From Treponemataceae bacterium (GTDB lineage: Bacteria; Spirochaetota; Spirochaetia; Treponematales; Treponemataceae): 64,000 nt of DNA. Of the stretch, positions 1-64,000 are shown in pieces (positions within the stretch are counted from its first letter, which is position 1; every line of letters starts with the position of its first letter). A model generated the notes under the pieces. It saw only the letters and a program-made list of their open reading frames with translations. It was not told where the DNA came from and did no database searches. The position numbers were made by a program, and so were the translations under genes. The DNA lies in the NCBI GenBank assembly GCA_024402455.1, contig JAKSTS010000001.1, forward strand, positions 1 to 64,000, written 5' to 3'.

Positions 1-1002
<1,002 letters not shown>

Positions 1003-1899
1003 TCAGCAGTTTCTGTAAGTTTTTTCTATATAATCTTTTACGCCGTCAAGACCGTTTTTGCATAAAGCGCTTATAAACGGACGGGCAATCATTACCTGTT
1101 TTGCACCAAAATAAGAAGCAACATAAATGTCGCGCTTTTTTCTTATGCCGCCGTCAATCCAGATTTCTCCGCATGATTTTTTCAAAGCTTTGTGATGTTC
1201 TGCCAGAAAGTCAATTGTGCTGCCCGTGCGGTTGTCAACTCTTCCGCCGTGGTTTGAAATGACGACTATATCCGGGTGCAGTGTTTTTACAAGTTCAATG
1301 TCTTGTGTTGTAAAAACGCCTTTAATGGCAAAAGGCACTTTTAACACGTTGTTTGCATAATCTTTTATTTCTGTTAAAAGTTCTGCATTCTTTTTTTCAA
1401 GGCTTACAAGATTTCGCATTGTAATAATATTGTAAGCGTCTATGTCGATGCCGATTATTTCAGCAATGTTTGAAGCCCATTGTGCTCTTTCAATGATTTT
1501 CTGATTTGCATAAGGTTTTATAAAAACGGCAGCTTTTGTTTTCTGTTTTTCAACAGCTGCAATTCCGCTTTTTAGTTTTATGTCAGGGCAGCCGTCACCA
1601 ATGCTCAATGGAATGTTTGCACGGCAGCATGCTTCTATCATGTCAAAATAAAACTGTTCTTCAATAGCATAACCGACATTTTCGCAGCCGCCTGTTATTG
1701 GTGCAAGTCTTAATGCCGGAGGATTATATTTAAAAAGTTCTTCATCTGAAACTTCGTTTCTAGGATAAATGTCCCAGTCGCTGCAGTTTAATTGAAAATT
1801 GATGTTTTTACGGATTCCGCCTGTACCGGGAAGTTCAGAAATACAGCCATTGCCTTTGCATTCTGTGCAGAAATGGCATTTTGGGGTAATTATACTCAT
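1003..1899 (-). CDS. FMN-dependent alpha-hydroxy-acid oxidoreductase family protein
   Basis: 298 residues. The C-terminal half has the family's active-site region: VVISNHGGRVDNRTG (about 210-224; compare SNHGGRQLD in lactate and glycolate oxidases), then WIDGGIRKKRDIYVA and a phosphate-binding end, GAKQVMIARPF. The N-terminus carries a compact cysteine cluster CHFCTECKGNGC (8-19) that classical lactate oxidases lack; it could bind metal or an iron-sulfur cluster (inference). The family are TIM-barrel flavoproteins that oxidise 2-hydroxy acids or, in IDI-2-like members, act on isoprenoids; the substrate here is unknown. It is the last gene in the dnaX-ybaB-recR run, 90 nt after recR. No clear Shine-Dalgarno precedes the ATG. 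Cytoplasmic by sequence (no signal peptide or membrane segment). Confidence 0.82.
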   Translation of the reverse strand: MSIITPKCHFCTECKGNGCISELPGTGGIRKNINFQLNCSDWDIYPRNEVSDEELFKYNPPALRLAPITGGCENVGYAIEEQFYFDMIEACCRANIPLSIGDGCPDIKLKSGIAAVEKQKTKAAVFIKPYANQKIIERAQWASNIAEIIGIDIDAYNIITMRNLVSLEKKNAELLTEIKDYANNVLKVPFAIKGVFTTQDIELVKTLHPDIVVISNHGGRVDNRTGSTIDFLAEHHKALKKSCGEIWIDGGIRKKRDIYVASYFGAKQVMIARPFISALCKNGLDGVKDYIEKTYRNC

Positions 1900-1989
1900 A
1901 TCTAGTCTATCGGCTTTTTTCTTAAGCCCTTGAGAATTTATGAAATTCGCAAAGGTTCAGGCTGTTTTATGTGCAAAAATATGCCTGTT

Positions 1990-2583
1990 TCAGTTTCCTA
2001 AAGAAATTCTTCCGCGGAAACTTCTTTGAAGTGTAAGTTTGTCTGCATATTCAAGGTCGCCGCCGACAGGAAGACCTGAAGCAAGGCGCGAAACTGAAAC
2101 ATTCAATTCTGAAAGCAGTTTCTGCACATAAAGTGCTGTGGTGTCGCCTTCTATTGTCGGGTTTGTTGCAATGATGACTTCCTGAATATTTTCGTTTTTT
2201 ACACGTTCAACAAGCTCGTTAAACGAAAGCTGTTCTGGTCCAATGCCTTCAAGAGGTGCAATGACACCGCCAAGCACATGAAAAAGACCGTGGTATTCTC
2301 TTGAGGCTTCGATTGTCTGTACATCCTGAGGCTGTTCAACAACACACAGAAGATTTCTGTCGCGCAGAGGATCTGCACAGATTGAGCAGATGTCTTTTTC
2401 GGTGTATGCACCGCAGACAGGACAAGGATGAATGCGTTCATGCAAAGTTAAAAGCTGCTGTGCAAGATTTTGGGCAAACGATTCGTCTGTTTTTAGAATG
2501 TGTATTGCAATGCGGGCGGCGCTTTTTTTGCCGATTCCGGGAAGTCTGGAAAATGATTCTGTTAAATCTTCAAGAGCGTTCAT
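1990..2583 (-). CDS. recR: Recombination mediator protein RecR
   Basis: 197 residues, the usual length. Seen in order: a helix-hairpin-helix LPGIGKKSAARIA (14-26), a C4 zinc finger with CPVC and CSIC (about 54-70), and a Toprim domain whose acidic residues lie in VVEQPQD and NPTIEGDTTA. The C-terminal ASGLPVGGDLEYAD and LQRSFRGR are family signatures. RecR works with RecO (and RecF) to load RecA on SSB-coated gaps. The ATG lies 1 nt after the ybaB stop (TAA at 2585-2587), so the two are almost certainly cotranscribed and translationally coupled. The order dnaX-ybaB-recR is widely conserved in bacteria. Confidence 0.98.
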   Translation of the reverse strand: MNALEDLTESFSRLPGIGKKSAARIAIHILKTDESFAQNLAQQLLTLHERIHPCPVCGAYTEKDICSICADPLRDRNLLCVVEQPQDVQTIEASREYHGLFHVLGGVIAPLEGIGPEQLSFNELVERVKNENIQEVIIATNPTIEGDTTALYVQKLLSELNVSVSRLASGLPVGGDLEYADKLTLQRSFRGRISLGN

Positions 2584-2584
2584 T

Positions 2585-2902
2585 TTATGCGTTTAATCCT
2601 GGAATGTTCAAACCGCCGACTAATGGTCCGAGCTTTTCTGTAATTGATTCGCGGATTTTTGCAAGTGCATCGCGATGAGCAGCAATTATTAAATCCTGAA
2701 GCATTGCAACGTCGCGTGGATCAACTGCAATCGGGTCTATTTGAAGTGAAGTGATTTCCATCTGTCCATTTACAGTAACTTTTACAATGCCGCCGCCCGA
2801 AGCGCCTGTTGCAGACATTGCTTTAAGTTCTTCCTGAACTTTTCCGAACTGCTGCTGAAGGTTTTGTGTGTTTTTCAAAAGCTCGAATGGATTAAAATTC
2901 AT
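2585..2902 (-). CDS. ybaB: YbaB/EbfC family nucleoid-associated protein
   Basis: 105 residues, typical for this small DNA-binding family. The N-terminal helix MNFNPFELLKNTQNLQQQ, the glycine-rich turn GASGGGIVKVTVNGQ (34-48) and the DPRDVAMLQDLI helix match YbaB/EbfC. EbfC homologues in spirochaetes (Borrelia) bind DNA and help compact the nucleoid; the same role is inferred here. It lies between dnaX and recR, with a good ribosome binding site (AAGGGG) 5 nt before the ATG. 128 nt separate it from the dnaX stop, enough for a separate promoter, but I see no strong one. Confidence 0.95.
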   Translation of the reverse strand: MNFNPFELLKNTQNLQQQFGKVQEELKAMSATGASGGGIVKVTVNGQMEITSLQIDPIAVDPRDVAMLQDLIIAAHRDALAKIRESITEKLGPLVGGLNIPGLNA

Positions 2903-3030
2903 AATTTCCCCTTAAGATTTATATCATCTCTAAAAATATATTTTAGTGTTCTGTTATTTTTTGCATTTTCAATATAGCAGACTGCTTTAAATTTGAAAAT
3001 CTGCTGTTTTGAGTTTTTGAAAAGTTCAGT

Positions 3031-5442
3031 TTAAGAAACCTGCGTTCCTTTAAAAACATGGCAAAGAAGTTCAACTTCTTTTGGTACCTGTTCCTGTGCA
3101 GCATCGTTTGCAGATGCTGCTTTTTCAAGCTGAACTTCAAATTGAACATTGCTGTTTTTTAGTTTTGAAAAAACTGAACTGATGTAATGAATTTCAGGTT
3201 CAATCTGGTTTTTCAAAAAAGGTTTTTCAATAAAACAAGTCAGCTTATTTCCAGTAAATGACCAGCGGACTGCATTTAATAAAGCAGTTCCAATCAGTGT
3301 TTTTTCAGACGAAATCTGTTCAATTCCTTCGTGCAGAAAAGCGTCAAAATCATCTGAAGAAAGTGCCTGTTCTGGCTGGCTTGTTTCTTCATGCCTGTTT
3401 TCAGAAGGGTCAAAACTTTGAAGAGCAGAAGCCGAATTGTCAAAATCATCTTGATATTCTTCTATTTCTTCTGAATCTTCTGAAGGTTCATACTGTGAAA
3501 AATAAGGTTCGTCCGGCTGGTTGTTTTGCAAGGCTGTTCCAAAATTCTGCACGGCCTGTGTCTGCTGTACAAATTGAGCACGCTGTTCAGTTTGTGCTGC
3601 CTGTGCCTGGTATTGAACAGCTTGAACATTCTGTACATTTTGTGCCTGCGGAACGTTGATTTGTGCGTTCTGATTTGTGTGGAATGTTTCATACCCGGAC
3701 GCCTGCGGCAAGGTCTGCTGATTGTAATTTTGTGCAGCAGGCACTGTTTGCGGTGCTGCAGGTGCAGGCTGTATCGGGGCTGCATGGCTGTTTGCCATAT
3801 TCTGCCGGTTAGAAGATTTCGGTGGTTCTTCTCCTGCCTGGTCAAAAGCCAAAGAAGCTTCCTGCATGTTAATCTGAAAATTCGGTCTGTTTTGCGGTGC
3901 AGGTTTCTGCGGTTGAGAAAAGTTGCCGTAAGACATTTGATTTTGATGTGGTGCGGCATTTGTCTGTGCAGCAGGTTCAATTTTGCGGGTTTCCATTTGT
4001 TCTGCAGCAAAAGTATTAACCGGCTGATTTTGAACATGGTTCTGCTGAATTTCGGCTTGAACTGGCTGCTGAAACTGCGGCAAGGTCTGCTGTACAGGTT
4101 GAGTCATCTGCTGAACCTGCTGAAAAGATTGCTGCGGACGAACTTCTGTTATATTCCGTCTTATCTGTTCAAAAGGGTTTGTATTTGCTGCTGTTACGGG
4201 TGCGGTTTCAGGTTTAGTTGTGCTGAAACCGCATTGGGCTAAAGGGCGGTTTCCTCCTTGAGGAAGTTCCTGAATGTTCGGTGTTTCCATTTTTGCACCG
4301 GCAGCAAGAAGGTTTCTTGCAGAATCAACAGCTTTTTTGACTTCAAAAGGAGAAACATAACCCGAAAGATATGTAAGTCTTGAAAGTGCAAGTTCCAGTT
4401 CAAAACGTGGCGAAAGTGAATAGCGCACATCTCTAAAGAGCTGCAGAAACATTGAAAGAGCCCGTTCAAGTCTTATGGCGTCCCAGTTTGCAAGAACTTT
4501 TTGAGAAAACCGTGAAGAAGAGCGGCCAAGCAGAGATTCTTTAGTTACACCGCTTTGAATTAAAAGCAGGTTTCTTAAATAATCTGCAAAATTGATTATA
4601 AACTGGTCGATTGAAACACCTGTCTGCAATATTGAATCAAGCTTTTCTAAAGCTGTTCCGCTGTTGCCGTCAATAAAAAGTTCGCAAAGCTCATTAAGAT
4701 GGTCTGTGCTTGCAAGACCAAGCTTATCGCGGATTTTTTCATAAGTTATGTGATCGCCTGAAAAAGCCGCAACCTGGTCAAAAAGTGTATAAGCATCGCG
4801 TACAGAACCTGTTGATTCCCTTGCAATCCAGTAAAGGGCTTCGTCATCGGCTTTTATGTTCATTTCTGCGGCTGCATCTGCAAGCAGGTTTTTTACGACT
4901 TCTGGTGCAACAAGACGGAAATTGAACTGCTGGCAGCGGCTTTTTATTGTTGCCGGAACTTTGTGCAGTTCAGTTGTTGCAAAAATGAAAATGACATATG
5001 GCGGCGGTTCTTCGATTGTCTTTAGCAGTGCATTAAAAGCACTTGTTGAAAGCATATGAACTTCGTCAATTATATAAATCTTGTAACGTGAACTGTTCGG
5101 TGGAAAAAGGACTTCGTCTTTTATCTGACGCACGTCGTTTACGCTTGTATTTGAAGCACCATCAATTTCAATGACGTCCAGGCTTGTGCCGCGTGCAATT
5201 TCGCGGCAAGTGTTACATTCGCCGCAAGGAGTGGCGTTCGGGCCTTTTTCGCAGTTTAATGCTCTTGCCAGAATTCGTGCACTGGAAGTTTTTCCACATC
5301 CACGAGGACCAGAGAAAAGATATGCATGAGCAATTTTGCCTGTTTCAATTGCATTTTTGAGTGTTGCCACAACAAATTCTTGACCGACCAGGCTTTCAAA
5401 AGTCTGAGGTCTGCGGCGTGTTGCTGTTACTTCATAAGCCAT
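3031..5442 (-). CDS. dnaX: DNA polymerase III subunit gamma/tau
   Basis: 803 residues from the ATG at 5442. Seen: AAA+ clamp-loader core with Walker A GPRGCGKT (45-52), zinc cysteines C64, C73, C76 and C79, DEVH (126-129) and the sensor region ATTELHKVPATIKSRCQQF. Domain III runs to about 390. A very long low-complexity linker rich in Gln, Asn, Pro and Ala (about 395-690) follows, then an acidic stretch and a folded C-terminal domain of about 100 residues. DnaX is the ATPase of the clamp loader and bridges polymerase and helicase. I chose MAYEVTATRRR as the start: a longer frame begins 4 codons upstream (5454), but that ATG lies inside the -10 box of a promoter-like pair placed for a leaderless mRNA. 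No frameshift signal for a separate gamma form was evident. Confidence 0.96.
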   Translation of the reverse strand: MAYEVTATRRRPQTFESLVGQEFVVATLKNAIETGKIAHAYLFSGPRGCGKTSSARILARALNCEKGPNATPCGECNTCREIARGTSLDVIEIDGASNTSVNDVRQIKDEVLFPPNSSRYKIYIIDEVHMLSTSAFNALLKTIEEPPPYVIFIFATTELHKVPATIKSRCQQFNFRLVAPEVVKNLLADAAAEMNIKADDEALYWIARESTGSVRDAYTLFDQVAAFSGDHITYEKIRDKLGLASTDHLNELCELFIDGNSGTALEKLDSILQTGVSIDQFIINFADYLRNLLLIQSGVTKESLLGRSSSRFSQKVLANWDAIRLERALSMFLQLFRDVRYSLSPRFELELALSRLTYLSGYVSPFEVKKAVDSARNLLAAGAKMETPNIQELPQGGNRPLAQCGFSTTKPETAPVTAANTNPFEQIRRNITEVRPQQSFQQVQQMTQPVQQTLPQFQQPVQAEIQQNHVQNQPVNTFAAEQMETRKIEPAAQTNAAPHQNQMSYGNFSQPQKPAPQNRPNFQINMQEASLAFDQAGEEPPKSSNRQNMANSHAAPIQPAPAAPQTVPAAQNYNQQTLPQASGYETFHTNQNAQINVPQAQNVQNVQAVQYQAQAAQTEQRAQFVQQTQAVQNFGTALQNNQPDEPYFSQYEPSEDSEEIEEYQDDFDNSASALQSFDPSENRHEETSQPEQALSSDDFDAFLHEGIEQISSEKTLIGTALLNAVRWSFTGNKLTCFIEKPFLKNQIEPEIHYISSVFSKLKNSNVQFEVQLEKAASANDAAQEQVPKEVELLCHVFKGTQVS

Positions 5443-5449
5443 GCAAAAA

Positions 5450-5478
5450 AGCATAACGCAAAAACGCTTTGTTTACAA
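5450..5478 (-). promoter_or_regulatory. Putative leaderless promoter of dnaX
   Basis: On the minus strand TTGTAA (5473-5478), a 17-nt spacer, TATGCT (5450-5455), then 7 nt to the dnaX ATG (5442). Transcription would begin at or next to the start codon, and no Shine-Dalgarno is present. Confidence 0.55.
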
Positions 5479-5522
5479 GAACACAAAAGTAATTCATGCT
5501 CAGGATAAGGAGATGCAATTAA

Positions 5523-6059
5523 ATGAAAAAAATAATTATTTCTGTTATTCTATTAATAATTTGCTTCAGCGCTTTTCCTTTGGGCAGTCATGAGTCATTT
5601 GAAACTAAAATATTAAAACATCCGTTAGCAGAATCTTACGATTTTGATGCCAGTAATGATACTTTTGGCTATAATTTTATACTGAAGCTAAAAAATGGAC
5701 ATGAAATATATTTTAGAGGTGTTAAAGACGATTTAACTTTTAATAAATGGAGTGGAATAAGTCATATTAATGATGTGCAATTTTCTTGTACAGACTTTAA
5801 TCCTGTTAGCAATGAAAAGAGGGGGCATGGCTATATAAGGATAAAGGATATTTGTAAAGCAACAGGTACAAATTATAATGATGTTTTTTCTATATTGGAT
5901 AATTACAATGAATTTTGCAGACTATTGAACTCATTGCCATGGACTAAAGATGATTCTGCTGAAGAGGTATGTGCAAAATATACTGATAATTATTGTGTTT
6001 ATTTATATAGGGCTTATATGAGCGATGAAAACAAATTCATAGAAATCCCTGAAGAATGA
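5523..6059 (+). CDS. Hypothetical secreted protein
   Basis: 178 residues with an N-terminal signal peptide (MKKIIISVILLIICFSAFPLG; lysines followed by a hydrophobic stretch, cleavage near residue 20), so probably periplasmic or outer-membrane associated. The mature part is acidic and rich in Tyr, Asn and Asp, with several cysteines; no known domain was recognised. Start is supported by AAGGAG about 10 nt before the ATG. It is divergent from dnaX across 80 nt. The repeat mosaic begins within 40 nt of its stop, and the perfect hairpin at 6099-6125 could serve as its transcript end. Its higher AT content than neighbouring core genes is like that of other short secreted proteins in this window. 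Confidence 0.75.
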   Translation: MKKIIISVILLIICFSAFPLGSHESFETKILKHPLAESYDFDASNDTFGYNFILKLKNGHEIYFRGVKDDLTFNKWSGISHINDVQFSCTDFNPVSNEKRGHGYIRIKDICKATGTNYNDVFSILDNYNEFCRLLNSLPWTKDDSAEEVCAKYTDNYCVYLYRAYMSDENKFIEIPEE

Positions 6060-6098
6060 GTAATTTATAGTGCAGCAATCCACAGCAGATAAGTTCCT

Positions 6099-6125
6099 TG
6101 TAGTTTTTGCTTTGCAAAAACTACA
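6099..6125. repeat. Perfect 12-bp hairpin at the left edge of the mosaic
   Basis: TGTAGTTTTTGC (6099-6110) and GCAAAAACTACA (6114-6125) around a 3-nt loop. A related hairpin is at about 6599-6624. It may end the transcript of the gene at 5523-6059, although no U-run follows. Confidence 0.7.
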
Positions 6126-6293
6126 GCGTTTCGCGGGCTGCAGTCTAATCTGTAGAACCAATCCCAAAGCGAAACCCAAAACAAGCAACATTTCGCACCA
6201 GTCCTTACCAGTTTGGTTTTCGCTTTGGAGGGCTACCACATACTTTTGTTAGATTTAGCCCAAATTTGCAGCACAACCCCAAAGCGAAACCGT

Positions 6294-6525
6294 AATTAGC
6301 ATTTGCTAATAACCCGAAAAGATGTCTTTTTGCACAATTAGCAAATGCTAACGGCCCGAAAAGATGTCTTTTTTGCCAATTAGCAAATGCTAACGGCTCA
6401 AAAAGATGTCTTTTTTGTCAATTAGCAAATGCTAACGACCCAAAAAGATGTCTTTTTGACAGTTCGCATTTGCTAACGCCGAAAATTTTGTTTTCTGTCA
6501 TTCGCATTTGCTAACGGCGATAGCC
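6294..6525. repeat. Tandem array of ~42-bp units, 5 full and 1 partial
   Basis: Units start at about 6294, 6336, 6378, 6420, 6461 and 6500, with lengths 42, 42, 42, 41 and 39 and a short last unit. Each full unit holds the dyad TTAGCAAATGCTAA (TTAGCATTTGCTAA in unit 1) followed by a second dyad AAAAAGATGTCTTTTT. Units 5 and 6 are diverged (TTCGCATTTGCTAA). The units are similar enough to suggest recent expansion. Confidence 0.88.
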
Positions 6526-6703
6526 GCACACCTGTCTTCACCAGTTTGGTTTTCGCTTTGGGTTAATCACATACTTTGGGCTATTTGGCGAAAACAGTCA
6601 GATTTTTGCTTCGCAAAAACTGACAAATCTGCGAAAAACAAACTGGCAGGTTTCGCCGAATTCTCCCAAATTTGCAGCACAACCCCAACGCGAAACCTGA
6701 AGT

Positions 6704-8167
6704 TTACTGCGGAAAATTTTCGCCGGTTAAATCTTGAAAAGCTTTTTCTGTTGGGAATCTTTCCTGTGCTTCTGCAACTACTTTGCGGATTTCCGAAGGT
6801 TTTCCGTTTGTTTTAAGATATTCAACATAGCCTGTGTAATAAACTTTTAAATTTGAAACAAGAACTTTGTCTTTAGGCATATATTCAAGGCAGTCTAAAG
6901 TTGTTTCAATGGCTTTTTTGTATTCTTTCTTGTTATAAAGCAGATTGCTTTCTTTTACGGTTACGCTTCTGTAAAGTTTGAGGATGTCTGTTTTTGAAAG
7001 AACATTTGCATCCAGTTCAGAAAACAAAAGCTTGCGTGCATCATCAAATTTCTGTGCATCAATAAATTTAACTGTCAGATTGTTTGTCAGCATAAGTCTG
7101 AAACGGATGTATTCGCCGTTTTGTTGTGTAACGCCATAATTTAAAGAAGTTGCCAGCGCATCATAGCCAATCTGATAGTCATCTGCTTTTTCTGCTGCAT
7201 TTACAGCGGCAAGATATGTGTTATTTAAAAGAGCACGTTTATTTTGTGTCTGCGGCAAATCCTGAATCCATTTAAAAGATTCTTCGTAACGGCCTTTTTT
7301 GTTGTTTTCCCGCGACATGTAGCTTGAAAGGTTTGTCAGTGCAGATGTGTAGCTGTTTTGACCAGATTCATCATCACGAAGAATGTTCAGAATATATGCA
7401 AGATTTGTAGCTTCAATGTATCTTTTCTCTTTTGTTTTGATGAAAACATCATTTTGAACAACAAGCGCAAGCAGTTTTTTTATTGGAATGTTATCAAAAA
7501 GCTTGTATCTTCCAGGTGCAACATAAGTAAAACCTGTAGATTTTCCAAAATTTGACTGAAATTCTTTTTTGCTTCCCGGATCAAAACCGTAAAAATTGGT
7601 TGTTTCAACAAAAACATCTTTGGAATCTATCAAGGCTTTAATTAAAACGTGGTCGCTTGTTTCAATCGGCTCGCAGGCAATTCCACACCTTGTCAATAAA
7701 GCCGCATAAAGCAAAGATGCGCTTACGCAGTCATAAGTCTGTGTATCTTTCAAATCTGAAAAAATAAAGCTGTTTTTGTTATAGCGGCGCAGAAAAATTC
7801 GGTGCATCTGCTGATTGATTGTGTCTGCCAGCAGATACTGTGATTCATATGATTTATCTTCAAAAACTTCTGGAGCAACTGCGTTTGCAACTGCTTCGTC
7901 AAAAAGTTCTGCCTGTTCTTCATAAAATGCAAGCAGTTCATCTTTGCGGTCATTATTGCTGCTCACAGTTATAAAAGCTTCAATCAGTTCTCTGTCTGTA
8001 TATTGAGAAAAGTCTGAATCAAGCAGTTCCTGAAATTCCGGTGATATTGTACACACAAGCTGCATTGTGTCTTCGTAAGAACCAAGGTCTGCCTGTGTGC
8101 AGAAAATTGCCTGTGCAAAAGTTAAAAAAACAGTTAAAAAACAGCAGATTTTACGTGTATGTTTCAT
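6704..8167 (-). CDS. Secreted transglutaminase-like protein with TPR-like C-terminus
   Basis: 487 residues. A signal peptide (about 1-23) predicts export. Residues 110-230 resemble a transglutaminase-like or SirB1-like fold: DTQTYDCVSASLLYAALLTRCGI gives a candidate nucleophile Cys147 at a helix start, SDHVLIKA gives His173, and VFVETTNFYGFDPG supplies the third element. The second half (about 265-480) is helical and repetitive, like TPR units. Papain-fold proteins of this kind in bacteria are proteases, amidases or non-catalytic scaffolds; which applies is unknown. No Shine-Dalgarno precedes the ATG at 8167. The 3' end abuts the repeat mosaic, whose right arm ends just past the stop codon. 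Confidence 0.78.
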   Translation of the reverse strand: MKHTRKICCFLTVFLTFAQAIFCTQADLGSYEDTMQLVCTISPEFQELLDSDFSQYTDRELIEAFITVSSNNDRKDELLAFYEEQAELFDEAVANAVAPEVFEDKSYESQYLLADTINQQMHRIFLRRYNKNSFIFSDLKDTQTYDCVSASLLYAALLTRCGIACEPIETSDHVLIKALIDSKDVFVETTNFYGFDPGSKKEFQSNFGKSTGFTYVAPGRYKLFDNIPIKKLLALVVQNDVFIKTKEKRYIEATNLAYILNILRDDESGQNSYTSALTNLSSYMSRENNKKGRYEESFKWIQDLPQTQNKRALLNNTYLAAVNAAEKADDYQIGYDALATSLNYGVTQQNGEYIRFRLMLTNNLTVKFIDAQKFDDARKLLFSELDANVLSKTDILKLYRSVTVKESNLLYNKKEYKKAIETTLDCLEYMPKDKVLVSNLKVYYTGYVEYLKTNGKPSEIRKVVAEAQERFPTEKAFQDLTGENFPQ

Positions 8168-8315
8168 ATGCGTTTAAACATCGGCACTCATCAAAAGTTT
8201 CTGAAAGCGTAAAAATTGATTTTACATTTAGAGCCGTTATAAGTGGTTTTATATTCTTTTGTCCTGGAATTCTTCAAATTATCGTGTGAATGATTCGAAA
8301 GCGAAATATTTTTTC

Positions 8316-8343
8316 TTGACATGGAAAAAGCGTGAGTTATAAT
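8316..8343 (+). promoter_or_regulatory. Consensus sigma-70-type promoter
   Basis: TTGACA (8316-8321), 16-nt spacer, TATAAT (8338-8343): both boxes match the consensus exactly. It drives the secreted DUF1566-like gene at 8390, giving a leader of about 40 nt that ends in an ACGGAGAA ribosome binding site. Confidence 0.9.
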
Positions 8344-8389
8344 AAAGTTGATTCTATATGAATTAACACTAAAACAACGGAGAAAAAAA

Positions 8390-9079
8390 ATGAAAAAAAA
8401 GCTTGGTATTTTTCTTGCAATATTGTTTATGGCAGAATTTGCTTTCTGCAAGGAATTTAAAGTCAGTTCTTTTTACAAACCTGTTTACAAAGCTGCAACA
8501 GAAACTTTTTTTAAGGTTGGCGATATAGTCGTAGACGAAAATAACAATCCTGTTGCCGTTATTTTCAAAGGTAATAAACTTGCCAGAGACACGGCTCTTG
8601 GTGTAGCTATCGTTCAGAAAGAAGATCTTGAATGGGCACTTGCAGATGCAGCTGGTTATGCTGAAAAAGTTCATGCCATGATAGAAGATAAAACATCCGG
8701 CAAAAACGGTCACTTGAATGCTGTTTCTTTTTATAACGAATTTGAAAAATGGGGCGATGATATTGAAAATTATCCTGCATGGGCTTATGCAAAAAACTAT
8801 AATGAAGGCGGCTTAGGTGACTGGTTCATTCCTTCAATTGAAGAATTCAATCTTTTGATGGAAGAAAGCGAGAAAGTAAATTCTGCACTTAATTATATTA
8901 ATGCTCCGTTGTTCTTGGACAAAACTTACTGGACAAGCAATGTTGCAAAAGTTAACAGCGAAAATGCTTTTTATTTGAATTTCAAAAAAGGAAAAACTGT
9001 TGCTGTTCCAAAGTCAGAAAAGAAATATGTCTGTCTTATAAGAGAATTTAACATCAGCAACGAAAACAAAGGAAACTGA
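8390..9079 (+). CDS. Secreted protein with DUF1566 / Lcl-type C-terminal domain
   Basis: 229 residues from the ATG at 8390, which follows CGGAGAA by 6 nt; an in-frame ATG 14 codons upstream (8348) lies too close to the -10 box and has no ribosome binding site. Signal peptide 1-19 (MKKKLGIFLAILFMAEFAF). The C-terminal half has the features of DUF1566/Lcl domains: GGLGDWFIPSIEEFNLL, KTYWTSN and a short strand pair ending in YVCLIRE. Such domains are frequent in surface and periplasmic proteins of treponemes; the function is not established. It is a single-gene unit between a perfect-consensus promoter and a strong terminator, so probably well expressed. Confidence 0.85.
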   Translation: MKKKLGIFLAILFMAEFAFCKEFKVSSFYKPVYKAATETFFKVGDIVVDENNNPVAVIFKGNKLARDTALGVAIVQKEDLEWALADAAGYAEKVHAMIEDKTSGKNGHLNAVSFYNEFEKWGDDIENYPAWAYAKNYNEGGLGDWFIPSIEEFNLLMEESEKVNSALNYINAPLFLDKTYWTSNVAKVNSENAFYLNFKKGKTVAVPKSEKKYVCLIREFNISNENKGN

Positions 9080-9107
9080 CAGATAAGTCTTAATCTGTAG
9101 AATAAGA

Positions 9108-9176
9108 CGAAAAAGCCCCCGGCAGATGCTGAACTTATAAAAATGCGGTTCAAGGTCTGGCGGGGGCTTTTTTATA
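9108..9176 (+). terminator. Terminator after the DUF1566 gene (may act on both strands)
   Basis: AAAAAGCCCCCG (ending 9121) pairs with CGGGGGCTTTTTT (from 9161), with an inner CAGA/TCTG extension and an upper GAAC/GTTC pair. Six U follow on the plus strand and an A-run precedes it, so it can also end the rpiA transcript coming from the other side. Confidence 0.9.
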
Positions 9177-9215
9177 AAAATCTGTACAGAATCTTTATGT
9201 GCTGTTTTGCTCAGA

Positions 9216-9944
9216 TTATCGTTCTGTTACTGTGCCGCCTGCATGTGCAACAAAAACAGTCGGAATGTTTTTGCAGAAAAAGCCGTTTTCAACAACACCA
9301 ACAATTGTGTTTATTTTTGCTTCCATTTCTGCTGCATCTGGTGCAGTTTTCCACAAAAGGTCAAGAATAAGGTTGCCATTGTCTGTAATTACAGGACCGG
9401 CTTTTTTTACGCCCTGGCGTAGTGTGCATGTTGCACCGAGTTTTTCAAGTTCTCTGATTACAGGCACACGTGCTTCTGCAATGATTTCGACCGGCAGTGC
9501 AAAAACAGTGCCGATTGAAGAAACATCTTTTGACTGGTCTGCAACAATTACAAAACTGTCTGCATTGTATGCAACGATTTTTTCAAGCAGAAGTGCTGCA
9601 CCGCCGCCTTTAATAAGCTGTTTTTTGGGGTTTATTTCATCTGCACCGTCGATTGCAAGATCCAGGTGTCCGCCTATTTCTTTTGCATTCATAGAAAAAA
9701 CCGGAATGCCAAGATTTTCGCATGCAATTGTTGTCTGAAAACTTGTTGCAACTGCGGAAATATTTTTCAAAGTTCCGTCTTTTATGCGTTCTGCCAGACG
9801 TTCAACTGCAGGCATTGCTGTTGAACCTGTTCCAAGTCCGATTTTCATGCCGGAAAAAATACGTTTTTGTTCAATAAGCTGGTCAATTGCAAATTTGCCA
9901 ACTAAAGCCTTTTGTTCACTCTGTGTCAGAGTCTTGTTTGTCAT
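9216..9944 (-). CDS. rpiA: Ribose-5-phosphate isomerase A
   Basis: 242 residues. Family motifs: GLGTGSTA (phosphate-binding loop), ATSFQTTIACENLGIPV, DLAIDGADEINPKKQLIKGGGAALLLEKIVA (catalytic Asp, Glu and Lys of RpiA), and the C-terminal NGFFCKNIPTVFVAHAGG. The enzyme interconverts ribose-5-P and ribulose-5-P in the non-oxidative pentose phosphate pathway. The start at 9944 has GGGAG 6 nt upstream; the longer frame begins with TTG at 9968 and has no such signal. Its start overlaps the last 29 nt of the AroD/AroE-like gene, so translation is probably coupled. Confidence 0.96.
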   Translation of the reverse strand: MTNKTLTQSEQKALVGKFAIDQLIEQKRIFSGMKIGLGTGSTAMPAVERLAERIKDGTLKNISAVATSFQTTIACENLGIPVFSMNAKEIGGHLDLAIDGADEINPKKQLIKGGGAALLLEKIVAYNADSFVIVADQSKDVSSIGTVFALPVEIIAEARVPVIRELEKLGATCTLRQGVKKAGPVITDNGNLILDLLWKTAPDAAEMEAKINTIVGVVENGFFCKNIPTVFVAHAGGTVTER

Positions 9945-11439
9945 AAGGAACTCCCGTAAAAAGCTCAAAATGTGCCTTTGCTTGTCTTTGAATCATGTCA
10001 AAAGAATTTGCCGTGTTGCAGCCTGCCCTTTCGGCACGCACAAGTAATGGATTTTGTTGAGGATTATATGTGCAGTCAAAGACATATTCATTGCCTGTAA
10101 ATTCATAAAATGGAATCGGGTCATAAACAGTGTCGAGACCGCTGAAACGCATGATGTCTGCGTTTTCTGCCTTTGTTTGAATGATTAAATCTGCATAATC
10201 GCTGAGTTTATCTATGGATTCTTCTGTAAGCGAAGAATATTTAAAGCCATACATTTCTGCAATTTTTTTTGCCTGGCTGATAGGATTATTGAAGACGCAG
10301 GCTTTGCCACGCAGAGATTTTACGACAAATCCTGCGGTTCTTGCTTCTGAACCGGCTCCAATGATTGCAACTTTTAAACCGAAAAGATTTTTTCGTCCGA
10401 TGAATTCGCAAAGTGTTTCAGTTAAAGCTTTTACACAAAAGTTATGACCGCTCCACAGGTCATTTTCGCGGACGATGGAATCGCATGTTGATGAATATCC
10501 TGCATTTTCATCAATTGTTGGAACAAAGTCTTTTACAGAATTTTTAAAAGGACTTGTAATGGTTATTGCCTTAACAGAAAGCTCTTCTGCAAATTCAATT
10601 GATTCTTCAATTTTTTGTGCTCTAAGCGGAATGAAAATATTGTTCATGTTGTGAGCTTTGTATGCTTCGTTATGAATTTTGGGACTCAGCGTATGAAGCA
10701 TAGGATAGCCTGTAACTGCAAAAACATTTGTTTTGTCGTCAATTGAATTGAAATTATAAATTTCAGAAAGAGAAATAGGATCAATGCCGCCATGCGGATG
10801 CTGTTCATCTAAAAGCTCGCGCGGCAGCGTATATGTCAAAAGAGAATGAAGTTTTGTAGCAAGAATGCGGCTTGGAAGTGCAAGCTGTCCTCTGACGGCA
10901 ATAATCTGGTCGAATTCTTTAAGCTGCTTTGCCTGATGGAAAAGCTGAGTAATATCAGAAAGATTTCTTGGTTCATATGAAATTTTTGGAATTTCAAAAC
11001 CTGCAACACGCAGTTTATTGATTCTTTGATAGAGATTCCCTATCGGTTCTTCTTTTATATATGAACTTCTTATTATGCGCGTGCCAAATGCAAGTGCTGC
11101 GTCTTGAATGCTTGGAACATTAAAATCCGATTCTATATCAATATAAGCAAAGTTTTTGCGGCTGTCTTGATTTGCAAATGCAATGCCGCGTGCAAAAAGC
11201 ACTGTTCTTGCTGCTTCTCCGTCTGTAAATTTTCCACCGTTTATGGCACGCCGTATGCTCAAAATACATGGAATTTTTGCAAGTTCCGGGAATTTTCTTA
11301 TTTGAAGCCGCTCGTCCGGGTTTAAATAATCTGCGCGAAGTTCTGCTACATCAATCCATTTGCGGTATTTGTCTAGAATCGTCAAATTTTCTGCAAGTGT
11401 TGAACCTGTAAGGCTTAAACAGACTTTTGAGCGCATCAT
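9916..11439 (-). CDS. Fused 3-dehydroquinate dehydratase (type I)-like / shikimate dehydrogenase-like protein
   Basis: 507 residues from ATG 11439 (GGAG 8 nt upstream; the longer frame starts with TTG at 11493). Residues 1-210 match type I dehydroquinase: AELRADYL, FAYIDIESD, the Schiff-base lysine in FEIPKIS (Lys152) and VRGQLALPSRILATKLHSLLTYT. Residues 235-505 match AroE: GYPMLHTLSPKIHNEAY, TSPFKNSV (Lys299), IIGAGSEARTAG and NPLLVRAERAG. Both sites look altered: the dehydroquinase His (SYHDF in E. coli) is Tyr127, and the AroE catalytic Asp (GxNTDxxG) is replaced in GHNFCVKAL. It may be a diverged or inactive homologue, or carry a changed specificity. The fold assignments are firm; the activity is not. 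No aro symbol is given for that reason. Confidence 0.85.
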   Translation of the reverse strand: MMRSKVCLSLTGSTLAENLTILDKYRKWIDVAELRADYLNPDERLQIRKFPELAKIPCILSIRRAINGGKFTDGEAARTVLFARGIAFANQDSRKNFAYIDIESDFNVPSIQDAALAFGTRIIRSSYIKEEPIGNLYQRINKLRVAGFEIPKISYEPRNLSDITQLFHQAKQLKEFDQIIAVRGQLALPSRILATKLHSLLTYTLPRELLDEQHPHGGIDPISLSEIYNFNSIDDKTNVFAVTGYPMLHTLSPKIHNEAYKAHNMNNIFIPLRAQKIEESIEFAEELSVKAITITSPFKNSVKDFVPTIDENAGYSSTCDSIVRENDLWSGHNFCVKALTETLCEFIGRKNLFGLKVAIIGAGSEARTAGFVVKSLRGKACVFNNPISQAKKIAEMYGFKYSSLTEESIDKLSDYADLIIQTKAENADIMRFSGLDTVYDPIPFYEFTGNEYVFDCTYNPQQNPLLVRAERAGCNTANSFDMIQRQAKAHFELFTGVPYDKQDSDTE

Positions 11440-11577
11440 AAACTTTGCTCCATAAAATAAAAAATGAACCGTCTGCAAATTTCTATATTGCAAACGGTTT
11501 TACTGGAATTTTTCGTCTTAATGTATAAAGGCCAGGGAAAAAATTTATTGCCTTTGCCTTAAAACATTTTTCAAAGT

Positions 11578-11604
11578 CTGCCCGAAAACTGCTGTTCCGG
11601 GCAG
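11578..11604. terminator. GC-rich hairpin after the PASTA-protein gene
   Basis: CTGCCCG (11578-11584) pairs with CGGGCAG (11598-11604). It sits just past the stop of the minus-strand gene at 11615. The U-run (TTTTT) is on the plus-strand side, so minus-strand termination would be weak. Confidence 0.45.
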
Positions 11605-11614
11605 TTTTTGGTTT

Positions 11615-12646
11615 TTAGTCTTCTTTTGCACGAACTGTAATCTGTGCAATTTCTTTGCCTTCAACATAAAGAATAAGCACAGTATTTTTTGAAACGGCAT
11701 ATGGAATCGTCAAATTGCCGCCCATATGTGTAAATTTTACGATTGAAGATGCATTTCCACCAGAAGGCGGCAGAGCCATCAGTTCCATTTTTAATGGGTA
11801 TGCATATTCCGGAAGTGTCTGCTTGAATATGCCGTAAACTGTTGAACCTAAACCTTTTGAAGCAGGAAATCCGATGACGGCTTCTACACGGCTGTTTTTT
11901 GCAAGGACTTCACCTGCAATTGGCATTTGAGAAATAACCTGCGGTTCATTTCCTTCTGCTTCGCCTGCTGAAAAGTCAAAAATCAGGCTGGTTGAAGCCA
12001 TTTTGCTGTAAATGTCGCGAAGTGAAAGCGAAACAATGTTTGGAACTTCTATTTTTGAATTTTCAGGACCGCGGCTGACTACAAGCTTGAGTGTAATCGG
12101 GTCTGTAATGCTTGTGCCTGCCGGAGGATTTTGAGAAAGAACAGTGCCTGCTTCTGCGGAATTATATTCATAAAGCGGTTCTGACAAAGTGATGAGCGGT
12201 TTTGACATTGCCGTAAAAAGTGTTTTCAAATGACTTTTTACGTCATCAACATTCCAGCCTTTAAAATCTTCAACTTTATCAACTACAGTGCCGCGGCTGA
12301 CAGTAAGATTAATGCGCTTGCCGGCTTTTACGATTGAACCGGCGATTGGGGTCTGGTCTAAAATCATGCCTTTATCGTCAGGGTTGTCTGAATATCGAAG
12401 AATAATTTTTGGATAAAGCTCTTTTACCTGCATTTCAAGCAATGCTTCGTTAAGGTCTTTGCCGACAACCTGCGGAACCATAACTTCTTCTTCGCCTTTT
12501 ACAGATGCAAAGAAAACTGCAACGCAGATAAGTCCCATGAAAACAATTACAAGAACTGCATAAAGAAAAAAAGCAGGTCCGCTTTGCTGCATTTTTTCTG
12601 CTGCATCAGAAATACTGATGCCAAAAAATGATTTTTTGTTTTTCAT
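11615..12646 (-). CDS. Membrane-anchored PASTA-domain protein
   Basis: 343 residues from ATG 12646 (AAGGAT 4 nt upstream). A short cytoplasmic tail is followed by one transmembrane helix (about 25-47) and three PASTA repeats outside the membrane: 53-118 (MVPQVVGKDLNEALLEM ... TVSRG), about 120-192 and about 196-262 (VPNIVSLSLRDIYSKM), then a C-terminal region of about 80 residues. PASTA domains bind peptidoglycan fragments in kinases and penicillin-binding proteins; no kinase or transpeptidase domain is present, so this is a stand-alone PASTA protein. It follows def-fmt on the same strand, an order I associate with spirochaetes, and lies 155 nt beyond fmt. Probably a cell-wall sensor or scaffold (inference). 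Confidence 0.88.
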   Translation of the reverse strand: MKNKKSFFGISISDAAEKMQQSGPAFFLYAVLVIVFMGLICVAVFFASVKGEEEVMVPQVVGKDLNEALLEMQVKELYPKIILRYSDNPDDKGMILDQTPIAGSIVKAGKRINLTVSRGTVVDKVEDFKGWNVDDVKSHLKTLFTAMSKPLITLSEPLYEYNSAEAGTVLSQNPPAGTSITDPITLKLVVSRGPENSKIEVPNIVSLSLRDIYSKMASTSLIFDFSAGEAEGNEPQVISQMPIAGEVLAKNSRVEAVIGFPASKGLGSTVYGIFKQTLPEYAYPLKMELMALPPSGGNASSIVKFTHMGGNLTIPYAVSKNTVLILYVEGKEIAQITVRAKED

Positions 12647-12801
12647 ATTTATCCTTATAAAACGTTGCTTAAAACTGTTCTGCAAATGCTTTTTGTTCTT
12701 TGCAACGCAAGCTTTATAAAATGAATAACCGCATTCTGCTGTGTTATTCTAATTTGTGGTTTCATTATCTCCAAGCATATTTTAGAGACAGATTTTTATG
12801 T

Positions 12802-13785
12802 TCAATTTTGGTTTTGACCGCAGACCGAACCAATAAAATTGCGGGCGCCGTTCATGAAATCTTTCCAGTTCATTGCTTTTTTGGCCTGCCACTGCAGATT
12901 CTGCACCACAAGTACACCGTTTCCTGTTTTAAAAAAGATTCCGTCTTTTTTATTTGAGTCCAGGACTGTTCCCGGTGCTTTGTCTTCAAAAACCAAATCC
13001 CCATTATAAACCGAAGCTCTGTGAATTATAAGCGGTGTTCCGTTTGCTGTTGTGCATGCACCGGGCCATGGTTCAAAAGCCCTGATTTTTGCACATATAT
13101 CTTCAGCTGAGTCATTCCAGTTTATGGCAGAATCTTCTTTTTTGAGCATGCCGAAATATGTTGCATTCTCTTCTTTCTGCACTGTTTCTTCTGCTGTGTC
13201 GTTTTCAAGTTTATCAAGTACGTCAAGGAAAAGACCGCCGCCTTCTTTAGACGCTCTTTCCAAGATGTCGTCTGCATATTCTGTGCCGTTTAATGCAAAA
13301 CGTGTCTGAAGCAGTATGTTTCCGCTGTCCATTTGGGGTGCAAGACGCTGCACAGTAAAACCTGTTTCTTTGTCTTTATGCAGAATTGCAGCAGGCACAG
13401 GTGCACAGCCCCTGTAAAGCGGCAGCAAAGACGGATGAAGGTTAATTCCACCCATTGGAAACAGAGCCATAAATTCGGGTTTGAAAATCTTGCCGTAAGC
13501 AAAACAGACAAGAATATCCGGTTTTAATTCCTGAACGGCTGAAATGATTTCAGAAAGTTTTTGAGGCTCAAACAATGGAATTGCAGTCTGTCCGTTCTGA
13601 ATCCGTTCCTGGTTGATTGAATTTAATGCCTGTGCAACAGGTGTGCTTACAAGTTCTTTGCCGCGTTTTTGAGCAGCAGGCGGGTTTGTTATAACACCGA
13701 CAACCTGATGTTTCTGGCTGTGAGCAAGTTCAATTAATGGAGTTGCTGCAATTGCAGGGCTGCCTGCATAAATAATCTTAAGCAT
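12802..13785 (-). CDS. fmt: Methionyl-tRNA formyltransferase
   Basis: 327 residues from ATG 13785, which overlaps the end of def by 8 nt. The open frame continues 45 codons further upstream, but that part only mirrors def. Motifs: IIYAGSPAIAATPL at the N-terminus, GVITNPPAAQKRGKEL, the 10-formyl-THF-binding segment INLHPSLLPLYRGCAPVPAA, the catalytic Asp region MDSGNIL and a C-terminal tRNA-binding OB fold. It formylates initiator Met-tRNA using 10-formyltetrahydrofolate. The def-fmt overlap suggests translational coupling and joint regulation of formylation and deformylation. Confidence 0.96.
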   Translation of the reverse strand: MLKIIYAGSPAIAATPLIELAHSQKHQVVGVITNPPAAQKRGKELVSTPVAQALNSINQERIQNGQTAIPLFEPQKLSEIISAVQELKPDILVCFAYGKIFKPEFMALFPMGGINLHPSLLPLYRGCAPVPAAILHKDKETGFTVQRLAPQMDSGNILLQTRFALNGTEYADDILERASKEGGGLFLDVLDKLENDTAEETVQKEENATYFGMLKKEDSAINWNDSAEDICAKIRAFEPWPGACTTANGTPLIIHRASVYNGDLVFEDKAPGTVLDSNKKDGIFFKTGNGVLVVQNLQWQAKKAMNWKDFMNGARNFIGSVCGQNQN

Positions 13786-14350
13786 TCGGCGATGCTCCGC
13801 CTTTTTTTGCAAGTTTTGCCTGAAGCTTTGCCTGTTTTGCTTTTTTTTGTGCAAGTTTTGCTTCTCGGCGCTGAGCGCGCTTTGCAAACTGTTCTTCAAC
13901 TTTCTTTTTAAAGTTGGCATCGCCTTTGTCTATATAAAGAATGCCGTCAAGGTGATCATTTTCATGCTGAATAATGCGTGCCAGAAGGCCTTCTGCTTCA
14001 AGAACAAATTTCTTGCCGAATTCATTCTGTGCTTGAACAGTAACTTTTTCAGGGCGCATGATTTTTTCATAAGTTTTTGGAATACTCAAGCATCCTTCTT
14101 CGTAAGGAACAAGCTCAGGAGACGTTGCAATAATCTGAGGATTTATAAAAACACGGCGGACATCATCATCTGCAATTAAAACAAAAAGCCGTATTGATCT
14201 GCCGACTTGAGGACCTGCAAGTCCGACACCATCGGCTGCAATCATCGTTTCAAACATTTCGTTGACAAGAGTGCGCAAATCATCTGTAAATTCTGTTACT
14301 GGTTCTGCTTTCTGGCGAAGAACCGGGTCGCCCAACTGAACTACTTCCAT
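13778..14350 (-). CDS. def: Peptide deformylase with Lys/Ala-rich tail
   Basis: 190 residues from ATG 14350. All three motifs are present: GVGLAGPQVG, EGCLSIP and QHENDHLDG (metal ligands Cys and two His, catalytic Glu). It removes the N-formyl group from nascent proteins. The C-terminus (about 155-190) carries a basic tail (KKVEEQFAKRAQRREAKLAQ and onward) longer than in E. coli Def; it might bind the ribosome (inference). The open frame extends to a TTG at 14386, but that region is the promoter. No Shine-Dalgarno is seen; a -10-like box ends 7-9 nt before the ATG, suggesting a leaderless mRNA. Confidence 0.96.
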   Translation of the reverse strand: MEVVQLGDPVLRQKAEPVTEFTDDLRTLVNEMFETMIAADGVGLAGPQVGRSIRLFVLIADDDVRRVFINPQIIATSPELVPYEEGCLSIPKTYEKIMRPEKVTVQAQNEFGKKFVLEAEGLLARIIQHENDHLDGILYIDKGDANFKKKVEEQFAKRAQRREAKLAQKKAKQAKLQAKLAKKGGASPNA

Positions 14351-14357
14351 GTGTTTT

Positions 14358-14386
14358 ATAGTATACAAAGCTTTGACTTGCGTCAA
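14358..14386 (-). promoter_or_regulatory. Putative leaderless promoter of def-fmt
   Basis: On the minus strand TTGACG (14381-14386) then either TACTAT (14358-14363; spacer 17, 7 nt to the ATG) or TATACT (14360-14365; spacer 15, 9 nt to the ATG). Confidence 0.55.
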
Positions 14387-14502
14387 TCTTACAAACTTTT
14401 CTAATAGAAATAAAAACAGAATTTATAAGCAGCCAGAATCTTTAAAGGCTGTCATTTGCGGCAAAGCTGCTTCTCTAGAAATATTCAGCTGTTTTTAGTA
14501 AA

Positions 14503-14895
14503 ATGTTCCGAAACGTTTTTATGAAAAGCAGATTTTCAAATATTTTTGTATTTTTACTTTTTCTCTTTGTTTTCAGTCAGTTTTCAGCCGGCATAAAAAA
14601 TTGTCAGAAAGACTTTTATCTTAACGGTGAAATCCGCTCTGTAATTCAGGCAAACAGCCATGTTCAGGATTTTTATGTTCAAAAGCAGACTGAATATTCA
14701 AATTTGATAAAAAGCGTAAATATTGAAAGTAAAAATAAAAACTTTGAAAATAGCATTTCAAGGCAGTTTTTAAGCTGCACAAAATCAAGGCTCCTTACAT
14801 TTGTTTACAGTTCATATGAAAATGCACATTTTATGCGACTAAAATGTCTTTCAAAATTTAAAAAGGCTGTAATAAAACTTCAAACTTTCATTTAG
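14503..14895 (+). CDS. Possible small secreted protein
   Basis: 130 residues. The N-terminus looks like a signal peptide (MKSRFSNIFVFLLFLFVFSQ from the second Met at 14521, cleavage near FSAG); the rest is basic and Ser/Lys/Asn-rich with four cysteines. No family was recognised and no Shine-Dalgarno or clear promoter precedes either Met, so the start (14503 or 14521) and even the coding nature are uncertain. It is isolated, divergent from def and followed by a GC-rich stem (14917-14949). It could be a degraded gene. Confidence 0.4.
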   Translation: MFRNVFMKSRFSNIFVFLLFLFVFSQFSAGIKNCQKDFYLNGEIRSVIQANSHVQDFYVQKQTEYSNLIKSVNIESKNKNFENSISRQFLSCTKSRLLTFVYSSYENAHFMRLKCLSKFKKAVIKLQTFI

Positions 14896-15104
14896 ATATT
14901 TTCATTTATCAAACCTGCTGCCGGTTTTCTGTAATCTGCCGCCGGCAGCCGAATCAACTTTAAATCATATTTTGCATTCTCGATTTTTCAAAAGCTTTTA
15001 CGCAGCGTGTTTGTCTGTGTCTTTTGGCGTGTTCAAAATCTTGTTTTTGAGAATGTGTTCTGTCTTGCAAAAGTCAGTTTTTAAAATTTTTTATGGAGAA
15101 ATAA

Positions 15105-15179
15105 ATGAGTTTACCTTTAGTAATCAGTTTTGTAGTTTTTTGCGCAATTGTTGCTGTCTGTGCTTATTTCGGGAGCTAG
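15105..15179 (+). CDS. Small single-span membrane protein (24 residues)
   Basis: ATG at 15105 preceded by GGAG at 7 nt, ending at TAG 15177-15179. The product starts MSLPLVISFVVFCAIVAVCA and is almost wholly hydrophobic, with a short polar end (YFGS): one transmembrane helix. A terminator hairpin follows 44 nt later, so the ORF has its own ribosome binding site and transcript end. Small single-span proteins of this size usually modulate membrane complexes, but nothing identifies a partner. Upstream 200 nt hold no gene, so it is probably monocistronic. Confidence 0.6.
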   Translation: MSLPLVISFVVFCAIVAVCAYFGS

Positions 15180-15222
15180 TGACCTGCATTCATTTGTGAA
15201 AATTTATTTTCAATGATTAATT

Positions 15223-15260
15223 AACACCCTGGTGCAATGTGCCCGGGGTGTTTGTTCTTT
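15223..15260 (+). terminator. Terminator after the 24-residue membrane protein
   Basis: AACACCC (15223-15229) with GG, paired with CCCGGGGTGTT (15242-15252), followed by TTTGTTCTTT. Confidence 0.75.
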
Positions 15261-15367
15261 AAAAGCCTGAAATTCGAGTTAAAAAGCATTGCAGTCAGGT
15301 CTGTATCTTTCATTTTAATGCAGTGCGTTATGTTTTTTGAAAGCAGGCGCTGAACTTTCTGTGTGAA

Positions 15368-15415
15368 TAAAAAAACAGCGGTTTAATTCGTTGTGCCGCA
15401 ATAAATTAAACCGCT
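15368..15415 (-). terminator. Terminator after the DUF4954 gene
   Basis: CAGCGGTTTAATT (15375-15387) and AATTAAACCGCTG (15403-15415) form a perfect 13-bp stem; on the minus strand it is followed by seven U (A-run at 15368-15374). Confidence 0.9.
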
Positions 15416-15446
15416 GCAGTTAGTTTCGGAAAAGTTCCTGAAAATT

Positions 15447-17657
15447 TCAATTTTTAGAACTGCCGTTGTGTTTGTCAATCAGTGCAAGAAAATCTGCTGC
15501 ATCTTGTTTTGCTGTTTTGATAAAGCTGTTGTCTTCAACTTTGCCAAGAACTGCAAAGCGTTCTTTCTGGTTTCTGTAAGTGCATGCTCTGAAAATATTT
15601 GTATAATCTTTAAGCTTGGTTTTGTATACCTGTTCTTCAATATACGCACTTATTGTCCGTGCTTCGCTGCATGCAAGGTTCCAGACGTTTGCATTTAAAT
15701 CGCTGTAAACAAATTTTAAGATTTCAAGTGCTGCAAGTGATGCATCTTCTTTATAGCTTTTCCATGCTTCATCATATGCATCATGCAGTTCCGTCCAGTT
15801 TTTAAATGTACCGAGGACCAGTTCCTGCCTGATTTGTTCAAAGCGTTTTTCTGGAATAAGCTGGCCGCCAAGGTTTATCCAGTTTAAATCTTTGCGTGTC
15901 GTTTTTGTTTTGCATATGGTTTCAAAATCTGTTCCGGTTTCTTCAAAATATGCTGTCAGTGTTTTTACTGCAAACATAATAAGCATTTGTCTGTATGCGT
16001 TATAGGCCTCGGCTGTTTTTATGATATGGACCGCACGTTTAGAGCGTTCCATATTTTCGCCCGTTATCGTAAGTTTCTGTACGACTTCCTGTTTATTCTT
16101 AAGATAGCTTCTGCCTCGTGCCGCAATCTTTTCCACATCTTCAGGCATATTTTCTCCAAGATTCCGGTAAACGGCTTTGCCTGTCCATTCTTCAAGAAGC
16201 TGCATTGCTTTTATGATTTCCTGTGTTGTGTCTGGTGCAAGATAATCAGACACAATGTGCTGAACTTTGTATACGCGTTTATCTCTTGTCTTGTATTTCC
16301 AGCTGTTGCGTTCAAGCGCATACATGTTATACATCCAGTAATAAGCCGGCATAACTTCAATATGATTTGCCTGTGGATTTTCAATTACCATTGAAAAAGG
16401 CAGCGGAATATTCAGCTCGTTAGGATAATTGCCTTTTGTAATAAGCGTGTAGCTTGCAAAACGGCTGTTATGTTTTAATGTGCTCGAAAGACCAGGCCAG
16501 AAACCGCGGCCGGCAATAATTTCGCCGTCGTTGCCACGGCTGTTATGGTTTGAACCGACTGTTGCACCTGCCGCCATGTTTGATTGACCCATAATTAACG
16601 ACGCAATCAAAAATGAGTTGTTGTGGTGCTGTTCATGTCCAGGGAAAACAAGATTGTTTAAAACTTCGCAGCATGAAATTGTTGAATTGTCGCCAAGAAT
16701 TGAATGTATGAGTCGTGCACCGTATTTTAAGTTTGAATTGTTGCACATTACAAAACGCACGGCTTTGCAGCCATAGAAAATCCGGCAGCCATAGCCGATT
16801 ATTCCGTTTACAAGTTCAACGCCTTCGCCAATCTGTGTATCGCTTTTTTCGTCAGATTTTATCGTAAGATTTTTTAACTTGTTTGCGCCTTTTATGTATG
16901 CGCTTTCTCCAATGCAGACATCTTTTATGATGTGGCAGCTTTTTATTACAGTGTTGCTGCCGACTGTACTGTAAAAGCCTCTCCGAAGGTCATAAGTTTT
17001 GTTTGTCAGGTCAAAAAGAGCCTGCATTAATGCTTTGTCATCACGATAGATTGTCCAGATATATGCATCTGCACAAATCATGTCGCTGAACGGCAGCACT
17101 TCCCTTCCGCCTGCTTCGTTCAAAGGCTGAATCCAGACACGGACAGATTCATCTTCGTCTTGTTTTATGATTCCGTTTCCGAATTTTGAATGGTTTGTCG
17201 TATCCATTTCGTCAATACGGTGAAGAATGACATTGTTTCCGATTACATAATGAGAAACATAGCTGCAGTTGTGTACTGCACAGTGGTTTCCAATGTCGCA
17301 CGAAATTATGCAGCTGTTACTGATTCCTTCGTGTACAGTAAAGTCATGGTAGCGTAAAAGACCAGAACCTGTGTCACCGATGCGGACAAGCCCGAAAAAT
17401 GAATTGTTTTTTATGGAAGCAGGTTCAAAAATGTCTGTAACAAGCACTTTGCTCCAGTCAGAAGAAGTATTGCCGTTTGCTTCAAGAAGTTTTATCTGTT
17501 CTTTTGAAAGCGAATGATATTTGTCAATTGAACAGCCCGAAACATTTTTTGTCTGTTCGTTTCGAAGATAATATTCATCTTTGCCATGAGGAATGTATTT
17601 TTCTGTTATAAACTGGTAACCATAATCTTTTGATTCTGAAATGTAATTTACGCTCAT
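15447..17657 (-). CDS. DUF4954-type left-handed beta-helix (hexapeptide repeat) protein
   Basis: 736 residues from the ATG at 17657. Residues about 85-400 have many hexapeptide-like turns (for example CIISCDIGNHCAVHNCSYV, VIGNNVILH, SCHIIKDVCIGESAYIKG, LIMGQSNMAAGATVGSNHNS), as in left-handed beta-helix acyl- and nucleotidyltransferases. The C-terminal 300 residues are helical. The architecture matches a DUF4954 family known from Bacteroidetes and Treponema; the enzymatic role is unknown, with a sugar-nucleotide or acyl transferase likely by fold. The longest frame starts with TTG (17729); Met at 17669 and 17657 are alternatives. I prefer 17657 because a TATGCT box ends 7 nt upstream. No Shine-Dalgarno is present at any of these. 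Confidence 0.82.
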   Translation of the reverse strand: MSVNYISESKDYGYQFITEKYIPHGKDEYYLRNEQTKNVSGCSIDKYHSLSKEQIKLLEANGNTSSDWSKVLVTDIFEPASIKNNSFFGLVRIGDTGSGLLRYHDFTVHEGISNSCIISCDIGNHCAVHNCSYVSHYVIGNNVILHRIDEMDTTNHSKFGNGIIKQDEDESVRVWIQPLNEAGGREVLPFSDMICADAYIWTIYRDDKALMQALFDLTNKTYDLRRGFYSTVGSNTVIKSCHIIKDVCIGESAYIKGANKLKNLTIKSDEKSDTQIGEGVELVNGIIGYGCRIFYGCKAVRFVMCNNSNLKYGARLIHSILGDNSTISCCEVLNNLVFPGHEQHHNNSFLIASLIMGQSNMAAGATVGSNHNSRGNDGEIIAGRGFWPGLSSTLKHNSRFASYTLITKGNYPNELNIPLPFSMVIENPQANHIEVMPAYYWMYNMYALERNSWKYKTRDKRVYKVQHIVSDYLAPDTTQEIIKAMQLLEEWTGKAVYRNLGENMPEDVEKIAARGRSYLKNKQEVVQKLTITGENMERSKRAVHIIKTAEAYNAYRQMLIMFAVKTLTAYFEETGTDFETICKTKTTRKDLNWINLGGQLIPEKRFEQIRQELVLGTFKNWTELHDAYDEAWKSYKEDASLAALEILKFVYSDLNANVWNLACSEARTISAYIEEQVYKTKLKDYTNIFRACTYRNQKERFAVLGKVEDNSFIKTAKQDAADFLALIDKHNGSSKN

Positions 17658-18121
17658 ATATTGAAGCATAAAGATTTTTGCCGTTTCTGAATAGTGGTAA
17701 ACCAAAATATATTTCTGGATAAAATTCAAAATAAAGCTTGTTTTGAAAATTATGATTTTGCAGTTTCAGGCTCTGTCTTGAAGCAAAAAGAATGAAAAAC
17801 AGTAATTTTTTGCAGGAATTTTTCTGTCTGGTTTATAAATTCGAAGCTGGTTTTTAAAGAGAAAAAGCATGTTTCATGTCAGAATCTGCATGAAATTTAG
17901 TTTTAACATGGAAAAATATGTTAGATATAAAAGCTGAAAAATATCTTTTAAAAAGCACTTTTTTGAAGATTTTTAAAATAGTTTTATATTGTAATTCTTT
18001 AAAATACAAATGTTTAATATGGTGCATTTTCAGCGTTGGTTTTAAGGTTAAACCTTTTTGGCTTCATTTTTTATGTTGATTCAGCACTTGACAAAATTAA
18101 AAGAAAATACGATGTATAGAT
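17658..18121. other. AT-rich divergent intergenic region
   Basis: About 460 nt between divergent genes; its left 70 nt could be coding if the DUF4954 gene starts at TTG 17729. It includes a perfect TTGACA at 18088-18093 facing the hypothetical gene at 18122, but no -10 box at a standard spacing (TATAGA lies 21 nt away, TACGAT 14 nt). No other gene or RNA is recognisable. Confidence 0.5.
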
Positions 18122-18691
18122 ATGCAAATTTCGGAATCTACTGCTTTAAGCAGTATCAAACAGTTCATTTCACAGGATGCAATTTCGGCTTTAGAGACTC
18201 TATCAAAAGGAATGTCTGATGCTGAAATCAATAGTTCTGCTTGTGTTATAGCCAGCACCTTTGGAGACAATGGTTCTTTTAAAGAACTTGCTTCTGAAGA
18301 ATCAGAAAACCGCAATGTAAAAGAGTCAAAGTTGATTTCAAGTTTTCATAATAATCTGAATCTTCTTGTTCAAAAAACTTGGGTTGAAAAATCAGATGAA
18401 ACTTTAAAAGATCAGGCTTTATTCCGCATTACAGAAATTTGTGATGCATGTGCACAAAAATCATATGTTCAAAATTATGACAATTTCCTTTCAATCCTGC
18501 AGGATGTTGTTTATTTGATGTTTGGTGCTCAGTCAAAGAAAGATGACTTTTTGGAATATGCTTTTCGCATTGATCCAGGTTTCGGCATTTTCTGGTGGTA
18601 TATTTCGAATCTTCCTCCCAAAGCGGAATGCTCTGATAATAAATGCCGTGTTGTAATGTTGCTTGGAATGTATTTCCTTGCAAATTATTAA
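18122..18691 (+). CDS. Hypothetical cytoplasmic protein
   Basis: 189 residues, no signal peptide or membrane span, acidic and helical in the first half, with an aromatic-rich segment (FGIFWWYISNLPPK, about 155-168) and a hydrophobic end. No family was recognised. The ATG has no Shine-Dalgarno and follows TATAGAT directly. It forms a single-gene unit ended by a strong terminator 18 nt after the stop, which argues that it is a real, expressed gene. Its codon use resembles neighbouring core genes. Confidence 0.72.
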   Translation: MQISESTALSSIKQFISQDAISALETLSKGMSDAEINSSACVIASTFGDNGSFKELASEESENRNVKESKLISSFHNNLNLLVQKTWVEKSDETLKDQALFRITEICDACAQKSYVQNYDNFLSILQDVVYLMFGAQSKKDDFLEYAFRIDPGFGIFWWYISNLPPKAECSDNKCRVVMLLGMYFLANY

Positions 18692-18708
18692 TTAAGATTA
18701 ATTTACAG

Positions 18709-18736
18709 CCGGAACAAAGCGTTCCGGTTTTTTTTT
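18709..18736 (+). terminator. Strong terminator after the hypothetical gene
   Basis: CCGGAAC (18709-18715), 5-nt loop, GTTCCGG (18721-18727), then nine T. Confidence 0.96.
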
Positions 18737-18813
18737 AGACCCGGAAATAAGCAGGAACAGCAGGCTGCAGGTTATGCCGAAAGCCGTGTTCTTTTGGATT
18801 CAGGAGAGTTTTT

Positions 18814-20076
18814 ATGGATATTAAAAAGATTACAGATTCGCTTCGTGAAGGTTCAGGCAAGCTTGCACTTCAGACTGCAGCACAGAAAAATGCTGCATTG
18901 CTTGCTGTTGCCGAAGCACTTGATAAAAACCGCAAAAGCATAATTTCTGCAAATGCAAAAGACATTGAAGCTGCCCGCAAAAACGGTGTGTCAGAATCAA
19001 TTATTGACCGTCTTTTATTAAACGACAAAAGAATTGACGGCATTATCGATGCTTTGCATTCTGTAATTTCGCAGACAGATCCGATTGGTGAAGAAACCGG
19101 CGGCTGGAAAACTCCGAACGGTCTTCAAATCCGTCAGGTGCGTGTTCCTCTTGGCGTTGTTGCAATTATTTACGAAAACAGACCAAACGTAACAATTGAT
19201 GCGTTCAGTCTTGCATATAAAAGCGGCAATTCAATATTGCTCCGCGGTTCTTCTTCTTCGTATATTTCAAATGTGGAAATTGTACGTGTAATTAAAGAAG
19301 CTCTTGCCGGTGTAAAAGGTGGTGTTCCAGAAGCAATTGAACTTGTAGAAGTGCGCGACCACGACCACAGCGATGTTGACCAGATTTTGAATGCCGTCGG
19401 CATGATTGACGTCTGTCTGCCACGCGGCGGTAAAAAACTTATTCAGAATGTTGTAATGAATGCACGTGTTCCCGTAATTGAAACTGGAAGCGGTGTCTGT
19501 CATCTTTATATAGACGATTCTGCAGATTTAGATATGGCATGCAAGATTGCCGAAAACGCCAAGATTCAGCGTCCAAGTGTCTGCAACGCAATTGAAGGAA
19601 TTGTAGTTCACAAAGCTGTTGCTGTGGAATTTCTGCCGATGCTCGCAAAGACTTTTGACGGCCGCGTAAAGCTCCATGCAGATGAAGCTTCATATAAGAT
19701 TTTGTCCGGAGCAGAAAAAACGACAGTTCTTCCTGCAACTGACGAAGATTTTGATACAGAATATCTTGATTATGAATGCTGCGTAAAAGTTGTTGAAAAC
19801 ATTGATGAAGCAATAAGTTTTATCAATGCACACAATACAAAGCACAGCGAAAGCATAGTTACAGAAAGCCGTGCCAACGCAAAACTGTTTCAGTCAAGAG
19901 TTGATGCAAGCTGTGTTTATGTAAATGCTTCAACACGTTTTACAGACGGCGGCGAATTTGGGTTTGGTGCAGAACTTGGAATCAGCACGCAGAAACTTCA
20001 TGTGCGCGGACCAATGGGAATTAAGGCTTTGACAACTACAAAATATCTTATTGACGGCGAAGGACAGACAAGATGA
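18814..20076 (+). CDS. proA: Gamma-glutamyl phosphate reductase
   Basis: 420 residues, normal length. Family motifs include PLGVVAIIYENRPNVTIDAFSLAYKSGN, RGSSSSYISN, the active-site Cys segment (QRPSVCNAIEG), GFGAELGISTQKLHVRGPMG and the C-terminal LTTTKYLIDGEG. It reduces gamma-glutamyl phosphate to glutamate semialdehyde with NADPH, the second step of proline synthesis. AGGAGAG lies 6 nt before the ATG. It overlaps proB by 4 nt (ATGA), so the two are translationally coupled; proA first then proB is the reverse of the E. coli order. Confidence 0.98.
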   Translation: MDIKKITDSLREGSGKLALQTAAQKNAALLAVAEALDKNRKSIISANAKDIEAARKNGVSESIIDRLLLNDKRIDGIIDALHSVISQTDPIGEETGGWKTPNGLQIRQVRVPLGVVAIIYENRPNVTIDAFSLAYKSGNSILLRGSSSSYISNVEIVRVIKEALAGVKGGVPEAIELVEVRDHDHSDVDQILNAVGMIDVCLPRGGKKLIQNVVMNARVPVIETGSGVCHLYIDDSADLDMACKIAENAKIQRPSVCNAIEGIVVHKAVAVEFLPMLAKTFDGRVKLHADEASYKILSGAEKTTVLPATDEDFDTEYLDYECCVKVVENIDEAISFINAHNTKHSESIVTESRANAKLFQSRVDASCVYVNASTRFTDGGEFGFGAELGISTQKLHVRGPMGIKALTTTKYLIDGEGQTR

Positions 20077-20885
20077 AAACAAAAAACGGAACAAATCCGG
20101 CTGAATGTATAAAAAATGCTAAAAAGATTGTTTTGAAAATCGGTTCGAACACTCTTGCAAAAAAAGACGGCACAATAAATTTTGAATTCATGCAGGAATT
20201 TGCAAATCAATGCGCATCTTTGATGAATGAAGGCAAACAGATTGTAATTGTTTCATCTGGTGCACAGGTTGCCGGTGTTTCAACTTTAGACCGCTGGGCC
20301 CGCCGCAAAGATACGCATTACCGTCAGGCATTGTGTGCAATCGGTCAGGTTGAGCTTATGGACAAATGGAGATGTGCATTTGCAGCCCATGACATTCATA
20401 TTGGTCAGCTGCTGCTTACAAACATTGACTTTACAGATGACCAGCGTACCCTTAACATGCGCAATACACTTTTTACGCTTGTTGACGAAGGTGTTGTTCC
20501 GATTATCAACGAAAACGATTCTGTTTCGTTTGCAGAAGGCCGCATCGGCGACAATGACAATCTGAGTGCATTAACTGCAATTGCATGGAGTGCAGACCTG
20601 CTCATTCTGTTCAGCGACATCGACGGTGTTTATACCTGCAATCCTAAAGAGTTTAAAGACGCCGTACTGATTGAAACAGTAAAAAACATTGACGAGCTTC
20701 GTTCTAGCATTTCGATTGGTGCTACAAACGATTTTGGCACAGGCGGAATGACAACAAAGCTTGAAGCTGCAGAAAAAGTTACTGATTATGGCATTCCAAT
20801 GGTGCTTGCACATGGCGGAAGAAAAAACATTCTTGAAAATCTGGCTGATGGCAGTGCAAAAGGCACATTGTTTCTTGCTAAATAA
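20073..20885 (+). CDS. proB: Glutamate 5-kinase, short form without PUA domain
   Basis: 270 residues: only the amino-acid-kinase domain is present, without the C-terminal PUA domain of the roughly 370-residue enzymes. Motifs: KIVLKIGSNTLAKKDG (ATP site), IVSSGAQVAGV, QLLLTNIDF, VPIINENDSVSF, FGDNDNLSALTA-type stretch (GDNDNLSALTA) and LFSDIDGVYTCNPK, GTGGMTTKLEAA. It phosphorylates glutamate, the committed and usually proline-inhibited step. Enzymes lacking PUA can remain active and feedback-sensitive in some bacteria. Overlaps proA by 4 nt. Confidence 0.97.
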   Translation: MKTKNGTNPAECIKNAKKIVLKIGSNTLAKKDGTINFEFMQEFANQCASLMNEGKQIVIVSSGAQVAGVSTLDRWARRKDTHYRQALCAIGQVELMDKWRCAFAAHDIHIGQLLLTNIDFTDDQRTLNMRNTLFTLVDEGVVPIINENDSVSFAEGRIGDNDNLSALTAIAWSADLLILFSDIDGVYTCNPKEFKDAVLIETVKNIDELRSSISIGATNDFGTGGMTTKLEAAEKVTDYGIPMVLAHGGRKNILENLADGSAKGTLFLAK

Positions 20886-20967
20886 AAAATCTGTTTGAAA
20901 ATATTCAGCTGCATTTAGAATTTCAGTCTGAATGTTTTTATTACATGCTGATGTTTCTAAAAATCAG

Positions 20968-20991
20968 AAACTCTGCATTTTCAGAGTTTTT
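20968..20991 (+). terminator. Terminator after proA-proB
   Basis: AAACTCTG (20968-20975) and CAGAGTTT (20982-20989) with a 6-nt loop and a short U-run (TTTTT including the stem end). It separates proAB from proC. Confidence 0.75.
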
Positions 20992-21010
20992 CATGAATAA
21001 CTTAGAAAAT

Positions 21011-21040
21011 TTCTAAAAATCATGTAAAATATTTTTAGAA
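21011..21040. promoter_or_regulatory. Perfect 10-bp inverted repeat upstream of proC
   Basis: TTCTAAAAAT (21011-21020) and ATTTTTAGAA (21031-21040) with a 10-nt spacer that contains CATGTAAAAT. A further copy of TTTCTAAAAATCA lies at about 20953. It ends 45 nt before the proC ATG, at promoter distance; operator or 5' leader hairpin are both possible. Confidence 0.5.
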
Positions 21041-21085
21041 TGTTCAGCAAATATTTGAGAAATTCTCTGTCTGGGGGTAAAACTT

Positions 21086-21898
21086 ATGGAAAAAAGAGTT
21101 GGCTGCATTGGTTGTGGTGTTATGGGTGGTGCTCTTATGAGTGCTGTATGTAAAGTTGAAAATACAGAAGTACATATAAGTGATGTCGATTTTTCAAAAG
21201 CTGAAAAATTTGCAGCTGAGAACAAGGCAAATCCAGAAAAAACTAACAAGGAAGTTCTTCAGAATTCAGATTTTGTGTTTCTTGCTGTAAAACCAAATTA
21301 TTTAGCTTCTGTTCTTGATGAAATTTGCGCAGTTCTTTCAAAAGATGAAATAAACAAGAAAGTATTTGTTTCAATTGCAGCTGGTGTCCGCATCAGTACA
21401 ATCGCAGAAAAACTTGGCGCAAATGCAAAAATCATCAGGGTTATGCCGAATACACCTGCAATTGTAAGCGAAGGCATGATTGCCCTTGCTCCAAATGAAA
21501 GCGTTGCCGGTGACGAAATCAGTATGGTTGAAGATCTGCTTGTAAAAGCTGGTTCTGTTCAGGTCGTTCCGGAGCATTTAATGGACGGCATTACCGCTGT
21601 TTCTGGTTCTGGACCTGCTTACGGTTATTTATTTGTTGAAGCTTTGGCCGATGCTGCTGTAAAATTTGGAATTCCAAGAAAACAGGCTGTTGTTTTTGCA
21701 GCCCAGACCTTAAAAGGTGCTGCTGCAATGGTTCTTGAAACCGGCAAACATCCAGGTCAGCTTAAAGACGAGGTTTGTTCTCCGGCCGGCACAACAATTG
21801 AAGCTGTTCGTGTTCTTGAAGAAAAAGGTTTCCGTGCAGCTGTAATAGATGCTGCTGCAGCTGCTTTTGACAAATCAGTTGAATTAAGCAGAAAATAA
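21086..21898 (+). CDS. proC: Pyrroline-5-carboxylate reductase
   Basis: 270 residues, standard length. N-terminal Rossmann motif GCIGCGVMGGALMSA, FVFLAVKPNYLASVL, IRVMPNTPAIVSEGM, and the C-terminal VSGSGPAYGYLFVEALADAAVKFGIPR and CSPAGTTIEAVRVLEEKGFR signatures. It reduces P5C to proline with NAD(P)H, the last step of proline synthesis; with proA-proB just upstream the full pathway from glutamate is here. GGGGGT lies 7 nt before the ATG. It is separated from proB by a terminator and an inverted repeat, so it may be controlled on its own. Confidence 0.98.
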   Translation: MEKRVGCIGCGVMGGALMSAVCKVENTEVHISDVDFSKAEKFAAENKANPEKTNKEVLQNSDFVFLAVKPNYLASVLDEICAVLSKDEINKKVFVSIAAGVRISTIAEKLGANAKIIRVMPNTPAIVSEGMIALAPNESVAGDEISMVEDLLVKAGSVQVVPEHLMDGITAVSGSGPAYGYLFVEALADAAVKFGIPRKQAVVFAAQTLKGAAAMVLETGKHPGQLKDEVCSPAGTTIEAVRVLEEKGFRAAVIDAAAAAFDKSVELSRK

Positions 21899-21909
21899 AA
21901 CAGCAGAAT

Positions 21910-21951
21910 GCAAAACGGGTGGCTGCAAATCTTTAAAGCAACCCGTTTTGC
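21910..21951 (+). terminator. Long hairpin after proC
   Basis: GCAAAACGGGT (21910-21920) and ACCCGTTTTGC (21941-21951), perfect 11-bp stem with a 20-nt loop. No strong U-run follows (GGAATAATTT), so termination may be incomplete. Confidence 0.55.
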
Positions 21952-22156
21952 GGAATAATTTCAAAATATGAAAAGTGCTGGCTTTCTGCATATAGTGCAG
22001 ATGCTGAAACAAATTCAACATGATTCTTTTTGGTCAGTTCCAATTTTATAAATTAATTTTTAAGCTCTTTTAACATAATAATTTAAAAAACTTTTTGAAG
22101 GTTGCCTCGTTTCTTAGAAATTTCATTTCTTCGTCTGTTTTGTGCTTTGTGTAAAA

Positions 22157-22185
22157 TTGCAATTTTTAGCAATTTCATTTATTAT
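22157..22185 (+). promoter_or_regulatory. Putative leaderless promoter of purD
   Basis: TTGCAA (22157-22162), 17-nt spacer, TATTAT (22180-22185), then 6 nt to the ATG at 22192. Confidence 0.55.
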
Positions 22186-22191
22186 GTGCCT

Positions 22192-23538
22192 ATGAAAATT
22201 CTGGTAGTTGGTTCAGGCGGCCGTGAGCACGCCATAAGTTGGAGACTTGCAAAAAGCGGTCAGGTTGATGAAGTTGTATGTGTTCCAGGAAACGGCGGAA
22301 CAATACATGAAACAAAATGCAGAAATATAGATCCACAGAATTGTGATTATGCAGAAGGGCTTTCTGGAAATGACGCAATTGCACAGATTGCATCGTTTGA
22401 GCAGGTTGATTTTGCAGTTGTTGGTCCTGAAGACCCCCTTTGTGCAGGTCTTGCGGATCAGTTGTGGAGTGTTGGAATTCCTACAGTTGGTCCAAAGGCA
22501 GCCGGAGCTGCTCTAGAAGGAAGCAAAGACACTGCAAAAGCCTTTATGCAAAAATACGGTGTTGCAGCTGCAAAAAGCGAATCTTTTACAGACCAGGCTC
22601 TTGCTGAAGAATATGTTAAAAAACATGGTGCACCAATCGTTATAAAAGCAGACGGTCTTGCTGCCGGCAAAGGTGTTGTTGTTGCACCTTCTGTAGAAGT
22701 TGCATTGAAAGCTGTAAAAGATTTTATGCAGGACGGAAAGCTTGGCAATGCCGGTACGAAACTCGTAATTGAAGATTATCTTCAGGGTGTTGAAATTTCT
22801 GTTCTTGCAGCTGTTTCTGTAACAAAAGAATTAACCCAGAAAGGCAAATCATGCATTCTGCCGTTTCTTCCTGCACGCGACCACAAAAGATTGAATGATG
22901 GTGCAAAAGGTCCGAATACAGGCGGAATGGGCGCTGTTTCTCCTCTTTCTGATGTTTCTGAACAGACAATGGCTCAATTCAATAAAGACATTCTTGAACC
23001 GACACTTAAAGGTCTTGAAGCAGAAGGTTTTGATTACCGTGGTTTTATCTTTTTTGGCGTAATGCTTTGCAAAGACGGTCCGAAACTTCTTGAATATAAT
23101 GTTCGTCTTGGTGATCCTGAAACTCAGGCTGTTCTGCCTCTTATGGACTTTGATTTTGCAGAGCTGTGCAAGGCAATTATAGACGAAGAACAGACAGGTG
23201 CACTTAAAGACTTTGAATCAAAATTAAAGTGGAAAAAAGGCTTTGTATGTGCTCCTGTGGCAGTTTCAGGCGGTTATCCGAATGCTTATGAAAAAGGCAA
23301 AGAAATTACGCTTAAAAACGGCAATGATACAACAAAAGTGTTTATTGCCGGTGGACAGCAGAAAGGCGGCAAGCTTGTAACTTCTGGCGGTCGTGTTCTT
23401 GCAGTTTCTGCTTTTGGAAGCACTTTTGAAGAAGCATTTAAAACAGCATACAGTGCAATGAACGATGTATCTTTTGACGGAATGTTTTACAGAAAAGACA
23501 TCGGACTTCCTGGTGCTGCAGAATCTGGTGAACTTTAA
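22192..23538 (+). CDS. purD: Phosphoribosylamine-glycine ligase
   Basis: 448 residues from ATG 22192; the longer frame (from 22102) only translates promoter sequence. ATP-grasp enzyme: ILVVGSGGREHAISW at the N-terminus, VVGPEDPLCAGLAD, IVIKADGLAAGKGVVVA, LPFLPARDHKRLNDGAKGPNTGGMGAVSP, YRGFIFFGVMLCKDGPKLLEYNVRLGDPETQ. It ligates glycine to phosphoribosylamine in the second step of purine synthesis. The segment after residue about 195 has a few extra residues relative to E. coli PurD. No other pur gene is in the window. There is no Shine-Dalgarno. Confidence 0.97.
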   Translation: MKILVVGSGGREHAISWRLAKSGQVDEVVCVPGNGGTIHETKCRNIDPQNCDYAEGLSGNDAIAQIASFEQVDFAVVGPEDPLCAGLADQLWSVGIPTVGPKAAGAALEGSKDTAKAFMQKYGVAAAKSESFTDQALAEEYVKKHGAPIVIKADGLAAGKGVVVAPSVEVALKAVKDFMQDGKLGNAGTKLVIEDYLQGVEISVLAAVSVTKELTQKGKSCILPFLPARDHKRLNDGAKGPNTGGMGAVSPLSDVSEQTMAQFNKDILEPTLKGLEAEGFDYRGFIFFGVMLCKDGPKLLEYNVRLGDPETQAVLPLMDFDFAELCKAIIDEEQTGALKDFESKLKWKKGFVCAPVAVSGGYPNAYEKGKEITLKNGNDTTKVFIAGGQQKGGKLVTSGGRVLAVSAFGSTFEEAFKTAYSAMNDVSFDGMFYRKDIGLPGAAESGEL

Positions 23539-23560
23539 TTAAAGGCTGTTATTTTATAGA

Positions 23561-23597
23561 AAAGGTGTTTTGGCATTTGTCAAAGCACCTTTTTTTA
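23561..23597 (+). terminator. Terminator after purD
   Basis: AAAGGTG(T)TTTG pairs with CAAA(G)CACCTTT around an 8-nt loop, followed by TTTT and more T. Confidence 0.8.
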
Positions 23598-23704
23598 TTC
23601 GTGCCGAAAGCTTAGCATCTGCTTTCAAAGAAAATGGAATTGTTCTGTTGGCGTTGTTGATTCAGGATGCAAAGGTAATCCGAAATATAATTTAATTTTT
23701 CTGC

Positions 23705-23733
23705 TTAAAAAATCAGAATAATCAGTGTATACT
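23705..23733 (+). promoter_or_regulatory. Putative leaderless promoter of the lipid-kinase gene
   Basis: TTAAAA (23705-23710), 17-nt spacer, TATACT (23728-23733), then 6 nt to the ATG at 23740. Confidence 0.5.
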
Positions 23734-23739
23734 AAAAGA

Positions 23740-24912
23740 ATGAATGCAATAGATTTATCTGAATATTTGGCTCCAATTATCAAGGTTTGTCCTCTTTGGA
23801 AAAATGAAATTCTGCATGCTACAGTTATTGCAAACCCTGCTGCCGGCGGTTTTACCCGAAAAAAAATTGCTTTAGAGCATGAATCTGTTCTTAAAGCAAA
23901 AAGCGAAGCTGCTGCAAAAAAGGAACAGTCTTGTAAAGCTTTTTCCATAAATGTTTATGAAACAGAACGGGCTGGTGCGACTGCTTCTTTTATTCAGAAA
24001 TTCGTAAAAGAAGCTTCAATGCCGGAAAATTTAGACACAAAATATCTTATTGTTACTGCTGGCGGCGACGGCACTTCGCTTGAAGTTCAGACTGCTTTAG
24101 TACGTATTGCATTCGATTTGGGCGGAGAATATGAAAATATAATAAAAAACCGCATAACAATGCTCCGGCTTCCTTTTGGAACCGGAAATGATGGTTCTGA
24201 CGGCTGGTCTTTGGAAGAATCTTTGGAGCTGCTTGAAGAAAATACGCATTTTTCGTGTCAGCGTGCCGTAAAAGTTGATTGCCGTCAGGGAAGCGAAATT
24301 CCTGATTTTGAATATTCACATAATGATGAAAGTCTTTCTGCAAATCCTCCGTGGTATGCATTTAATATTGCAAGCATTGGAATTGATGCTTTTATTACGC
24401 ATATGACGAACAGAACTAAAAGCCATCTGCCAGGAAATTTTTATAAATATTGGATTGATTTAGCGTGTTTGTTTTATGGTTTGAAATATAAATCTGGAAT
24501 GGCAGAAATTAGGGCATATGACAAAAACGGTGCTGTTATAGAAACACTGAAAACAGGAATTGTTTTTTGCCTGCTTGGCGTGTCTGGACACAGAACTTAT
24601 GGCAGTCATCAGAAAATATTGCCGGATGACAGAAATGTCTGCATTGCAAAAAAAATGTCATTAATGACAAAAATGCTGCTGAAGGAAAAATTCAAATCAG
24701 GAAAACATATAAATCATAAGCTTGCATTTTTGTGTTCTGCTGAAAAGCTTGAAGTAGAATATGATCAGCCGATTCTTGTTCAAATGGATGGCGAAGTTCA
24801 TCTTGTATGTAAAGAGAATTTTCCACTTACCTTTGAAAGGACGGAATCTGTTATAAGAATAATAGAAAAAGACACTGCTCCTTATTATAAAGGCGCAGAG
24901 CGGGTCAATTAA
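23740..24912 (+). CDS. Diacylglycerol kinase-family (lipid or sphingosine kinase-like) protein
   Basis: 390 residues from ATG 23740 (an in-frame GTG at 23725 lies in the promoter). Seen: VIANPAAGGFTRKK near residue 30, the nucleotide loop TAGGDGTSLEVQ (GGDGT at 108-112), RLPFGTGNDGSDGW, and the late MDGEVHL motif. These are the conserved blocks of DAGK catalytic-domain proteins. The substrate is a lipid alcohol in most relatives; NAD kinase-like sugar kinases share the fold, so the substrate is unproven. No membrane span. It is a single-gene unit after purD. Confidence 0.85.
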   Translation: MNAIDLSEYLAPIIKVCPLWKNEILHATVIANPAAGGFTRKKIALEHESVLKAKSEAAAKKEQSCKAFSINVYETERAGATASFIQKFVKEASMPENLDTKYLIVTAGGDGTSLEVQTALVRIAFDLGGEYENIIKNRITMLRLPFGTGNDGSDGWSLEESLELLEENTHFSCQRAVKVDCRQGSEIPDFEYSHNDESLSANPPWYAFNIASIGIDAFITHMTNRTKSHLPGNFYKYWIDLACLFYGLKYKSGMAEIRAYDKNGAVIETLKTGIVFCLLGVSGHRTYGSHQKILPDDRNVCIAKKMSLMTKMLLKEKFKSGKHINHKLAFLCSAEKLEVEYDQPILVQMDGEVHLVCKENFPLTFERTESVIRIIEKDTAPYYKGAERVN

Positions 24913-24988
24913 AAGTGAAATCTAAAATCAGTTTTAAATATTTCTGTTATAAAAACTTTTTGCTTTAAATATTTATTTTGGAGGAATT

Positions 24989-25954
24989 ATGCCAGAAAAG
25001 AAAACAAAATCAACGACTACAAAGAAAAGTTCCGGTTCGTCTGCAAAAAAAACGTCTGGAACAAAAAAAGGCAAGAAAAAGATAACTTTAACTTTTAAGG
25101 AACTGATAATAATTGCTGTTGCTTTTATTGCCTTGTTTATTGCATATCAATATTCGCCTGCAGTTCGTTCTGTTGTAGATTATGTTATTGCAGAAATATT
25201 TGTAGAAGAATCTGTGCCTGTTCAAGGCGGTGTATCGATTGGTTCTGTTGATCTGTCGGACGAATATTTACTGCCTGTCTGTCCTGGTGGAAAAGACCAC
25301 CAGCATCGTGATTTTTCAGGTTATAGTGTATGTTACCGCGAATCTTATGAACAGGCAGAATGGGCTGCAACTTGCCTTACACGTGAAAAAGTAAGCAAAA
25401 AAGCTTCAAGCCGCACTGATAATTTCCGTTCTGATCCTCAGATTGCAACAGGTTCTGCTTCGCCTGATGATTATAAGAGTACAGGTTATGACAGAGGACA
25501 CCTTGTTCCTGCAGCAGATTTGGCGTGGAGCGCTGAATCTATGGAAGATTCTTTTTATATGAGCAATATGAGCCCGCAGGCAGCAAAATTTAACCGCGGC
25601 ATCTGGAAAGAACTTGAAGAACAGGTTCGGGAATGGGCAAAAAAATATGGAACAGTATATACTGTTTCAGGACCAATTCTGGAAAAGAAAAAATATAAAA
25701 CTATTGGTGAAAATAAAGTTGCTGTTCCAGAATATTATTATAAAGTTCTGCTTGCTCATACAGATGATGATAAATGGGAAGCAATAGGCTTTATCTTGCC
25801 GAATGAAGATTCCAAAAAATCATTTATTGATTTTGCAGTTTCTGTTGATGAAGTTGAAGAACGCTGCAATATTGACTTTTTTGCTCCTCTCGATGATGAA
25901 GCTGAAGCAGTTCTGGAATCTCAATATAATGCGGCTTTCTGGGGCTTAAAATAG
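24989..25954 (+). CDS. Membrane-anchored DNA/RNA non-specific endonuclease
   Basis: 321 residues. Strong ribosome binding site GGAGG 5 nt before the ATG. Residues 1-35 are Lys/Ser/Thr-rich, then one transmembrane helix (about 37-56), a short linker and a NUC1/EndoG-type domain with the signature TGYDRGHLVPAADL (His about 171) and NMSPQAAKFNRGIWKELEE (metal-binding Asn about 192). Enzymes of this family cut DNA and RNA with Mg2+. With an N-in helix the nuclease faces the periplasm or outside, suggesting nutrient scavenging or defence of the surface against extracellular DNA (inference). The very basic cytoplasmic tail is unusual. Confidence 0.9.
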   Translation: MPEKKTKSTTTKKSSGSSAKKTSGTKKGKKKITLTFKELIIIAVAFIALFIAYQYSPAVRSVVDYVIAEIFVEESVPVQGGVSIGSVDLSDEYLLPVCPGGKDHQHRDFSGYSVCYRESYEQAEWAATCLTREKVSKKASSRTDNFRSDPQIATGSASPDDYKSTGYDRGHLVPAADLAWSAESMEDSFYMSNMSPQAAKFNRGIWKELEEQVREWAKKYGTVYTVSGPILEKKKYKTIGENKVAVPEYYYKVLLAHTDDDKWEAIGFILPNEDSKKSFIDFAVSVDEVEERCNIDFFAPLDDEAEAVLESQYNAAFWGLK

Positions 25955-26044
25955 CAGATTGAACTATAAAACTGCAGGAATATTAAAACCTGCAAAACTG
26001 TTTTTAGTTTGTGTATTTTTATTTCATTTAAATATTTTCAACAG

Positions 26045-26074
26045 GGCTTCGGGTTTTTTCCGAAGCCTTTTTTT
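26045..26074 (+). terminator. Strong terminator after the endonuclease gene
   Basis: GGCTTCGG (26045-26052) and CCGAAGCC (26060-26067), 7-nt loop, then seven T. Confidence 0.95.
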
Positions 26075-26300
26075 ATGTTCCTTGCAGTATTTATGAATAT
26101 ATTGCAATGTTTTTTATGTGAAAGAATGTCCTTCTGCATGATTGCTTATTTGTGCGAACAAAATAAAATTAAATAAGCGTTAAATGTTTTTATAATAAAA
26201 ACAAAAAACAGAAAATATTTCTTGTGATGAAAATAAACATTATTAACTGCAGGCTGTTTTTGTAGTTAATAGAGAATTGACCTGAATTTAAGGATATAAA

Positions 26301-26396
26301 ATGGTTGTTTTGCTTATAAAGCAGATGTTCAAAAGTGTACAGCTGTGTTTTTTTTATGCTTCTGTGTATTCCTTTGTTTTATGCGAACTTAATTAA
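26301..26396 (+). CDS. Possible 31-residue hydrophobic peptide
   Basis: ATG at 26301 preceded by AAGGAT at 5 nt; the product has a hydrophobic, Phe/Val/Cys-rich core (QLCFFYASVYSFVLCE). A TTGACC lies 25 nt upstream but no matching -10 box is at standard spacing. No family recognised; coding status is doubtful. Confidence 0.25.
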   Translation: MVVLLIKQMFKSVQLCFFYASVYSFVLCELN

Positions 26397-26602
26397 AAAC
26401 GCGGCTGCTGGTTTTTGCTGCATAAAATTTAACTGATTCAGGCAGCAGATTAAGCTTTTTCAATATCTAAAATTACAAATGTTTCTATTATTTGTTGAAT
26501 ATATCTTAAAATGTTTCTGGAAAGAAAACAAACATAAATGCTTTACAAAACTGAATATCTGGCTTAGTGTTTTTATAGAGAATTTTTTATGGAGGCCAAT
26601 GA

Positions 26603-26689
26603 ATGAAAAGATTTGCTGTTTATCTGGCATTTGCTTTGATGTTTATGACGATGTTTGCAAGCTGTGCCATAACTCATACTTACAGCTGA
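26603..26689 (+). CDS. Very small lipoprotein (28 residues)
   Basis: GGAGG (26591-26595) lies 7 nt before the ATG at 26603; TGA at 26687-26689. The product is a lipoprotein signal peptide (MKRFAVYLAFALMFMTMFAS) whose lipobox-like FASC puts the lipidated Cys at 21, leaving a mature peptide of only eight residues (CAITHTYS). Entericidin-like peptides and bacteriocin-release lipoproteins have this form, but no homologue can be claimed. A stem-loop with a U-rich tail follows at 26707-26748. A competing frame starts at ATG 26599 and is longer, but has no signal peptide. Confidence 0.65.
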   Translation: MKRFAVYLAFALMFMTMFASCAITHTYS

Positions 26690-26706
26690 AAATTTTGCCA
26701 GAAAGA

Positions 26707-26748
26707 AAATGCTTAAGTCTGTTTTTACTGCAGCAGACTTACGCATTT
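26707..26748 (+). terminator. Hairpin after the 28-residue lipoprotein
   Basis: AAATGC, a T:C mismatch and TAAGTCTG pair with CAGACTTA and GCATTT around a 12-nt loop; TTATATTGT follows. Confidence 0.6.
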
Positions 26749-26816
26749 TATATTGTACTTACGTATTTTTTGTTTTTACATGATGGCATGTATTAAATTT
26801 TAATTTAAGCTAAATA

Positions 26817-26865
26817 ATTCTTATTATAAAAATAATAAAGTGGATAAGGTTTTTATAATAAGAAT
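26817..26865. terminator. Perfect 16-bp AT-rich inverted repeat downstream of the DUF1266 gene
   Basis: ATTCTTATTATAAAAA (26817-26832) and TTTTTATAATAAGAAT (26850-26865) with a 17-nt loop. It lies 20 nt past the stop of the minus-strand gene, in the position of its transcript end. Confidence 0.55.
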
Positions 26866-26884
26866 ATAAAATGTTACAATGAAA

Positions 26885-29800
26885 TTATCCCTTGGTATTA
26901 GGTAAAGCACCATCATGTATTTCATTTAATTTTAGATAATATTCATAGTTTTCAATTAGTTTATTTAACGTTTCTTGATATCCTTGTAAATTTTCTTTAG
27001 TGATTAAGTTCCAGCCTGGCAAATTGCTTCCTTTTTCAAGGTGATGTAATGCTTTTTTTGCTAATTCAATAGCACTTTTGTAATCTCTATGTGATGCAGA
27101 TTTATTTGCTTTATAAGTATAATAAATACAATTTATATTATGATAATCCGAGATGTGACCGCATTTATTTTCATCTAGCTTTGACATTGCAAAATCCATT
27201 GTTTGCATATCACCTGCATAATAACAAATAAATGCATACGTTATGTAAAATTTGAAGTATAATTCGTTTTGTGTTTCTGTTTTTATAAATGAAAGATTTG
27301 CTTCATTATAATAGGTTTTCATTTTGTTTAATGATTTTAAATAAAGATTAAGAACTTCATTTTTATCATCTTCTGTAATATCTTTTCCTTTATAGGTATC
27401 AACTATTTTGATTAATTCATTAGATTCTTTTATTGTTTGAATAGTAGCCATAAAGTATGCAGCGGCAGGAATTTTTTTATTTCTTTTAAGAAAGAAATCT
27501 ATATCAGAAGATTCGATAGAGATTTCATAGTCATTATCTTCTGCAATTGAAATTTGTTTCCAAATTTCTGCTTCTTTTTGAGGTTTATAAACTGCATCCT
27601 TGTATGTCAAAATGCGATTGTTTTTTCTGTTTTTACCAGGAAATTTTGTGTTGTGATAAGTAAACACATTTGTTTTTTCCTTTTCAGAAATTGTTATGTC
27701 ATATTTTTTAATACAATCCATAGTTGTGTTGAAATAATTTTCACAATCTTCCTCTTCTATAAATGCAAAAAATGTAGATCCAAATGCATAATGAACAGCA
27801 TAATCTTCCCAAGAGGTATAAGCATTAATAATTTCATTAATTAATGGTTTGGCAAGATTTAACGCTTCTTTTTCTGTTAGCCAACCTGCTGCGATGCTCC
27901 ATCTTAAGATAGCAAGCATTTGCCCGTTATTCCATGCAAGAAGACCATGCTCACCTAATATATTTTGTATTTCAGAAGCGAAGTATAATCTTGCAATTGA
28001 AGAGCTATCCAAGCATTCTTTTATAGCAAGTTTTTCAATTGCAGTTTTTGATGTTTGTTTAAGTTTTGTTTTTACTTCATTAAAGATAACATCAAGTTCA
28101 TCTTCTTTAAGTTGATAAGTTTTAAGTATGGCTATTACATCTTCTTTTGAAAAAAGGCCCCAATTTTCCTGTAAAAGAGTTAAAGATTTATTTTTTGCAT
28201 AATCATATATATTTTTTTCTGGATTAACTGTAGTAATACTCAAAGATGCTCTTTCCATCAATGGTTCTGACAAAAGACAAAACCATTTTTCATCTTCAGA
28301 AAGACTGTTCCATTCTTCAATTTTAGCTGTATTGTTTTTGGAAATTATATTTTGTTCATTAAATGAATTGTTCGATAAACCTTTTAAAGGTTCAGTTAAC
28401 AGTTGATATTTATTTGAATCTTCTGATAATTGTTTTAGTGTTTTATTATCTAATGAATTTGTAAATGGTTCAGATAAAATACTGAAGTTTGATTCATCAT
28501 TTCTTATGTTGCTGTTTGTAATGCTGCCATATCGTGTTGTGATAAAGGATTTTACTTCATTTAGTTTGTCTTCTGCTGTTTTAACATCATCTATACTTGC
28601 AAATTCAGAATTACACTCTTTTAGGAGTTCTAGATATTTATCAGCTTCTCCTATGTATGAAACTGCTTTTTCTAAATCTCTTGTTTCATAATACATATAG
28701 GTACATTCTGTATAAATTTCAAACAAGTAAAATTTCATAATCATATCTAATCCTGAAACAATTTCTTTTAAATTGCCATTTACAGGAAATACTTTTTTTG
28801 CTGTTTCAAAACTTTCAATTGCTTCTTTTGCGTAGTTTTCTGTGTTTGTTAAAATATATTCAATATTATCCATTGAGACATTTTCATTTACAATTGTACT
28901 CAATTGATAAATTTTATAAAAAGCGTTCAAATAATAATAGCTTTTTTCTTTTTCAAAATTTGTCATTATGGACAAAAGCTGGTCTGGTCGATTGTCATCA
29001 ATTAAACTAAATCCACACCATGTATAAAAACGATGATAAACATTTGTTTTTGATTTGACTTTCTCAAAAATTTTGATATATTCGTCAAGGTGATCGTAAT
29101 TTTCTGAAGCAACTAAATCCCACAAAGCTATAATAGGAACATTTGATTTTTCCTTTCTTACAGCTTTGTATGTTTCTTTTTCTGTGTATGATAAAGATTT
29201 TATACCGAAATAATTATATTTTCGCATTAAATACCATTTTGAAGCTTCTTCACAAGGGTTATAAATCGCATCTGCATAGGTTAAAATACGACTGTTTTTT
29301 CTGTTTTTAGCAGGAAATTTTATATCATGACTGATATTCTGTTTTCTAGATCCATTATATTTTTTTATTTCAGCAGAAAAGTCTTTTTGATATTTTTTTA
29401 AATCACAAATCCATAATAAATCATAAAAAGACCAGCCTAAAGCAAAATGGCTTGTATAATCTTCCCATGAATCATATGCATCAAGAATTTGTTCCATGAT
29501 AGGTTTTGCTGTTTCTACAGCTTCTGTTTCAGAAAACCAACCGACTGCAACACACCATCTTATAACAGACAAGATTCGCATTGCATCTAAAGCTAAAAAA
29601 TGGTGTTCGCCCATTTTTTCTTTATTTTCTGCATAAAACCACAAATACATAATCTGATAAATGTCAAGACATTCAATTGTTGCAATTTCATCTATAGAAG
29701 AATCAGGATATTTTTCATAAAAATTTTTTGCTATAATATATTCATTAGAAAAACCCCATTTGCCATTTTCATATTTTTCAACAAGATTTAAGACATCTTC

Positions 29801-30040
29801 TCTTGAATAAAGTTTCCAGCTACTTTCAAGGTAGTTTTTTGAATTTTTCCCATTATTTTTAGGTTCCGGATTTACGGTTGTCAGGCTCATTTTTTTGGGA
29901 CTCAAAAATGGTTCTGTCAAAAGACAGAGCCATTGTTCGTCTTCAGAAAGTCTATTCCATTCTTCAAGCATTTTACTTGAAGAATCAGCAAAAAGCGAAA
30001 AACATAAACAAATAAATACAACAACAGCAATTCTTTTCAT
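26885..30040 (-). CDS. Large secreted protein with two DUF1266-like units
   Basis: 1,051 residues from ATG 30040. Signal peptide 1-18. Residues about 25-270 and 570-822 are internal duplicates: both open with EEWN-LSEDE-W-CLL-EP, continue with SLTTVNPE, a LYSREDV or LFSKEDV segment, RWCVAVGWFSETEA or RWSIAAGWLTEKEA, SWEDY and end near KFPAKNRKNSRILTY or KFPGKNRKNNRILTY. The RW-AAG-L-EEA and SWEDY words are typical of DUF1266 proteins (E. coli YbeR/YbeU), normally a single cytoplasmic domain; the secreted tandem form is unusual. Between them (about 517-555) lie two degenerate copies of the LSEPF/LTEPL word. The rest is helical, TPR-like. No Shine-Dalgarno; a -10-like box ends 7 nt before the ATG. 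Confidence 0.82.
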   Translation of the reverse strand: MKRIAVVVFICLCFSLFADSSSKMLEEWNRLSEDEQWLCLLTEPFLSPKKMSLTTVNPEPKNNGKNSKNYLESSWKLYSREDVLNLVEKYENGKWGFSNEYIIAKNFYEKYPDSSIDEIATIECLDIYQIMYLWFYAENKEKMGEHHFLALDAMRILSVIRWCVAVGWFSETEAVETAKPIMEQILDAYDSWEDYTSHFALGWSFYDLLWICDLKKYQKDFSAEIKKYNGSRKQNISHDIKFPAKNRKNSRILTYADAIYNPCEEASKWYLMRKYNYFGIKSLSYTEKETYKAVRKEKSNVPIIALWDLVASENYDHLDEYIKIFEKVKSKTNVYHRFYTWCGFSLIDDNRPDQLLSIMTNFEKEKSYYYLNAFYKIYQLSTIVNENVSMDNIEYILTNTENYAKEAIESFETAKKVFPVNGNLKEIVSGLDMIMKFYLFEIYTECTYMYYETRDLEKAVSYIGEADKYLELLKECNSEFASIDDVKTAEDKLNEVKSFITTRYGSITNSNIRNDESNFSILSEPFTNSLDNKTLKQLSEDSNKYQLLTEPLKGLSNNSFNEQNIISKNNTAKIEEWNSLSEDEKWFCLLSEPLMERASLSITTVNPEKNIYDYAKNKSLTLLQENWGLFSKEDVIAILKTYQLKEDELDVIFNEVKTKLKQTSKTAIEKLAIKECLDSSSIARLYFASEIQNILGEHGLLAWNNGQMLAILRWSIAAGWLTEKEALNLAKPLINEIINAYTSWEDYAVHYAFGSTFFAFIEEEDCENYFNTTMDCIKKYDITISEKEKTNVFTYHNTKFPGKNRKNNRILTYKDAVYKPQKEAEIWKQISIAEDNDYEISIESSDIDFFLKRNKKIPAAAYFMATIQTIKESNELIKIVDTYKGKDITEDDKNEVLNLYLKSLNKMKTYYNEANLSFIKTETQNELYFKFYITYAFICYYAGDMQTMDFAMSKLDENKCGHISDYHNINCIYYTYKANKSASHRDYKSAIELAKKALHHLEKGSNLPGWNLITKENLQGYQETLNKLIENYEYYLKLNEIHDGALPNTKG

Positions 30041-30047
30041 AGTAAAC

Positions 30048-30076
30048 ATATTAAATAAAACGATTGAGAGCTTCAA
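30048..30076 (-). promoter_or_regulatory. Putative leaderless promoter of the DUF1266 gene
   Basis: On the minus strand TTGAAG (30071-30076), 17-nt spacer, TAATAT (30048-30053), then 7 nt to the ATG at 30040. Confidence 0.45.
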
Positions 30077-30110
30077 TATATATTGGGAATTTGCTTTAAA
30101 TATTTGTGTA

Positions 30111-30150
30111 AAATAAAAAGCTCTTTAGGCTAAACGTAATATCCTAAAAG
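30111..30150 (-). terminator. Terminator after the secreted protein at 30168
   Basis: On the minus strand CTTTTAGG and CCTAAAG pair (one bulged base) around a 13-nt loop, followed by GAGCTTTTTATTTT. Confidence 0.65.
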
Positions 30151-30167
30151 ATGAATCTTAATATAAG

Positions 30168-31370
30168 TTAATTTTTATATATGGGTATAAATTGTACATA
30201 AGTTCCATAAACAACAAAGGAACCATTGGAATACATTTCCATAGAAAAATCATCCCATATTTTATCTAAACTTTTTGTTTTTTCATTAGTTGCCATTTTA
30301 TTTGCTTCAGCTTGTGTTGGAACTGCATAACCGAATTGATAGTCACAGTTAATTATAGATTTTGCTAAATCTTTTTGCCAGTTTTCTGTTGCATTTGCCA
30401 AATAAAGGTTTACAAGTTTTTTGAATTCTTTCTTTTCTTTATTTTTAGATATTCCTTGTTTATGGATTAATTGAGCAGATTTAAAAAAAGATTTTATTAC
30501 AGAAGACTGTGCCGAATTTTTTACAGTTAATATTGTCTTAAAACCATTTTCAATTCGGTTCTCATTTTTTGCAAGGCATAATGCAATAATTAAATCTTCT
30601 TTTTCTTCTTCTTTTTGGGCATCATTGAATAATTTTATTAAAATATCAGTGGCATCATAGTTAAATGAAGAAAATGTAATCAAAAAAGAAATGATAGATA
30701 CATCATGAAATATAAAAGATGCAAACATAGAAGATGTTTTATAAATTTCTTCATTTGCAATTTTTTCTAATGTTTCTGAAAGAATAATATCATTTTTTTC
30801 TAGAAGACTTCCTAATAGAAGAGAATATGATGATAGAATAGGTTTTTGTTCTTTATATTTATAGAAAAGTTCAAAATAAGGAGCTGAATCAAAATTTTCG
30901 TTTTTTAGATTTTCCCTATATGAAGCAAATGTAGAACCTCTAAAAATCATTTCTTCTGCGTAGTGGTGGGATATTGGAATATTTTTAGTTACTCCACAAA
31001 AAGCCCAGTAAAAAGAATCAAGCATTTCATAAAAATAATAAACTTTATCTTCTATAGTGCGTTCCGGGTTGTTTAGTTCTGTTTTCAAAATTTTAAGAAA
31101 AATTGCATCATCAGAGAGTTTTACAGCACCAATTGCTTTTATTTCTTCAATGATTTCAGGTTTATATTCTGCGCAGCGTGCAAATTTCTCATCAGGAATA
31201 TTCATATGAAGAAAATTTGAAAAATATTGAGGTGAGACTATTTGTGATTGATTATATTTATCTTCTGAAAACGACAGAATATATTGCGGTTCATTGTCTG
31301 CTGTTGAATCTTCGCAAAATGCAAAAAATGTAAATATAAAAAGCAAACATAACAAAACAGCCTTTTTCAT
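30168..31370 (-). CDS. Hypothetical secreted protein
   Basis: 400 residues from ATG 31370, preceded by AAGGAG at 7 nt; the open frame starts 17 codons further up but without a ribosome binding site. Signal peptide MKKAVLLCLLFIFTFFAFC, then an acidic, helical mature protein with no recognised domain; residues 250-330 look like helical repeats. The gene lies directly upstream of the DUF1266 gene on the same strand but has its own terminator, so the two are separate units. High AT content and lack of relatives are shared with the other secreted genes around it. Confidence 0.72.
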   Translation of the reverse strand: MKKAVLLCLLFIFTFFAFCEDSTADNEPQYILSFSEDKYNQSQIVSPQYFSNFLHMNIPDEKFARCAEYKPEIIEEIKAIGAVKLSDDAIFLKILKTELNNPERTIEDKVYYFYEMLDSFYWAFCGVTKNIPISHHYAEEMIFRGSTFASYRENLKNENFDSAPYFELFYKYKEQKPILSSYSLLLGSLLEKNDIILSETLEKIANEEIYKTSSMFASFIFHDVSIISFLITFSSFNYDATDILIKLFNDAQKEEEKEDLIIALCLAKNENRIENGFKTILTVKNSAQSSVIKSFFKSAQLIHKQGISKNKEKKEFKKLVNLYLANATENWQKDLAKSIINCDYQFGYAVPTQAEANKMATNEKTKSLDKIWDDFSMEMYSNGSFVVYGTYVQFIPIYKN

Positions 31371-31462
31371 TATTTTCTCCTTTATATTAATTGAATATCC
31401 AATTTTAAAATTTGGTAACAAAATAACAGATAAATTTAAATATGTCCATAGAATGATATGAC

Positions 31463-31491
31463 TTGAAACGTATTTCTTTCTACTATAAAAT
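31463..31491 (+). promoter_or_regulatory. Putative leaderless promoter of proS
   Basis: TTGAAA (31463-31468), 17-nt spacer, TAAAAT (31486-31491), then 8 nt to the ATG at 31500. Confidence 0.55.
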
Positions 31492-31499
31492 AGCGTATC

Positions 31500-33320
31500 A
31501 TGAAAATTTCAGAAACAATGATTTCCACACTCCGCGAGGTTCCGGCCGAAGCGGTAATTGCCAGCCATCAGCTAATGTTACGCGCAGGAATAATGCGTAA
31601 ACTTGGAAATGGTCTTTTTGTATATTTGCCTTTTGGTTTGCGGGCTTTCCGCAAAGTCGAAAATATTATTCGCGAAGAAATGGATAATATTGGTGCAATG
31701 GAATTTAAGCAGCCTGTAGTTGTTCCAGGTGATATTTGGAAAGAATCTGGACGTTGGGAAACAATGGGTGCAGGCATGCTTAAAGCTGTAAACCGTGTTA
31801 ACCAGGAACTTGTTGTAAGCCCTACTGCAGAAGAAGCATTTACTGCTGTTATCCGCGAAGAACTTTCTTCCTATAAACAGCTTCCTCTTGTAACTTATCA
31901 AATTAATACAAAATATCGTGATGAAATTCGTCCGCGTTACGGTGTAATGCGTGGAAGAGAATTCACAATGAAAGATGCATATTCTTTCCATGCAACACAG
32001 GAAAGTCTTGATGAAACTTATGAAAAATTTGCCAAAGCTTACCGCCGTATTTTTAAGCGTTTAGGCTTGAGCGTAATTCCTGTCCGTGCTGACTCTGGTG
32101 CAATGGGCGGTAACGGTTCAGAAGAATTCATGGTTGAAAGCGTAATTGGTGATGATACACTTATTCTCTGTCCAAAATGCGGATATGCTGCAAATACAGA
32201 AAAAGCTGCCTGTGCAAAAGACACGCCAATGACAATTGACGGAAAACCGCAGGAGAAGACAGACAAGCCTTATGGTCCAATTGATACACCGAATGTAAAG
32301 ACAATTGAACAGCTTTCAGATTTCTTAAAAACAACACCGCAGTCTTTCATCAAAACATTGATTTATCATGTTGTTAACAGTGAGCTTGACCTTTCAAAAG
32401 CTCCTGGCTGTGCAGGTTTAAAGCGTGTTACAGAAAACGGCGGTGCAAATCCATATTATCCAGACAGCTTCTTTGCTGTTTGTATCCGTGGTGATCTTGA
32501 TGTAAACGAAGCAAAACTTGCAGCTCTTCTTAAAGCAAGTGAAGTTGAGCTTGCATCAGACGTAGATGTTGAACGAATTACAGGTGCAGTTGTTGGTTTT
32601 GCAGGTCCTGTAACGTTAAGTACTGTGCCGGTTATTGCAGATGAAACTGTCATGATGATGCATGACTGTGTTACAGGTGGCTTAAAGAAAGACGTTCACT
32701 TTGAACATGTTGAACCAGGCAGAGATTTTACACCTTATATGACAGCAGATGTACGCACAGTTGTTGCCGGCGATAAATGTCCAAATTGCGGTGATACATT
32801 CTACAGCAAAAAAGGAAACGAACTTGGTCATATTTTCAAGCTTGGTTACAAATATACAAAAACAATGAACGTAACTTATCTTGACGAAAACGGCAAACAG
32901 CAGATTCCGACAATGGGCTGTTACGGCATTGGCGTTGACCGTGCATTAGCTTCAATTATTGAAGAACATCATGATGACAATGGAATTATCTGGCCAATGT
33001 CTGTTGCACCTTATCAAGTTGCTGTTGTGCCTGTAAAATTTGACGGCGCAATGAAAGAAAAAGCCCTTGAAATTTATGACCAGCTTATGAAATCAGGCAT
33101 TGAAGTTTTGCTTGATGACCGCAATGAAAGACCTGGCGTTAAATTCAAGGACATTGATCTGCTTGGAATTCCAGTTCGCATTGTTGTCGGTGATAAAAAT
33201 CTGCCGAATGTTGAAATTAAATGCCGGAATAGTGCAGATGTAATGTTAGTGCCTGCTGTTGAAGCTGCAGCCAAAGCTGCCGATATAGTAAGAGCCGAAC
33301 TTTCAAGCTTAAACGCTTAA
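31500..33320 (+). CDS. proS: Prolyl-tRNA synthetase (bacterial type with editing domain)
   Basis: 606 residues. Class II motifs: RAGIMRKLGNGLFVYLPFGLR, RDEIRPRYGVMRGREFTMKDAYSFH (motif 2) and MGCYGIGVDRALASIIEEHHDDNGIIWP (motif 3). Between motifs 2 and 3 is the INS editing domain (about 225-390), flanked by two Cys pairs (CPKC and CPNC) that could bind zinc. The C-terminal anticodon-binding domain is present. It charges tRNA-Pro and, with INS, clears mischarged Ala-tRNA-Pro. No Shine-Dalgarno. ybaK, encoding the complementary Cys-tRNA-Pro deacylase, is 6.6 kb away. Confidence 0.97.
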   Translation: MKISETMISTLREVPAEAVIASHQLMLRAGIMRKLGNGLFVYLPFGLRAFRKVENIIREEMDNIGAMEFKQPVVVPGDIWKESGRWETMGAGMLKAVNRVNQELVVSPTAEEAFTAVIREELSSYKQLPLVTYQINTKYRDEIRPRYGVMRGREFTMKDAYSFHATQESLDETYEKFAKAYRRIFKRLGLSVIPVRADSGAMGGNGSEEFMVESVIGDDTLILCPKCGYAANTEKAACAKDTPMTIDGKPQEKTDKPYGPIDTPNVKTIEQLSDFLKTTPQSFIKTLIYHVVNSELDLSKAPGCAGLKRVTENGGANPYYPDSFFAVCIRGDLDVNEAKLAALLKASEVELASDVDVERITGAVVGFAGPVTLSTVPVIADETVMMMHDCVTGGLKKDVHFEHVEPGRDFTPYMTADVRTVVAGDKCPNCGDTFYSKKGNELGHIFKLGYKYTKTMNVTYLDENGKQQIPTMGCYGIGVDRALASIIEEHHDDNGIIWPMSVAPYQVAVVPVKFDGAMKEKALEIYDQLMKSGIEVLLDDRNERPGVKFKDIDLLGIPVRIVVGDKNLPNVEIKCRNSADVMLVPAVEAAAKAADIVRAELSSLNA

Positions 33321-33479
33321 GTGTTTGCTTTGTTTACACGGCGCTCTTAATGCTGCAGACATATTTGCATTGGCTGCAGTTCATATTAAAAGCTGCTGTT
33401 CTGAAAGTTTGTCAGAAAACTTGTAAATAAGTTATTTAAAACTTTCAGGATGGCGGCTTTCTTTTTAAAAGAGGAAATT

Positions 33480-34541
33480 ATGTCTTTTGTTAAACGTTTT
33501 TTTATCTGTTTGATTGCTTTGTCTGTGTGCAGCATGTCTGTTTTTGCAGTTCCAGGTGTTGAGTCCATGGTTGATTTTCCCGGCACATTTGTTTATTACC
33601 GCGATTATACTTATGAAGATGAAACATACATTGGATTTCTTCAGTATGATGCTGGAACTTATGCTCTTCGATATTTTTCTCCACAGGCACAAAAAGGTGC
33701 AAAATCAATTGAGCTTTATATTACATGTGATACAACAAAAGACACTGTTGAAATGACAGGCGAAAAAATTGTTGGAGAAGTTAATCAGATTGATGTTGAA
33801 ACATTGAATTATCTGCATGATTTGTTTTATGAATTTGCAGCAAGACGCAAGGCTTTAAAGAATTTCAACAAAACAGTCCGTTCAACTGAACAGTATGCAC
33901 AGTTTGGTGGCGAAGTTCTTATGACTTTTGAACCATATATTCCTATGTTTGGTGTCCGCTCAATAGTTTCTGCTGACAAACCTCTTTTTAAGCTTGTTTA
34001 TATCGGTATTCTTAACAGCGGAAGTGAATTTACAGATTTTGCCGGACTTATAAAACCGGAAGAGCAGAAGAAAAAAGCTGTTTCAATCAAAAAAAATAAA
34101 AAAGCAAAAAAAGCTTCTCTTGAAAAATTTGAGTTTACACTTGATGAACAGTGGACAAAAGACGAAAGTCAGGCAGCTGTTCAGACATGGTGGCTGAATG
34201 ATAAAAACAATGAAACACTTGCTGTAGCTTCGCCATATTTTGTAAATTTTGCTCCAGATGAAAAATATGCAGCCATGCAGATTGAACTTATTTCTTTGCT
34301 TTCTCAGCCTGGTTCATGCGTAGATATGGAATCAGTTGCAATTTCTCAAAATGATAAATATATCCGCATTGATGCAAATGTTGCACAGGAAGATAAAACA
34401 GTCAGAAGCATAAGCACATTTTATAAGATAAGCGAAAATGAATATTTTGCATTTGTTGTTTCTGCAGACGAGCAGATTTTTATGAAAAATGAAAAATATT
34501 TCAAAAAAATTATAGATTCTGTTGTTCAAAAAAAGGATTAA
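33480..34541 (+). CDS. Hypothetical secreted protein
   Basis: 353 residues from ATG 33480 (GAGGAAATT upstream); the frame open from 33450 lacks a signal. Signal peptide 1-20 (MSFVKRFFICLIALSVCSMS, cleavage near VFA). The mature protein is beta-rich in the first half, has a Lys-rich stretch (KKKAVSIKKNKKAKKASLEK) around 200-220 and a second domain at 220-350. No family recognised. The stop lies 2 nt before the YmdB-like gene, so they share a transcript. Confidence 0.75.
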   Translation: MSFVKRFFICLIALSVCSMSVFAVPGVESMVDFPGTFVYYRDYTYEDETYIGFLQYDAGTYALRYFSPQAQKGAKSIELYITCDTTKDTVEMTGEKIVGEVNQIDVETLNYLHDLFYEFAARRKALKNFNKTVRSTEQYAQFGGEVLMTFEPYIPMFGVRSIVSADKPLFKLVYIGILNSGSEFTDFAGLIKPEEQKKKAVSIKKNKKAKKASLEKFEFTLDEQWTKDESQAAVQTWWLNDKNNETLAVASPYFVNFAPDEKYAAMQIELISLLSQPGSCVDMESVAISQNDKYIRIDANVAQEDKTVRSISTFYKISENEYFAFVVSADEQIFMKNEKYFKKIIDSVVQKKD

Positions 34542-34543
34542 CA

Positions 34544-35359
34544 ATGAATTCCGGTTTTTTAAAAGTCTTTATGGGTGGAGACATTTTTTCTGATGCTGGA
34601 ATTGATGTTGTTGAACGGAAATTAAAAAAACTCCGGGAAGAATTTTCCATTGATTTTGTAATTTACAACGGTGAAAATGCTTCCGGTGGAAACGGTCTGC
34701 TTGAACCTGATGCAAGACGTATATTTGCAGCCGGTGTTGATGTAATAACAGGCGGGAATCATATTTTTGAAAAAAGAGATAATTATCCGTTTCTTGCTTC
34801 GGAAAAGCATGTACTGCGCCCCGAGAATTATCCTAAAGGTTTAGGCAGCCTTATTGAAGGTGCAGAAGAAACGCCCGGACGTGGTTTTGCTTTTTTTGAC
34901 TGTGCAGATAAAAAAATTGCAGTTCTTAACCTGCAGGGCCGCGAATCAATGACTGCATTGGACTGCCCTTTTAGGGCTGCTGCAGAATGTGCAAAACAGG
35001 CTGCAGAACAAAATGCGCCGCTTTTTATAGATTTTCATGCAGAAGCAAACGACGAAAAAGAAGCTCTCGCGCTGTTTTTAGACGGAAAAGCGGCTGCATT
35101 GTGCGGCACACATACGCATGTACAGACAGCCGATGAAAGAATTTTGCCAAAGGGAACAGCTTATCTTACAGATTTAGGCATGAGCGGTGTGGCAGATTCT
35201 GTTATTGGAAGCGATGCAGAAATTGTAATAAAGCGTAATTTGACACAGGTTCTCTACAAAATGGAAAATGCGGCCGGTGAAAGTGTAATTCAGGGTGCGC
35301 TTATTACGGTTGATTTAAGCACGAACAAAGCCGTTAAAATTGAGCGGATTCAATATTAA
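34544..35359 (+). CDS. YmdB-type metallophosphoesterase (TIGR00282 family)
   Basis: 271 residues, typical length. Metal-site blocks: FMGGDIFSDAG at the N-terminus, VIYNGENASGGNGLLE, ITGGNHIFEKRDNY, the IDFHAEANDEKEALALFLDG block and CGTHTHVQTADERILPKGTAYLTDLGMSG. The family hydrolyses 2',3'-cyclic nucleotides in Bacillus YmdB and affects development; the role in spirochaetes is unproven. The HIFE in place of the HIWD seen in other members is a conservative change. The gene is 2 nt after the secreted protein gene and precedes queH. Confidence 0.92.
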   Translation: MNSGFLKVFMGGDIFSDAGIDVVERKLKKLREEFSIDFVIYNGENASGGNGLLEPDARRIFAAGVDVITGGNHIFEKRDNYPFLASEKHVLRPENYPKGLGSLIEGAEETPGRGFAFFDCADKKIAVLNLQGRESMTALDCPFRAAAECAKQAAEQNAPLFIDFHAEANDEKEALALFLDGKAAALCGTHTHVQTADERILPKGTAYLTDLGMSGVADSVIGSDAEIVIKRNLTQVLYKMENAAGESVIQGALITVDLSTNKAVKIERIQY

Positions 35360-35432
35360 TGATGCATAAAAAAGCTTTGAAAATTGCAAATTCAGAGCTT
35401 TTTAAAGCATTAAAAGCATATACAGGTTTGTT

Positions 35433-36119
35433 TTGAGCAAAGGACTTTCGGTTTTTTATAAAGCATTTGAAACACAAATAGAAAAAATAACTCAAAGTAT
35501 GCAAAATGGAGCAGAAAAACCTTCGCTGCTTTTGCACGCATGCTGCGGGCCGTGTTCAAGTGCAGTTTTGGAAAAACTTGCAGACATTTTTAATATTACG
35601 ATTCTGTTTTATAATCCGAATATTTATCCTCAAAGTGAATATATGCGGCGAAAAGAAGAACTTGAACGTTTTGTTGTTGAATTTTTAACTGAAAAAGCAC
35701 CGGAAGTTATAGAAATTGCGTATAAGCCGCAGGAATTTTATGATGCGGTAAAAGTTGTGGAAGGTTTTGAAAACATGTGCGAAAAAGATGAAAGATGCCG
35801 CATGTGTTACAGGCTGCGTTTAATGTGCTGTGCAAAAGAAGCCTTGATGCGCAATTTTGATTATTTTACGACTACATTGTCAATAAGCCCGCACAAGGAC
35901 GCTGCAAAAATCAATGAAGAAGGCAAAAATGCCGAAATTTTTTTGAAAAATCTTGAAAAATGCAGAAAAAAAACGCCTGAATATCTGTATGCAGATTTCA
36001 AAAAGAAAAACGGTTTTAAACGTTCGCTTGAACTTTCGGAACAGTATGGTCTTTACAGGCAGGATTATTGCGGCTGCGTTTATTCGTGCAGAATGTCCGG
36101 CAGCCTGAAAGAAAATTGA
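35433..36119 (+). CDS. queH: Epoxyqueuosine reductase QueH
   Basis: 228 residues from a TTG at 35433; an ATG at 35499 is also possible, but its product would begin only 12 residues before the first Cys cluster. Cysteine motifs fit QueH (DUF208): HACCGPCS (35-42), CRMCYRLR, and DYCGCVYSC near the C-terminus, with LSISPHKD. QueH reduces epoxyqueuosine to queuosine in tRNA anticodons using an iron-sulfur cluster and replaces the cobalamin-dependent QueG. No other queuosine gene is nearby. The start codon is uncertain, since neither candidate has a good Shine-Dalgarno. Confidence 0.9.
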   Translation: MSKGLSVFYKAFETQIEKITQSMQNGAEKPSLLLHACCGPCSSAVLEKLADIFNITILFYNPNIYPQSEYMRRKEELERFVVEFLTEKAPEVIEIAYKPQEFYDAVKVVEGFENMCEKDERCRMCYRLRLMCCAKEALMRNFDYFTTTLSISPHKDAAKINEEGKNAEIFLKNLEKCRKKTPEYLYADFKKKNGFKRSLELSEQYGLYRQDYCGCVYSCRMSGSLKEN

Positions 36120-36176
36120 AAAACTGCACAGAATGCTTTTTAAAAGTTTCTTTTGCTGTTATAAAAGGTCTGGTGG

Positions 36177-36206
36177 TTGAAAAAAACGCCGGCTCTATAG
36201 TAAAAT
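36177..36206 (+). promoter_or_regulatory. Putative promoter of the TRAP transporter operon
   Basis: TTGAAA (36177-36182), 18-nt spacer, TAAAAT (36201-36206). It lies 23 nt before the ATG at 36229, leaving a short leader with GGAGG. Confidence 0.6.
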
Positions 36207-36228
36207 TACCAAATAATATGGAGGATAT

Positions 36229-37188
36229 ATGAAAAGAGTAATTTCTCTCGCTGCTGTTTTGACATTGGTTTTTGCGCTGGTTAGCAGCTGTTCAAAGTCA
36301 AATACTAAAGCAGACTACATTTTGGCAACAGGCGGTACAAGTGGTACTTATTATCCTTTTGGTGGTGCCATTGCCAACATCTGGAACACAAAAGTTGAAA
36401 ACATGAATGTAACAGCACAGGCAACAGGTGCTTCTGCTGAAAATCTTCGCCTTATCAATAAAGGCGATGCAGAATATGCAATCGTTCAGAACGATGTAAT
36501 GGATTATGCATATAATGGAACAGACTTGTTTGCCGGCGAAAAACTTGCAAATATTATGACAATCGGTACTTTGTACCCTGAAGTTGTTCAGATTGCTGTT
36601 TCAAAAGAAAGTGGAATTAAATCAATTGCAGATTTTAAAGGCAAACGCATTTCTGTTGGTGATGCTGGTTCTGGTGTAGAATTCAATGCAAAACAGATTC
36701 TTGAAGGTTACGGACTCACATTTGATGATATTAAAAAATCAAATCTCTCATTCAAAGAATCTGCTGAAGCAATTCAGAACGGCACATTGGACGGCTGTTT
36801 TATTACAGCTGGTGTTCCAAACTCAGCTTTGCAGGAACTTGCATTTACTGCTGGTCTTATTCTTATTCCAGTTGACGGTGCAGCAGCAGATGCAATTTGT
36901 GCAAAATATGGCTATTACACACAGACAACAATTCCTGCCGGCACATACAAAGGTACAGACACAGATACAGCAGCTCTTGCTATAAAAGCAACTTTGGCTG
37001 TAAATGCAAAATTGGACGAAGCAACAGTTTATGAAATGACAAAGGCTTTGTTTGAAAACCTTACAGACCTTGGAAATGCACATGCAAAAGGCAAGGAAGT
37101 TTCAAAAGAAGCTGCAGTTACAGGTGTTTCTGTTCCTTTCCATCCAGGTGCAGCAAAATATTTCAAAGAAATTGGTTTAATGAACTAA
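36229..37188 (+). CDS. TAXI-family TRAP transporter solute-binding lipoprotein
   Basis: 319 residues. Lipoprotein signal with lipobox LVSSC (Cys21). The mature part has the TAXI hallmarks: ILATGGTSGTYYPFGGAIANIW, TGASAENLRLINKGDAEYAIVQNDV, IMTIGTLYPEVVQIAV, RISVGDAGSGVEFNAKQIL and LDGCFITAGVPNSALQEL. It binds the substrate (glutamate or a dicarboxylate in characterised relatives; not determinable here) in the periplasm and delivers it to the fused permease two genes downstream. GGAGG lies 5 nt before the ATG. First gene of a three-gene operon. Confidence 0.95.
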   Translation: MKRVISLAAVLTLVFALVSSCSKSNTKADYILATGGTSGTYYPFGGAIANIWNTKVENMNVTAQATGASAENLRLINKGDAEYAIVQNDVMDYAYNGTDLFAGEKLANIMTIGTLYPEVVQIAVSKESGIKSIADFKGKRISVGDAGSGVEFNAKQILEGYGLTFDDIKKSNLSFKESAEAIQNGTLDGCFITAGVPNSALQELAFTAGLILIPVDGAAADAICAKYGYYTQTTIPAGTYKGTDTDTAALAIKATLAVNAKLDEATVYEMTKALFENLTDLGNAHAKGKEVSKEAAVTGVSVPFHPGAAKYFKEIGLMN

Positions 37189-37716
37189 TTGAAAAGAAAA
37201 TTTTCAATTCTTATTTTAATAATTCTTTTTGCAGGTGTAATATTTTTTACACCTGCCATTCCTGTTCTTGCAGTCAGCAATAGAAAAAATCCAAAACAAA
37301 GCTTTTATTCTTATGCCGGTTACAAGACAGGTTTTGTTATCAGTTATACACATTCGGTAAATAAAGGGCGTGTACACGATTTTTATGCAGTTACCGAAAA
37401 TAATAAACTACTTCTAGACAGAACCATTTTTGTTTCTTACGGCGCAGGCATTCCAGAACCAGAAGAAACGCCGGGTGCAAAGTTTATGGTTTTAGAAAAT
37501 GGTTATGAAATCAGCAATCTGAATAGAATTGTTCCAAGGCTTATGATGGCTGTTGGAATTGTTGCTGATCACGGGCTTACGCTTTTTCAGCATGGTGAGG
37601 CTTTTGAATATCCTTTTACGGATTATTTTGCACCGCAAACAAGCATTATTTTGGAAATAAAGCGGGTAAATCTCGCTGAATATATAAAAAAACATATGGA
37701 AGATTCTAAAAATTAG
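37189..37716 (+). CDS. DUF1850 protein of TAXI-TRAP operon
   Basis: 175 residues starting with TTG at 37189, immediately after the TAA of the binding-protein gene. Signal or anchor helix 1-24 (MKRKFSILILIILFAGVIFF). YTHSVNKGRVHDFYAV is typical of DUF1850 proteins, which are often encoded next to TAXI-TRAP permeases. Its role may be a periplasmic accessory subunit; not experimentally settled as far as I know. No separate ribosome binding site: translation is probably coupled to the upstream stop. Confidence 0.85.
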   Translation: MKRKFSILILIILFAGVIFFTPAIPVLAVSNRKNPKQSFYSYAGYKTGFVISYTHSVNKGRVHDFYAVTENNKLLLDRTIFVSYGAGIPEPEETPGAKFMVLENGYEISNLNRIVPRLMMAVGIVADHGLTLFQHGEAFEYPFTDYFAPQTSIILEIKRVNLAEYIKKHMEDSKN

Positions 37717-37773
37717 TAAAATTGCATTTTTAGAGATGCCCATTGTTGATATTTCAATTAAAAAGGAGAACAC

Positions 37774-39807
37774 ATGGACGATTTAGAAAATGAAGTTCAG
37801 CCGTCTTCTGGTGTTGTAGAAGATATTCTTCCTACAACAAACGAAGAAGAAATGAAAAATCTTATGAAAGATTTAGACCGTGAACAGGCTTACCGCGAGC
37901 ACAAATGCTGGCGGCAGTATATTACTGTTGTTGTTTCTGTAATTTTTGTATGTTTTCAATTATATGCAACTTTGTCTGGAAAAATTACTGCACAGCTTTT
38001 GCGTGCAACTCATCTTGCATTTGTTCAGCTTCTTGCTTTCCTGCTTTTTCCTGCAACAAAAAAAATGCCAAGAAACACATTGCCATGGTATGACATTGTT
38101 CTGGGTGTAATTGGTGCCAGCTGCTGGCTTTATATTGTTGTCAATTTCGAAAGTCTTGTCCGTCGTTCCGGCAATAATACTGTTCTTGATATAGTTGTTG
38201 CCATAATTGGAATACTGATACTTTTTGAAAGCTGCCGCCGTATTGTCGGGCTTCCTATAATGATAATTGCCGGTTGTTTTGTGCTTTATGCATTCTGTGG
38301 AAAAATTCTTCCGGGATTTTTGCATCATAGAGGTTATTCCCTTCAGCGTGTTGTATGCCATTTGTTCTATAACACAGAAGGAATTATGGGCACTCCGATT
38401 GGTGCATGTTCAACATTTATTTTCTTGTTCATTCTGTTTGGTGCATTGCTTGAAAAAACTGGTATAGGTCATTTCTTTATTGATGTGTGCAATGCAATTG
38501 CAGGCGGTGCATCTGGTGGACCTGCAAAAGTAGCCGTTCTTTCTTCTGCCCTGCTTGGAACTGTTTCTGGTTCTTCTGTTTCAAACACGGTTGGTTCTGG
38601 TTCTTTTACAATTCCAATGATGAAAAAACTTGGCTATAAGCCTGAATTTGCCGGTGCAGTTGAAGCTTCTGCTTCTACCGGTGGTCAGCTTATGCCGCCA
38701 ATTATGGGTGCAGCTGCATTTTTGATGGCAGAAAGCATAGGTGTTTCTTATATTACGATTGTAAAAGCAGCAATTGTTCCTGCAGTTCTGTATTTTGCGG
38801 GCATTTTTATAACTGTTCATCTTGAAGCAAAAAAGCTTGGCCTAAAAGGTCTTCCACGTGAAGAACTGCCGAAATTTCTGCCACTTTTTTTAAAACGCGG
38901 CTATATGATTCTTCCGCTGTTTGTAATAATTTACTTCCTTTGTGTTGGAAAAACTGCTGTTTTTGCTGCATTGATGGGCATTGTTGCTTGTCTTGTAATT
39001 GGAATTGGTGTTTCAATTGCAGACCTTGCTCAGGGCAGAAAACCGACTTTTGGTTCAAGCGACATAATTGATGTTATGTGTGCTGCAGCAAGAAATATCA
39101 TCAGTGTTGCAATTGCATGTGCAATGGCTGGAATAATTATTGGCATCGTAACGCTTACTGGCATTGGTTTAAAACTTGGTGCAGGTCTTGTTTCTCTTGC
39201 GCATGGCAAACTGCTGCTTACACTCATCTTTACAATGATTGCTTCAATTATTCTTGGAATGGGTGCGCCGACAACAGCAAATTATCTTATTACATCAACA
39301 ATTACAGCCGGTGCAATCATTACATGTCTTTATGGCAATGCTGATATTCAGCCGATTATGATGCTGCCGGCACATATGTTTGCATTTTATTTTGGCATTA
39401 TCGCCGATGTTACTCCGCCGGTTGCACTTGCCGCCATTGCCGGAGCGGCAATAGCAAAAGGCAAGCCGATGAAAACCGCATTAAATGCAACAAAACTTGC
39501 AATCGGTGCATTCATTATTCCATATATGTTCGTATACAACCCGCAGATGCTGATGATTGATGCTTCTGCAATGTCTGTTTTGTTTATTTGCATTACTGCA
39601 TTGATTGGAATGTTCGGCATAAGTGTTGCACTTGAAGGCTATGCATTTAGAGATACTTCTGTTGTGCAGCGTGTTTTATTTGCCCTGGCTGGCTTCTTAT
39701 GTGTTGTGCCTGAAACAAAAAGTGATATTGTCGGTCTGTGCCTTATGGCAGGTCTGATTATTTATCAGTTCATTAGAAATTCCTGCGATAAAAAAGCAAA
39801 AGCTTAA
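37774..39807 (+). CDS. TRAP transporter permease, fused 4TM/12TM
   Basis: 677 residues with about 16 hydrophobic segments; a small-subunit-like N-terminal part (residues 45-170) is fused to a DctM-like part (residues about 170-660). DctM signature words include GGASGGPAKVAVLSSALLGTVSGSSVSNTVGSGSFTIPMM, STGGQLMPPIMGAAAFLMAE and ILGMGAPTTANYLI. It is a secondary transporter that takes up the acid from the TAXI binding protein using ion gradients. GGAGA before the ATG. Ends at a terminator (39859-39895). Confidence 0.96.
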   Translation: MDDLENEVQPSSGVVEDILPTTNEEEMKNLMKDLDREQAYREHKCWRQYITVVVSVIFVCFQLYATLSGKITAQLLRATHLAFVQLLAFLLFPATKKMPRNTLPWYDIVLGVIGASCWLYIVVNFESLVRRSGNNTVLDIVVAIIGILILFESCRRIVGLPIMIIAGCFVLYAFCGKILPGFLHHRGYSLQRVVCHLFYNTEGIMGTPIGACSTFIFLFILFGALLEKTGIGHFFIDVCNAIAGGASGGPAKVAVLSSALLGTVSGSSVSNTVGSGSFTIPMMKKLGYKPEFAGAVEASASTGGQLMPPIMGAAAFLMAESIGVSYITIVKAAIVPAVLYFAGIFITVHLEAKKLGLKGLPREELPKFLPLFLKRGYMILPLFVIIYFLCVGKTAVFAALMGIVACLVIGIGVSIADLAQGRKPTFGSSDIIDVMCAAARNIISVAIACAMAGIIIGIVTLTGIGLKLGAGLVSLAHGKLLLTLIFTMIASIILGMGAPTTANYLITSTITAGAIITCLYGNADIQPIMMLPAHMFAFYFGIIADVTPPVALAAIAGAAIAKGKPMKTALNATKLAIGAFIIPYMFVYNPQMLMIDASAMSVLFICITALIGMFGISVALEGYAFRDTSVVQRVLFALAGFLCVVPETKSDIVGLCLMAGLIIYQFIRNSCDKKAKA

Positions 39808-39858
39808 TCTGATTCGTAGGTTTAATGATTTGCTGCCCTGCAGCGGGGCAGTTGATTT

Positions 39859-39895
39859 TGCGCCGGTTTAGTTTTTCTGCCGGCGCATTTTTTTT
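39859..39895 (+). terminator. Terminator of the TRAP operon
   Basis: TGCGCCGG (39859-39866) and CCGGCGCA (39880-39887), 13-nt loop, then eight T. A smaller stem CTGCCC/GGGCAG precedes it around 39835-39851. Confidence 0.93.
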
Positions 39896-39918
39896 GCAGA
39901 TTTTTAGATTTGGTTTAT

Positions 39919-40386
39919 TTATAAAGTGAGTTCTGCAAATTCGGCTTCTGCTGCTTCTGCAAGTTTTTCTGCATTTGCAAAAATCTGCATGCCGCGCTGA
40001 CCTGCGCTTATGGCGACGGCATCAAAGAGAACTGCTGTTTCATCAAAAAAAGTCCTGTATTTTTTCTTCATTCCTAAAGGTGAACAGCCGCCGCGTATAT
40101 AGCCTGTTAAACCTAAAAGTTCATTCTGTTTTACTGGCGCAATGTCTTTTGAATTTGTAATTGCACGTACCTTTTTTAAATTGACTTCGCTGTTTGCCGG
40201 CACACAAAAAACAAAAATCTGCTTGTGTTCATTCCGCATGACGATTGTTTTAAAAACTTGTTCTGGCGGCAGACCGACTTTTTCGGCTGCAGTTACAGCG
40301 TCAGAGAAATTTTCATCAAAGTCATAAGATTTTGTTTCAAAAGGAATGTTTTTCTGTTCAAGAATCCGGATAGCGTTTGTTTTCAT
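39919..40386 (-). CDS. ybaK: Cys-tRNA(Pro) deacylase YbaK/EbsC
   Basis: 155 residues, normal length. Motifs: EQVFKTIVMRN, VFCVPANSEVNLKKVRAIT, GYIRGGCSPLGMKKKYRTFFDETA, and ISAGQRGMQIFAN. The enzyme removes cysteine wrongly attached to tRNA-Pro, which complements the Ala-specific editing domain of ProS. AAGG lies 6 nt before the ATG. It is convergent with the TRAP operon. Confidence 0.96.
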   Translation of the reverse strand: MKTNAIRILEQKNIPFETKSYDFDENFSDAVTAAEKVGLPPEQVFKTIVMRNEHKQIFVFCVPANSEVNLKKVRAITNSKDIAPVKQNELLGLTGYIRGGCSPLGMKKKYRTFFDETAVLFDAVAISAGQRGMQIFANAEKLAEAAEAEFAELTL

Positions 40387-40449
40387 TTTTGACCTTTTAA
40401 TATATTTTTGATTTTCATAATTTACAGATTATATGCACAGTTCTTTGGA

Positions 40450-41388
40450 TTATGGAATAAAATTATATGTCCGTATCCAGGTTGACGGCGTTGTTTCTCC
40501 TGTCCGCAATGAATAACGTTTAAAAACCAGGGTTTGTGCAGCTTCGTCAACAGTTACAAAAGTCCAATAGCGGATGTCATCTTTGTCTGGTCTAAGAGAA
40601 CCTGCAACATATTGTGCAAAAGTTCCGTTTGTATCAAAAGACGGTTCATGATTATGTCCGGTAAAAAACATATCAATTGTGTATTCATCTGTTAAATACA
40701 GCAGTTTAAGCTTTTCTGCCGGATCGGCAAGCATAAAGTAAGTGTTTCCGTCTGTAAATATAATCGGATAATGAATGAAAACGAATTTGCGCTTTGAATC
40801 GGAAGACAGAGCCTGTTCAAAGTTGTTAAGCTGTTTTGTTCCAAGTGTTCCAGAAGCAGAGTCAAGAAAATAAAAGCTTCGGTTTATTGAATTATCTGAA
40901 AAATTATAAAACGAAGTGCCGGGCGTTACATAGACAGGCCATCTTGTTTTTCCGCCGTTCCACAGATCATGGTTGCCGATAACGCCGTAAACTGGCGCGT
41001 TATTTGTCTGCGATTTTATAAAAGTTATAAATGTCTGGTAAAGTTGATATTGATTTAGTTTGCCTGCTTCTGTCTGGTCACCTAAAGTTGCAACAAAACT
41101 TACGGAATGTCCTGCACTTGCTTCCTGAGAAATTGAAGCAGAAATCTGTGTATAAGGCAGAAGAGTTTCGGATTCATACCCGAGATGCAAATCTGAAAAA
41201 AGCAGAAATGTATATGTTGAATTTAGTGAAGGAGCGGCATAATGTGCCAGATTGGCGTCAATTCTTTCGTCCGGCTGGTTGTCGCTGTAAAACAAGCCGG
41301 AATATGGGGTTGAACCGCCACCGCCTCCGCAGGCAAAGAAAAGCATTGAAAATATAGAAATAAATATGAATTTGCAAAAATATTTCAT
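40450..41388 (-). CDS. Calcineurin-like metallophosphoesterase lipoprotein
   Basis: 312 residues from ATG 41388. Lipoprotein signal ending MLFFACGGGGGS (Cys20), then a metallophosphoesterase domain: LLFSDLHLGY, ATLGDQTEAG, YGVIGNHDLWNGG, FIHYP and FFTGHNHEPSF supply the metal ligands. It would act outside the cytoplasmic membrane on phosphodiesters or phosphomonoesters; substrate unknown. The ATG lies 4 nt after the stop codon of the barrel-like gene, so the two form an operon. Confidence 0.9.
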   Translation of the reverse strand: MKYFCKFIFISIFSMLFFACGGGGGSTPYSGLFYSDNQPDERIDANLAHYAAPSLNSTYTFLLFSDLHLGYESETLLPYTQISASISQEASAGHSVSFVATLGDQTEAGKLNQYQLYQTFITFIKSQTNNAPVYGVIGNHDLWNGGKTRWPVYVTPGTSFYNFSDNSINRSFYFLDSASGTLGTKQLNNFEQALSSDSKRKFVFIHYPIIFTDGNTYFMLADPAEKLKLLYLTDEYTIDMFFTGHNHEPSFDTNGTFAQYVAGSLRPDKDDIRYWTFVTVDEAAQTLVFKRYSLRTGETTPSTWIRTYNFIP

Positions 41389-41392
41389 ATTG

Positions 41393-42106
41393 TTACCATT
41401 TATAAGAAGCAAAAAGTCTTGCCTGAAAACCTTCCATAGCACCATTTAATGTAAATTGGTCTGTGTATCGCACAACGCCAATTGCACCAACCGAAAATTT
41501 CTTTGAAACGTCAAATGAATAACCAAGCATATAATAAGGTGTGCAGAATTCCGGATAATAATATTCATCAAAAGACGAAAGTCGTGCATAAATTTCATGA
41601 ACATTGAGAAATCGTTTGCGGATGTCTAAAATAAATGCATGATCAATTTTCTGTATGTTTATGTTGTTGTTTCGTCTTGAAACGACAGATGAATTTTTAT
41701 AGTCAAATCCGTATCCAATTGAAAAGACAAGCGGATTTTCATAATTGGAACTTTTCAATGAAAACAAACCCATGCAAAGATAATTTTGCTCTGAAGCTTT
41801 ATATTTAAACAGTTTTGAATAATGAAAAGTGTTTTTTATTGAAAAATCGAATCTTCTGCTTGTATAAGGCGAAAGCAAAACACTTGTTGCTGCATTAAAA
41901 AAAGAATCGTTTATGCTTAAACCGGAATCGGAAATAAAGTCTTCATCTAAAGTTTTTCTTAATGTAAAAGTGCCTTCTAAAGGTGTTTTTATTGTTGTAG
42001 TTTTCTGGTAACCGCCGGAGAAAGAAAGACCTTCGCCCCAGTAACCTGCAGCAAAAATATAAAATGAGACAGTAAACATAGAAAAAACAAGAAAAAGTTT
42101 TTTCAT
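41393..42106 (-). CDS. Outer-membrane beta-barrel-like protein
   Basis: 237 residues from ATG 42106. Signal peptide MMKKLFLVFSMFTVSFYIFA. The mature sequence alternates hydrophobic and polar residues with frequent aromatic ends (for example FSIGYGFDYKNSSV, YMLGYSFDVSKKFSV, FQARLFASYKW), ending in W, as in outer-membrane barrels. A TTG directly before the ATG (42109) stands 10 nt from a strong AGGAGG and could be the real start. Partner of the phosphoesterase gene 4 nt downstream. Function unknown. Confidence 0.78.
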   Translation of the reverse strand: MKKLFLVFSMFTVSFYIFAAGYWGEGLSFSGGYQKTTTIKTPLEGTFTLRKTLDEDFISDSGLSINDSFFNAATSVLLSPYTSRRFDFSIKNTFHYSKLFKYKASEQNYLCMGLFSLKSSNYENPLVFSIGYGFDYKNSSVVSRRNNNINIQKIDHAFILDIRKRFLNVHEIYARLSSFDEYYYPEFCTPYYMLGYSFDVSKKFSVGAIGVVRYTDQFTLNGAMEGFQARLFASYKW

Positions 42107-42309
42107 CAATTTGCTGCAGCCTCCTGTAAAGAGGGCAAAACTTTTAAAAATTTAAAGATTCTGCCAAAAAAGATAAGATAAAAGACAAGCTTAGTTTAGC
42201 ACAATTATGTTAGCTTGTAAAACAAGGTTTCAGGTTAAAGCATTTTATTCAGGCTTAAGGCAGCAGGCTAAAAATTGAAAATTTTTAGTATTATCAAGAA
42301 TAAAATCTC

Positions 42310-42338
42310 TTTCCATAAAAATACAAGTAGTGTATAAT
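42310..42338 (+). promoter_or_regulatory. Promoter of pyrB-pyrI-pyrC
   Basis: TTTCCA (42310-42315), 17-nt spacer, TATAAT (42333-42338). The long distance to pyrB gives a leader of about 250 nt. Confidence 0.75.
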
Positions 42339-42404
42339 TCTGAAAGTTTGAGCATTTAGGCAAATTAAAGGTGTTTACAGAATTTTTTTGATAAATGCCG
42401 GTGA

Positions 42405-42437
42405 TTTTTAAATTGTTGAATCATAACAATTTAAAAA
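42405..42437 (+). promoter_or_regulatory. Leader hairpin upstream of pyrB
   Basis: TTTTTAAATTGTT (42405-42417) and AACAATTTAAAAA (42425-42437) form a perfect 13-bp stem with a 7-nt loop GAATCAT. A second AT stem is AAAAATT/AATTTTT (42485-42491/42498-42504). Together they could support attenuation or slow the polymerase. Confidence 0.55.
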
Positions 42438-42594
42438 TATGCTTTCAGATTGTTCATAAATTGAAATTTCTGGAAGCTTCATTAAAAAATTTGTTCGAAT
42501 TTTTCAAACTTGGATTTGTTATATATTTGCTGCAAAACAAATATGTAGAAATTATTGAAAATTATAAAATTGAAAAGAAGTCTTTGGAGGATTC

Positions 42595-43518
42595 ATGCTT
42601 GCAGGACGCCATCTGCTTGAGCCAGCAGATTTGTCAGTTGATGAAATGGAAGAAATTTTTTCTTTAGCAGAAGAAATTATTGTTGATCCAAGTGCCTTTT
42701 CTGAAGTTTGTCATGGGAAAATTTTAGCGACACTGTTTTTTGAGCCGAGTACACGTACTCGGCTTTCTTTTGAGGCGGCCATGCTTCGCCTTGGTGGAAA
42801 AACGCTTGGTTTTGCCGAAGCTTCAAGCAGTTCTGCAACAAAAGGCGAAAGTCTTGCAGATACAATTCGTGTTGTTTCTTCTTATGCAGATATAATTGCA
42901 ATGAGAAACCCAAAAGAAGGTGCTGCAGTTCTTGCATCAAAGTATTCAACAGTTCCTGTTATTAATGCTGGTGACGGTGGTCATCATCATCCGACACAGA
43001 CATTAACAGACTTGCTTACAATCAGAGCCCACAAAGGCGGTTTTTCGGGTCTTACAATCGGACTTTGCGGCGATTTGAAATTTGGCCGCACCGTTCATAG
43101 CCTTGCAAAAGCAATGAGCCGTTACCCAGATAACAAATTTGTATTGATAAGTCCAAAAGAACTTCAGATTCCAGAATATATTACAAAACAGGTTTTTCAT
43201 GATGCAGGTGTTTCTTTTGTTGAAGAAGAGCGTCTTGAAAATGTCATTGGCGATCTGGACATTCTGTACATGACACGTGTTCAAAAAGAAAGGTTCTTTA
43301 ATGAACAGGATTATATAAGATTAAAAGACAGCTATATTCTGGATAAGCAGAAAATGCGCAATGCAAAACAGTCAATGATTGTACTTCACCCTCTTCCACG
43401 TGTAAATGAAATTTCACCGGAAATTGATGATGATCCGCGTGCTGTTTATTTTAAGCAGGTTAAATACGGAATGTATGTGCGTATGGCACTTATGGCAAAA
43501 CTTACTGGTTCGGTTTAA
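42595..43518 (+). CDS. pyrB: Aspartate carbamoyltransferase, catalytic chain
   Basis: 307 residues. Hallmarks: [13 protein letters not shown] (STRTR at 52-56, carbamoyl-phosphate binding), [16 protein letters not shown] and [14 protein letters not shown]. It forms carbamoyl aspartate, the first committed step of pyrimidine synthesis, as a trimer that assembles with PyrI. GGAGGATTC precedes the ATG. It is 10 nt upstream of pyrI. Confidence 0.98.
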
Positions 43519-43528
43519 GGAGAGTTTT

Positions 43529-43990
43529 ATGCTTAACGTAGATACAATTAAAAATGGTCTTGTAATTGATCATATAAAAGCAGGTGCAGGCGCCCGCATT
43601 TTCAACTGGCTTGGTTTAGACAAGGCAAATTATTGTGTTGCGCTTATAATGAATGTCCCGTCAAAAGACATGGGGCGCAAAGACATAATCAAAATAGACA
43701 ATATAATCAACTTTGATTATTCTGTTCTTGGTGTAATCGACCCAAATATTACGGTAAACATCATCAAAAATGAAAAAATCGAACGGAAAATCAGATTAAC
43801 ATTGCCGGAACGCGTTGAAAACGTAATAAAATGCAAAAATCCACGCTGCATAACAAGCACAGAACAATATATTCCGCATGTATTTTTGCTTTCTGACTGC
43901 AAAAGGGCAGAATATCATTGTGAATATTGTGATGAAATTTTTCATGCAGGTGATATTTTTGCGTCTGCTACAAACTCTATTGGTTTCTAG
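43529..43990 (+). CDS. pyrI: Aspartate carbamoyltransferase regulatory chain
   Basis: 153 residues from ATG 43529 (GGAGA upstream). The effector domain is followed by the C4 zinc domain: C102, C107 (CKNPRC), C131 and C134 (CEYC). PyrI binds CTP and ATP and controls PyrB allosterically. The frame is open back to 43406, inside pyrB, but the first ATG with a ribosome binding site is at 43529. Presence of pyrI points to an ATCase with CTP feedback. Confidence 0.97.
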
Positions 43991-44032
43991 CAGTTTATAA
44001 TAGTGCAGATTTTTTCTTAACAGGGGTAAATA

Positions 44033-45442
44033 ATGACGACTTTGTTTTATAATGCACGTCTTGTAGATGCATTCTGCGATAATGACGGTGCAATTCTTGT
44101 AGAAGATGGCTTTATCAAGAATGTGTTTATGGGTTTTCTGTTGCCCTCTGTTTTGAATACTTTATTTAAGGAAAAATCTGAAGTTGAAATGGTAGACTGC
44201 AAAGGACTTGTGCTTATGCCTTCGTTTGTTGACATGCATGCACATTTCCGCTATCCGGGTCAGCCGCAGAAAGAAGAGCTTGAAACTGCATTAAAAGCAG
44301 CTGTTGCCGGTGGTTTTGGCACGCTTATGCTTATGCCGAACACAAATCCTGTCGTTTCAAGTGCAGAAGAAGCAAGATTTGTTCAGCTTCAGGCTGCACA
44401 ATTAAAACTTGCAGATGTAGTTCAGTCAATCAGCATTACCCGCGGTTTTGACGGAACAAACACCGAACATTTAACCAGGCTGGATTCAAGCCTGCACCCA
44501 GTTATAAGCGAAGACGGCCACGATGTTAATGCAGCTTCTGTTATGCTTGCTGCAATGAAAAAATGTGCAAAAAATAATCTGCTTGTTTCGTGTCATTGCG
44601 AAGATTTTTCTTTTGCAGAAGCAGCAAGAGTACCGCGTGGAGATGTTGTTACGCTTTTAAAGCAGGATGAAGTTGCCTTGCAAAATGGAGCTGACGAAGC
44701 AGGTCATGCAGAACGTTTTGCAAAAATTGATGCATATATGAAAAAAGCAGAACAGCTTCTTGCTGCTGCTGAAGACATTGCAACGATAAGGAATTTGTAT
44801 CTTTCTGAAATTGCAGGCTGCAACATTCATATTGCACATGTAAGTACAGCTGCTTCTCTTGAAGCAGTTGAACAGGCAAAACAAAAACGTGGTTCTGCTG
44901 TTTCCTGCGAAGTAACCCCGCATCATATTGCACTTTCAGGTTCAATGGTTGAATTTGTAAATCCACCGATTCGCCCCGAAAAAGACAGGCTTGCTCTTAT
45001 AGAAGGAATAAAACGTGGTGTTGTAGATTGCATTGCAACAGACCATGCACCGCACAGCAAAGACGAGAAAAAACGCGGAGCATGCGGTTTTTCTGGTCTT
45101 GAAACTGCATTTGCCGTCTGCTATGACGAGCTTGTTTTAAAAAAGCATATAAGTTTGAACAAATTGTCAGCATTGATGTCTGCAAACCCTGCAAAACGGC
45201 TGGGTACAAACTGCGGAATCCTGCGTCCAGGCCGTCAGGCAGATTTTGTTCTTATCGACCTTAATAAAAAATGGAAAGTCGATTCAGAAAATTTCTATTC
45301 TAAAGGAAAACATTCGCCTTTTAACGGTCTTACTTTGCAGGGCAAAATCATGCAGACAATCCGCCGTGGCAAGGTAGTTTTTAGTGCCGGCGATTTGCAG
45401 CTTAATCATCCTGAAGATGACGAAGCTGTTTTGCAGGAATAA
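44033..45442 (+). CDS. pyrC: Dihydroorotase
   Basis: 469 residues, longer than the roughly 430 of type I dihydroorotases. Metal ligands: MHAHFRYPG (His69, His71), LPVISEDG-type region (PVISEDGHD), HCEDF, HIAHVS and TDHAPHS. It cyclises carbamoyl aspartate to dihydroorotate. AGGGG lies 6 nt before the ATG. Third gene of the pyrB-pyrI-pyrC unit; with the leader structure, joint regulation is likely. The PGQPQKEELETALKAA insert-like region is typical of the class. Confidence 0.95.
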   Translation: MTTLFYNARLVDAFCDNDGAILVEDGFIKNVFMGFLLPSVLNTLFKEKSEVEMVDCKGLVLMPSFVDMHAHFRYPGQPQKEELETALKAAVAGGFGTLMLMPNTNPVVSSAEEARFVQLQAAQLKLADVVQSISITRGFDGTNTEHLTRLDSSLHPVISEDGHDVNAASVMLAAMKKCAKNNLLVSCHCEDFSFAEAARVPRGDVVTLLKQDEVALQNGADEAGHAERFAKIDAYMKKAEQLLAAAEDIATIRNLYLSEIAGCNIHIAHVSTAASLEAVEQAKQKRGSAVSCEVTPHHIALSGSMVEFVNPPIRPEKDRLALIEGIKRGVVDCIATDHAPHSKDEKKRGACGFSGLETAFAVCYDELVLKKHISLNKLSALMSANPAKRLGTNCGILRPGRQADFVLIDLNKKWKVDSENFYSKGKHSPFNGLTLQGKIMQTIRRGKVVFSAGDLQLNHPEDDEAVLQE

Positions 45443-45497
45443 TGCATTGCCTTTGTGCAGAATATTGTGAATATCTGAATTTTCAGCAGGAACCAAA

Positions 45498-46529
45498 GTG
45501 AAAAAATTGAAGAAAATCTTTGCATCAGAAGAAATTATATTTGTGCCTACGCAGGAATGTAATCTGCGCTGTGCACATTGCTTTGTGCCAAAAACAAGCG
45601 GAAAGCTTGATGAAGAAAAAGCTCTTGGCTTTTTAAAAGACGCAGTAAATGACGGCATAATGCAGGTTGGTTTTTCTGGCGGAGAACCGTTTCTGGCTGT
45701 TGATTTTATGTGCAGAATAATTCAAAAAGCTGTTGAAAATGATCTTTATTTTGACCGGCTTATGACAAACGCAGTGGCATTTAAAGATGCAGAAGATATG
45801 CGGCAAAAAATTGAAAAAATTTTTGAAGCAGGTTTTGACGGTGTTTTTGGCATAAGCTATGACGCTTTTCATGCACAAAAAGCAGATGACATTGCGCTTT
45901 TTATAAAAACTGTTGAAGCTGTCTATAAAGAGCGCAATCATGTTTCAATTGCCTGCACAAAAAAAGACACAGCAGACGAAAAAACGCTTTTGATGCTAAA
46001 AGAGCTTGCTGAAAAATTAGATTTGTCATTTGAAAAAGAAACGCAAAATGCACTTCAAGATAAACAGATATATTTTCCAGACGCTTTGATTTATAAAGAC
46101 AAGCTTGAAACATTTATAAACGACGGGCTTGAATATGATTATATTCCTGTTGAAACAATCAGTTTTATTGAAGAAAACGCTTTAGATGAAAATGCATGGC
46201 AGTCTTCAGAATGGTTTGCAGAAGATTTTTGTGCAGGACCAGGTCATGTATATTATGTGCATGCAAACGGAGATGTGGCAGCATGCTGCGGTTATGCAAA
46301 CGAATGCAGCGATTTGATTTTAGGCAACATAAATACAATGAGCTACAAGGAAATTGCTGCAGCTGCAAAAAAATCATGCAAAAAAGGCTTTTTGCGCACC
46401 GTTTATAAAACTGGTCTTTTAAAAGAAGCAGAAAAACTTGAAAAAAAAGGTCATAAATTTCCAGGCAAAGGGCATACAAAAGACAACTGCCTTTTTTGCC
46501 GTTATTATCTTCAAAATATGGAACACTGA
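45498..46529 (+). CDS. Radical SAM protein with SPASM-like C-terminus
   Basis: 343 residues starting with GTG (45498), AGGA at 6 nt upstream. The cluster motif CNLRCAHC (Cys21, 25, 28) and SGGEPFLAVDF identify the radical SAM family. The C-terminus carries more cysteines: CAGPGHVYYVHANGDVAACC, NEC and NCLFCRYY, arranged like a SPASM or twitch cluster. Such proteins modify peptides or RNAs; no substrate gene (precursor peptide) was found alongside, so the target is unknown. It lies 56 nt after pyrC. Confidence 0.88.
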   Translation: MKKLKKIFASEEIIFVPTQECNLRCAHCFVPKTSGKLDEEKALGFLKDAVNDGIMQVGFSGGEPFLAVDFMCRIIQKAVENDLYFDRLMTNAVAFKDAEDMRQKIEKIFEAGFDGVFGISYDAFHAQKADDIALFIKTVEAVYKERNHVSIACTKKDTADEKTLLMLKELAEKLDLSFEKETQNALQDKQIYFPDALIYKDKLETFINDGLEYDYIPVETISFIEENALDENAWQSSEWFAEDFCAGPGHVYYVHANGDVAACCGYANECSDLILGNINTMSYKEIAAAAKKSCKKGFLRTVYKTGLLKEAEKLEKKGHKFPGKGHTKDNCLFCRYYLQNMEH

Positions 46530-46584
46530 AAGTTTGAGTTTCTGTGCAGAAGAGATGGGGCTGACCAAATAGTTTAATACATAG

Positions 46585-46656
46585 TGTCATCCTGAATTCA
46601 GTTCAGGATCTATACGCTATATATAGCATAGATGCCGAACTAAATTCGGCATGACA
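46585..46656. repeat. Imperfect palindrome of MITE/REP type
   Basis: 72 bp with outer arms TGTCAT (46585-46590) and ATGACA (46651-46656). Each arm is itself an inverted repeat (CCTGAATTCAGTTCAGG; GCCGAACTAAATTCGGC) and the arms pair with each other across the centre CTATATATAG. Sequences of this form are spread through many bacterial genomes. It lies between two convergent genes and may also terminate transcription. Confidence 0.85.
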
Positions 46657-46686
46657 ATTCTTTTTAGATACCCCAATGACAAAAAG

Positions 46687-47586
46687 CTATTTAATCAACT
46701 TTTGAAGAACTAAATCTTTCTGTCGCCAGTTTTTATTGACTTTAACCTGAAGGTCTAGGTCAACGCGATAGTCAAAAATGCGCCTTAGCTGCTTTATTGA
46801 TTCAATTCTTATGTGTTTTATCATTGAAGCGCCTTTGCCGATGACCATGCCTTTCTGGCTTTCTCTTTCAACAACAAGAAAAGCCCTTACCCAAAGTTCC
46901 TTGCCGTTTTTGCGCCATTCCATGTCTGAAATTTCAACATAAATTGCATGAGGAATTTCGTCAAACAATGAATTCATTGCTTTTTCGCGGATGATTTCGG
47001 CAATGCGGAAATCAACTTCCTGATCTGTGTAATATTCTTCTGGATAAAGCGGCTCTGCTTCTGGTGCAAGATTATAAAGCTGAAGGAGCACGTCGTTTAT
47101 GTTCTGGTCTTTTTCGGCAGAAATTTCGATTATGCGTTCTTTTGGCATTGCTGAGAAAAATCTTTCTAGAAAACTGCGAACTGCTTTTGGTTTTGCTTCT
47201 GGAAGGTCAATTTTATTAATGCCAATTACCGTTTTGTCTTTAAATGGCGAAACAAGATCTGCAATTAATGCTTCTTCTTCGCCGGGTGTTCTTGTTGAAT
47301 CAACAAGATAAAGAATTAAATCTGCGTCTCCAAGCTGTTCTTCTGCAATTGCACGCAGCTTTAAATTCAGCTTTTTGTCTGAATTGTGGTAGCCCGGTGT
47401 ATCGACAAAAACAAGCTGTCCATACGAAGTATTAACAATTCCGCGGACGGCATTCCGTGTTGTCTGTGGAATCGGCGAAACGATTGAAACTTTTTCGCCT
47501 GATGCTGTGTTCAAAAAAGTAGATTTTCCGCTTGAAGGTCTTCCGACAATGGCAACCATCGCGGTTTTCTGTGGTTTTTCTTCCAT
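46687..47586 (-). CDS. era: GTPase Era
   Basis: 299 residues from ATG 47586. GTPase motifs: G1 GRPSSGKST (15-23), G2 PQTTRNAVRG, G3 VDTPGYH, G4 NKID, G5 EISAEKD; C-terminal KH domain with VIGKGASMIKHIRIESIKQL. Era helps 16S rRNA maturation and 30S assembly. A longer frame starts at 47604. I chose 47586 because a TATATT box (47595-47600) ends 8 nt before it; its -35 (TAGAAA) is poor, so the start is uncertain. Confidence 0.96.
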   Translation of the reverse strand: MEEKPQKTAMVAIVGRPSSGKSTFLNTASGEKVSIVSPIPQTTRNAVRGIVNTSYGQLVFVDTPGYHNSDKKLNLKLRAIAEEQLGDADLILYLVDSTRTPGEEEALIADLVSPFKDKTVIGINKIDLPEAKPKAVRSFLERFFSAMPKERIIEISAEKDQNINDVLLQLYNLAPEAEPLYPEEYYTDQEVDFRIAEIIREKAMNSLFDEIPHAIYVEISDMEWRKNGKELWVRAFLVVERESQKGMVIGKGASMIKHIRIESIKQLRRIFDYRVDLDLQVKVNKNWRQKDLVLQKLIK

Positions 47587-47805
47587 ATTCAAGGAATATA
47601 CCATGCGGCGCTGTTTTTTTCTAGTTGCTCCATAAAAACAAATAATTGACTAACCAATTAAAATCAAATTAAACTGAATATAGCTGAAACTTCTGTTCCA
47701 CGCTAACAGAAAATATAAATAAAACGTTTGACGATTTGCTGTTAATATCAGGTTTGATTGAAATATAAAGCAGATACACTAACGTTTGTTAAAACAGGGG
47801 ACAAA

Positions 47806-48624
47806 ATGAAATTGAAAAATCTGCTATTTTTTTGCTGTTTGAGTGTGTTGTTTATCGGTTGTAATTCAAAAGCAAATGAAGAAAAACTTGTCGAATTGCA
47901 GGCTCAAAATGATTTGCTTGTTGAAGAAGGTACAAACCTTAAAGCACAAATTGAAGAATTAACTAGCACTGTTAAAAAACTTGAAAGCGAAAATGCAAAT
48001 TTGCAGCAACAGATAAAAGAACTTAGCCTTGCAAAAGATGATTTGAACAATAGCGAAAAATATGAAATTCATGATTTGCATTATACGCTTGATTTTGAAT
48101 ACAACGGATATGACACCATAGTTTACAAAGACCCAAAACTGGAAGAAATTTGTTATACAATTCAAAAAGATGACGTAGTTGAAATATTTAACTTTATTTA
48201 TTCATACGAAACAGACAAGAATTTTATCAAAGTAAAAGTTAACAATTCTCTTGATGGTTATATAGAGATTTGCGGAAACCCTTATTATGATGGTAATTTT
48301 GAAATGATGGATATTTTAGAAGTTGATGGCATTGAAACTACAATTCTTAAATTTGAAAAATCTTTCATTATATTCGGGAATGTAAGTGTAAAAGAATTTC
48401 CTTCAGCTACAGCGAATAATCTGCACAAAGTATCAGGTGAAGAGTTTTCACACCATTATAAATCATCTGCAATTACTGCAGACTATAAATGGGTAAAAAT
48501 CCAGATAAATGATTTTACAGGATGGATTCCATCAGATTCATTAGATCATGATAAAGGTGGTCCTGTACTTGATACACCAGAACAGCATGTGTATTTTGAT
48601 TTGATTGGCAAATATTTTATTTAA
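47806..48624 (+). CDS. Lipoprotein with coiled coil and SH3-like region
   Basis: 272 residues from ATG 47806 (AGGGGACAA upstream); the frame open from 47758 lacks a ribosome binding site. Lipobox VLFIGC (Cys19). Residues 25-85 form a Leu/Glu/Lys heptad coiled coil (EEKLVELQAQNDLLVEEG and on). The rest is beta-rich, with two stretches like bacterial SH3 domains (EICYTIQKDDVVEIFNF, and YKWVKIQINDFTGWIPSDSL). It is probably an envelope protein that reaches from a lipid anchor to the wall. 56 nt separate it from the next lipoprotein gene. Confidence 0.8.
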   Translation: MKLKNLLFFCCLSVLFIGCNSKANEEKLVELQAQNDLLVEEGTNLKAQIEELTSTVKKLESENANLQQQIKELSLAKDDLNNSEKYEIHDLHYTLDFEYNGYDTIVYKDPKLEEICYTIQKDDVVEIFNFIYSYETDKNFIKVKVNNSLDGYIEICGNPYYDGNFEMMDILEVDGIETTILKFEKSFIIFGNVSVKEFPSATANNLHKVSGEEFSHHYKSSAITADYKWVKIQINDFTGWIPSDSLDHDKGGPVLDTPEQHVYFDLIGKYFI

Positions 48625-48680
48625 GCAAATGTTATGCAACTCAAAGGTCATGTTGTCTTTGTTAAGGCAAGGAGAAAATT

Positions 48681-49913
48681 TTGAAAAAATTAAATGCAAT
48701 TGTATTAATCGCTGCAATGATTTTGATGTTCATGAATGTTTCATGCAGCAAAAAAAATGTAGAAACACAAAAGGAAGAGCCAATAATTGAAGAAACTGCT
48801 GTGTTGACAGCAGCAGAACCTGAACTGCAGCAGTCAGACAATCAGGCAGAAGAATCTGATGCAGAATCTTTAGAAGAACAGAAAAGGATAGAAGCTCTTG
48901 ATGATGTATTTGAATTAGATAAAGATATAGTTTTTGATACTTCAGAGCCTTCAATAATTCCAACAGACGGAACTTATTTTGATGATGTCCGTCATTACAG
49001 TTATTTAAATGCCTGCAAAAATTATTCACTGGAGTATAATCCTGTTCCTGTTTTTATGTTAAATCCCAAATCTAATGTAAAATTCAGACATGTCTATTAT
49101 TTTGATTACAAAAACAGACTTCAGGATGGTACAAAAAATGTCTGCTATGATGCTGTTGACTTAGTGGATCCTGTCCACATTTGTTTTTTTGATGACAGAA
49201 AATATCAAGGACATATTAAATGTTATGAACAGCCAAAACAAAAAGGTCGGGCATTGATAATACCAAGAGAATATATGGGACAGATTGATAAATATGTTCC
49301 TGTTTTGAAAAATACAGAAATTTTAAGCAAGGAACGAATTTTTAAGCCTTTAGACATTTATGACCTTTCAAAATGGACAAAAACAGATGACGGTTATGAA
49401 AAGATACTTCCACCAGAAAAATATAAAAAAGGGTGGGACTTATATTACAGACTAAATAAACTGAAAATAACTTCTGATACAATTACTATAACATATCAAA
49501 ACATCAAAGATTTAGAAACAATGGAATTGGATAATGAAGAAATATTAATCAGTCAGTATATTTTTGACGGAGATACAATCACTTACACATTCCATGGATA
49601 TGAAAAAAACGGTTCTAATCTGCTTGATGAAAAACGGGTATATAAAAAAGGCATTTTGACAGAAGCATATAAAAATGAATCATCTGGATCTTGGAACCGT
49701 AACCGACAATATTTATTTTCATGCATAGAGGGCGAAGGAACATACGAAATGTATGAAGATGAAAAACTTGCAGAAAAAGGCAGACTCATTCGCGAACTTG
49801 ACGAAGAAGGCTTTTTAAAAAAGCAGGTAATCCTTTTTGATGACGAAAATGCACATGAAATCACATTTACTCCTACCAGCATACAAAAACCCGATAACTC
49901 TGATTCTGAATAG
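48681..49913 (+). CDS. Hypothetical lipoprotein
   Basis: 410 residues starting with TTG at 48681, preceded by AAGGAG at 7 nt. Lipoprotein signal with MNVSC lipobox (Cys22), then an acidic linker (Glu-rich, 30-75) and a long beta-rich domain with several YDYK/YYFDYK patches. No family recognised. It follows the coiled-coil lipoprotein and precedes the flavin reductase by 28 nt, so the three may be cotranscribed. Confidence 0.75.
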   Translation: MKKLNAIVLIAAMILMFMNVSCSKKNVETQKEEPIIEETAVLTAAEPELQQSDNQAEESDAESLEEQKRIEALDDVFELDKDIVFDTSEPSIIPTDGTYFDDVRHYSYLNACKNYSLEYNPVPVFMLNPKSNVKFRHVYYFDYKNRLQDGTKNVCYDAVDLVDPVHICFFDDRKYQGHIKCYEQPKQKGRALIIPREYMGQIDKYVPVLKNTEILSKERIFKPLDIYDLSKWTKTDDGYEKILPPEKYKKGWDLYYRLNKLKITSDTITITYQNIKDLETMELDNEEILISQYIFDGDTITYTFHGYEKNGSNLLDEKRVYKKGILTEAYKNESSGSWNRNRQYLFSCIEGEGTYEMYEDEKLAEKGRLIRELDEEGFLKKQVILFDDENAHEITFTPTSIQKPDNSDSE

Positions 49914-49941
49914 TTTCTAATTAGAGTAAAATGGAGGATAT

Positions 49942-50502
49942 ATGAAGAAAAATTTAGGACCAAAATCGTGGCTTTATCCAGAGCCTGTGCTTATTATTGC
50001 AACTTATGATGAATCTGGCAGAGAAGACGCAATGAATGCGGCCTGGGGCGGCATCGCTGACGATAATCAGATTTCAATATGTTTAAGCCCGGAGCATAAA
50101 ACTGTAAAAAACATTCTTGCAAAAAAAGCATTTTCTGTAAGCATTGCAGATGCTAAAAATGTTGTGCCATGCGATTTTGTCGGAATTGTTTCTGGAAATG
50201 ACGATCCTGACAAAATGAAAAAAGCAGGTTTTCATTTTTCAAAAGCAGAACATGTTGATGCACCGATTATTGACGAGCTGCCTTTTGCACTTGAATGCAA
50301 ACTTTTAAGCTACGACGAAAAAACATGTCGTTGCTGGGCAGAAATTGTTAATGTCTGTGCAGATGAATCAATTTTAGGCAAAGAAAATAAAATTGACTTG
50401 AAGAAATTTGAACCGATAATTTATGACCCGTGCAATCACGATTATTATAAATTTGGCGAAAAAGTGGGCAAAGCTTTTAGTTCTGGTGCAGAATTAAAAT
50501 AA
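49942..50502 (+). CDS. Flavin reductase-like FMN-binding protein
   Basis: 186 residues. The N-terminal GPKSWLYPEPVLIIATYDESGREDAMNAAWGGIADDNQISICLSPEHKT block is typical of the flavin reductase/split-barrel family, with FMN contacts in the NAAWGG segment. It reduces flavins or other small acceptors using NAD(P)H; partner unknown. GGAGG lies 5 nt before the ATG. A terminator follows immediately. Confidence 0.87.
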   Translation: MKKNLGPKSWLYPEPVLIIATYDESGREDAMNAAWGGIADDNQISICLSPEHKTVKNILAKKAFSVSIADAKNVVPCDFVGIVSGNDDPDKMKKAGFHFSKAEHVDAPIIDELPFALECKLLSYDEKTCRCWAEIVNVCADESILGKENKIDLKKFEPIIYDPCNHDYYKFGEKVGKAFSSGAELK

Positions 50503-50507
50503 AAATG

Positions 50508-50552
50508 AAAAACCGGCAGACAAGGCAAAGGCTTAAAACTGCCGGTTTTTTT
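50508..50552. terminator. Bidirectional terminator between flavin reductase and haemolysin III genes
   Basis: AAAAACCGGCAG (50508-50519) and CTGCCGGTTTTTTT (50539-50552), 19-nt loop, U-run on the plus strand; the A-run gives U on the minus strand for the gene at 50558. Confidence 0.9.
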
Positions 50553-50557
50553 ATAAA

Positions 50558-51376
50558 TTAAAGCGAATAAAAAACAGAAAAAAAGTGCAGGATTGAACCG
50601 CCAAGAACGAACAGATGCCAGATGCAGTGTGCCCATTTAATTTTTGTCAGTGCATAGGCGATTACGCCCAAAGTATAAACAATTCCACCTGCAAGCAAAA
50701 ACGTAATGGTGGCGGCTGGAACGTTGGCTTTTAGAGGCTTCCAGTAAAGGCAGATGAGCCACCCCATAATTACATAAGTTATAACAGAAAGAAGCCTCAT
50801 CTTGCTGCCAAAAATGGCATAAAATGTAATGCCCAGAATGGTTAAGCCCCAGATAATGCCGAAAAGATACCAGCCGCCGTGCTGACGCAGAACGCCAAGA
50901 CAAAAAGGCGTATAAGTGCCTGAAATTAAAAGGTAAATTGAAGAATGGTCAAAAACGCCAAAGACTTTTTTTACATGGTACGGAGTTAGCGCATGATAAA
51001 GCGTGCTTATTAAATATAAAATGATGAGCATGACGCCAAAAAGAGTAAAACCTGTTATGTAAAAGCCTTTCTGGTCCTGCGGTGCATAACGCACGGCGCG
51101 CACAATTAAAAGTGCAAGAGCTGCAATTGCAAGGCCTGCACCGACACCATGGGTTATAGAATTAAAAATTTCTTCTCCGATTGAATATCGTTTTGGCAGC
51201 AATGCTTCTTCTGCACGTCTTTTTTGAATTTCAAGCTTGCGTGCATAAACAGTGTCTTTTGAAGCAAGTGTTTCAAGTGTCTGCTGTTTTATCGCCTTAA
51301 TCTGTTCTTTAGATTCTTTTTTGATTTTTTTAATCTGTGTTTTTGCGTCTTTTTTTATGTCTTTTATAACGTTCAT
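50558..51376 (-). CDS. Haemolysin III family (PAQR-like) membrane protein
   Basis: 272 residues. Residues 1-60 form a Lys/Glu/Gln coiled coil not seen in compact family members; then seven transmembrane helices. Family residues: the ISTLYHAL motif, FDHSSIYLLISGTYTPFCL and a C-terminal CIWHLFVLGGSILHFFSV (His residues for metal). GAGGAT precedes the ATG. The haemolysin name is historical; PAQR-type proteins act as membrane hydrolases or sensors, and activity here is unproven. The extended N-terminal coil is the odd feature. Confidence 0.9.
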   Translation of the reverse strand: MNVIKDIKKDAKTQIKKIKKESKEQIKAIKQQTLETLASKDTVYARKLEIQKRRAEEALLPKRYSIGEEIFNSITHGVGAGLAIAALALLIVRAVRYAPQDQKGFYITGFTLFGVMLIILYLISTLYHALTPYHVKKVFGVFDHSSIYLLISGTYTPFCLGVLRQHGGWYLFGIIWGLTILGITFYAIFGSKMRLLSVITYVIMGWLICLYWKPLKANVPAATITFLLAGGIVYTLGVIAYALTKIKWAHCIWHLFVLGGSILHFFSVFYSL

Positions 51377-51603
51377 TTTATCCTCATTTAAAATTTTAAA
51401 ATTGTGTCAGCCTGAAAAGTTCCGGAAAATTCAGACTTGAATGATTTTGTGAAGACTAAATCTGCATTTAAATTTTGCCTTCTTAAATATTAGACGCGCA
51501 ATTAAAAAGAAGGTTGCAGATTAATAAAGATGAAAAGTTTGAAGAACAGCGGCTGCTTTTGTAATATTCGGGCTGCTTTGGTTTTTAGCTGCGACTTTGC
51601 AGA

Positions 51604-52470
51604 TTAAAGATATTCTGCAAATTCCGGGTACTGCTCAATGAATTCAGAAAGTGCATTGTCGTAATCCGGGTAATAACAGTTAAAAAGTGGTCGTGCTCCC
51701 TGAACAGAATATAAATCTGCAGGAGTTACACCGCGGTAATTGAGATGCAGCTTTTCTGCATAGTCTTTATAGCGCTGAATGCCATGAATGAGAATATAAG
51801 CACAAAACGCCGAACAGCAGTAGCATCTTGAAGCGAATTCTTCTTCAGGAGTTAAAATAGGTTCAGTGTCTTTTATGCTGCTAGTGTCTAATGGCGATTT
51901 TTTTATTTTGTGTATATTTGAAGCTCTTGTGCTTACAATTCCGATGAAATCTGTTAAACCAAAATAAAACTTGGAATCTGGCATAGTTGAATATTCAATA
52001 AGAGCTTTGCAGTTTTCATAGTCTGCTTCTGAACATGGAATTGCAATAACCGTGCAGCGTGACTTTGACGGATCATTTGAGTTGATGTATCTGTTTGTTT
52101 CTGGTGTCGAAAGACATTCGTGCCTTGCATTATTGTCCTTGCCAGAAGTCATGCCGACAAAATCGTCTTTTAAATTGCATGAAATTGCGACATGGCTGTA
52201 ATAAAGTCCGTCAGGTGCCGGACCTAAAACGCTGATGGCAGCTTTTAGTATATTTGCAACCTGATAATCGTCATTGTAGAAAACGTCATATAGTCTTAAA
52301 AAAACATATTTTTCGTTTTTGTATGTGCCCTCAAATTGAAGTGATTTTGCAATATTATTGCCTGTTTCAGTTGATATGTATTCATCTGTTTTAAGAACAT
52401 CTTTTGTAAACGAGCAAGAGCATGACAATACAAAAACTAACGTTAATAAAATTATATACTTATTTTTCAT
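51604..52470 (-). CDS. Lipoprotein with NlpC/P60-like (YiiX-type) fold
   Basis: 288 residues from ATG 52470 (AAGGAATT upstream). Lipobox VLSC (Cys17). DGLYYSHVAISCNLKDDFVG gives a candidate His93, and RCYCCSAFCAYILIHGIQRY supplies the Cys cluster around 217-224. A His before the Cys in the chain is expected of the circularly permuted NlpC/P60 group. It could be a cysteine peptidase or amidase acting on peptidoglycan or lipids; no activity is shown. Single-gene unit. Confidence 0.72.
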   Translation of the reverse strand: MKNKYIILLTLVFVLSCSCSFTKDVLKTDEYISTETGNNIAKSLQFEGTYKNEKYVFLRLYDVFYNDDYQVANILKAAISVLGPAPDGLYYSHVAISCNLKDDFVGMTSGKDNNARHECLSTPETNRYINSNDPSKSRCTVIAIPCSEADYENCKALIEYSTMPDSKFYFGLTDFIGIVSTRASNIHKIKKSPLDTSSIKDTEPILTPEEEFASRCYCCSAFCAYILIHGIQRYKDYAEKLHLNYRGVTPADLYSVQGARPLFNCYYPDYDNALSEFIEQYPEFAEYL

Positions 52471-52653
52471 AATTCCTTTTTAATAACAATCTATTGTATA
52501 AAATTTATTTGTTTGTGTATAGCCGATATTTAAATTTATGTAAAACATGCTGATAACAAATATTTTTATTAATTAAAAGAAAAAAGATTGTTATTCGTTT
52601 GTGTATTGCAATCTCTGCTGTTTTTATGCATGCAAATTAATTGCTTTTTGCAT

Positions 52654-53772
52654 TTATCTGTCGGGCGTATTTATGTTTGTAATTCTTTTATAAGGTGCTT
52701 CATAAATAATTTTTGAAATTGTTCCGGGGAACAAGTGCATAACTTTTGGAGGCACAGAAACATATTCAAGAAGATTGAAATTAACTGAAAAATCAGATTT
52801 ATCAATTTTAATGTTGAAAAGTTCGCATAAAAACGGTGTATTCGTCTGTTTAGAACTTTCTACAGTTTTAATCAAATTGATGTATTTTTCAATAAAATTT
52901 TTCTGCGTGTTTTTTATTGATTCAAGGTATTCAATGTCGTCTTTTGTGCCAAGCGAAGGAATAAAAGACTGGTCTGGAATGATTTTTTTGTTTTCAAGTT
53001 TTGTAAACAGATAATAAGCTGAATTAGAATAATTTGCGCCTTTTAAACCAAAGCATTCACCTGGAAGACTTGTTAAAAAATATACATCGCCGTTTTTTAG
53101 CGGAATAACCTGACGTGACAGGCTGATTGAAAACCAATCGCTGCCTTGTCGGGCGTTATTTCTTGGAAATGTAAATGCTGATTTATAGACGCGCTGACCT
53201 AAAGATTCATCTGTTTTTTTATAAATTTCATATAAATCGTTTATGCCATTCATAAAAATTGATTCGTTCATTTTGGTGTGGTCTAATTTTGACCAGTCTT
53301 TAAAGCTTATTTCGGCGATGGCCGTTTCATCAAATTTTTCGCCTCTATATACTTCTTCAATAGTCAGTTCAATTCTGTTTGTTTTAACTGGTTTTGAAAA
53401 CTGTACTTTTTGAAAGCCAGGTTTGTCTTCAAGCAGAATAATTCCGTTTGCTTTGTTTGAAAAAGTGCAGCTCAGCTTTTTGACACGGTTGTTTGCATAA
53501 AAATATTCAAAATCGCCGCAGCCGTTTTTTATATAAAATTCGCTGAGTATAACCTGTGTTTTGAATTCTATGATAATTTTTGTGCCAAGACCTGAACCAT
53601 CTTCGCCTTCAACCCATGAAGCGCTTGTTTCGTCAATTAGATTTTCTGCATTGTATGATTTTTTTGCACTGCTCAGAGTTGATGTTGCAGAAATGCGTGC
53701 TATTTCAATTTCTTCAGCAAAGCAAAAAAATGCACACATTAAAAAAAGCAGTAAAAACAATTTCTTAATCAT
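52654..53772 (-). CDS. Secreted protein with discoidin/glycan-binding-like domain
   Basis: 372 residues from Met at 53772 (the frame starts at 53817). Signal peptide MIKKLFLLLFLMCAFFCFAE. Residues 25-150 resemble the F5/8-type (NADase-type glycan-binding) jelly roll: SSAKKSYNAENLIDETSASWVEG, ILSEFYIKNG, PVKTNRIELTIEEVYRGEKFDETAIAEI. The remainder (170-370) is unrecognised. The same domain type occurs at the C-terminus of the protein at 55696-56625. No clear Shine-Dalgarno. Confidence 0.78.
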   Translation of the reverse strand: MIKKLFLLLFLMCAFFCFAEEIEIARISATSTLSSAKKSYNAENLIDETSASWVEGEDGSGLGTKIIIEFKTQVILSEFYIKNGCGDFEYFYANNRVKKLSCTFSNKANGIILLEDKPGFQKVQFSKPVKTNRIELTIEEVYRGEKFDETAIAEISFKDWSKLDHTKMNESIFMNGINDLYEIYKKTDESLGQRVYKSAFTFPRNNARQGSDWFSISLSRQVIPLKNGDVYFLTSLPGECFGLKGANYSNSAYYLFTKLENKKIIPDQSFIPSLGTKDDIEYLESIKNTQKNFIEKYINLIKTVESSKQTNTPFLCELFNIKIDKSDFSVNFNLLEYVSVPPKVMHLFPGTISKIIYEAPYKRITNINTPDR

Positions 53773-54001
53773 ATATTGTTGTGCAAAGGGCTTAATGTTA
53801 CGGCAATCTGTGCCCAAATGGATTAAACCTTTTGAAAATCTCCTTTTATGAACAGTATAAGGGAAGCCCTGAAAAAAGCTGTAATTTTTTTAAATGACTG
53901 TACTTTGCTGCCATGTGGCAAGACAAAATGTTTTTAAAACACTGCAAATATAATCGTCTTTTTTGATGGAAAAAATCAAGAATAAAAATGCAAATTTGCT
54001 T

Positions 54002-55444
54002 TTAGTTTTCGCCTGTCTGCTGTTTTGCCTTTCGTTCTTCCAGAAATTTTTCAAGACCAAGTTTGCCTTCTGGTGTTACAGGTTTAATCCATTTGCCCGA
54101 ATACATGTGGATTTGCATTAAAATATAGCGGATTGGTTCATCTATGTAACACATTGCAAAAACAACGAGAAAAGGTGCTTTTAAGACAAAATTTGTAAGA
54201 AGCAGTGCCGGAATGACAAGTGAATACATAAAGATGATTTCAAGCATTGTTCCATAAATTGCATCTCCGGCTGAACGGTATGTGTCGTTCTGTGTCCAGT
54301 TGCCCATGCGGATTACACATGCAATGCCGTAAATAATTATTGTTCCTGTTGCAAAATCAAAAGACAGACCCGAAAGGTGCATGACGTGTAAAAGCGGACT
54401 GTGAAAAATAAACAGACCTATGACTGCTATAAGAATTGTAGCCTGACACAAATACACAATGCGTATTGCACGTTCATAAGCCTGTTTTGTTTCTCCTGCA
54501 CCGACACTTTTGCCGACCAGAATAGATGATGCACTGGAAAATCCTACAAAGAAGCCGATAATCATGCCTTCAATTGTTCTAAAGACGGCAACTGCAGCAA
54601 TTGCTTCTTCAACTTGATGACCTAGGACAATATTTATAACCATATTTCCAATGCCGATTAAAAGTTCGTTTGCAAGAATCGGAAGGCATTTTCCAAAAAA
54701 TATTTCAAGAAACTGTTTGTCCCATTTGAAAAATTCTTTGAATTTGAAAAGATATGGATATTTTGTAGCAAGTGCACAGATTGCAATGACAAGCACGTTT
54801 ATAAACGATGCAATTACAGTTGCAATTGCAGCTCCTTCAACGCCAAGGGCCGGTGCACCAAGATGACCGAAAATTAAAATCCAATTTAAAAAGGTGTTTG
54901 TTGCAACAGAAGCAATTGAAGCATAAAGCGGAATTTTTACATGTTCAGTACAGCGCAGCAGAGAACTCATTCCAATGGAAAGAACCTGCATTGGATAAGC
55001 CCATGCAACAATTTTCAGATAGCTTATTCCGATAGTCTGAATGGCTTCTTTGTCTGTATAAAGCTTTAGCACCAGTTTTGGAAAACAGATGCCGAAGACT
55101 GCAAAAAGAACTGCAACTGTCATAATGCAGGTGAGCGTTAAACCGTAAGATTTTGAAATGCCTTTTTCGTCTTTTGCGCCCCAGAATTGCGAAAAAAACA
55201 GACAGCCGCCGCCGATAAAACCCCAGTAACACGAAAACATTAAAAATGAATATTGACCGCAAAGTCCGACAGAAGCAACATAACGTTCACCAAGCGAAGA
55301 AATCATCATCGTATCAATCATACTTCCGGTTGTAGAAAGCAGGTTTTGCAAGGCAACTGGAATTGCAATAACGGCTATGCGCTTTATTAAATCAAGCCAG
55401 TCAAATTTCTTTGAAGATAGAAGTGTTTGTGTTTCGGTGTTCAT
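54002..55444 (-). CDS. MATE-family multidrug/Na+ exporter
   Basis: 480 residues with 12 hydrophobic helices and the two-fold MATE pattern (GSMIDTMMISSLG near residue 45 and the second-half VFRTIEGMIIGFFVGFSSASSILVGKSVGAG). The family exports cations, drugs or metabolites by Na+ or H+ antiport. There is no Shine-Dalgarno: TTGTAC, 17 nt, TGC-TAAGTT (extended -10) and 6 nt lead to the ATG, another possible leaderless start. Single-gene unit. Confidence 0.94.
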   Translation of the reverse strand: MNTETQTLLSSKKFDWLDLIKRIAVIAIPVALQNLLSTTGSMIDTMMISSLGERYVASVGLCGQYSFLMFSCYWGFIGGGCLFFSQFWGAKDEKGISKSYGLTLTCIMTVAVLFAVFGICFPKLVLKLYTDKEAIQTIGISYLKIVAWAYPMQVLSIGMSSLLRCTEHVKIPLYASIASVATNTFLNWILIFGHLGAPALGVEGAAIATVIASFINVLVIAICALATKYPYLFKFKEFFKWDKQFLEIFFGKCLPILANELLIGIGNMVINIVLGHQVEEAIAAVAVFRTIEGMIIGFFVGFSSASSILVGKSVGAGETKQAYERAIRIVYLCQATILIAVIGLFIFHSPLLHVMHLSGLSFDFATGTIIIYGIACVIRMGNWTQNDTYRSAGDAIYGTMLEIIFMYSLVIPALLLTNFVLKAPFLVVFAMCYIDEPIRYILMQIHMYSGKWIKPVTPEGKLGLEKFLEERKAKQQTGEN

Positions 55445-55450
55445 TTGGCT

Positions 55451-55479
55451 AACTTAGCATGTAATGATATTGTGTACAA
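55451..55479 (-). promoter_or_regulatory. Weak leaderless-type promoter of the MATE gene
   Basis: On the minus strand TTGTAC (55474-55479), 17-nt spacer, TAAGTT (55451-55456) preceded by TGC (extended -10), then 6 nt to the ATG at 55444. Confidence 0.35.
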
Positions 55480-55640
55480 GTGTTTATTTGTGCAGAGACA
55501 AGATTCTGCTGTGTTAGTCTTCGGAAATGACAATATTTTTATAAAAGAAGTTGTGTTTCTAAAATGAAATGCGGCGGTTCAGTTTTTAGTTTTAATATTA
55601 TGTTTTGTACAGGAATAAATACTAAACTCTCTGTACGGAT

Positions 55641-55679
55641 AAAAAAAATGACTGTCTATAGAAAAGGCAGCCATTTTTT
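55641..55679 (-). terminator. Terminator after the 55696 gene
   Basis: On the minus strand AAAAAATGGCTGCC pairs imperfectly with GACAGTCATTTTTT, ending in eight U. Confidence 0.8.
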
Positions 55680-55695
55680 AAGAAATTAAAGATGT

Positions 55696-56625
55696 TTATT
55701 GTCTTTGCAGCAATTTGCTGATTTCTTTTTTGATTTCTTCTGTATGATGATTTTGTGTCTGTTTTTTGTAATTAAACGGTTCAGCTGCACCTTGTTCAAC
55801 AGGAATCAAGGCAGAAATGCACGTGTCATCGTATTTATCGCCTTTGTAAACATCTTTAATAATCAATTCTACATTTGCAGTTGGTTCTTCAAAATAAATT
55901 TCCTGAAACATAACCGCATCTTCTAGTTCAACTTCATATTCAGTTTTGTTGTCTAAATCTTTAACTATAAAAGTTTTTACTCTGGAATTTTTCTTATATA
56001 AACTTAAATTTGAAACTGAAACATATCCATTTAAAACCAATAACGATAAAAATCTTTCTTTTGTAGAAATTGTAATTTTTTCGCCTTCGCCATAACCTTT
56101 TTGACCTTCTACATAAGGAATATGTTCATAATTCCATCCTGGAAAACTTTCCTTGCTGTCCGGCGGGAATAAAGCTTTGCCTAGATTTTCAGGTTGATAA
56201 ATTACTTTTCCACTTTTTAAATTTTCTGTTAATACAGACGAAGCCTTGTATTTTGGCGACAAGAAGCTTCCATGAAACTGGTTATTACTAATCCAGTAAT
56301 CGAAATACTCAGGATTTTTATCATTCTTTTTTGCCGAATCAAAAAAAAGCGACATTCCATTGTTTTTGAAAATTACAATCTGGTTTTGCAGGTAGCCGAC
56401 ATTAACATAAAAATAGCCGTCTTCACCAAGTTTAACAGCATCGTGCGGATATTTTTTTAGTGGAGTACACATCTCTTCGTCGTCTTCGTAGACACAGTCT
56501 GGCGTTACAAATATTTTACTGTAAGTCATAGGGTCTGTAATAATGCTGTAGTATTTTTCATTGTTTTGTGCAAAACAGAAAAAAGCCAGACTGGCAAAAA
56601 GCAAAAATGAAATTAATTTCTTCAT
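55696..56625 (-). CDS. Secreted protein with C-terminal glycan-binding-like domain
   Basis: 309 residues from ATG 56625, preceded by AAGGAG at 6 nt. Signal peptide MKKLISFLLFASLAFFCFAQ. The first half (25-170) is unrecognised. The second half (about 180-290) has FLSLLVLNGYVSVSNLSLYKKNSRVKTF, VELIIKDVYKGDKYDDTCISAL, which matches the pattern in the protein at 52654 (ELTIEEVYRGEKFDETAIAEI) and the NADase-type glycan-binding group. The two differ in domain order, so they share a domain rather than being simple duplicates. Confidence 0.78.
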   Translation of the reverse strand: MKKLISFLLFASLAFFCFAQNNEKYYSIITDPMTYSKIFVTPDCVYEDDEEMCTPLKKYPHDAVKLGEDGYFYVNVGYLQNQIVIFKNNGMSLFFDSAKKNDKNPEYFDYWISNNQFHGSFLSPKYKASSVLTENLKSGKVIYQPENLGKALFPPDSKESFPGWNYEHIPYVEGQKGYGEGEKITISTKERFLSLLVLNGYVSVSNLSLYKKNSRVKTFIVKDLDNKTEYEVELEDAVMFQEIYFEEPTANVELIIKDVYKGDKYDDTCISALIPVEQGAAEPFNYKKQTQNHHTEEIKKEISKLLQRQ

Positions 56626-56713
56626 ATTTTCTCCTTTTAAAACACCGCGTAAACGGTGAGCTATGAACGACAAGAATCAAAGTTTGCAAATGCAACGCAA
56701 TGAGCAAGCTTTA

Positions 56714-56749
56714 GTGATAAAAAAATGCAAGGATGCATTTTTTTATCAC
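56714..56749 (-). terminator. Perfect 16-bp hairpin after the membrane protein gene at 56770
   Basis: GTGATAAAAAAATGCA (56714-56729) and TGCATTTTTTTATCAC (56734-56749), loop of 4 nt. The stem itself contains the U-run, so it works from either strand. Confidence 0.82.
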
Positions 56750-56769
56750 GGCTTCTGCATGAATTTCAG

Positions 56770-57675
56770 TTAAAATTCAATTTTTTCAACATGAAAATTA
56801 TCGTTATGTTTTGCCTGGTTGAAATAATCTGAAACAGTTTTTGAAGAACCTAAAAATGCAAAAAGAATTCCAAGCAGCAAATCTTTTAAAACGGCACCTA
56901 AAAATTCTGCGTCAGAAAACAGATATGGAGTTACCAGAATAAAATAAAGAAGATTTCCGTCTTCAACTTCTTTCATAAATTGAATGAAAATGCCTGCATA
57001 ATTGGCGAACAGAAATGCAATGATTATTGTAATTACGTTAATGACAACGCCTGTTTTGGAAATTTTTCCTTTTGCCATATTATAGCCTTTAAAAGCACCA
57101 TAAGAAATTGCTGCACCTGCAATGCTTGCAATAAAACCAAGGCATCCTATCAAAATCCAGGCGATTGAACCGATGAGTGCACCGATTAAGCTTGCAAAAA
57201 AGCCTTTGACATAATTGCCGGAACGTTTTTTGTCTTCTTCAATTTTTTTCTGAAGTTCGTCTGCACAATTGCTGCACAAAAGCATATAGCGGTTAGTATA
57301 ACAGTAATAATTTAAATCCTGTGTGTTTGAGCAGTTGTTGCATTTGCATTCCAGATTGATGCTGTCAAAATTAGAAGAAATATTGTTCAGCAGGTTATCA
57401 AGTTTTTCTTTTCCATTTTCAAGAAAAGTAACTTTTATTACATTTTCTTCCATTCCATAGCTTGAAATTATTTCATCTTTTTCAAGCGTATCAAAATATT
57501 CAAATAATCTGCCTTTGTTTTCATTTTGCGCAAAATTAACTGAAATAACTAATTCGTCTTCTGAATCCTGCTTGTCTAAAATATCAAAATAATATTTTCC
57601 GATTTTGCCAATCCAGTTAATTTCAATTAAACGGAATTTCAAATTTGTTAGAATTTCTCTGTTTTCTTCTGTCAT
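56770..57675 (-). CDS. Membrane protein with zinc-ribbon-like Cys pairs
   Basis: 301 residues (ATGGAGAG upstream of the ATG). The soluble first half (1-110) is unrecognised. CKCNNC and LCSNC (about 109-136) form a zinc-ribbon-like pair, followed by a charged stretch and four transmembrane helices (about 155-265). No family assigned; the ribbon next to membrane spans resembles proteins that sense or hold metal. It precedes another membrane protein gene at 57704-58477, upstream on the same strand by 28 nt; the two are probably cotranscribed. Confidence 0.72.
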   Translation of the reverse strand: MTEENREILTNLKFRLIEINWIGKIGKYYFDILDKQDSEDELVISVNFAQNENKGRLFEYFDTLEKDEIISSYGMEENVIKVTFLENGKEKLDNLLNNISSNFDSINLECKCNNCSNTQDLNYYCYTNRYMLLCSNCADELQKKIEEDKKRSGNYVKGFFASLIGALIGSIAWILIGCLGFIASIAGAAISYGAFKGYNMAKGKISKTGVVINVITIIIAFLFANYAGIFIQFMKEVEDGNLLYFILVTPYLFSDAEFLGAVLKDLLLGILFAFLGSSKTVSDYFNQAKHNDNFHVEKIEF

Positions 57676-57703
57676 ATAATCTCTCCATATGATTTTTAAT
57701 AGA

Positions 57704-58477
57704 TTAGTATATTAGTCTGTTGCCATTTAAATTAATATGTTTTTCAAGGACAGGCTTCTTAATTGATTTTATCAGCTTTTTAGATTTTGAATTCAAATCA
57801 AACTCATAATAAGAAACTGTTTCGCCGTCATATTCTGCAAATAAAATCATGTCGCTGTCTGTAAATTCAAAGTAATAAATTGAAGCTGAAATTTCAAGCA
57901 GGTTTTTGCCGTCATAATCAGAAACGTACAAAGAAATGTTATCTTTGCTGTCGAGTTTATTGTCTTTGTTTGTATCAGCTTTTATTACGGCATATGTATT
58001 AAAATTCTGTTTTGCCTTGTAATTTTCATTGTCGCCATCTGCCAGACGATATTTATAGATGAACAAGTCTGAAGAAAAAAGCTGAGTTTCTTCACCGTCT
58101 TTTATAAAAATAAAATTGATGATTTCTGTGTCAGCAGCAGATTTTTTCAAACTGTTCTGTGCATAACCTGCGCCTTCAAAATTAGAAATATCGAAATCTG
58201 CAAGTTCATCTGCTTTAAGGCCATTACTTGTTATGGTAAAAACATATGCATCTTTTAGTTTTGCAAAGAAATTTGTTGTTTTGACAATTTCTGTTTTTTC
58301 ATCATTTTGAATAATTTCTATATGAGCAGGTGCTCTTGACCGGTGCGGGATTAAGTCATAAATAAAACCGCACAATGCGCCAAAAAGAAAAACAATTCCA
58401 ATTATTCCTGCAATAAAGAAAATAATGTAATCGAATTTTTTAATCTGTTCCATTGTCAGTTTGGGCATTTTTTTCAT
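57704..58477 (-). CDS. Single-span membrane protein, unknown
   Basis: 257 residues (AAAGGAGAG before the ATG). A helix at 15-42 (YIIFFIAGIIGIVFLFGALC) with a short cytoplasmic tail leaves most of the chain outside. The exterior has beta-propeller-like repeats (LYVSDYDGKNLLEIS, ILFAEYDGETVSYYEFD) and a DTNKDNKLDSKD segment that resembles an EF-hand/dockerin calcium loop. Function unknown. Operon partner of the zinc-ribbon membrane protein. Confidence 0.7.
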   Translation of the reverse strand: MKKMPKLTMEQIKKFDYIIFFIAGIIGIVFLFGALCGFIYDLIPHRSRAPAHIEIIQNDEKTEIVKTTNFFAKLKDAYVFTITSNGLKADELADFDISNFEGAGYAQNSLKKSAADTEIINFIFIKDGEETQLFSSDLFIYKYRLADGDNENYKAKQNFNTYAVIKADTNKDNKLDSKDNISLYVSDYDGKNLLEISASIYYFEFTDSDMILFAEYDGETVSYYEFDLNSKSKKLIKSIKKPVLEKHINLNGNRLIY

Positions 58478-58520
58478 AAACTCTCCTTTAAAATCAATGC
58501 GGCATTAAAAATTTAAGATT

Positions 58521-58682
58521 TTACTTTGAAGCAGAAAATTCCTTTAATGCTTTTCCCTCTTCTTCAAGGTAAAAAATTACATCAAAAATATCTCCATTCC
58601 CGATATTTTCTGGTTTTCTGGATTTTATATCTATTGGTTTTAAAAAAACTGGTGCACTAATAACGGTGCACCAGTTTTTCAA
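58521..58682 (-). CDS. Possible 53-residue remnant or small protein downstream of the cyclase gene
   Basis: In the same frame as the cyclase gene, just after its stop: TTG at 58682 to TAA at 58521-58523. The chain has a protein-like end (IFYLEEEGKALKEFSASK) and a central KPIDIKSRKPENIGNG stretch. The terminator hairpin lies across its first part, which argues against expression; it may be a worn-out gene fragment. No family recognised. Confidence 0.25.
   Translation of the reverse strand: MKNWCTVISAPVFLKPIDIKSRKPENIGNGDIFDVIFYLEEEGKALKEFSASK
58642..58679 (-). terminator. Terminator after the adenylate cyclase gene
   Basis: AAAAACTGGTGCAC (58643-58656) and GTGCACCAGTTTTT (58666-58679), 9-nt loop, with seven U after the stem on the minus strand. 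It can act in both directions. Confidence 0.92.
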
Positions 58683-58685
58683 GCG

Positions 58686-60713
58686 TTAATTTTCAGTGTT
58701 TACTTTTTTTGATTTATTTTCATCTTCGTCTAAAGCCTTGATGACTGGCTTTTCTGTTTTTTGCGGGTTATTTGCGTTTGCCACAATCTGGTCAAATGTG
58801 GATTTGATTGAAACAAGAAGATTTCTCTTTTCTGTTTTTGAAAGCAGTTTAAGGTCAACTGGCTTCTGCGGAAAGATAAGTTCTCCTCTTGCAGTAACTT
58901 TGGCAAATTCAAGGCTTGTCTTTGAATCTTTAATTTTGATTGGAGTATAAGCCTTGATTGTTCCCGTTACGCCTTTAAGTGTAAATTCTCCGCCGACAAC
59001 ACATTCTATTTCATCGTTGACAAGTGCATAAGTTTCAGGGCTTATCAAGATAGAGTCTGGTGTTGCAGCAGCTTCAAAGCGCGCAGCAAGGTTTACGTTG
59101 TTTCCAATAATTGTATAGTCCATTTTTGTTTCTGAACCAAAGTTTCCGATTGTGCAGTAACCTGTGTTAATTCCCATGCGCACATGGAACGGATTTTCTA
59201 CACCGCGGCTCCGCCATTCTTCGCGGAATGTAATGAGGGCTTCCTGCATTTCCATTGCCATTTTGACGGCACGGACAGCATGGTCTTTGTCAGAAGTAAA
59301 TTCCGGATCGCCAAAGAATACCATAACAGCATCTCCGACGTATTTATCAATTGTTCCTCCATATTTCTGGGCAATATTTGCCATGCTGTCCAGATATGAA
59401 TTAAGCAGTGAAGAAAGGTCTTCTGCTTCAAGAGATTCGGTTGTTGCAGTAAAGTTTACAACATCTGAAAAGAAAACCGTAAGTTTTTTTCTGTAATGCT
59501 GGTCAACCGTTGTGTCACGGTCGCCGCCGGCAATTGAAGCATACAACTGTGGAGAAAGATAATGCTTCATTTTGTCATTTAACTGGTTCAAAGTTTCTGT
59601 TCTTTCATTTACTGTAGCTTCAAGCGAAGAGTTCATGTCCTGGATTGTTGTAATTTTTTCATTGAGCTGTGCACGCAGTTCATTAAAAGCGGCTCCGAGA
59701 CGACCGATTTCATCTTGAACCTGAAGGATAACTTCATGACTCAAGTCGCCGCTTCGGACGATGTTTACGTTTTGCAAAAGCAGTTCAATCGGGTCAAGAA
59801 TACTTGCAGAAACTTTTAAGACAAGGAAAATTACAAGCACTGTAAACAGCGTTGCAAGAATAAGATAAATAATGAGGGCTGTAATAAATGTTCTTATAAA
59901 CTGATATGACGACATGTGAACATGAAGTACAGCTACAGGATTTGAATTGCTGTCTTTTATTGTTTTGTATTCGTTTAGACCGGAAGACTGCAGATTGATT
60001 TTTTCGAAGCTTCCGCGTACAGAATAGGCAATTTCTTTATATAATTTTTCGTCAATCGAAAGTTCCCCAGTTGAAACAACCGGTTTGCTGTTTGAATAAA
60101 CTGCAAGTTCGCAGTCGAGATTGCGGGCAAGTTCATTAAAAAAGTCTTTGTTTTCTGCAAATATGAATTCTACAAGCACGGCACCAATAATGTCGTCGCC
60201 ATATAAAACAGGCGAAGCACTTATATAAGACGGAGATTTAGAATCTGAAGTGTCAACCAAAGATGCTTCTGTAAAGGCTTTGCCTTTCAATGCTTTTTCA
60301 AGAACATTTTGTTCTCCGGTTAGAGCACTGTGAACGTCCGTGAGCTGTGTTCCGTTTTCATCAAAAACAAGGATTCTGTAGTTATTTGACTGTTCTAAAG
60401 ATTCAAGATATTCAGTAATTTTAATACTGCTGCCAAGACCAATTCCAAGCTGAATGCTTCGGTTTGAAGCAAGGTTGTAAGACAGTTCAGAAATGTCATT
60501 TATTTTGTCTTCAAGGAACAAATTGGCAAGCAGAAGTTTATTTCTTACGGTTCCAGAACTTTCTGTCAAATTGCTTCTGTAAAAGAATGCAAGAGAGAAA
60601 GCACTCATTAAAAAGATGATGGACAAAGAAATAAGCAAAAAATATCGCTGCAATCTGTTTTTGATTGAATATCTTTTGTTGATTTCTTCGCTGCTGTTTA
60701 ACTGGTTTGCCAT
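58686..60713 (-). CDS. Membrane adenylate/guanylate cyclase with HAMP domain
   Basis: 675 residues from ATG 60713 (AAGGAG at 9 nt). Order: transmembrane helix 1 (about 22-44), an extracellular sensor domain (about 45-270, dCache/CHASE-like by size), transmembrane helix 2 (274-297), HAMP (about 298-350, SGDLSHEVILQVQDEIGRLGAAF), a coiled linker, and the class III catalytic domain (about 405-585): FFSDVVNFTATTE (metal Asp), GGTIDKYVGDAVMVFFGDP (second Asp), MGINTGYCTIGNFGSETKMDYTIIGNNVNLAARFE. The Lys in TKMDYT and the later Asn region suit ATP, so adenylate is more likely than guanylate. It makes cAMP in response to an outside signal. A C-terminal tail of 90 residues is charged. Confidence 0.95.
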   Translation of the reverse strand: MANQLNSSEEINKRYSIKNRLQRYFLLISLSIIFLMSAFSLAFFYRSNLTESSGTVRNKLLLANLFLEDKINDISELSYNLASNRSIQLGIGLGSSIKITEYLESLEQSNNYRILVFDENGTQLTDVHSALTGEQNVLEKALKGKAFTEASLVDTSDSKSPSYISASPVLYGDDIIGAVLVEFIFAENKDFFNELARNLDCELAVYSNSKPVVSTGELSIDEKLYKEIAYSVRGSFEKINLQSSGLNEYKTIKDSNSNPVAVLHVHMSSYQFIRTFITALIIYLILATLFTVLVIFLVLKVSASILDPIELLLQNVNIVRSGDLSHEVILQVQDEIGRLGAAFNELRAQLNEKITTIQDMNSSLEATVNERTETLNQLNDKMKHYLSPQLYASIAGGDRDTTVDQHYRKKLTVFFSDVVNFTATTESLEAEDLSSLLNSYLDSMANIAQKYGGTIDKYVGDAVMVFFGDPEFTSDKDHAVRAVKMAMEMQEALITFREEWRSRGVENPFHVRMGINTGYCTIGNFGSETKMDYTIIGNNVNLAARFEAAATPDSILISPETYALVNDEIECVVGGEFTLKGVTGTIKAYTPIKIKDSKTSLEFAKVTARGELIFPQKPVDLKLLSKTEKRNLLVSIKSTFDQIVANANNPQKTEKPVIKALDEDENKSKKVNTEN

Positions 60714-60792
60714 ATTTATATCTCCTTGAAAAATTAAATGGAGCTCTAAAAACTGCAATTTTTAGAGATGTCCTAAAATCTATTCAATAAAT

Positions 60793-62427
60793 TTATTCAA
60801 TTGTCTGTGCCGAAAACAAAGTCAGCAGTTTTTCTTTTTGTGTAAGACAGAGCAGTGTAGTAAGTTTCGGTCCTCGCTCTGTTCCAAGACACAACAGATA
60901 AAGACAGCGGAAAAAATCTTTTCGGAAATCATCCTGTCTTTCTTTTTCAATGCCAAGCTCTTCTGGAATTCCAAAAAGAATTTCTTTTGCTTTGTCTTCA
61001 TTTGTAAACAAATCAAGTTTTCTGCACAAAAGACCGACTGCCTTTTTGCTTTCTTCAGAAAAAGTATCCCAGTCTTTTTTGTTGAAATCTTTTTTAAGAT
61101 TTACCTGGCTTTCTGCATGACCGCATTCATAAAGCCAGTATTCAGCAGCTTCAATTCTTGGTTTTGCTACTTTCAGCAGTTCTTCTGCCGTGCCGCTAAA
61201 ACCTGTCATTTTCAGCATCTGCTGTGCAGCTGCCCTTTTATTATCGCCGCAAATTCCAAGTGCCGTAATTATTGTCCTAAACGGAATCGGGAATCTGGTG
61301 ATTTCTACGCCGTCTGTAGCAAGTTCGTAAATTCGTTTTTCGATGTCTGTTGCTTCGCCGTTCTGCACTTTCTGAACAAAGCAGTCCCATTCGTGATAAA
61401 TCCTGAAAATTCCGTCTTCGATATCAACAGAGAATGGCTTGTTCGGTGCTGTTTTGAGCAGAAGCCAGCGGACAATGCATGGTTCAAGCACGCCTGTAAA
61501 TCTTGTTGCAAGCGTTTTTTCGCCCTGTGCCCTTGAAACTTTTGCAATTCCCCTTATTCCGATGAATCTGTACAGCAGCGAAAAAGGAACTTTCCCGCCA
61601 AAAATGGTTTCTGCAACTTTACTTGAAACAGAATAACTTCCTGTATCTGTAAGCTGGTTTTCACCTGAACTTTCATAGGCGACTTTATCATCGCTCCAGC
61701 GCAGGGCCCAGTTTACTTTCCATACAAGTTTTCCGTGGAAATTTGAGCCAAGAATGTAAGAACCTTGATAGCCGCATTCTTTGCATGTGTATGTAATGGT
61801 GTCTTTTTCTGGCTGCCAGCCTGTTGTAAAAGTTGAATCTTTGCCGCATTTTGAACAGTAAACTTCAAGAGGATAATAGTCTTCTCTTCTTTTGTTTATT
61901 TCTTCATTTGAAAGTCCTGCGGATTTGCCTATGATGTCAAAAATTTCTTTTCTTTGGTTAAGTGCCTGACGTATTCTTGAAGTATAGTTTCCAGATTTGT
62001 ACATTTTTGACTGATAATTGTATTCCGGGAAAAAACCGCATTTATGAAGGCATTTTTCAAATTCATGCATGTAATGTTCGCCGTATGACTTATAAAGTCC
62101 GTTAAAATCTGGAACTTCCCTTAGGGTTTTTCCGATATGTTCTGCAACGTCTTCTTTTTTTGTAAAATATGGAATTTTGCAGAAATGGTCATAATCGTCC
62201 CAATAGTAAACAAGCTTTGCCTTTTTGTTCCGTCTTAAAAGCTCATCTGCAACAAAAGAACTTATGGCAATTTCCCTTAAAATGCCAAAATGAATCGGTG
62301 CAGACGGAGTCATTCCTGCGGCACAGACAATTGTTTCATTTGCTGTGCCCAAAGATTCAAGATAAGAAAGAAGATTGTCTACTGCTTCATCAAGCCAGAA
62401 GCCGCTGCCTTTTAACTGATAAATCAT
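60793..62427 (-). CDS. lysS: Lysyl-tRNA synthetase, class I
   Basis: 544 residues. Class I features: HIGH-like APIHFG (43-48), KMSKS-like KVSRAQGEKT (about 295), zinc Cys pairs CSKCG and CKECG, and the C-terminal helical anticodon region. Class I LysRS replaces the usual class II enzyme in spirochaetes and many archaea. The ATG at 62427 overlaps the end of the binding-protein gene by 4 nt (ATGA), so the two are coupled although unrelated in function. No class II lysS is in the window. Confidence 0.96.
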   Translation of the reverse strand: MIYQLKGSGFWLDEAVDNLLSYLESLGTANETIVCAAGMTPSAPIHFGILREIAISSFVADELLRRNKKAKLVYYWDDYDHFCKIPYFTKKEDVAEHIGKTLREVPDFNGLYKSYGEHYMHEFEKCLHKCGFFPEYNYQSKMYKSGNYTSRIRQALNQRKEIFDIIGKSAGLSNEEINKRREDYYPLEVYCSKCGKDSTFTTGWQPEKDTITYTCKECGYQGSYILGSNFHGKLVWKVNWALRWSDDKVAYESSGENQLTDTGSYSVSSKVAETIFGGKVPFSLLYRFIGIRGIAKVSRAQGEKTLATRFTGVLEPCIVRWLLLKTAPNKPFSVDIEDGIFRIYHEWDCFVQKVQNGEATDIEKRIYELATDGVEITRFPIPFRTIITALGICGDNKRAAAQQMLKMTGFSGTAEELLKVAKPRIEAAEYWLYECGHAESQVNLKKDFNKKDWDTFSEESKKAVGLLCRKLDLFTNEDKAKEILFGIPEELGIEKERQDDFRKDFFRCLYLLCLGTERGPKLTTLLCLTQKEKLLTLFSAQTIE

Positions 62428-64000
62428 CTGATTTTTTCTCCATAAAGCTGGTCAACTGTAGCAAGCGTTGCCAATGGCAGGTCAAGACCGATTTTATCAG
62501 CCATATCCATGTTCAATGCAATTGAAGGAACACCTGTAAATTCCTGTTCAAGAAGTCGTGGAACTTCTCCATATAAAATTGCAGCAATTTTTTCTGCATT
62601 ATAAATGCCGATTTTCTCGGTTTCCAGCGATGAAACGCCCATAAGAATTCCGGCTTTTACGCGTATGTCGCCTTCGAGTGCAAAAGAAGGAATGCCTGCA
62701 TCCTGAATGATTTTTACGATTTGAGGCATGATGTCGTATTCGGTTACGGCTGTTGAAGCGCCGATATAAACGGCATCTGCTTTTGAACAGACGTCTTTTA
62801 AAGCACTAAGATATAAATCCACAGTGTTTGAAGAAACTGTTTCTTTTACATTTGTATTGCTGACAATTTCAAAGCCCATTTTTAAAGACATTAATTCAAT
62901 GTCGCCGACAGCGCCATAAAGGCGGCCATATTCATCGTCGCCATAAACAATTCCAAGTTTTTTGAAATTCGTAAAATCTTTGAACAGCTGAATCTGACGC
63001 TGATACTGCGTACGGTCAACACGGCAGGTAATAAAGTTTTTGCCGGAATCGTTTACGGAATATACAATTCCAGAACCAACCGGATCTGTAATGCCTTCGA
63101 GCAGAACCGGAACAGAGTATTTATCTTTGCTGCTGAAAAGTTTGCCTGCAACGCCGCCGAAACCGATGATTAAATCTACGTCAGGTTTGTCTGCATAAAA
63201 GAATTTATCTGCTTTATGAATTGAAGTTCCCCATTCAAGGTTTGTAAACAATTCCGGAACAAATTCAATGTAATCGCTGTAATCTTGAGAAGCAAGAATC
63301 TTGTAAATTTCATTTACAGAATTTGCTTCAGAAAAATCTATGCCTTGTCTTATCCAGCGGTTTGTCTGAAGGCCGTTCAAAATGCCTTTTAAGTGTTCTG
63401 TAAATTCCCAGTAATCGCCGCTTTCGATGACGGCAATTTTAAATTTCTTATTGTCGCTTCGTTTTATTGGAATTAAAGTCTGCTTGTTGTTGTAATTTTC
63501 GTTTTCTGAGCTGTATTTTTTATAGCCGGTTTCTGTGGCAATATAAAATTCGTCTGAATTTACAAGCAGGTCTAATGGCAGTTGAAAATCAATGTCTTTT
63601 GCAGTTGCAAGGTTAATTGCGACAGAGAATGTGCTTTCAAAACGCTGGTTCAGCTTGCGCGGCTGTGCCCCGTTCAGAATGTGTGTTGCTTTTGTTGCCA
63701 TCCAGATTCCAGAACGTGTCATTCCGCTTGAAGAAAGGCTGAACAGAACGCCTTCTTTTACACGTACAGTTCCTTCAAGAGAGAACGAAGGTTTTTTTGC
63801 CTTGTTCAAGATTTCAACAATTTCTGGAATGATATTATATTCGGTTACGGCTGTAGAAGCACCGATGTAAACGGCATCAACTTTGTCTACAATGTCTTTT
63901 AATGCTTTAAGATAAAGTTCCGGCGTGTCGTCGTCCATGTATTCTTTTACGTTTGTGTTTCTTACAATTTCAAAGCCGCGTTCTTTTGCTACAAGTTCAA
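62424..64000 (-). CDS. Substrate-binding protein with tandem ABC_sub_bind domains (5' end outside window)
   Basis: The frame stays open to the right edge, so the N-terminus is missing; 525 residues are visible. Two related units: the visible tail of domain 1 (up to about 155 residues into the visible part) and a full domain 2 (about 180-525). Both contain LKALKDI/LSALKDV, KVDAVYIGASTAVTEY/KADAVYIGASTAVTEY, PSFSLEG/PSFALEG and VKEG/VKAG. The words match the ABC_sub_bind (TrpX-like) group that binds amino acids in the periplasm. Both copies being joined in one chain is unusual. Overlaps lysS by 4 nt. Confidence 0.9.
   Translation of the reverse strand, partial: ELVAKERGFEIVRNTNVKEYMDDDTPELYLKALKDIVDKVDAVYIGASTAVTEYNIIPEIVEILNKAKKPSFSLEGTVRVKEGVLFSLSSSGMTRSGIWMATKATHILNGAQPRKLNQRFESTFSVAINLATAKDIDFQLPLDLLVNSDEFYIATETGYKKYSSENENYNNKQTLIPIKRSDNKKFKIAVIESGDYWEFTEHLKGILNGLQTNRWIRQGIDFSEANSVNEIYKILASQDYSDYIEFVPELFTNLEWGTSIHKADKFFYADKPDVDLIIGFGGVAGKLFSSKDKYSVPVLLEGITDPVGSGIVYSVNDSGKNFITCRVDRTQYQRQIQLFKDFTNFKKLGIVYGDDEYGRLYGAVGDIELMSLKMGFEIVSNTNVKETVSSNTVDLYLSALKDVCSKADAVYIGASTAVTEYDIMPQIVKIIQDAGIPSFALEGDIRVKAGILMGVSSLETEKIGIYNAEKIAAILYGEVPRLLEQEFTGVPSIALNMDMADKIGLDLPLATLATVDQLYGEKIR

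Follow-up and report, generated by a model that had tools for sequence, protein, structure and literature searches.

The window, a stretch of 64,000 nucleotides from a Treponemataceae bacterium, carries an insertion between dnaX, whose start codon was assigned by homology to position 5442, and a gene for a 487-aa protein (Table 1). The insertion consists of a gene for a 178-aa protein and a non-coding island of mosaic layout, in which REP-like arms flank a core of palindromic units repeated in tandem. In three relatives (L001, L002 and L004) the two flanking genes lie a few tens of base pairs apart with nothing inserted. A search with the 487-aa neighbour returned four loci, all in Treponema/Spirochaetales records; identity of this protein to that of the window is 76-81% in genomes G001-G004 and 49% in G007. 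The same gap in L003 (G003) holds a different hairpin array of 80-bp units (L003:7485-7784) that ends at the contig edge; the gap is perhaps an insertion hot spot.

Table 1. Features of the insertion and its boundary gene, in window coordinates
Feature	Position	Strand	Remarks
Insertion	about 5480-6703		about 1.2 kb more than relatives, between dnaX and the 487-aa gene
178-aa protein gene	5523-6059	+	no Pfam family
Perfect 12-bp hairpin TGTAGTTTTTGC/GCAAAAACTACA, left arm	6099-6125		
X element (REP-like, about 47-bp imperfect hairpin), left arm	6129-6174	-	weak HMM match, E 0.22
33-bp arm word, left copy	6196-6228	+	
40-bp arm word	6252-6291	+	copies at 6658-6697 (90%) and 6137-6176 (63%)
F1 tandem array, six A-dyads	6296-6514		steps 42, 42, 42, 41, 38; loops 3 AAAT, 3 ATTT
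Four B-dyads AAAAGATGTCTTTT, alternating with A-dyads	6317-6456		6317-6330, 6359-6372, 6401-6414, 6443-6456
33-bp arm word, right copy	6529-6561	+	91% against left copy
X element, right arm	6550-6593	+	weak HMM match, E 0.52
Hairpin word TTTTTGCTTCGCAAAAACT, right arm	6603-6621		
X element, right arm	6651-6694	-	weak HMM match, E 0.11
487-aa gene	6704-8167	-	bounds insertion

The 178-aa protein is suspected from its N-terminus to be secreted, and 24 relatives of it were found. Eight further loci, spread over G001, G002, G003, G007 and G008, carry DNA related to its gene, none of it seen in the dnaX/487-aa gap. In G007 a homologue is followed by arm words resembling those of the window. Members of this family, which is scattered through the genus, also lie near 41-bp-type arrays in G001:C12, G002:C51 and G008:C293.

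Arms and core of the island

The mosaic of a 42-bp tandem array and repeated arm words outlined in the preliminary description is confirmed: for the A-dyad, the B-dyad and both long words alike, 0 of 100 window shuffles reached the observed counts, and within the window all matches to these, with mismatches allowed, fall inside the island. Its view that the island looks unlike an insertion sequence, a CRISPR or a coding VNTR also stands, with no sign of an insertion sequence and a whole 42-bp unit that repeats with no unique spacers. The dispersed repeat family that it proposed is borne out by related words elsewhere, and the comparison with related strains that it called for found the locus absent from three relatives; both outcomes run counter to its condition for refutation and favour the repeat reading.

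The 19-nt hairpin word occurs at 6104 and 6603 in copies 95% alike. By sequence, the arms are like X, a REP-like hairpin element that is dispersed and forms a repeat family separate from the core. At E<0.01, X has 22 matches in 370 kb of G001, 22 in 383 kb of G004 and 15 in 308 kb of G002, densities that, like the array counts, are biased because contigs (those of G001, G004 and G007) were partly picked for containing matches and contig starts favour repeats; at the same threshold it has none in the samples of G006, G007, G008 and of four other-genus genomes. Most matches (50 of 59) lie outside ORFs of at least 90 aa. An X match (E<1) lies within 150 bp of 4 of 7 arrays, against 17.6% of random large-gap blocks, a modest link in a small sample. 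An 84-86-bp tandem of two hairpins, one of them X-like, was seen at L133:2800-3046.

An integron would turn the 178-aa gene into a cassette and the arms into attC sites. Copies of that gene are scattered, complete IntI occurs in G001 and G002, and the Treponema chromosomal integrons described in the available part of PMC3607928 likewise place scattered small genes beside imperfect hairpins. Unlike these integrons, X does not follow, on reading its sequences, the AAC...GTT triplet order of attC given there, two of the eight genomes have an IntI that scores over the cut-off, and X is equally common in G004, which has none; an integron is thus a highly improbable source of the island. The integrase genes over the family cut-off are L069 and L070, in G002:C28 and G001:C95.

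The A-dyads of the core start at 6296, 6338, 6380, 6422, 6463 and 6501; the first four are perfect (TTAGC-NNNN-GCTAA) and the last two (TTCGC-NNNN-GCTAA) have one broken pair. TRF calls the array at 6294-6485, with a period of 42 and 4.6 copies. The two dyads per unit at fixed spacing of the preliminary description hold for four units, in which 21.0 bp separate the centres of A and B, and fail for the last two, which are stepped by 41 and 38 bp and lack a B-dyad. Since any near-palindromic unit in tandem has a dyad at every half step, the 'double dyad' is readable as one palindromic unit, and the core unit can be read as a single palindromic 42-bp unit with asymmetric spacers.

Among the roles suggested for the island at the outset, a transcription-end cluster finds no backing, a consensus scan of 5400-6900 giving 0 terminator-like sites against 1.1 in shuffles. 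A protein-binding array is the candidate that we favour. The proposed check by RNA folding gave a positive result, the array folding better than 200 of 200 shuffles (z -9.7), and folding as DNA likewise surpassed 200 of 200 shuffles (z -8.1).

Relatives of the core array

Homologues of the core array, which we call F1, lie on contigs C57, C112, C172 and C195 of G007, the last two at contig starts; because C172 and C195 both begin within their arrays, the four contigs may represent three places. A covariance model run over 274 genomes, with 20 candidates scored per genome, placed F1 in G007 and in none of the others, and pattern searching yielded 14 matches on each strand of G007, plus a single site with two mismatches in G131. 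Compared with G001-G004, G007 stands further from the window (49% against 76-81% for the 487-aa protein), so that the distribution of F1 is patchy. In G007 as in the window, most F1 arrays lie next to the 3' end of a gene.

The A stem reads TTAAC/GTTAA in G007 (with TTCAC variants) and TTAGC/GCTAA in the window (with TTCGC). Across 35 dyads, the loop is AAAT in 19 and its reverse complement ATTT in 16, with the C57 array running in reverse and so swapping its loop labels. At the centre position of the F2 arrays, G stands in 9 of 16 cases and C in 7. A loop flip keeps the double-stranded site intact, merely reversed, and the two loop forms therefore amount to orientation-free sites, compatible with a symmetric reader of double-stranded DNA.

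Alternatively, the array could be transcribed and its hairpins act as RNA, perhaps bound by the DUF6261 protein introduced below. The RNA folding score and a paired replacement of A-U by G-C in the A stem speak for such an element; the similar score of the DNA fold, the loop flips, which alter an RNA loop and leave a double-stranded site as it was, the lack of any promoter-like excess around the island and Rfam matches that all fall below gathering scores speak against it, and we regard it as improbable.

Fixed-step arrays upstream of DUF6261 genes

When DNA sampled from the genus was scanned for tandem repeats, more arrays appeared, of different sequence and with steps of 40-42 bp. The genus sample, to which the window was added, gave 28 rows for non-coding arrays of 2.4 copies or more; 13 of these have periods of 37-42, some rows describing one and the same array, compared with 0 of 3 rows in 520 kb from four other-genus genomes. 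Another five rows of non-coding tandem arrays in the genus sample have a 23-bp period, perhaps a further repeat class.

Three of the fixed-step arrays precede, by about 100-200 bp, genes that all belong to the Pfam family DUF6261 (PF19775). Within the genus, 10 of 11 DUF6261 matches are closely preceded by a 41-bp array with some 4-9 copies, and the eleventh has 145 bp of upstream sequence only. DUF6261 is present in 27 of the 274 genomes of the family sample, with at least 114 matches in total and some single genomes reaching 13 copies or more; the 11 of 392 genomes that pass its cut-off in the phylum sample all belong to the family set already.

To cover lags of 15-80 bp, up to 450 bp upstream of each gene was scanned against 60 shuffles per locus. 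Upstream periodicity was significant in 47 of 50 testable loci (0 of 60 shuffles each), with best lags of 41 (25 loci), 42 (19), 40 (2) and 43 (1), although these loci come from related genomes and paralogues and are not independent cases. Of the 50, 47 derive from the family's genomes (49 fetched) and three from other records; L206 and L243 (145 and 162 bp upstream) and L234 (below the family cut-off) had been excluded. The three misses are L217 (stop at codon 3), L219 (5'-truncated) and L224 (299 bp upstream). Among 400 control upstream regions, a few of which may come from other genera, 12 passed z 6 at any lag, three of them at 40-42 and one at 43; the three are two DUF6261 genes and a stray array, L163. 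Degenerate arrays such as that of L228 are overlooked by TRF.

The association extends to Prevotella nigrescens (NZ_CP082843.1), in which a 41-bp array of 3.6 copies with the dyad TGCCGAA-N-TTCGGCA precedes a DUF6261 gene. The lag test was passed weakly by two human-gut records; L248 and L249 reached z 6.1 and 6.9, dyads being not significant in either, and L249 is a 23%-identity homologue that carries no weight in the protein tree. The Prevotella record (L247) also contains an apparent DUF6261 C-terminal relic at about 3312-3497 and a tandem of 3.3 copies of 120 bp at 4093-4488.

Symmetry is less uniform than step. A column-permutation test found a significant dyad in 24 of the 47 gene-linked arrays and whole-unit symmetry in 10 of 47, and a strong second dyad at the half step occurs only in F1, F4 and L202. 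Promoters between array and gene were predicted in 7 of 47 loci compared with 26% of shuffles, showing no enrichment.

Step follows protein phylogeny. The best split of the protein tree, chosen as such and with support of 0.99, separates 25 labelled loci of clade I (23 with 41 bp, two with 40) from 21 of clade II (19 with 42 bp, one with 43, one with 41), and the lone 41-bp locus within the 42-bp clade is that of Prevotella. G151 carries both clades, each with its matching step. Shared descent alone could account for this link. When 27 loci were paired and sorted by protein identity, array sequences matched (E<1e-5) in none of the 42 pairs below 70%, in 15 of 55 at 70-80%, in 38 of 79 at 80-90% and in 4 of 5 above; the letters of the array are thus lost faster than the protein sequence, while the step stays.

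Such arrays could also be a mutational by-product, slippage expanding a hairpin-prone unit and template switching perfecting its dyads and flipping its loops, with no function. Exact loop inversions would fit, as would CGTAAT/ATTACG and CGTCAT/ATGACG stems together within one array and unit numbers that differ between loci with a common neighbour (9 against 7 in L132 and L043, about 8 against 6 in L203 and L204). This account, however, leaves unexplained both the retention of step across unrelated sequences and the tie to one gene family, and we consider it quite unlikely.

The AlphaFold2 model of DUF6261 is an all-helical bundle (pLDDT 91, pTM 0.67), with 0 PDB matches at E 0.001 and no apparent DNA-binding fold. 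A co-directional ORF follows within 450 bp at 37 of 50 loci. Pfam assigned 7 of 21 hand-picked downstream ORFs to BspA-type LRR and two to FGE-sulfatase-like families and left two without a family; the remainder include Ank, Sel1, fn3, SH3, TonB-plug, radical SAM and TIR. Among L208-L246, a BspA-type LRR gene often comes next after a clade II DUF6261 gene, and an FGE-sulfatase-like one after two clade I genes. In L228 (2112-2984) a CAP12/Pycsar TIR-domain gene directly follows the DUF6261 gene.

Six arrays besides that of the window have no DUF6261 gene in view. For five, the best match to a gene-linked array falls between E 1e-77 and 1e-10: L171, L163, L176, and also L108 and L188, which sit at contig ends, so that a DUF6261 gene may lie beyond. 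The sixth, L095, matches a gene-linked array weakly (2e-5).

The window array and known systems

The window array has a period of 42, within the 40-43 bp range of the class and equal to the step of clade II, whereas the ten gene-linked arrays of its own genus all have 41, a point against membership. As no window ORF matches DUF6261, the array is not filed as a gene-linked member, and its sequence matches are confined to the F1 arrays of G007, a genome with two DUF6261 genes; none is to a gene-linked array. Its place in the class accordingly has to be judged from geometry and from the other stray arrays, on which it probably belongs there.

An ordinary REP/BIME-like family of dispersed palindromes, whose similar step would be a coincidence unrelated to the DUF6261 arrays, is an alternative to which the REP-like arms, the position of F1 arrays next to gene 3' ends and the lack of sequence kinship with gene-linked arrays all lend weight. 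F1 is nevertheless head-to-tail with a fixed step and, besides the window, occurs in 1 of 274 genomes; Y1 transposase (PF01797) was found in 2 of 8 genus genomes, although G007 is among them, and of the six further arrays without a visible DUF6261 gene, five match gene-linked ones. We therefore hold such a family to be unlikely.

Our main reading, to which we give a probability of roughly 45%, is that the core is a stray member of the class, separated from its gene, and most likely a double-stranded platform for a symmetric DNA-binding protein, the binding function being held with less confidence than class membership. An array would regularly stand upstream of a DUF6261 gene, at a distance of up to about 250 bp, and be read by DUF6261 or by a partner protein. 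With about four helical turns from unit to unit, bound copies would lie on one face; upstream of DUF6261 the array might serve autoregulation or co-operative loading, and away from it would be a stranded or dispersed copy. That a protein reads the array, that this reader is DUF6261, and any role of the array are each steps that we infer. More tentatively, DUF6261 and its upstream array may constitute an undescribed two-part system in Treponema-type spirochaetes and Prevotella, in which the protein would read the spacing (41 or 42 bp by clade) and local dyads, the unit sequence would be free, diverged copies would keep private arrays, and the window array would be a dispersed copy.

What makes the island interesting is the class behind it: arrays of fixed step that go with DUF6261 and hint at a gene-plus-array system that is new relative to the literature collection searched. 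In the titles, abstracts and some passages that this collection covers, the association is not described, and DUF6261/PF19775 appears in one paper, as a single table entry. A family of unknown function thereby gains a near-constant genetic partner, an array with its step kept within a base or two, and the association is a direct lead to its job. Fixed-step arrays are also a repeat class that annotation misses, as in Prevotella, where the annotated start of the DUF6261 gene (L247:4743-5696) extends into the array. Loop inversions and paired stem changes provide a natural record of palindrome maintenance.

The F plasmid centromere sopC consists of 12 units of 43 bp, each with an inverted repeat. 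The DUF6261 arrays are like such plasmid centromere and iteron arrays in having tandem dyad units, a similar step and the gene of a candidate binding protein alongside; unlike sopC, they occur several per genome, vary in sequence by copy and are partnered by DUF6261, a putative binder, rather than ParB. Neisserial intergenic mosaic elements have repeat arms around other repeats between genes, a likeness to the island in layout. REP/BIME elements, as portrayed in the excerpted text of PMC3733652, are short extragenic palindromes, dispersed and in mosaic with other short words, as here. They bear an unpaired GTAG (or CGTC) tag at the palindrome foot, which the core lacks (PMC3733652); the left arm hairpin does contain GTAG, but base-paired. 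According to the same excerpt, some REP/BIME families are tied to one gene family, and the core differs from them in being head-to-tail, in its fixed step and in its putative partner, which is not the Y1 transposase (RAYT; PMC3733652).
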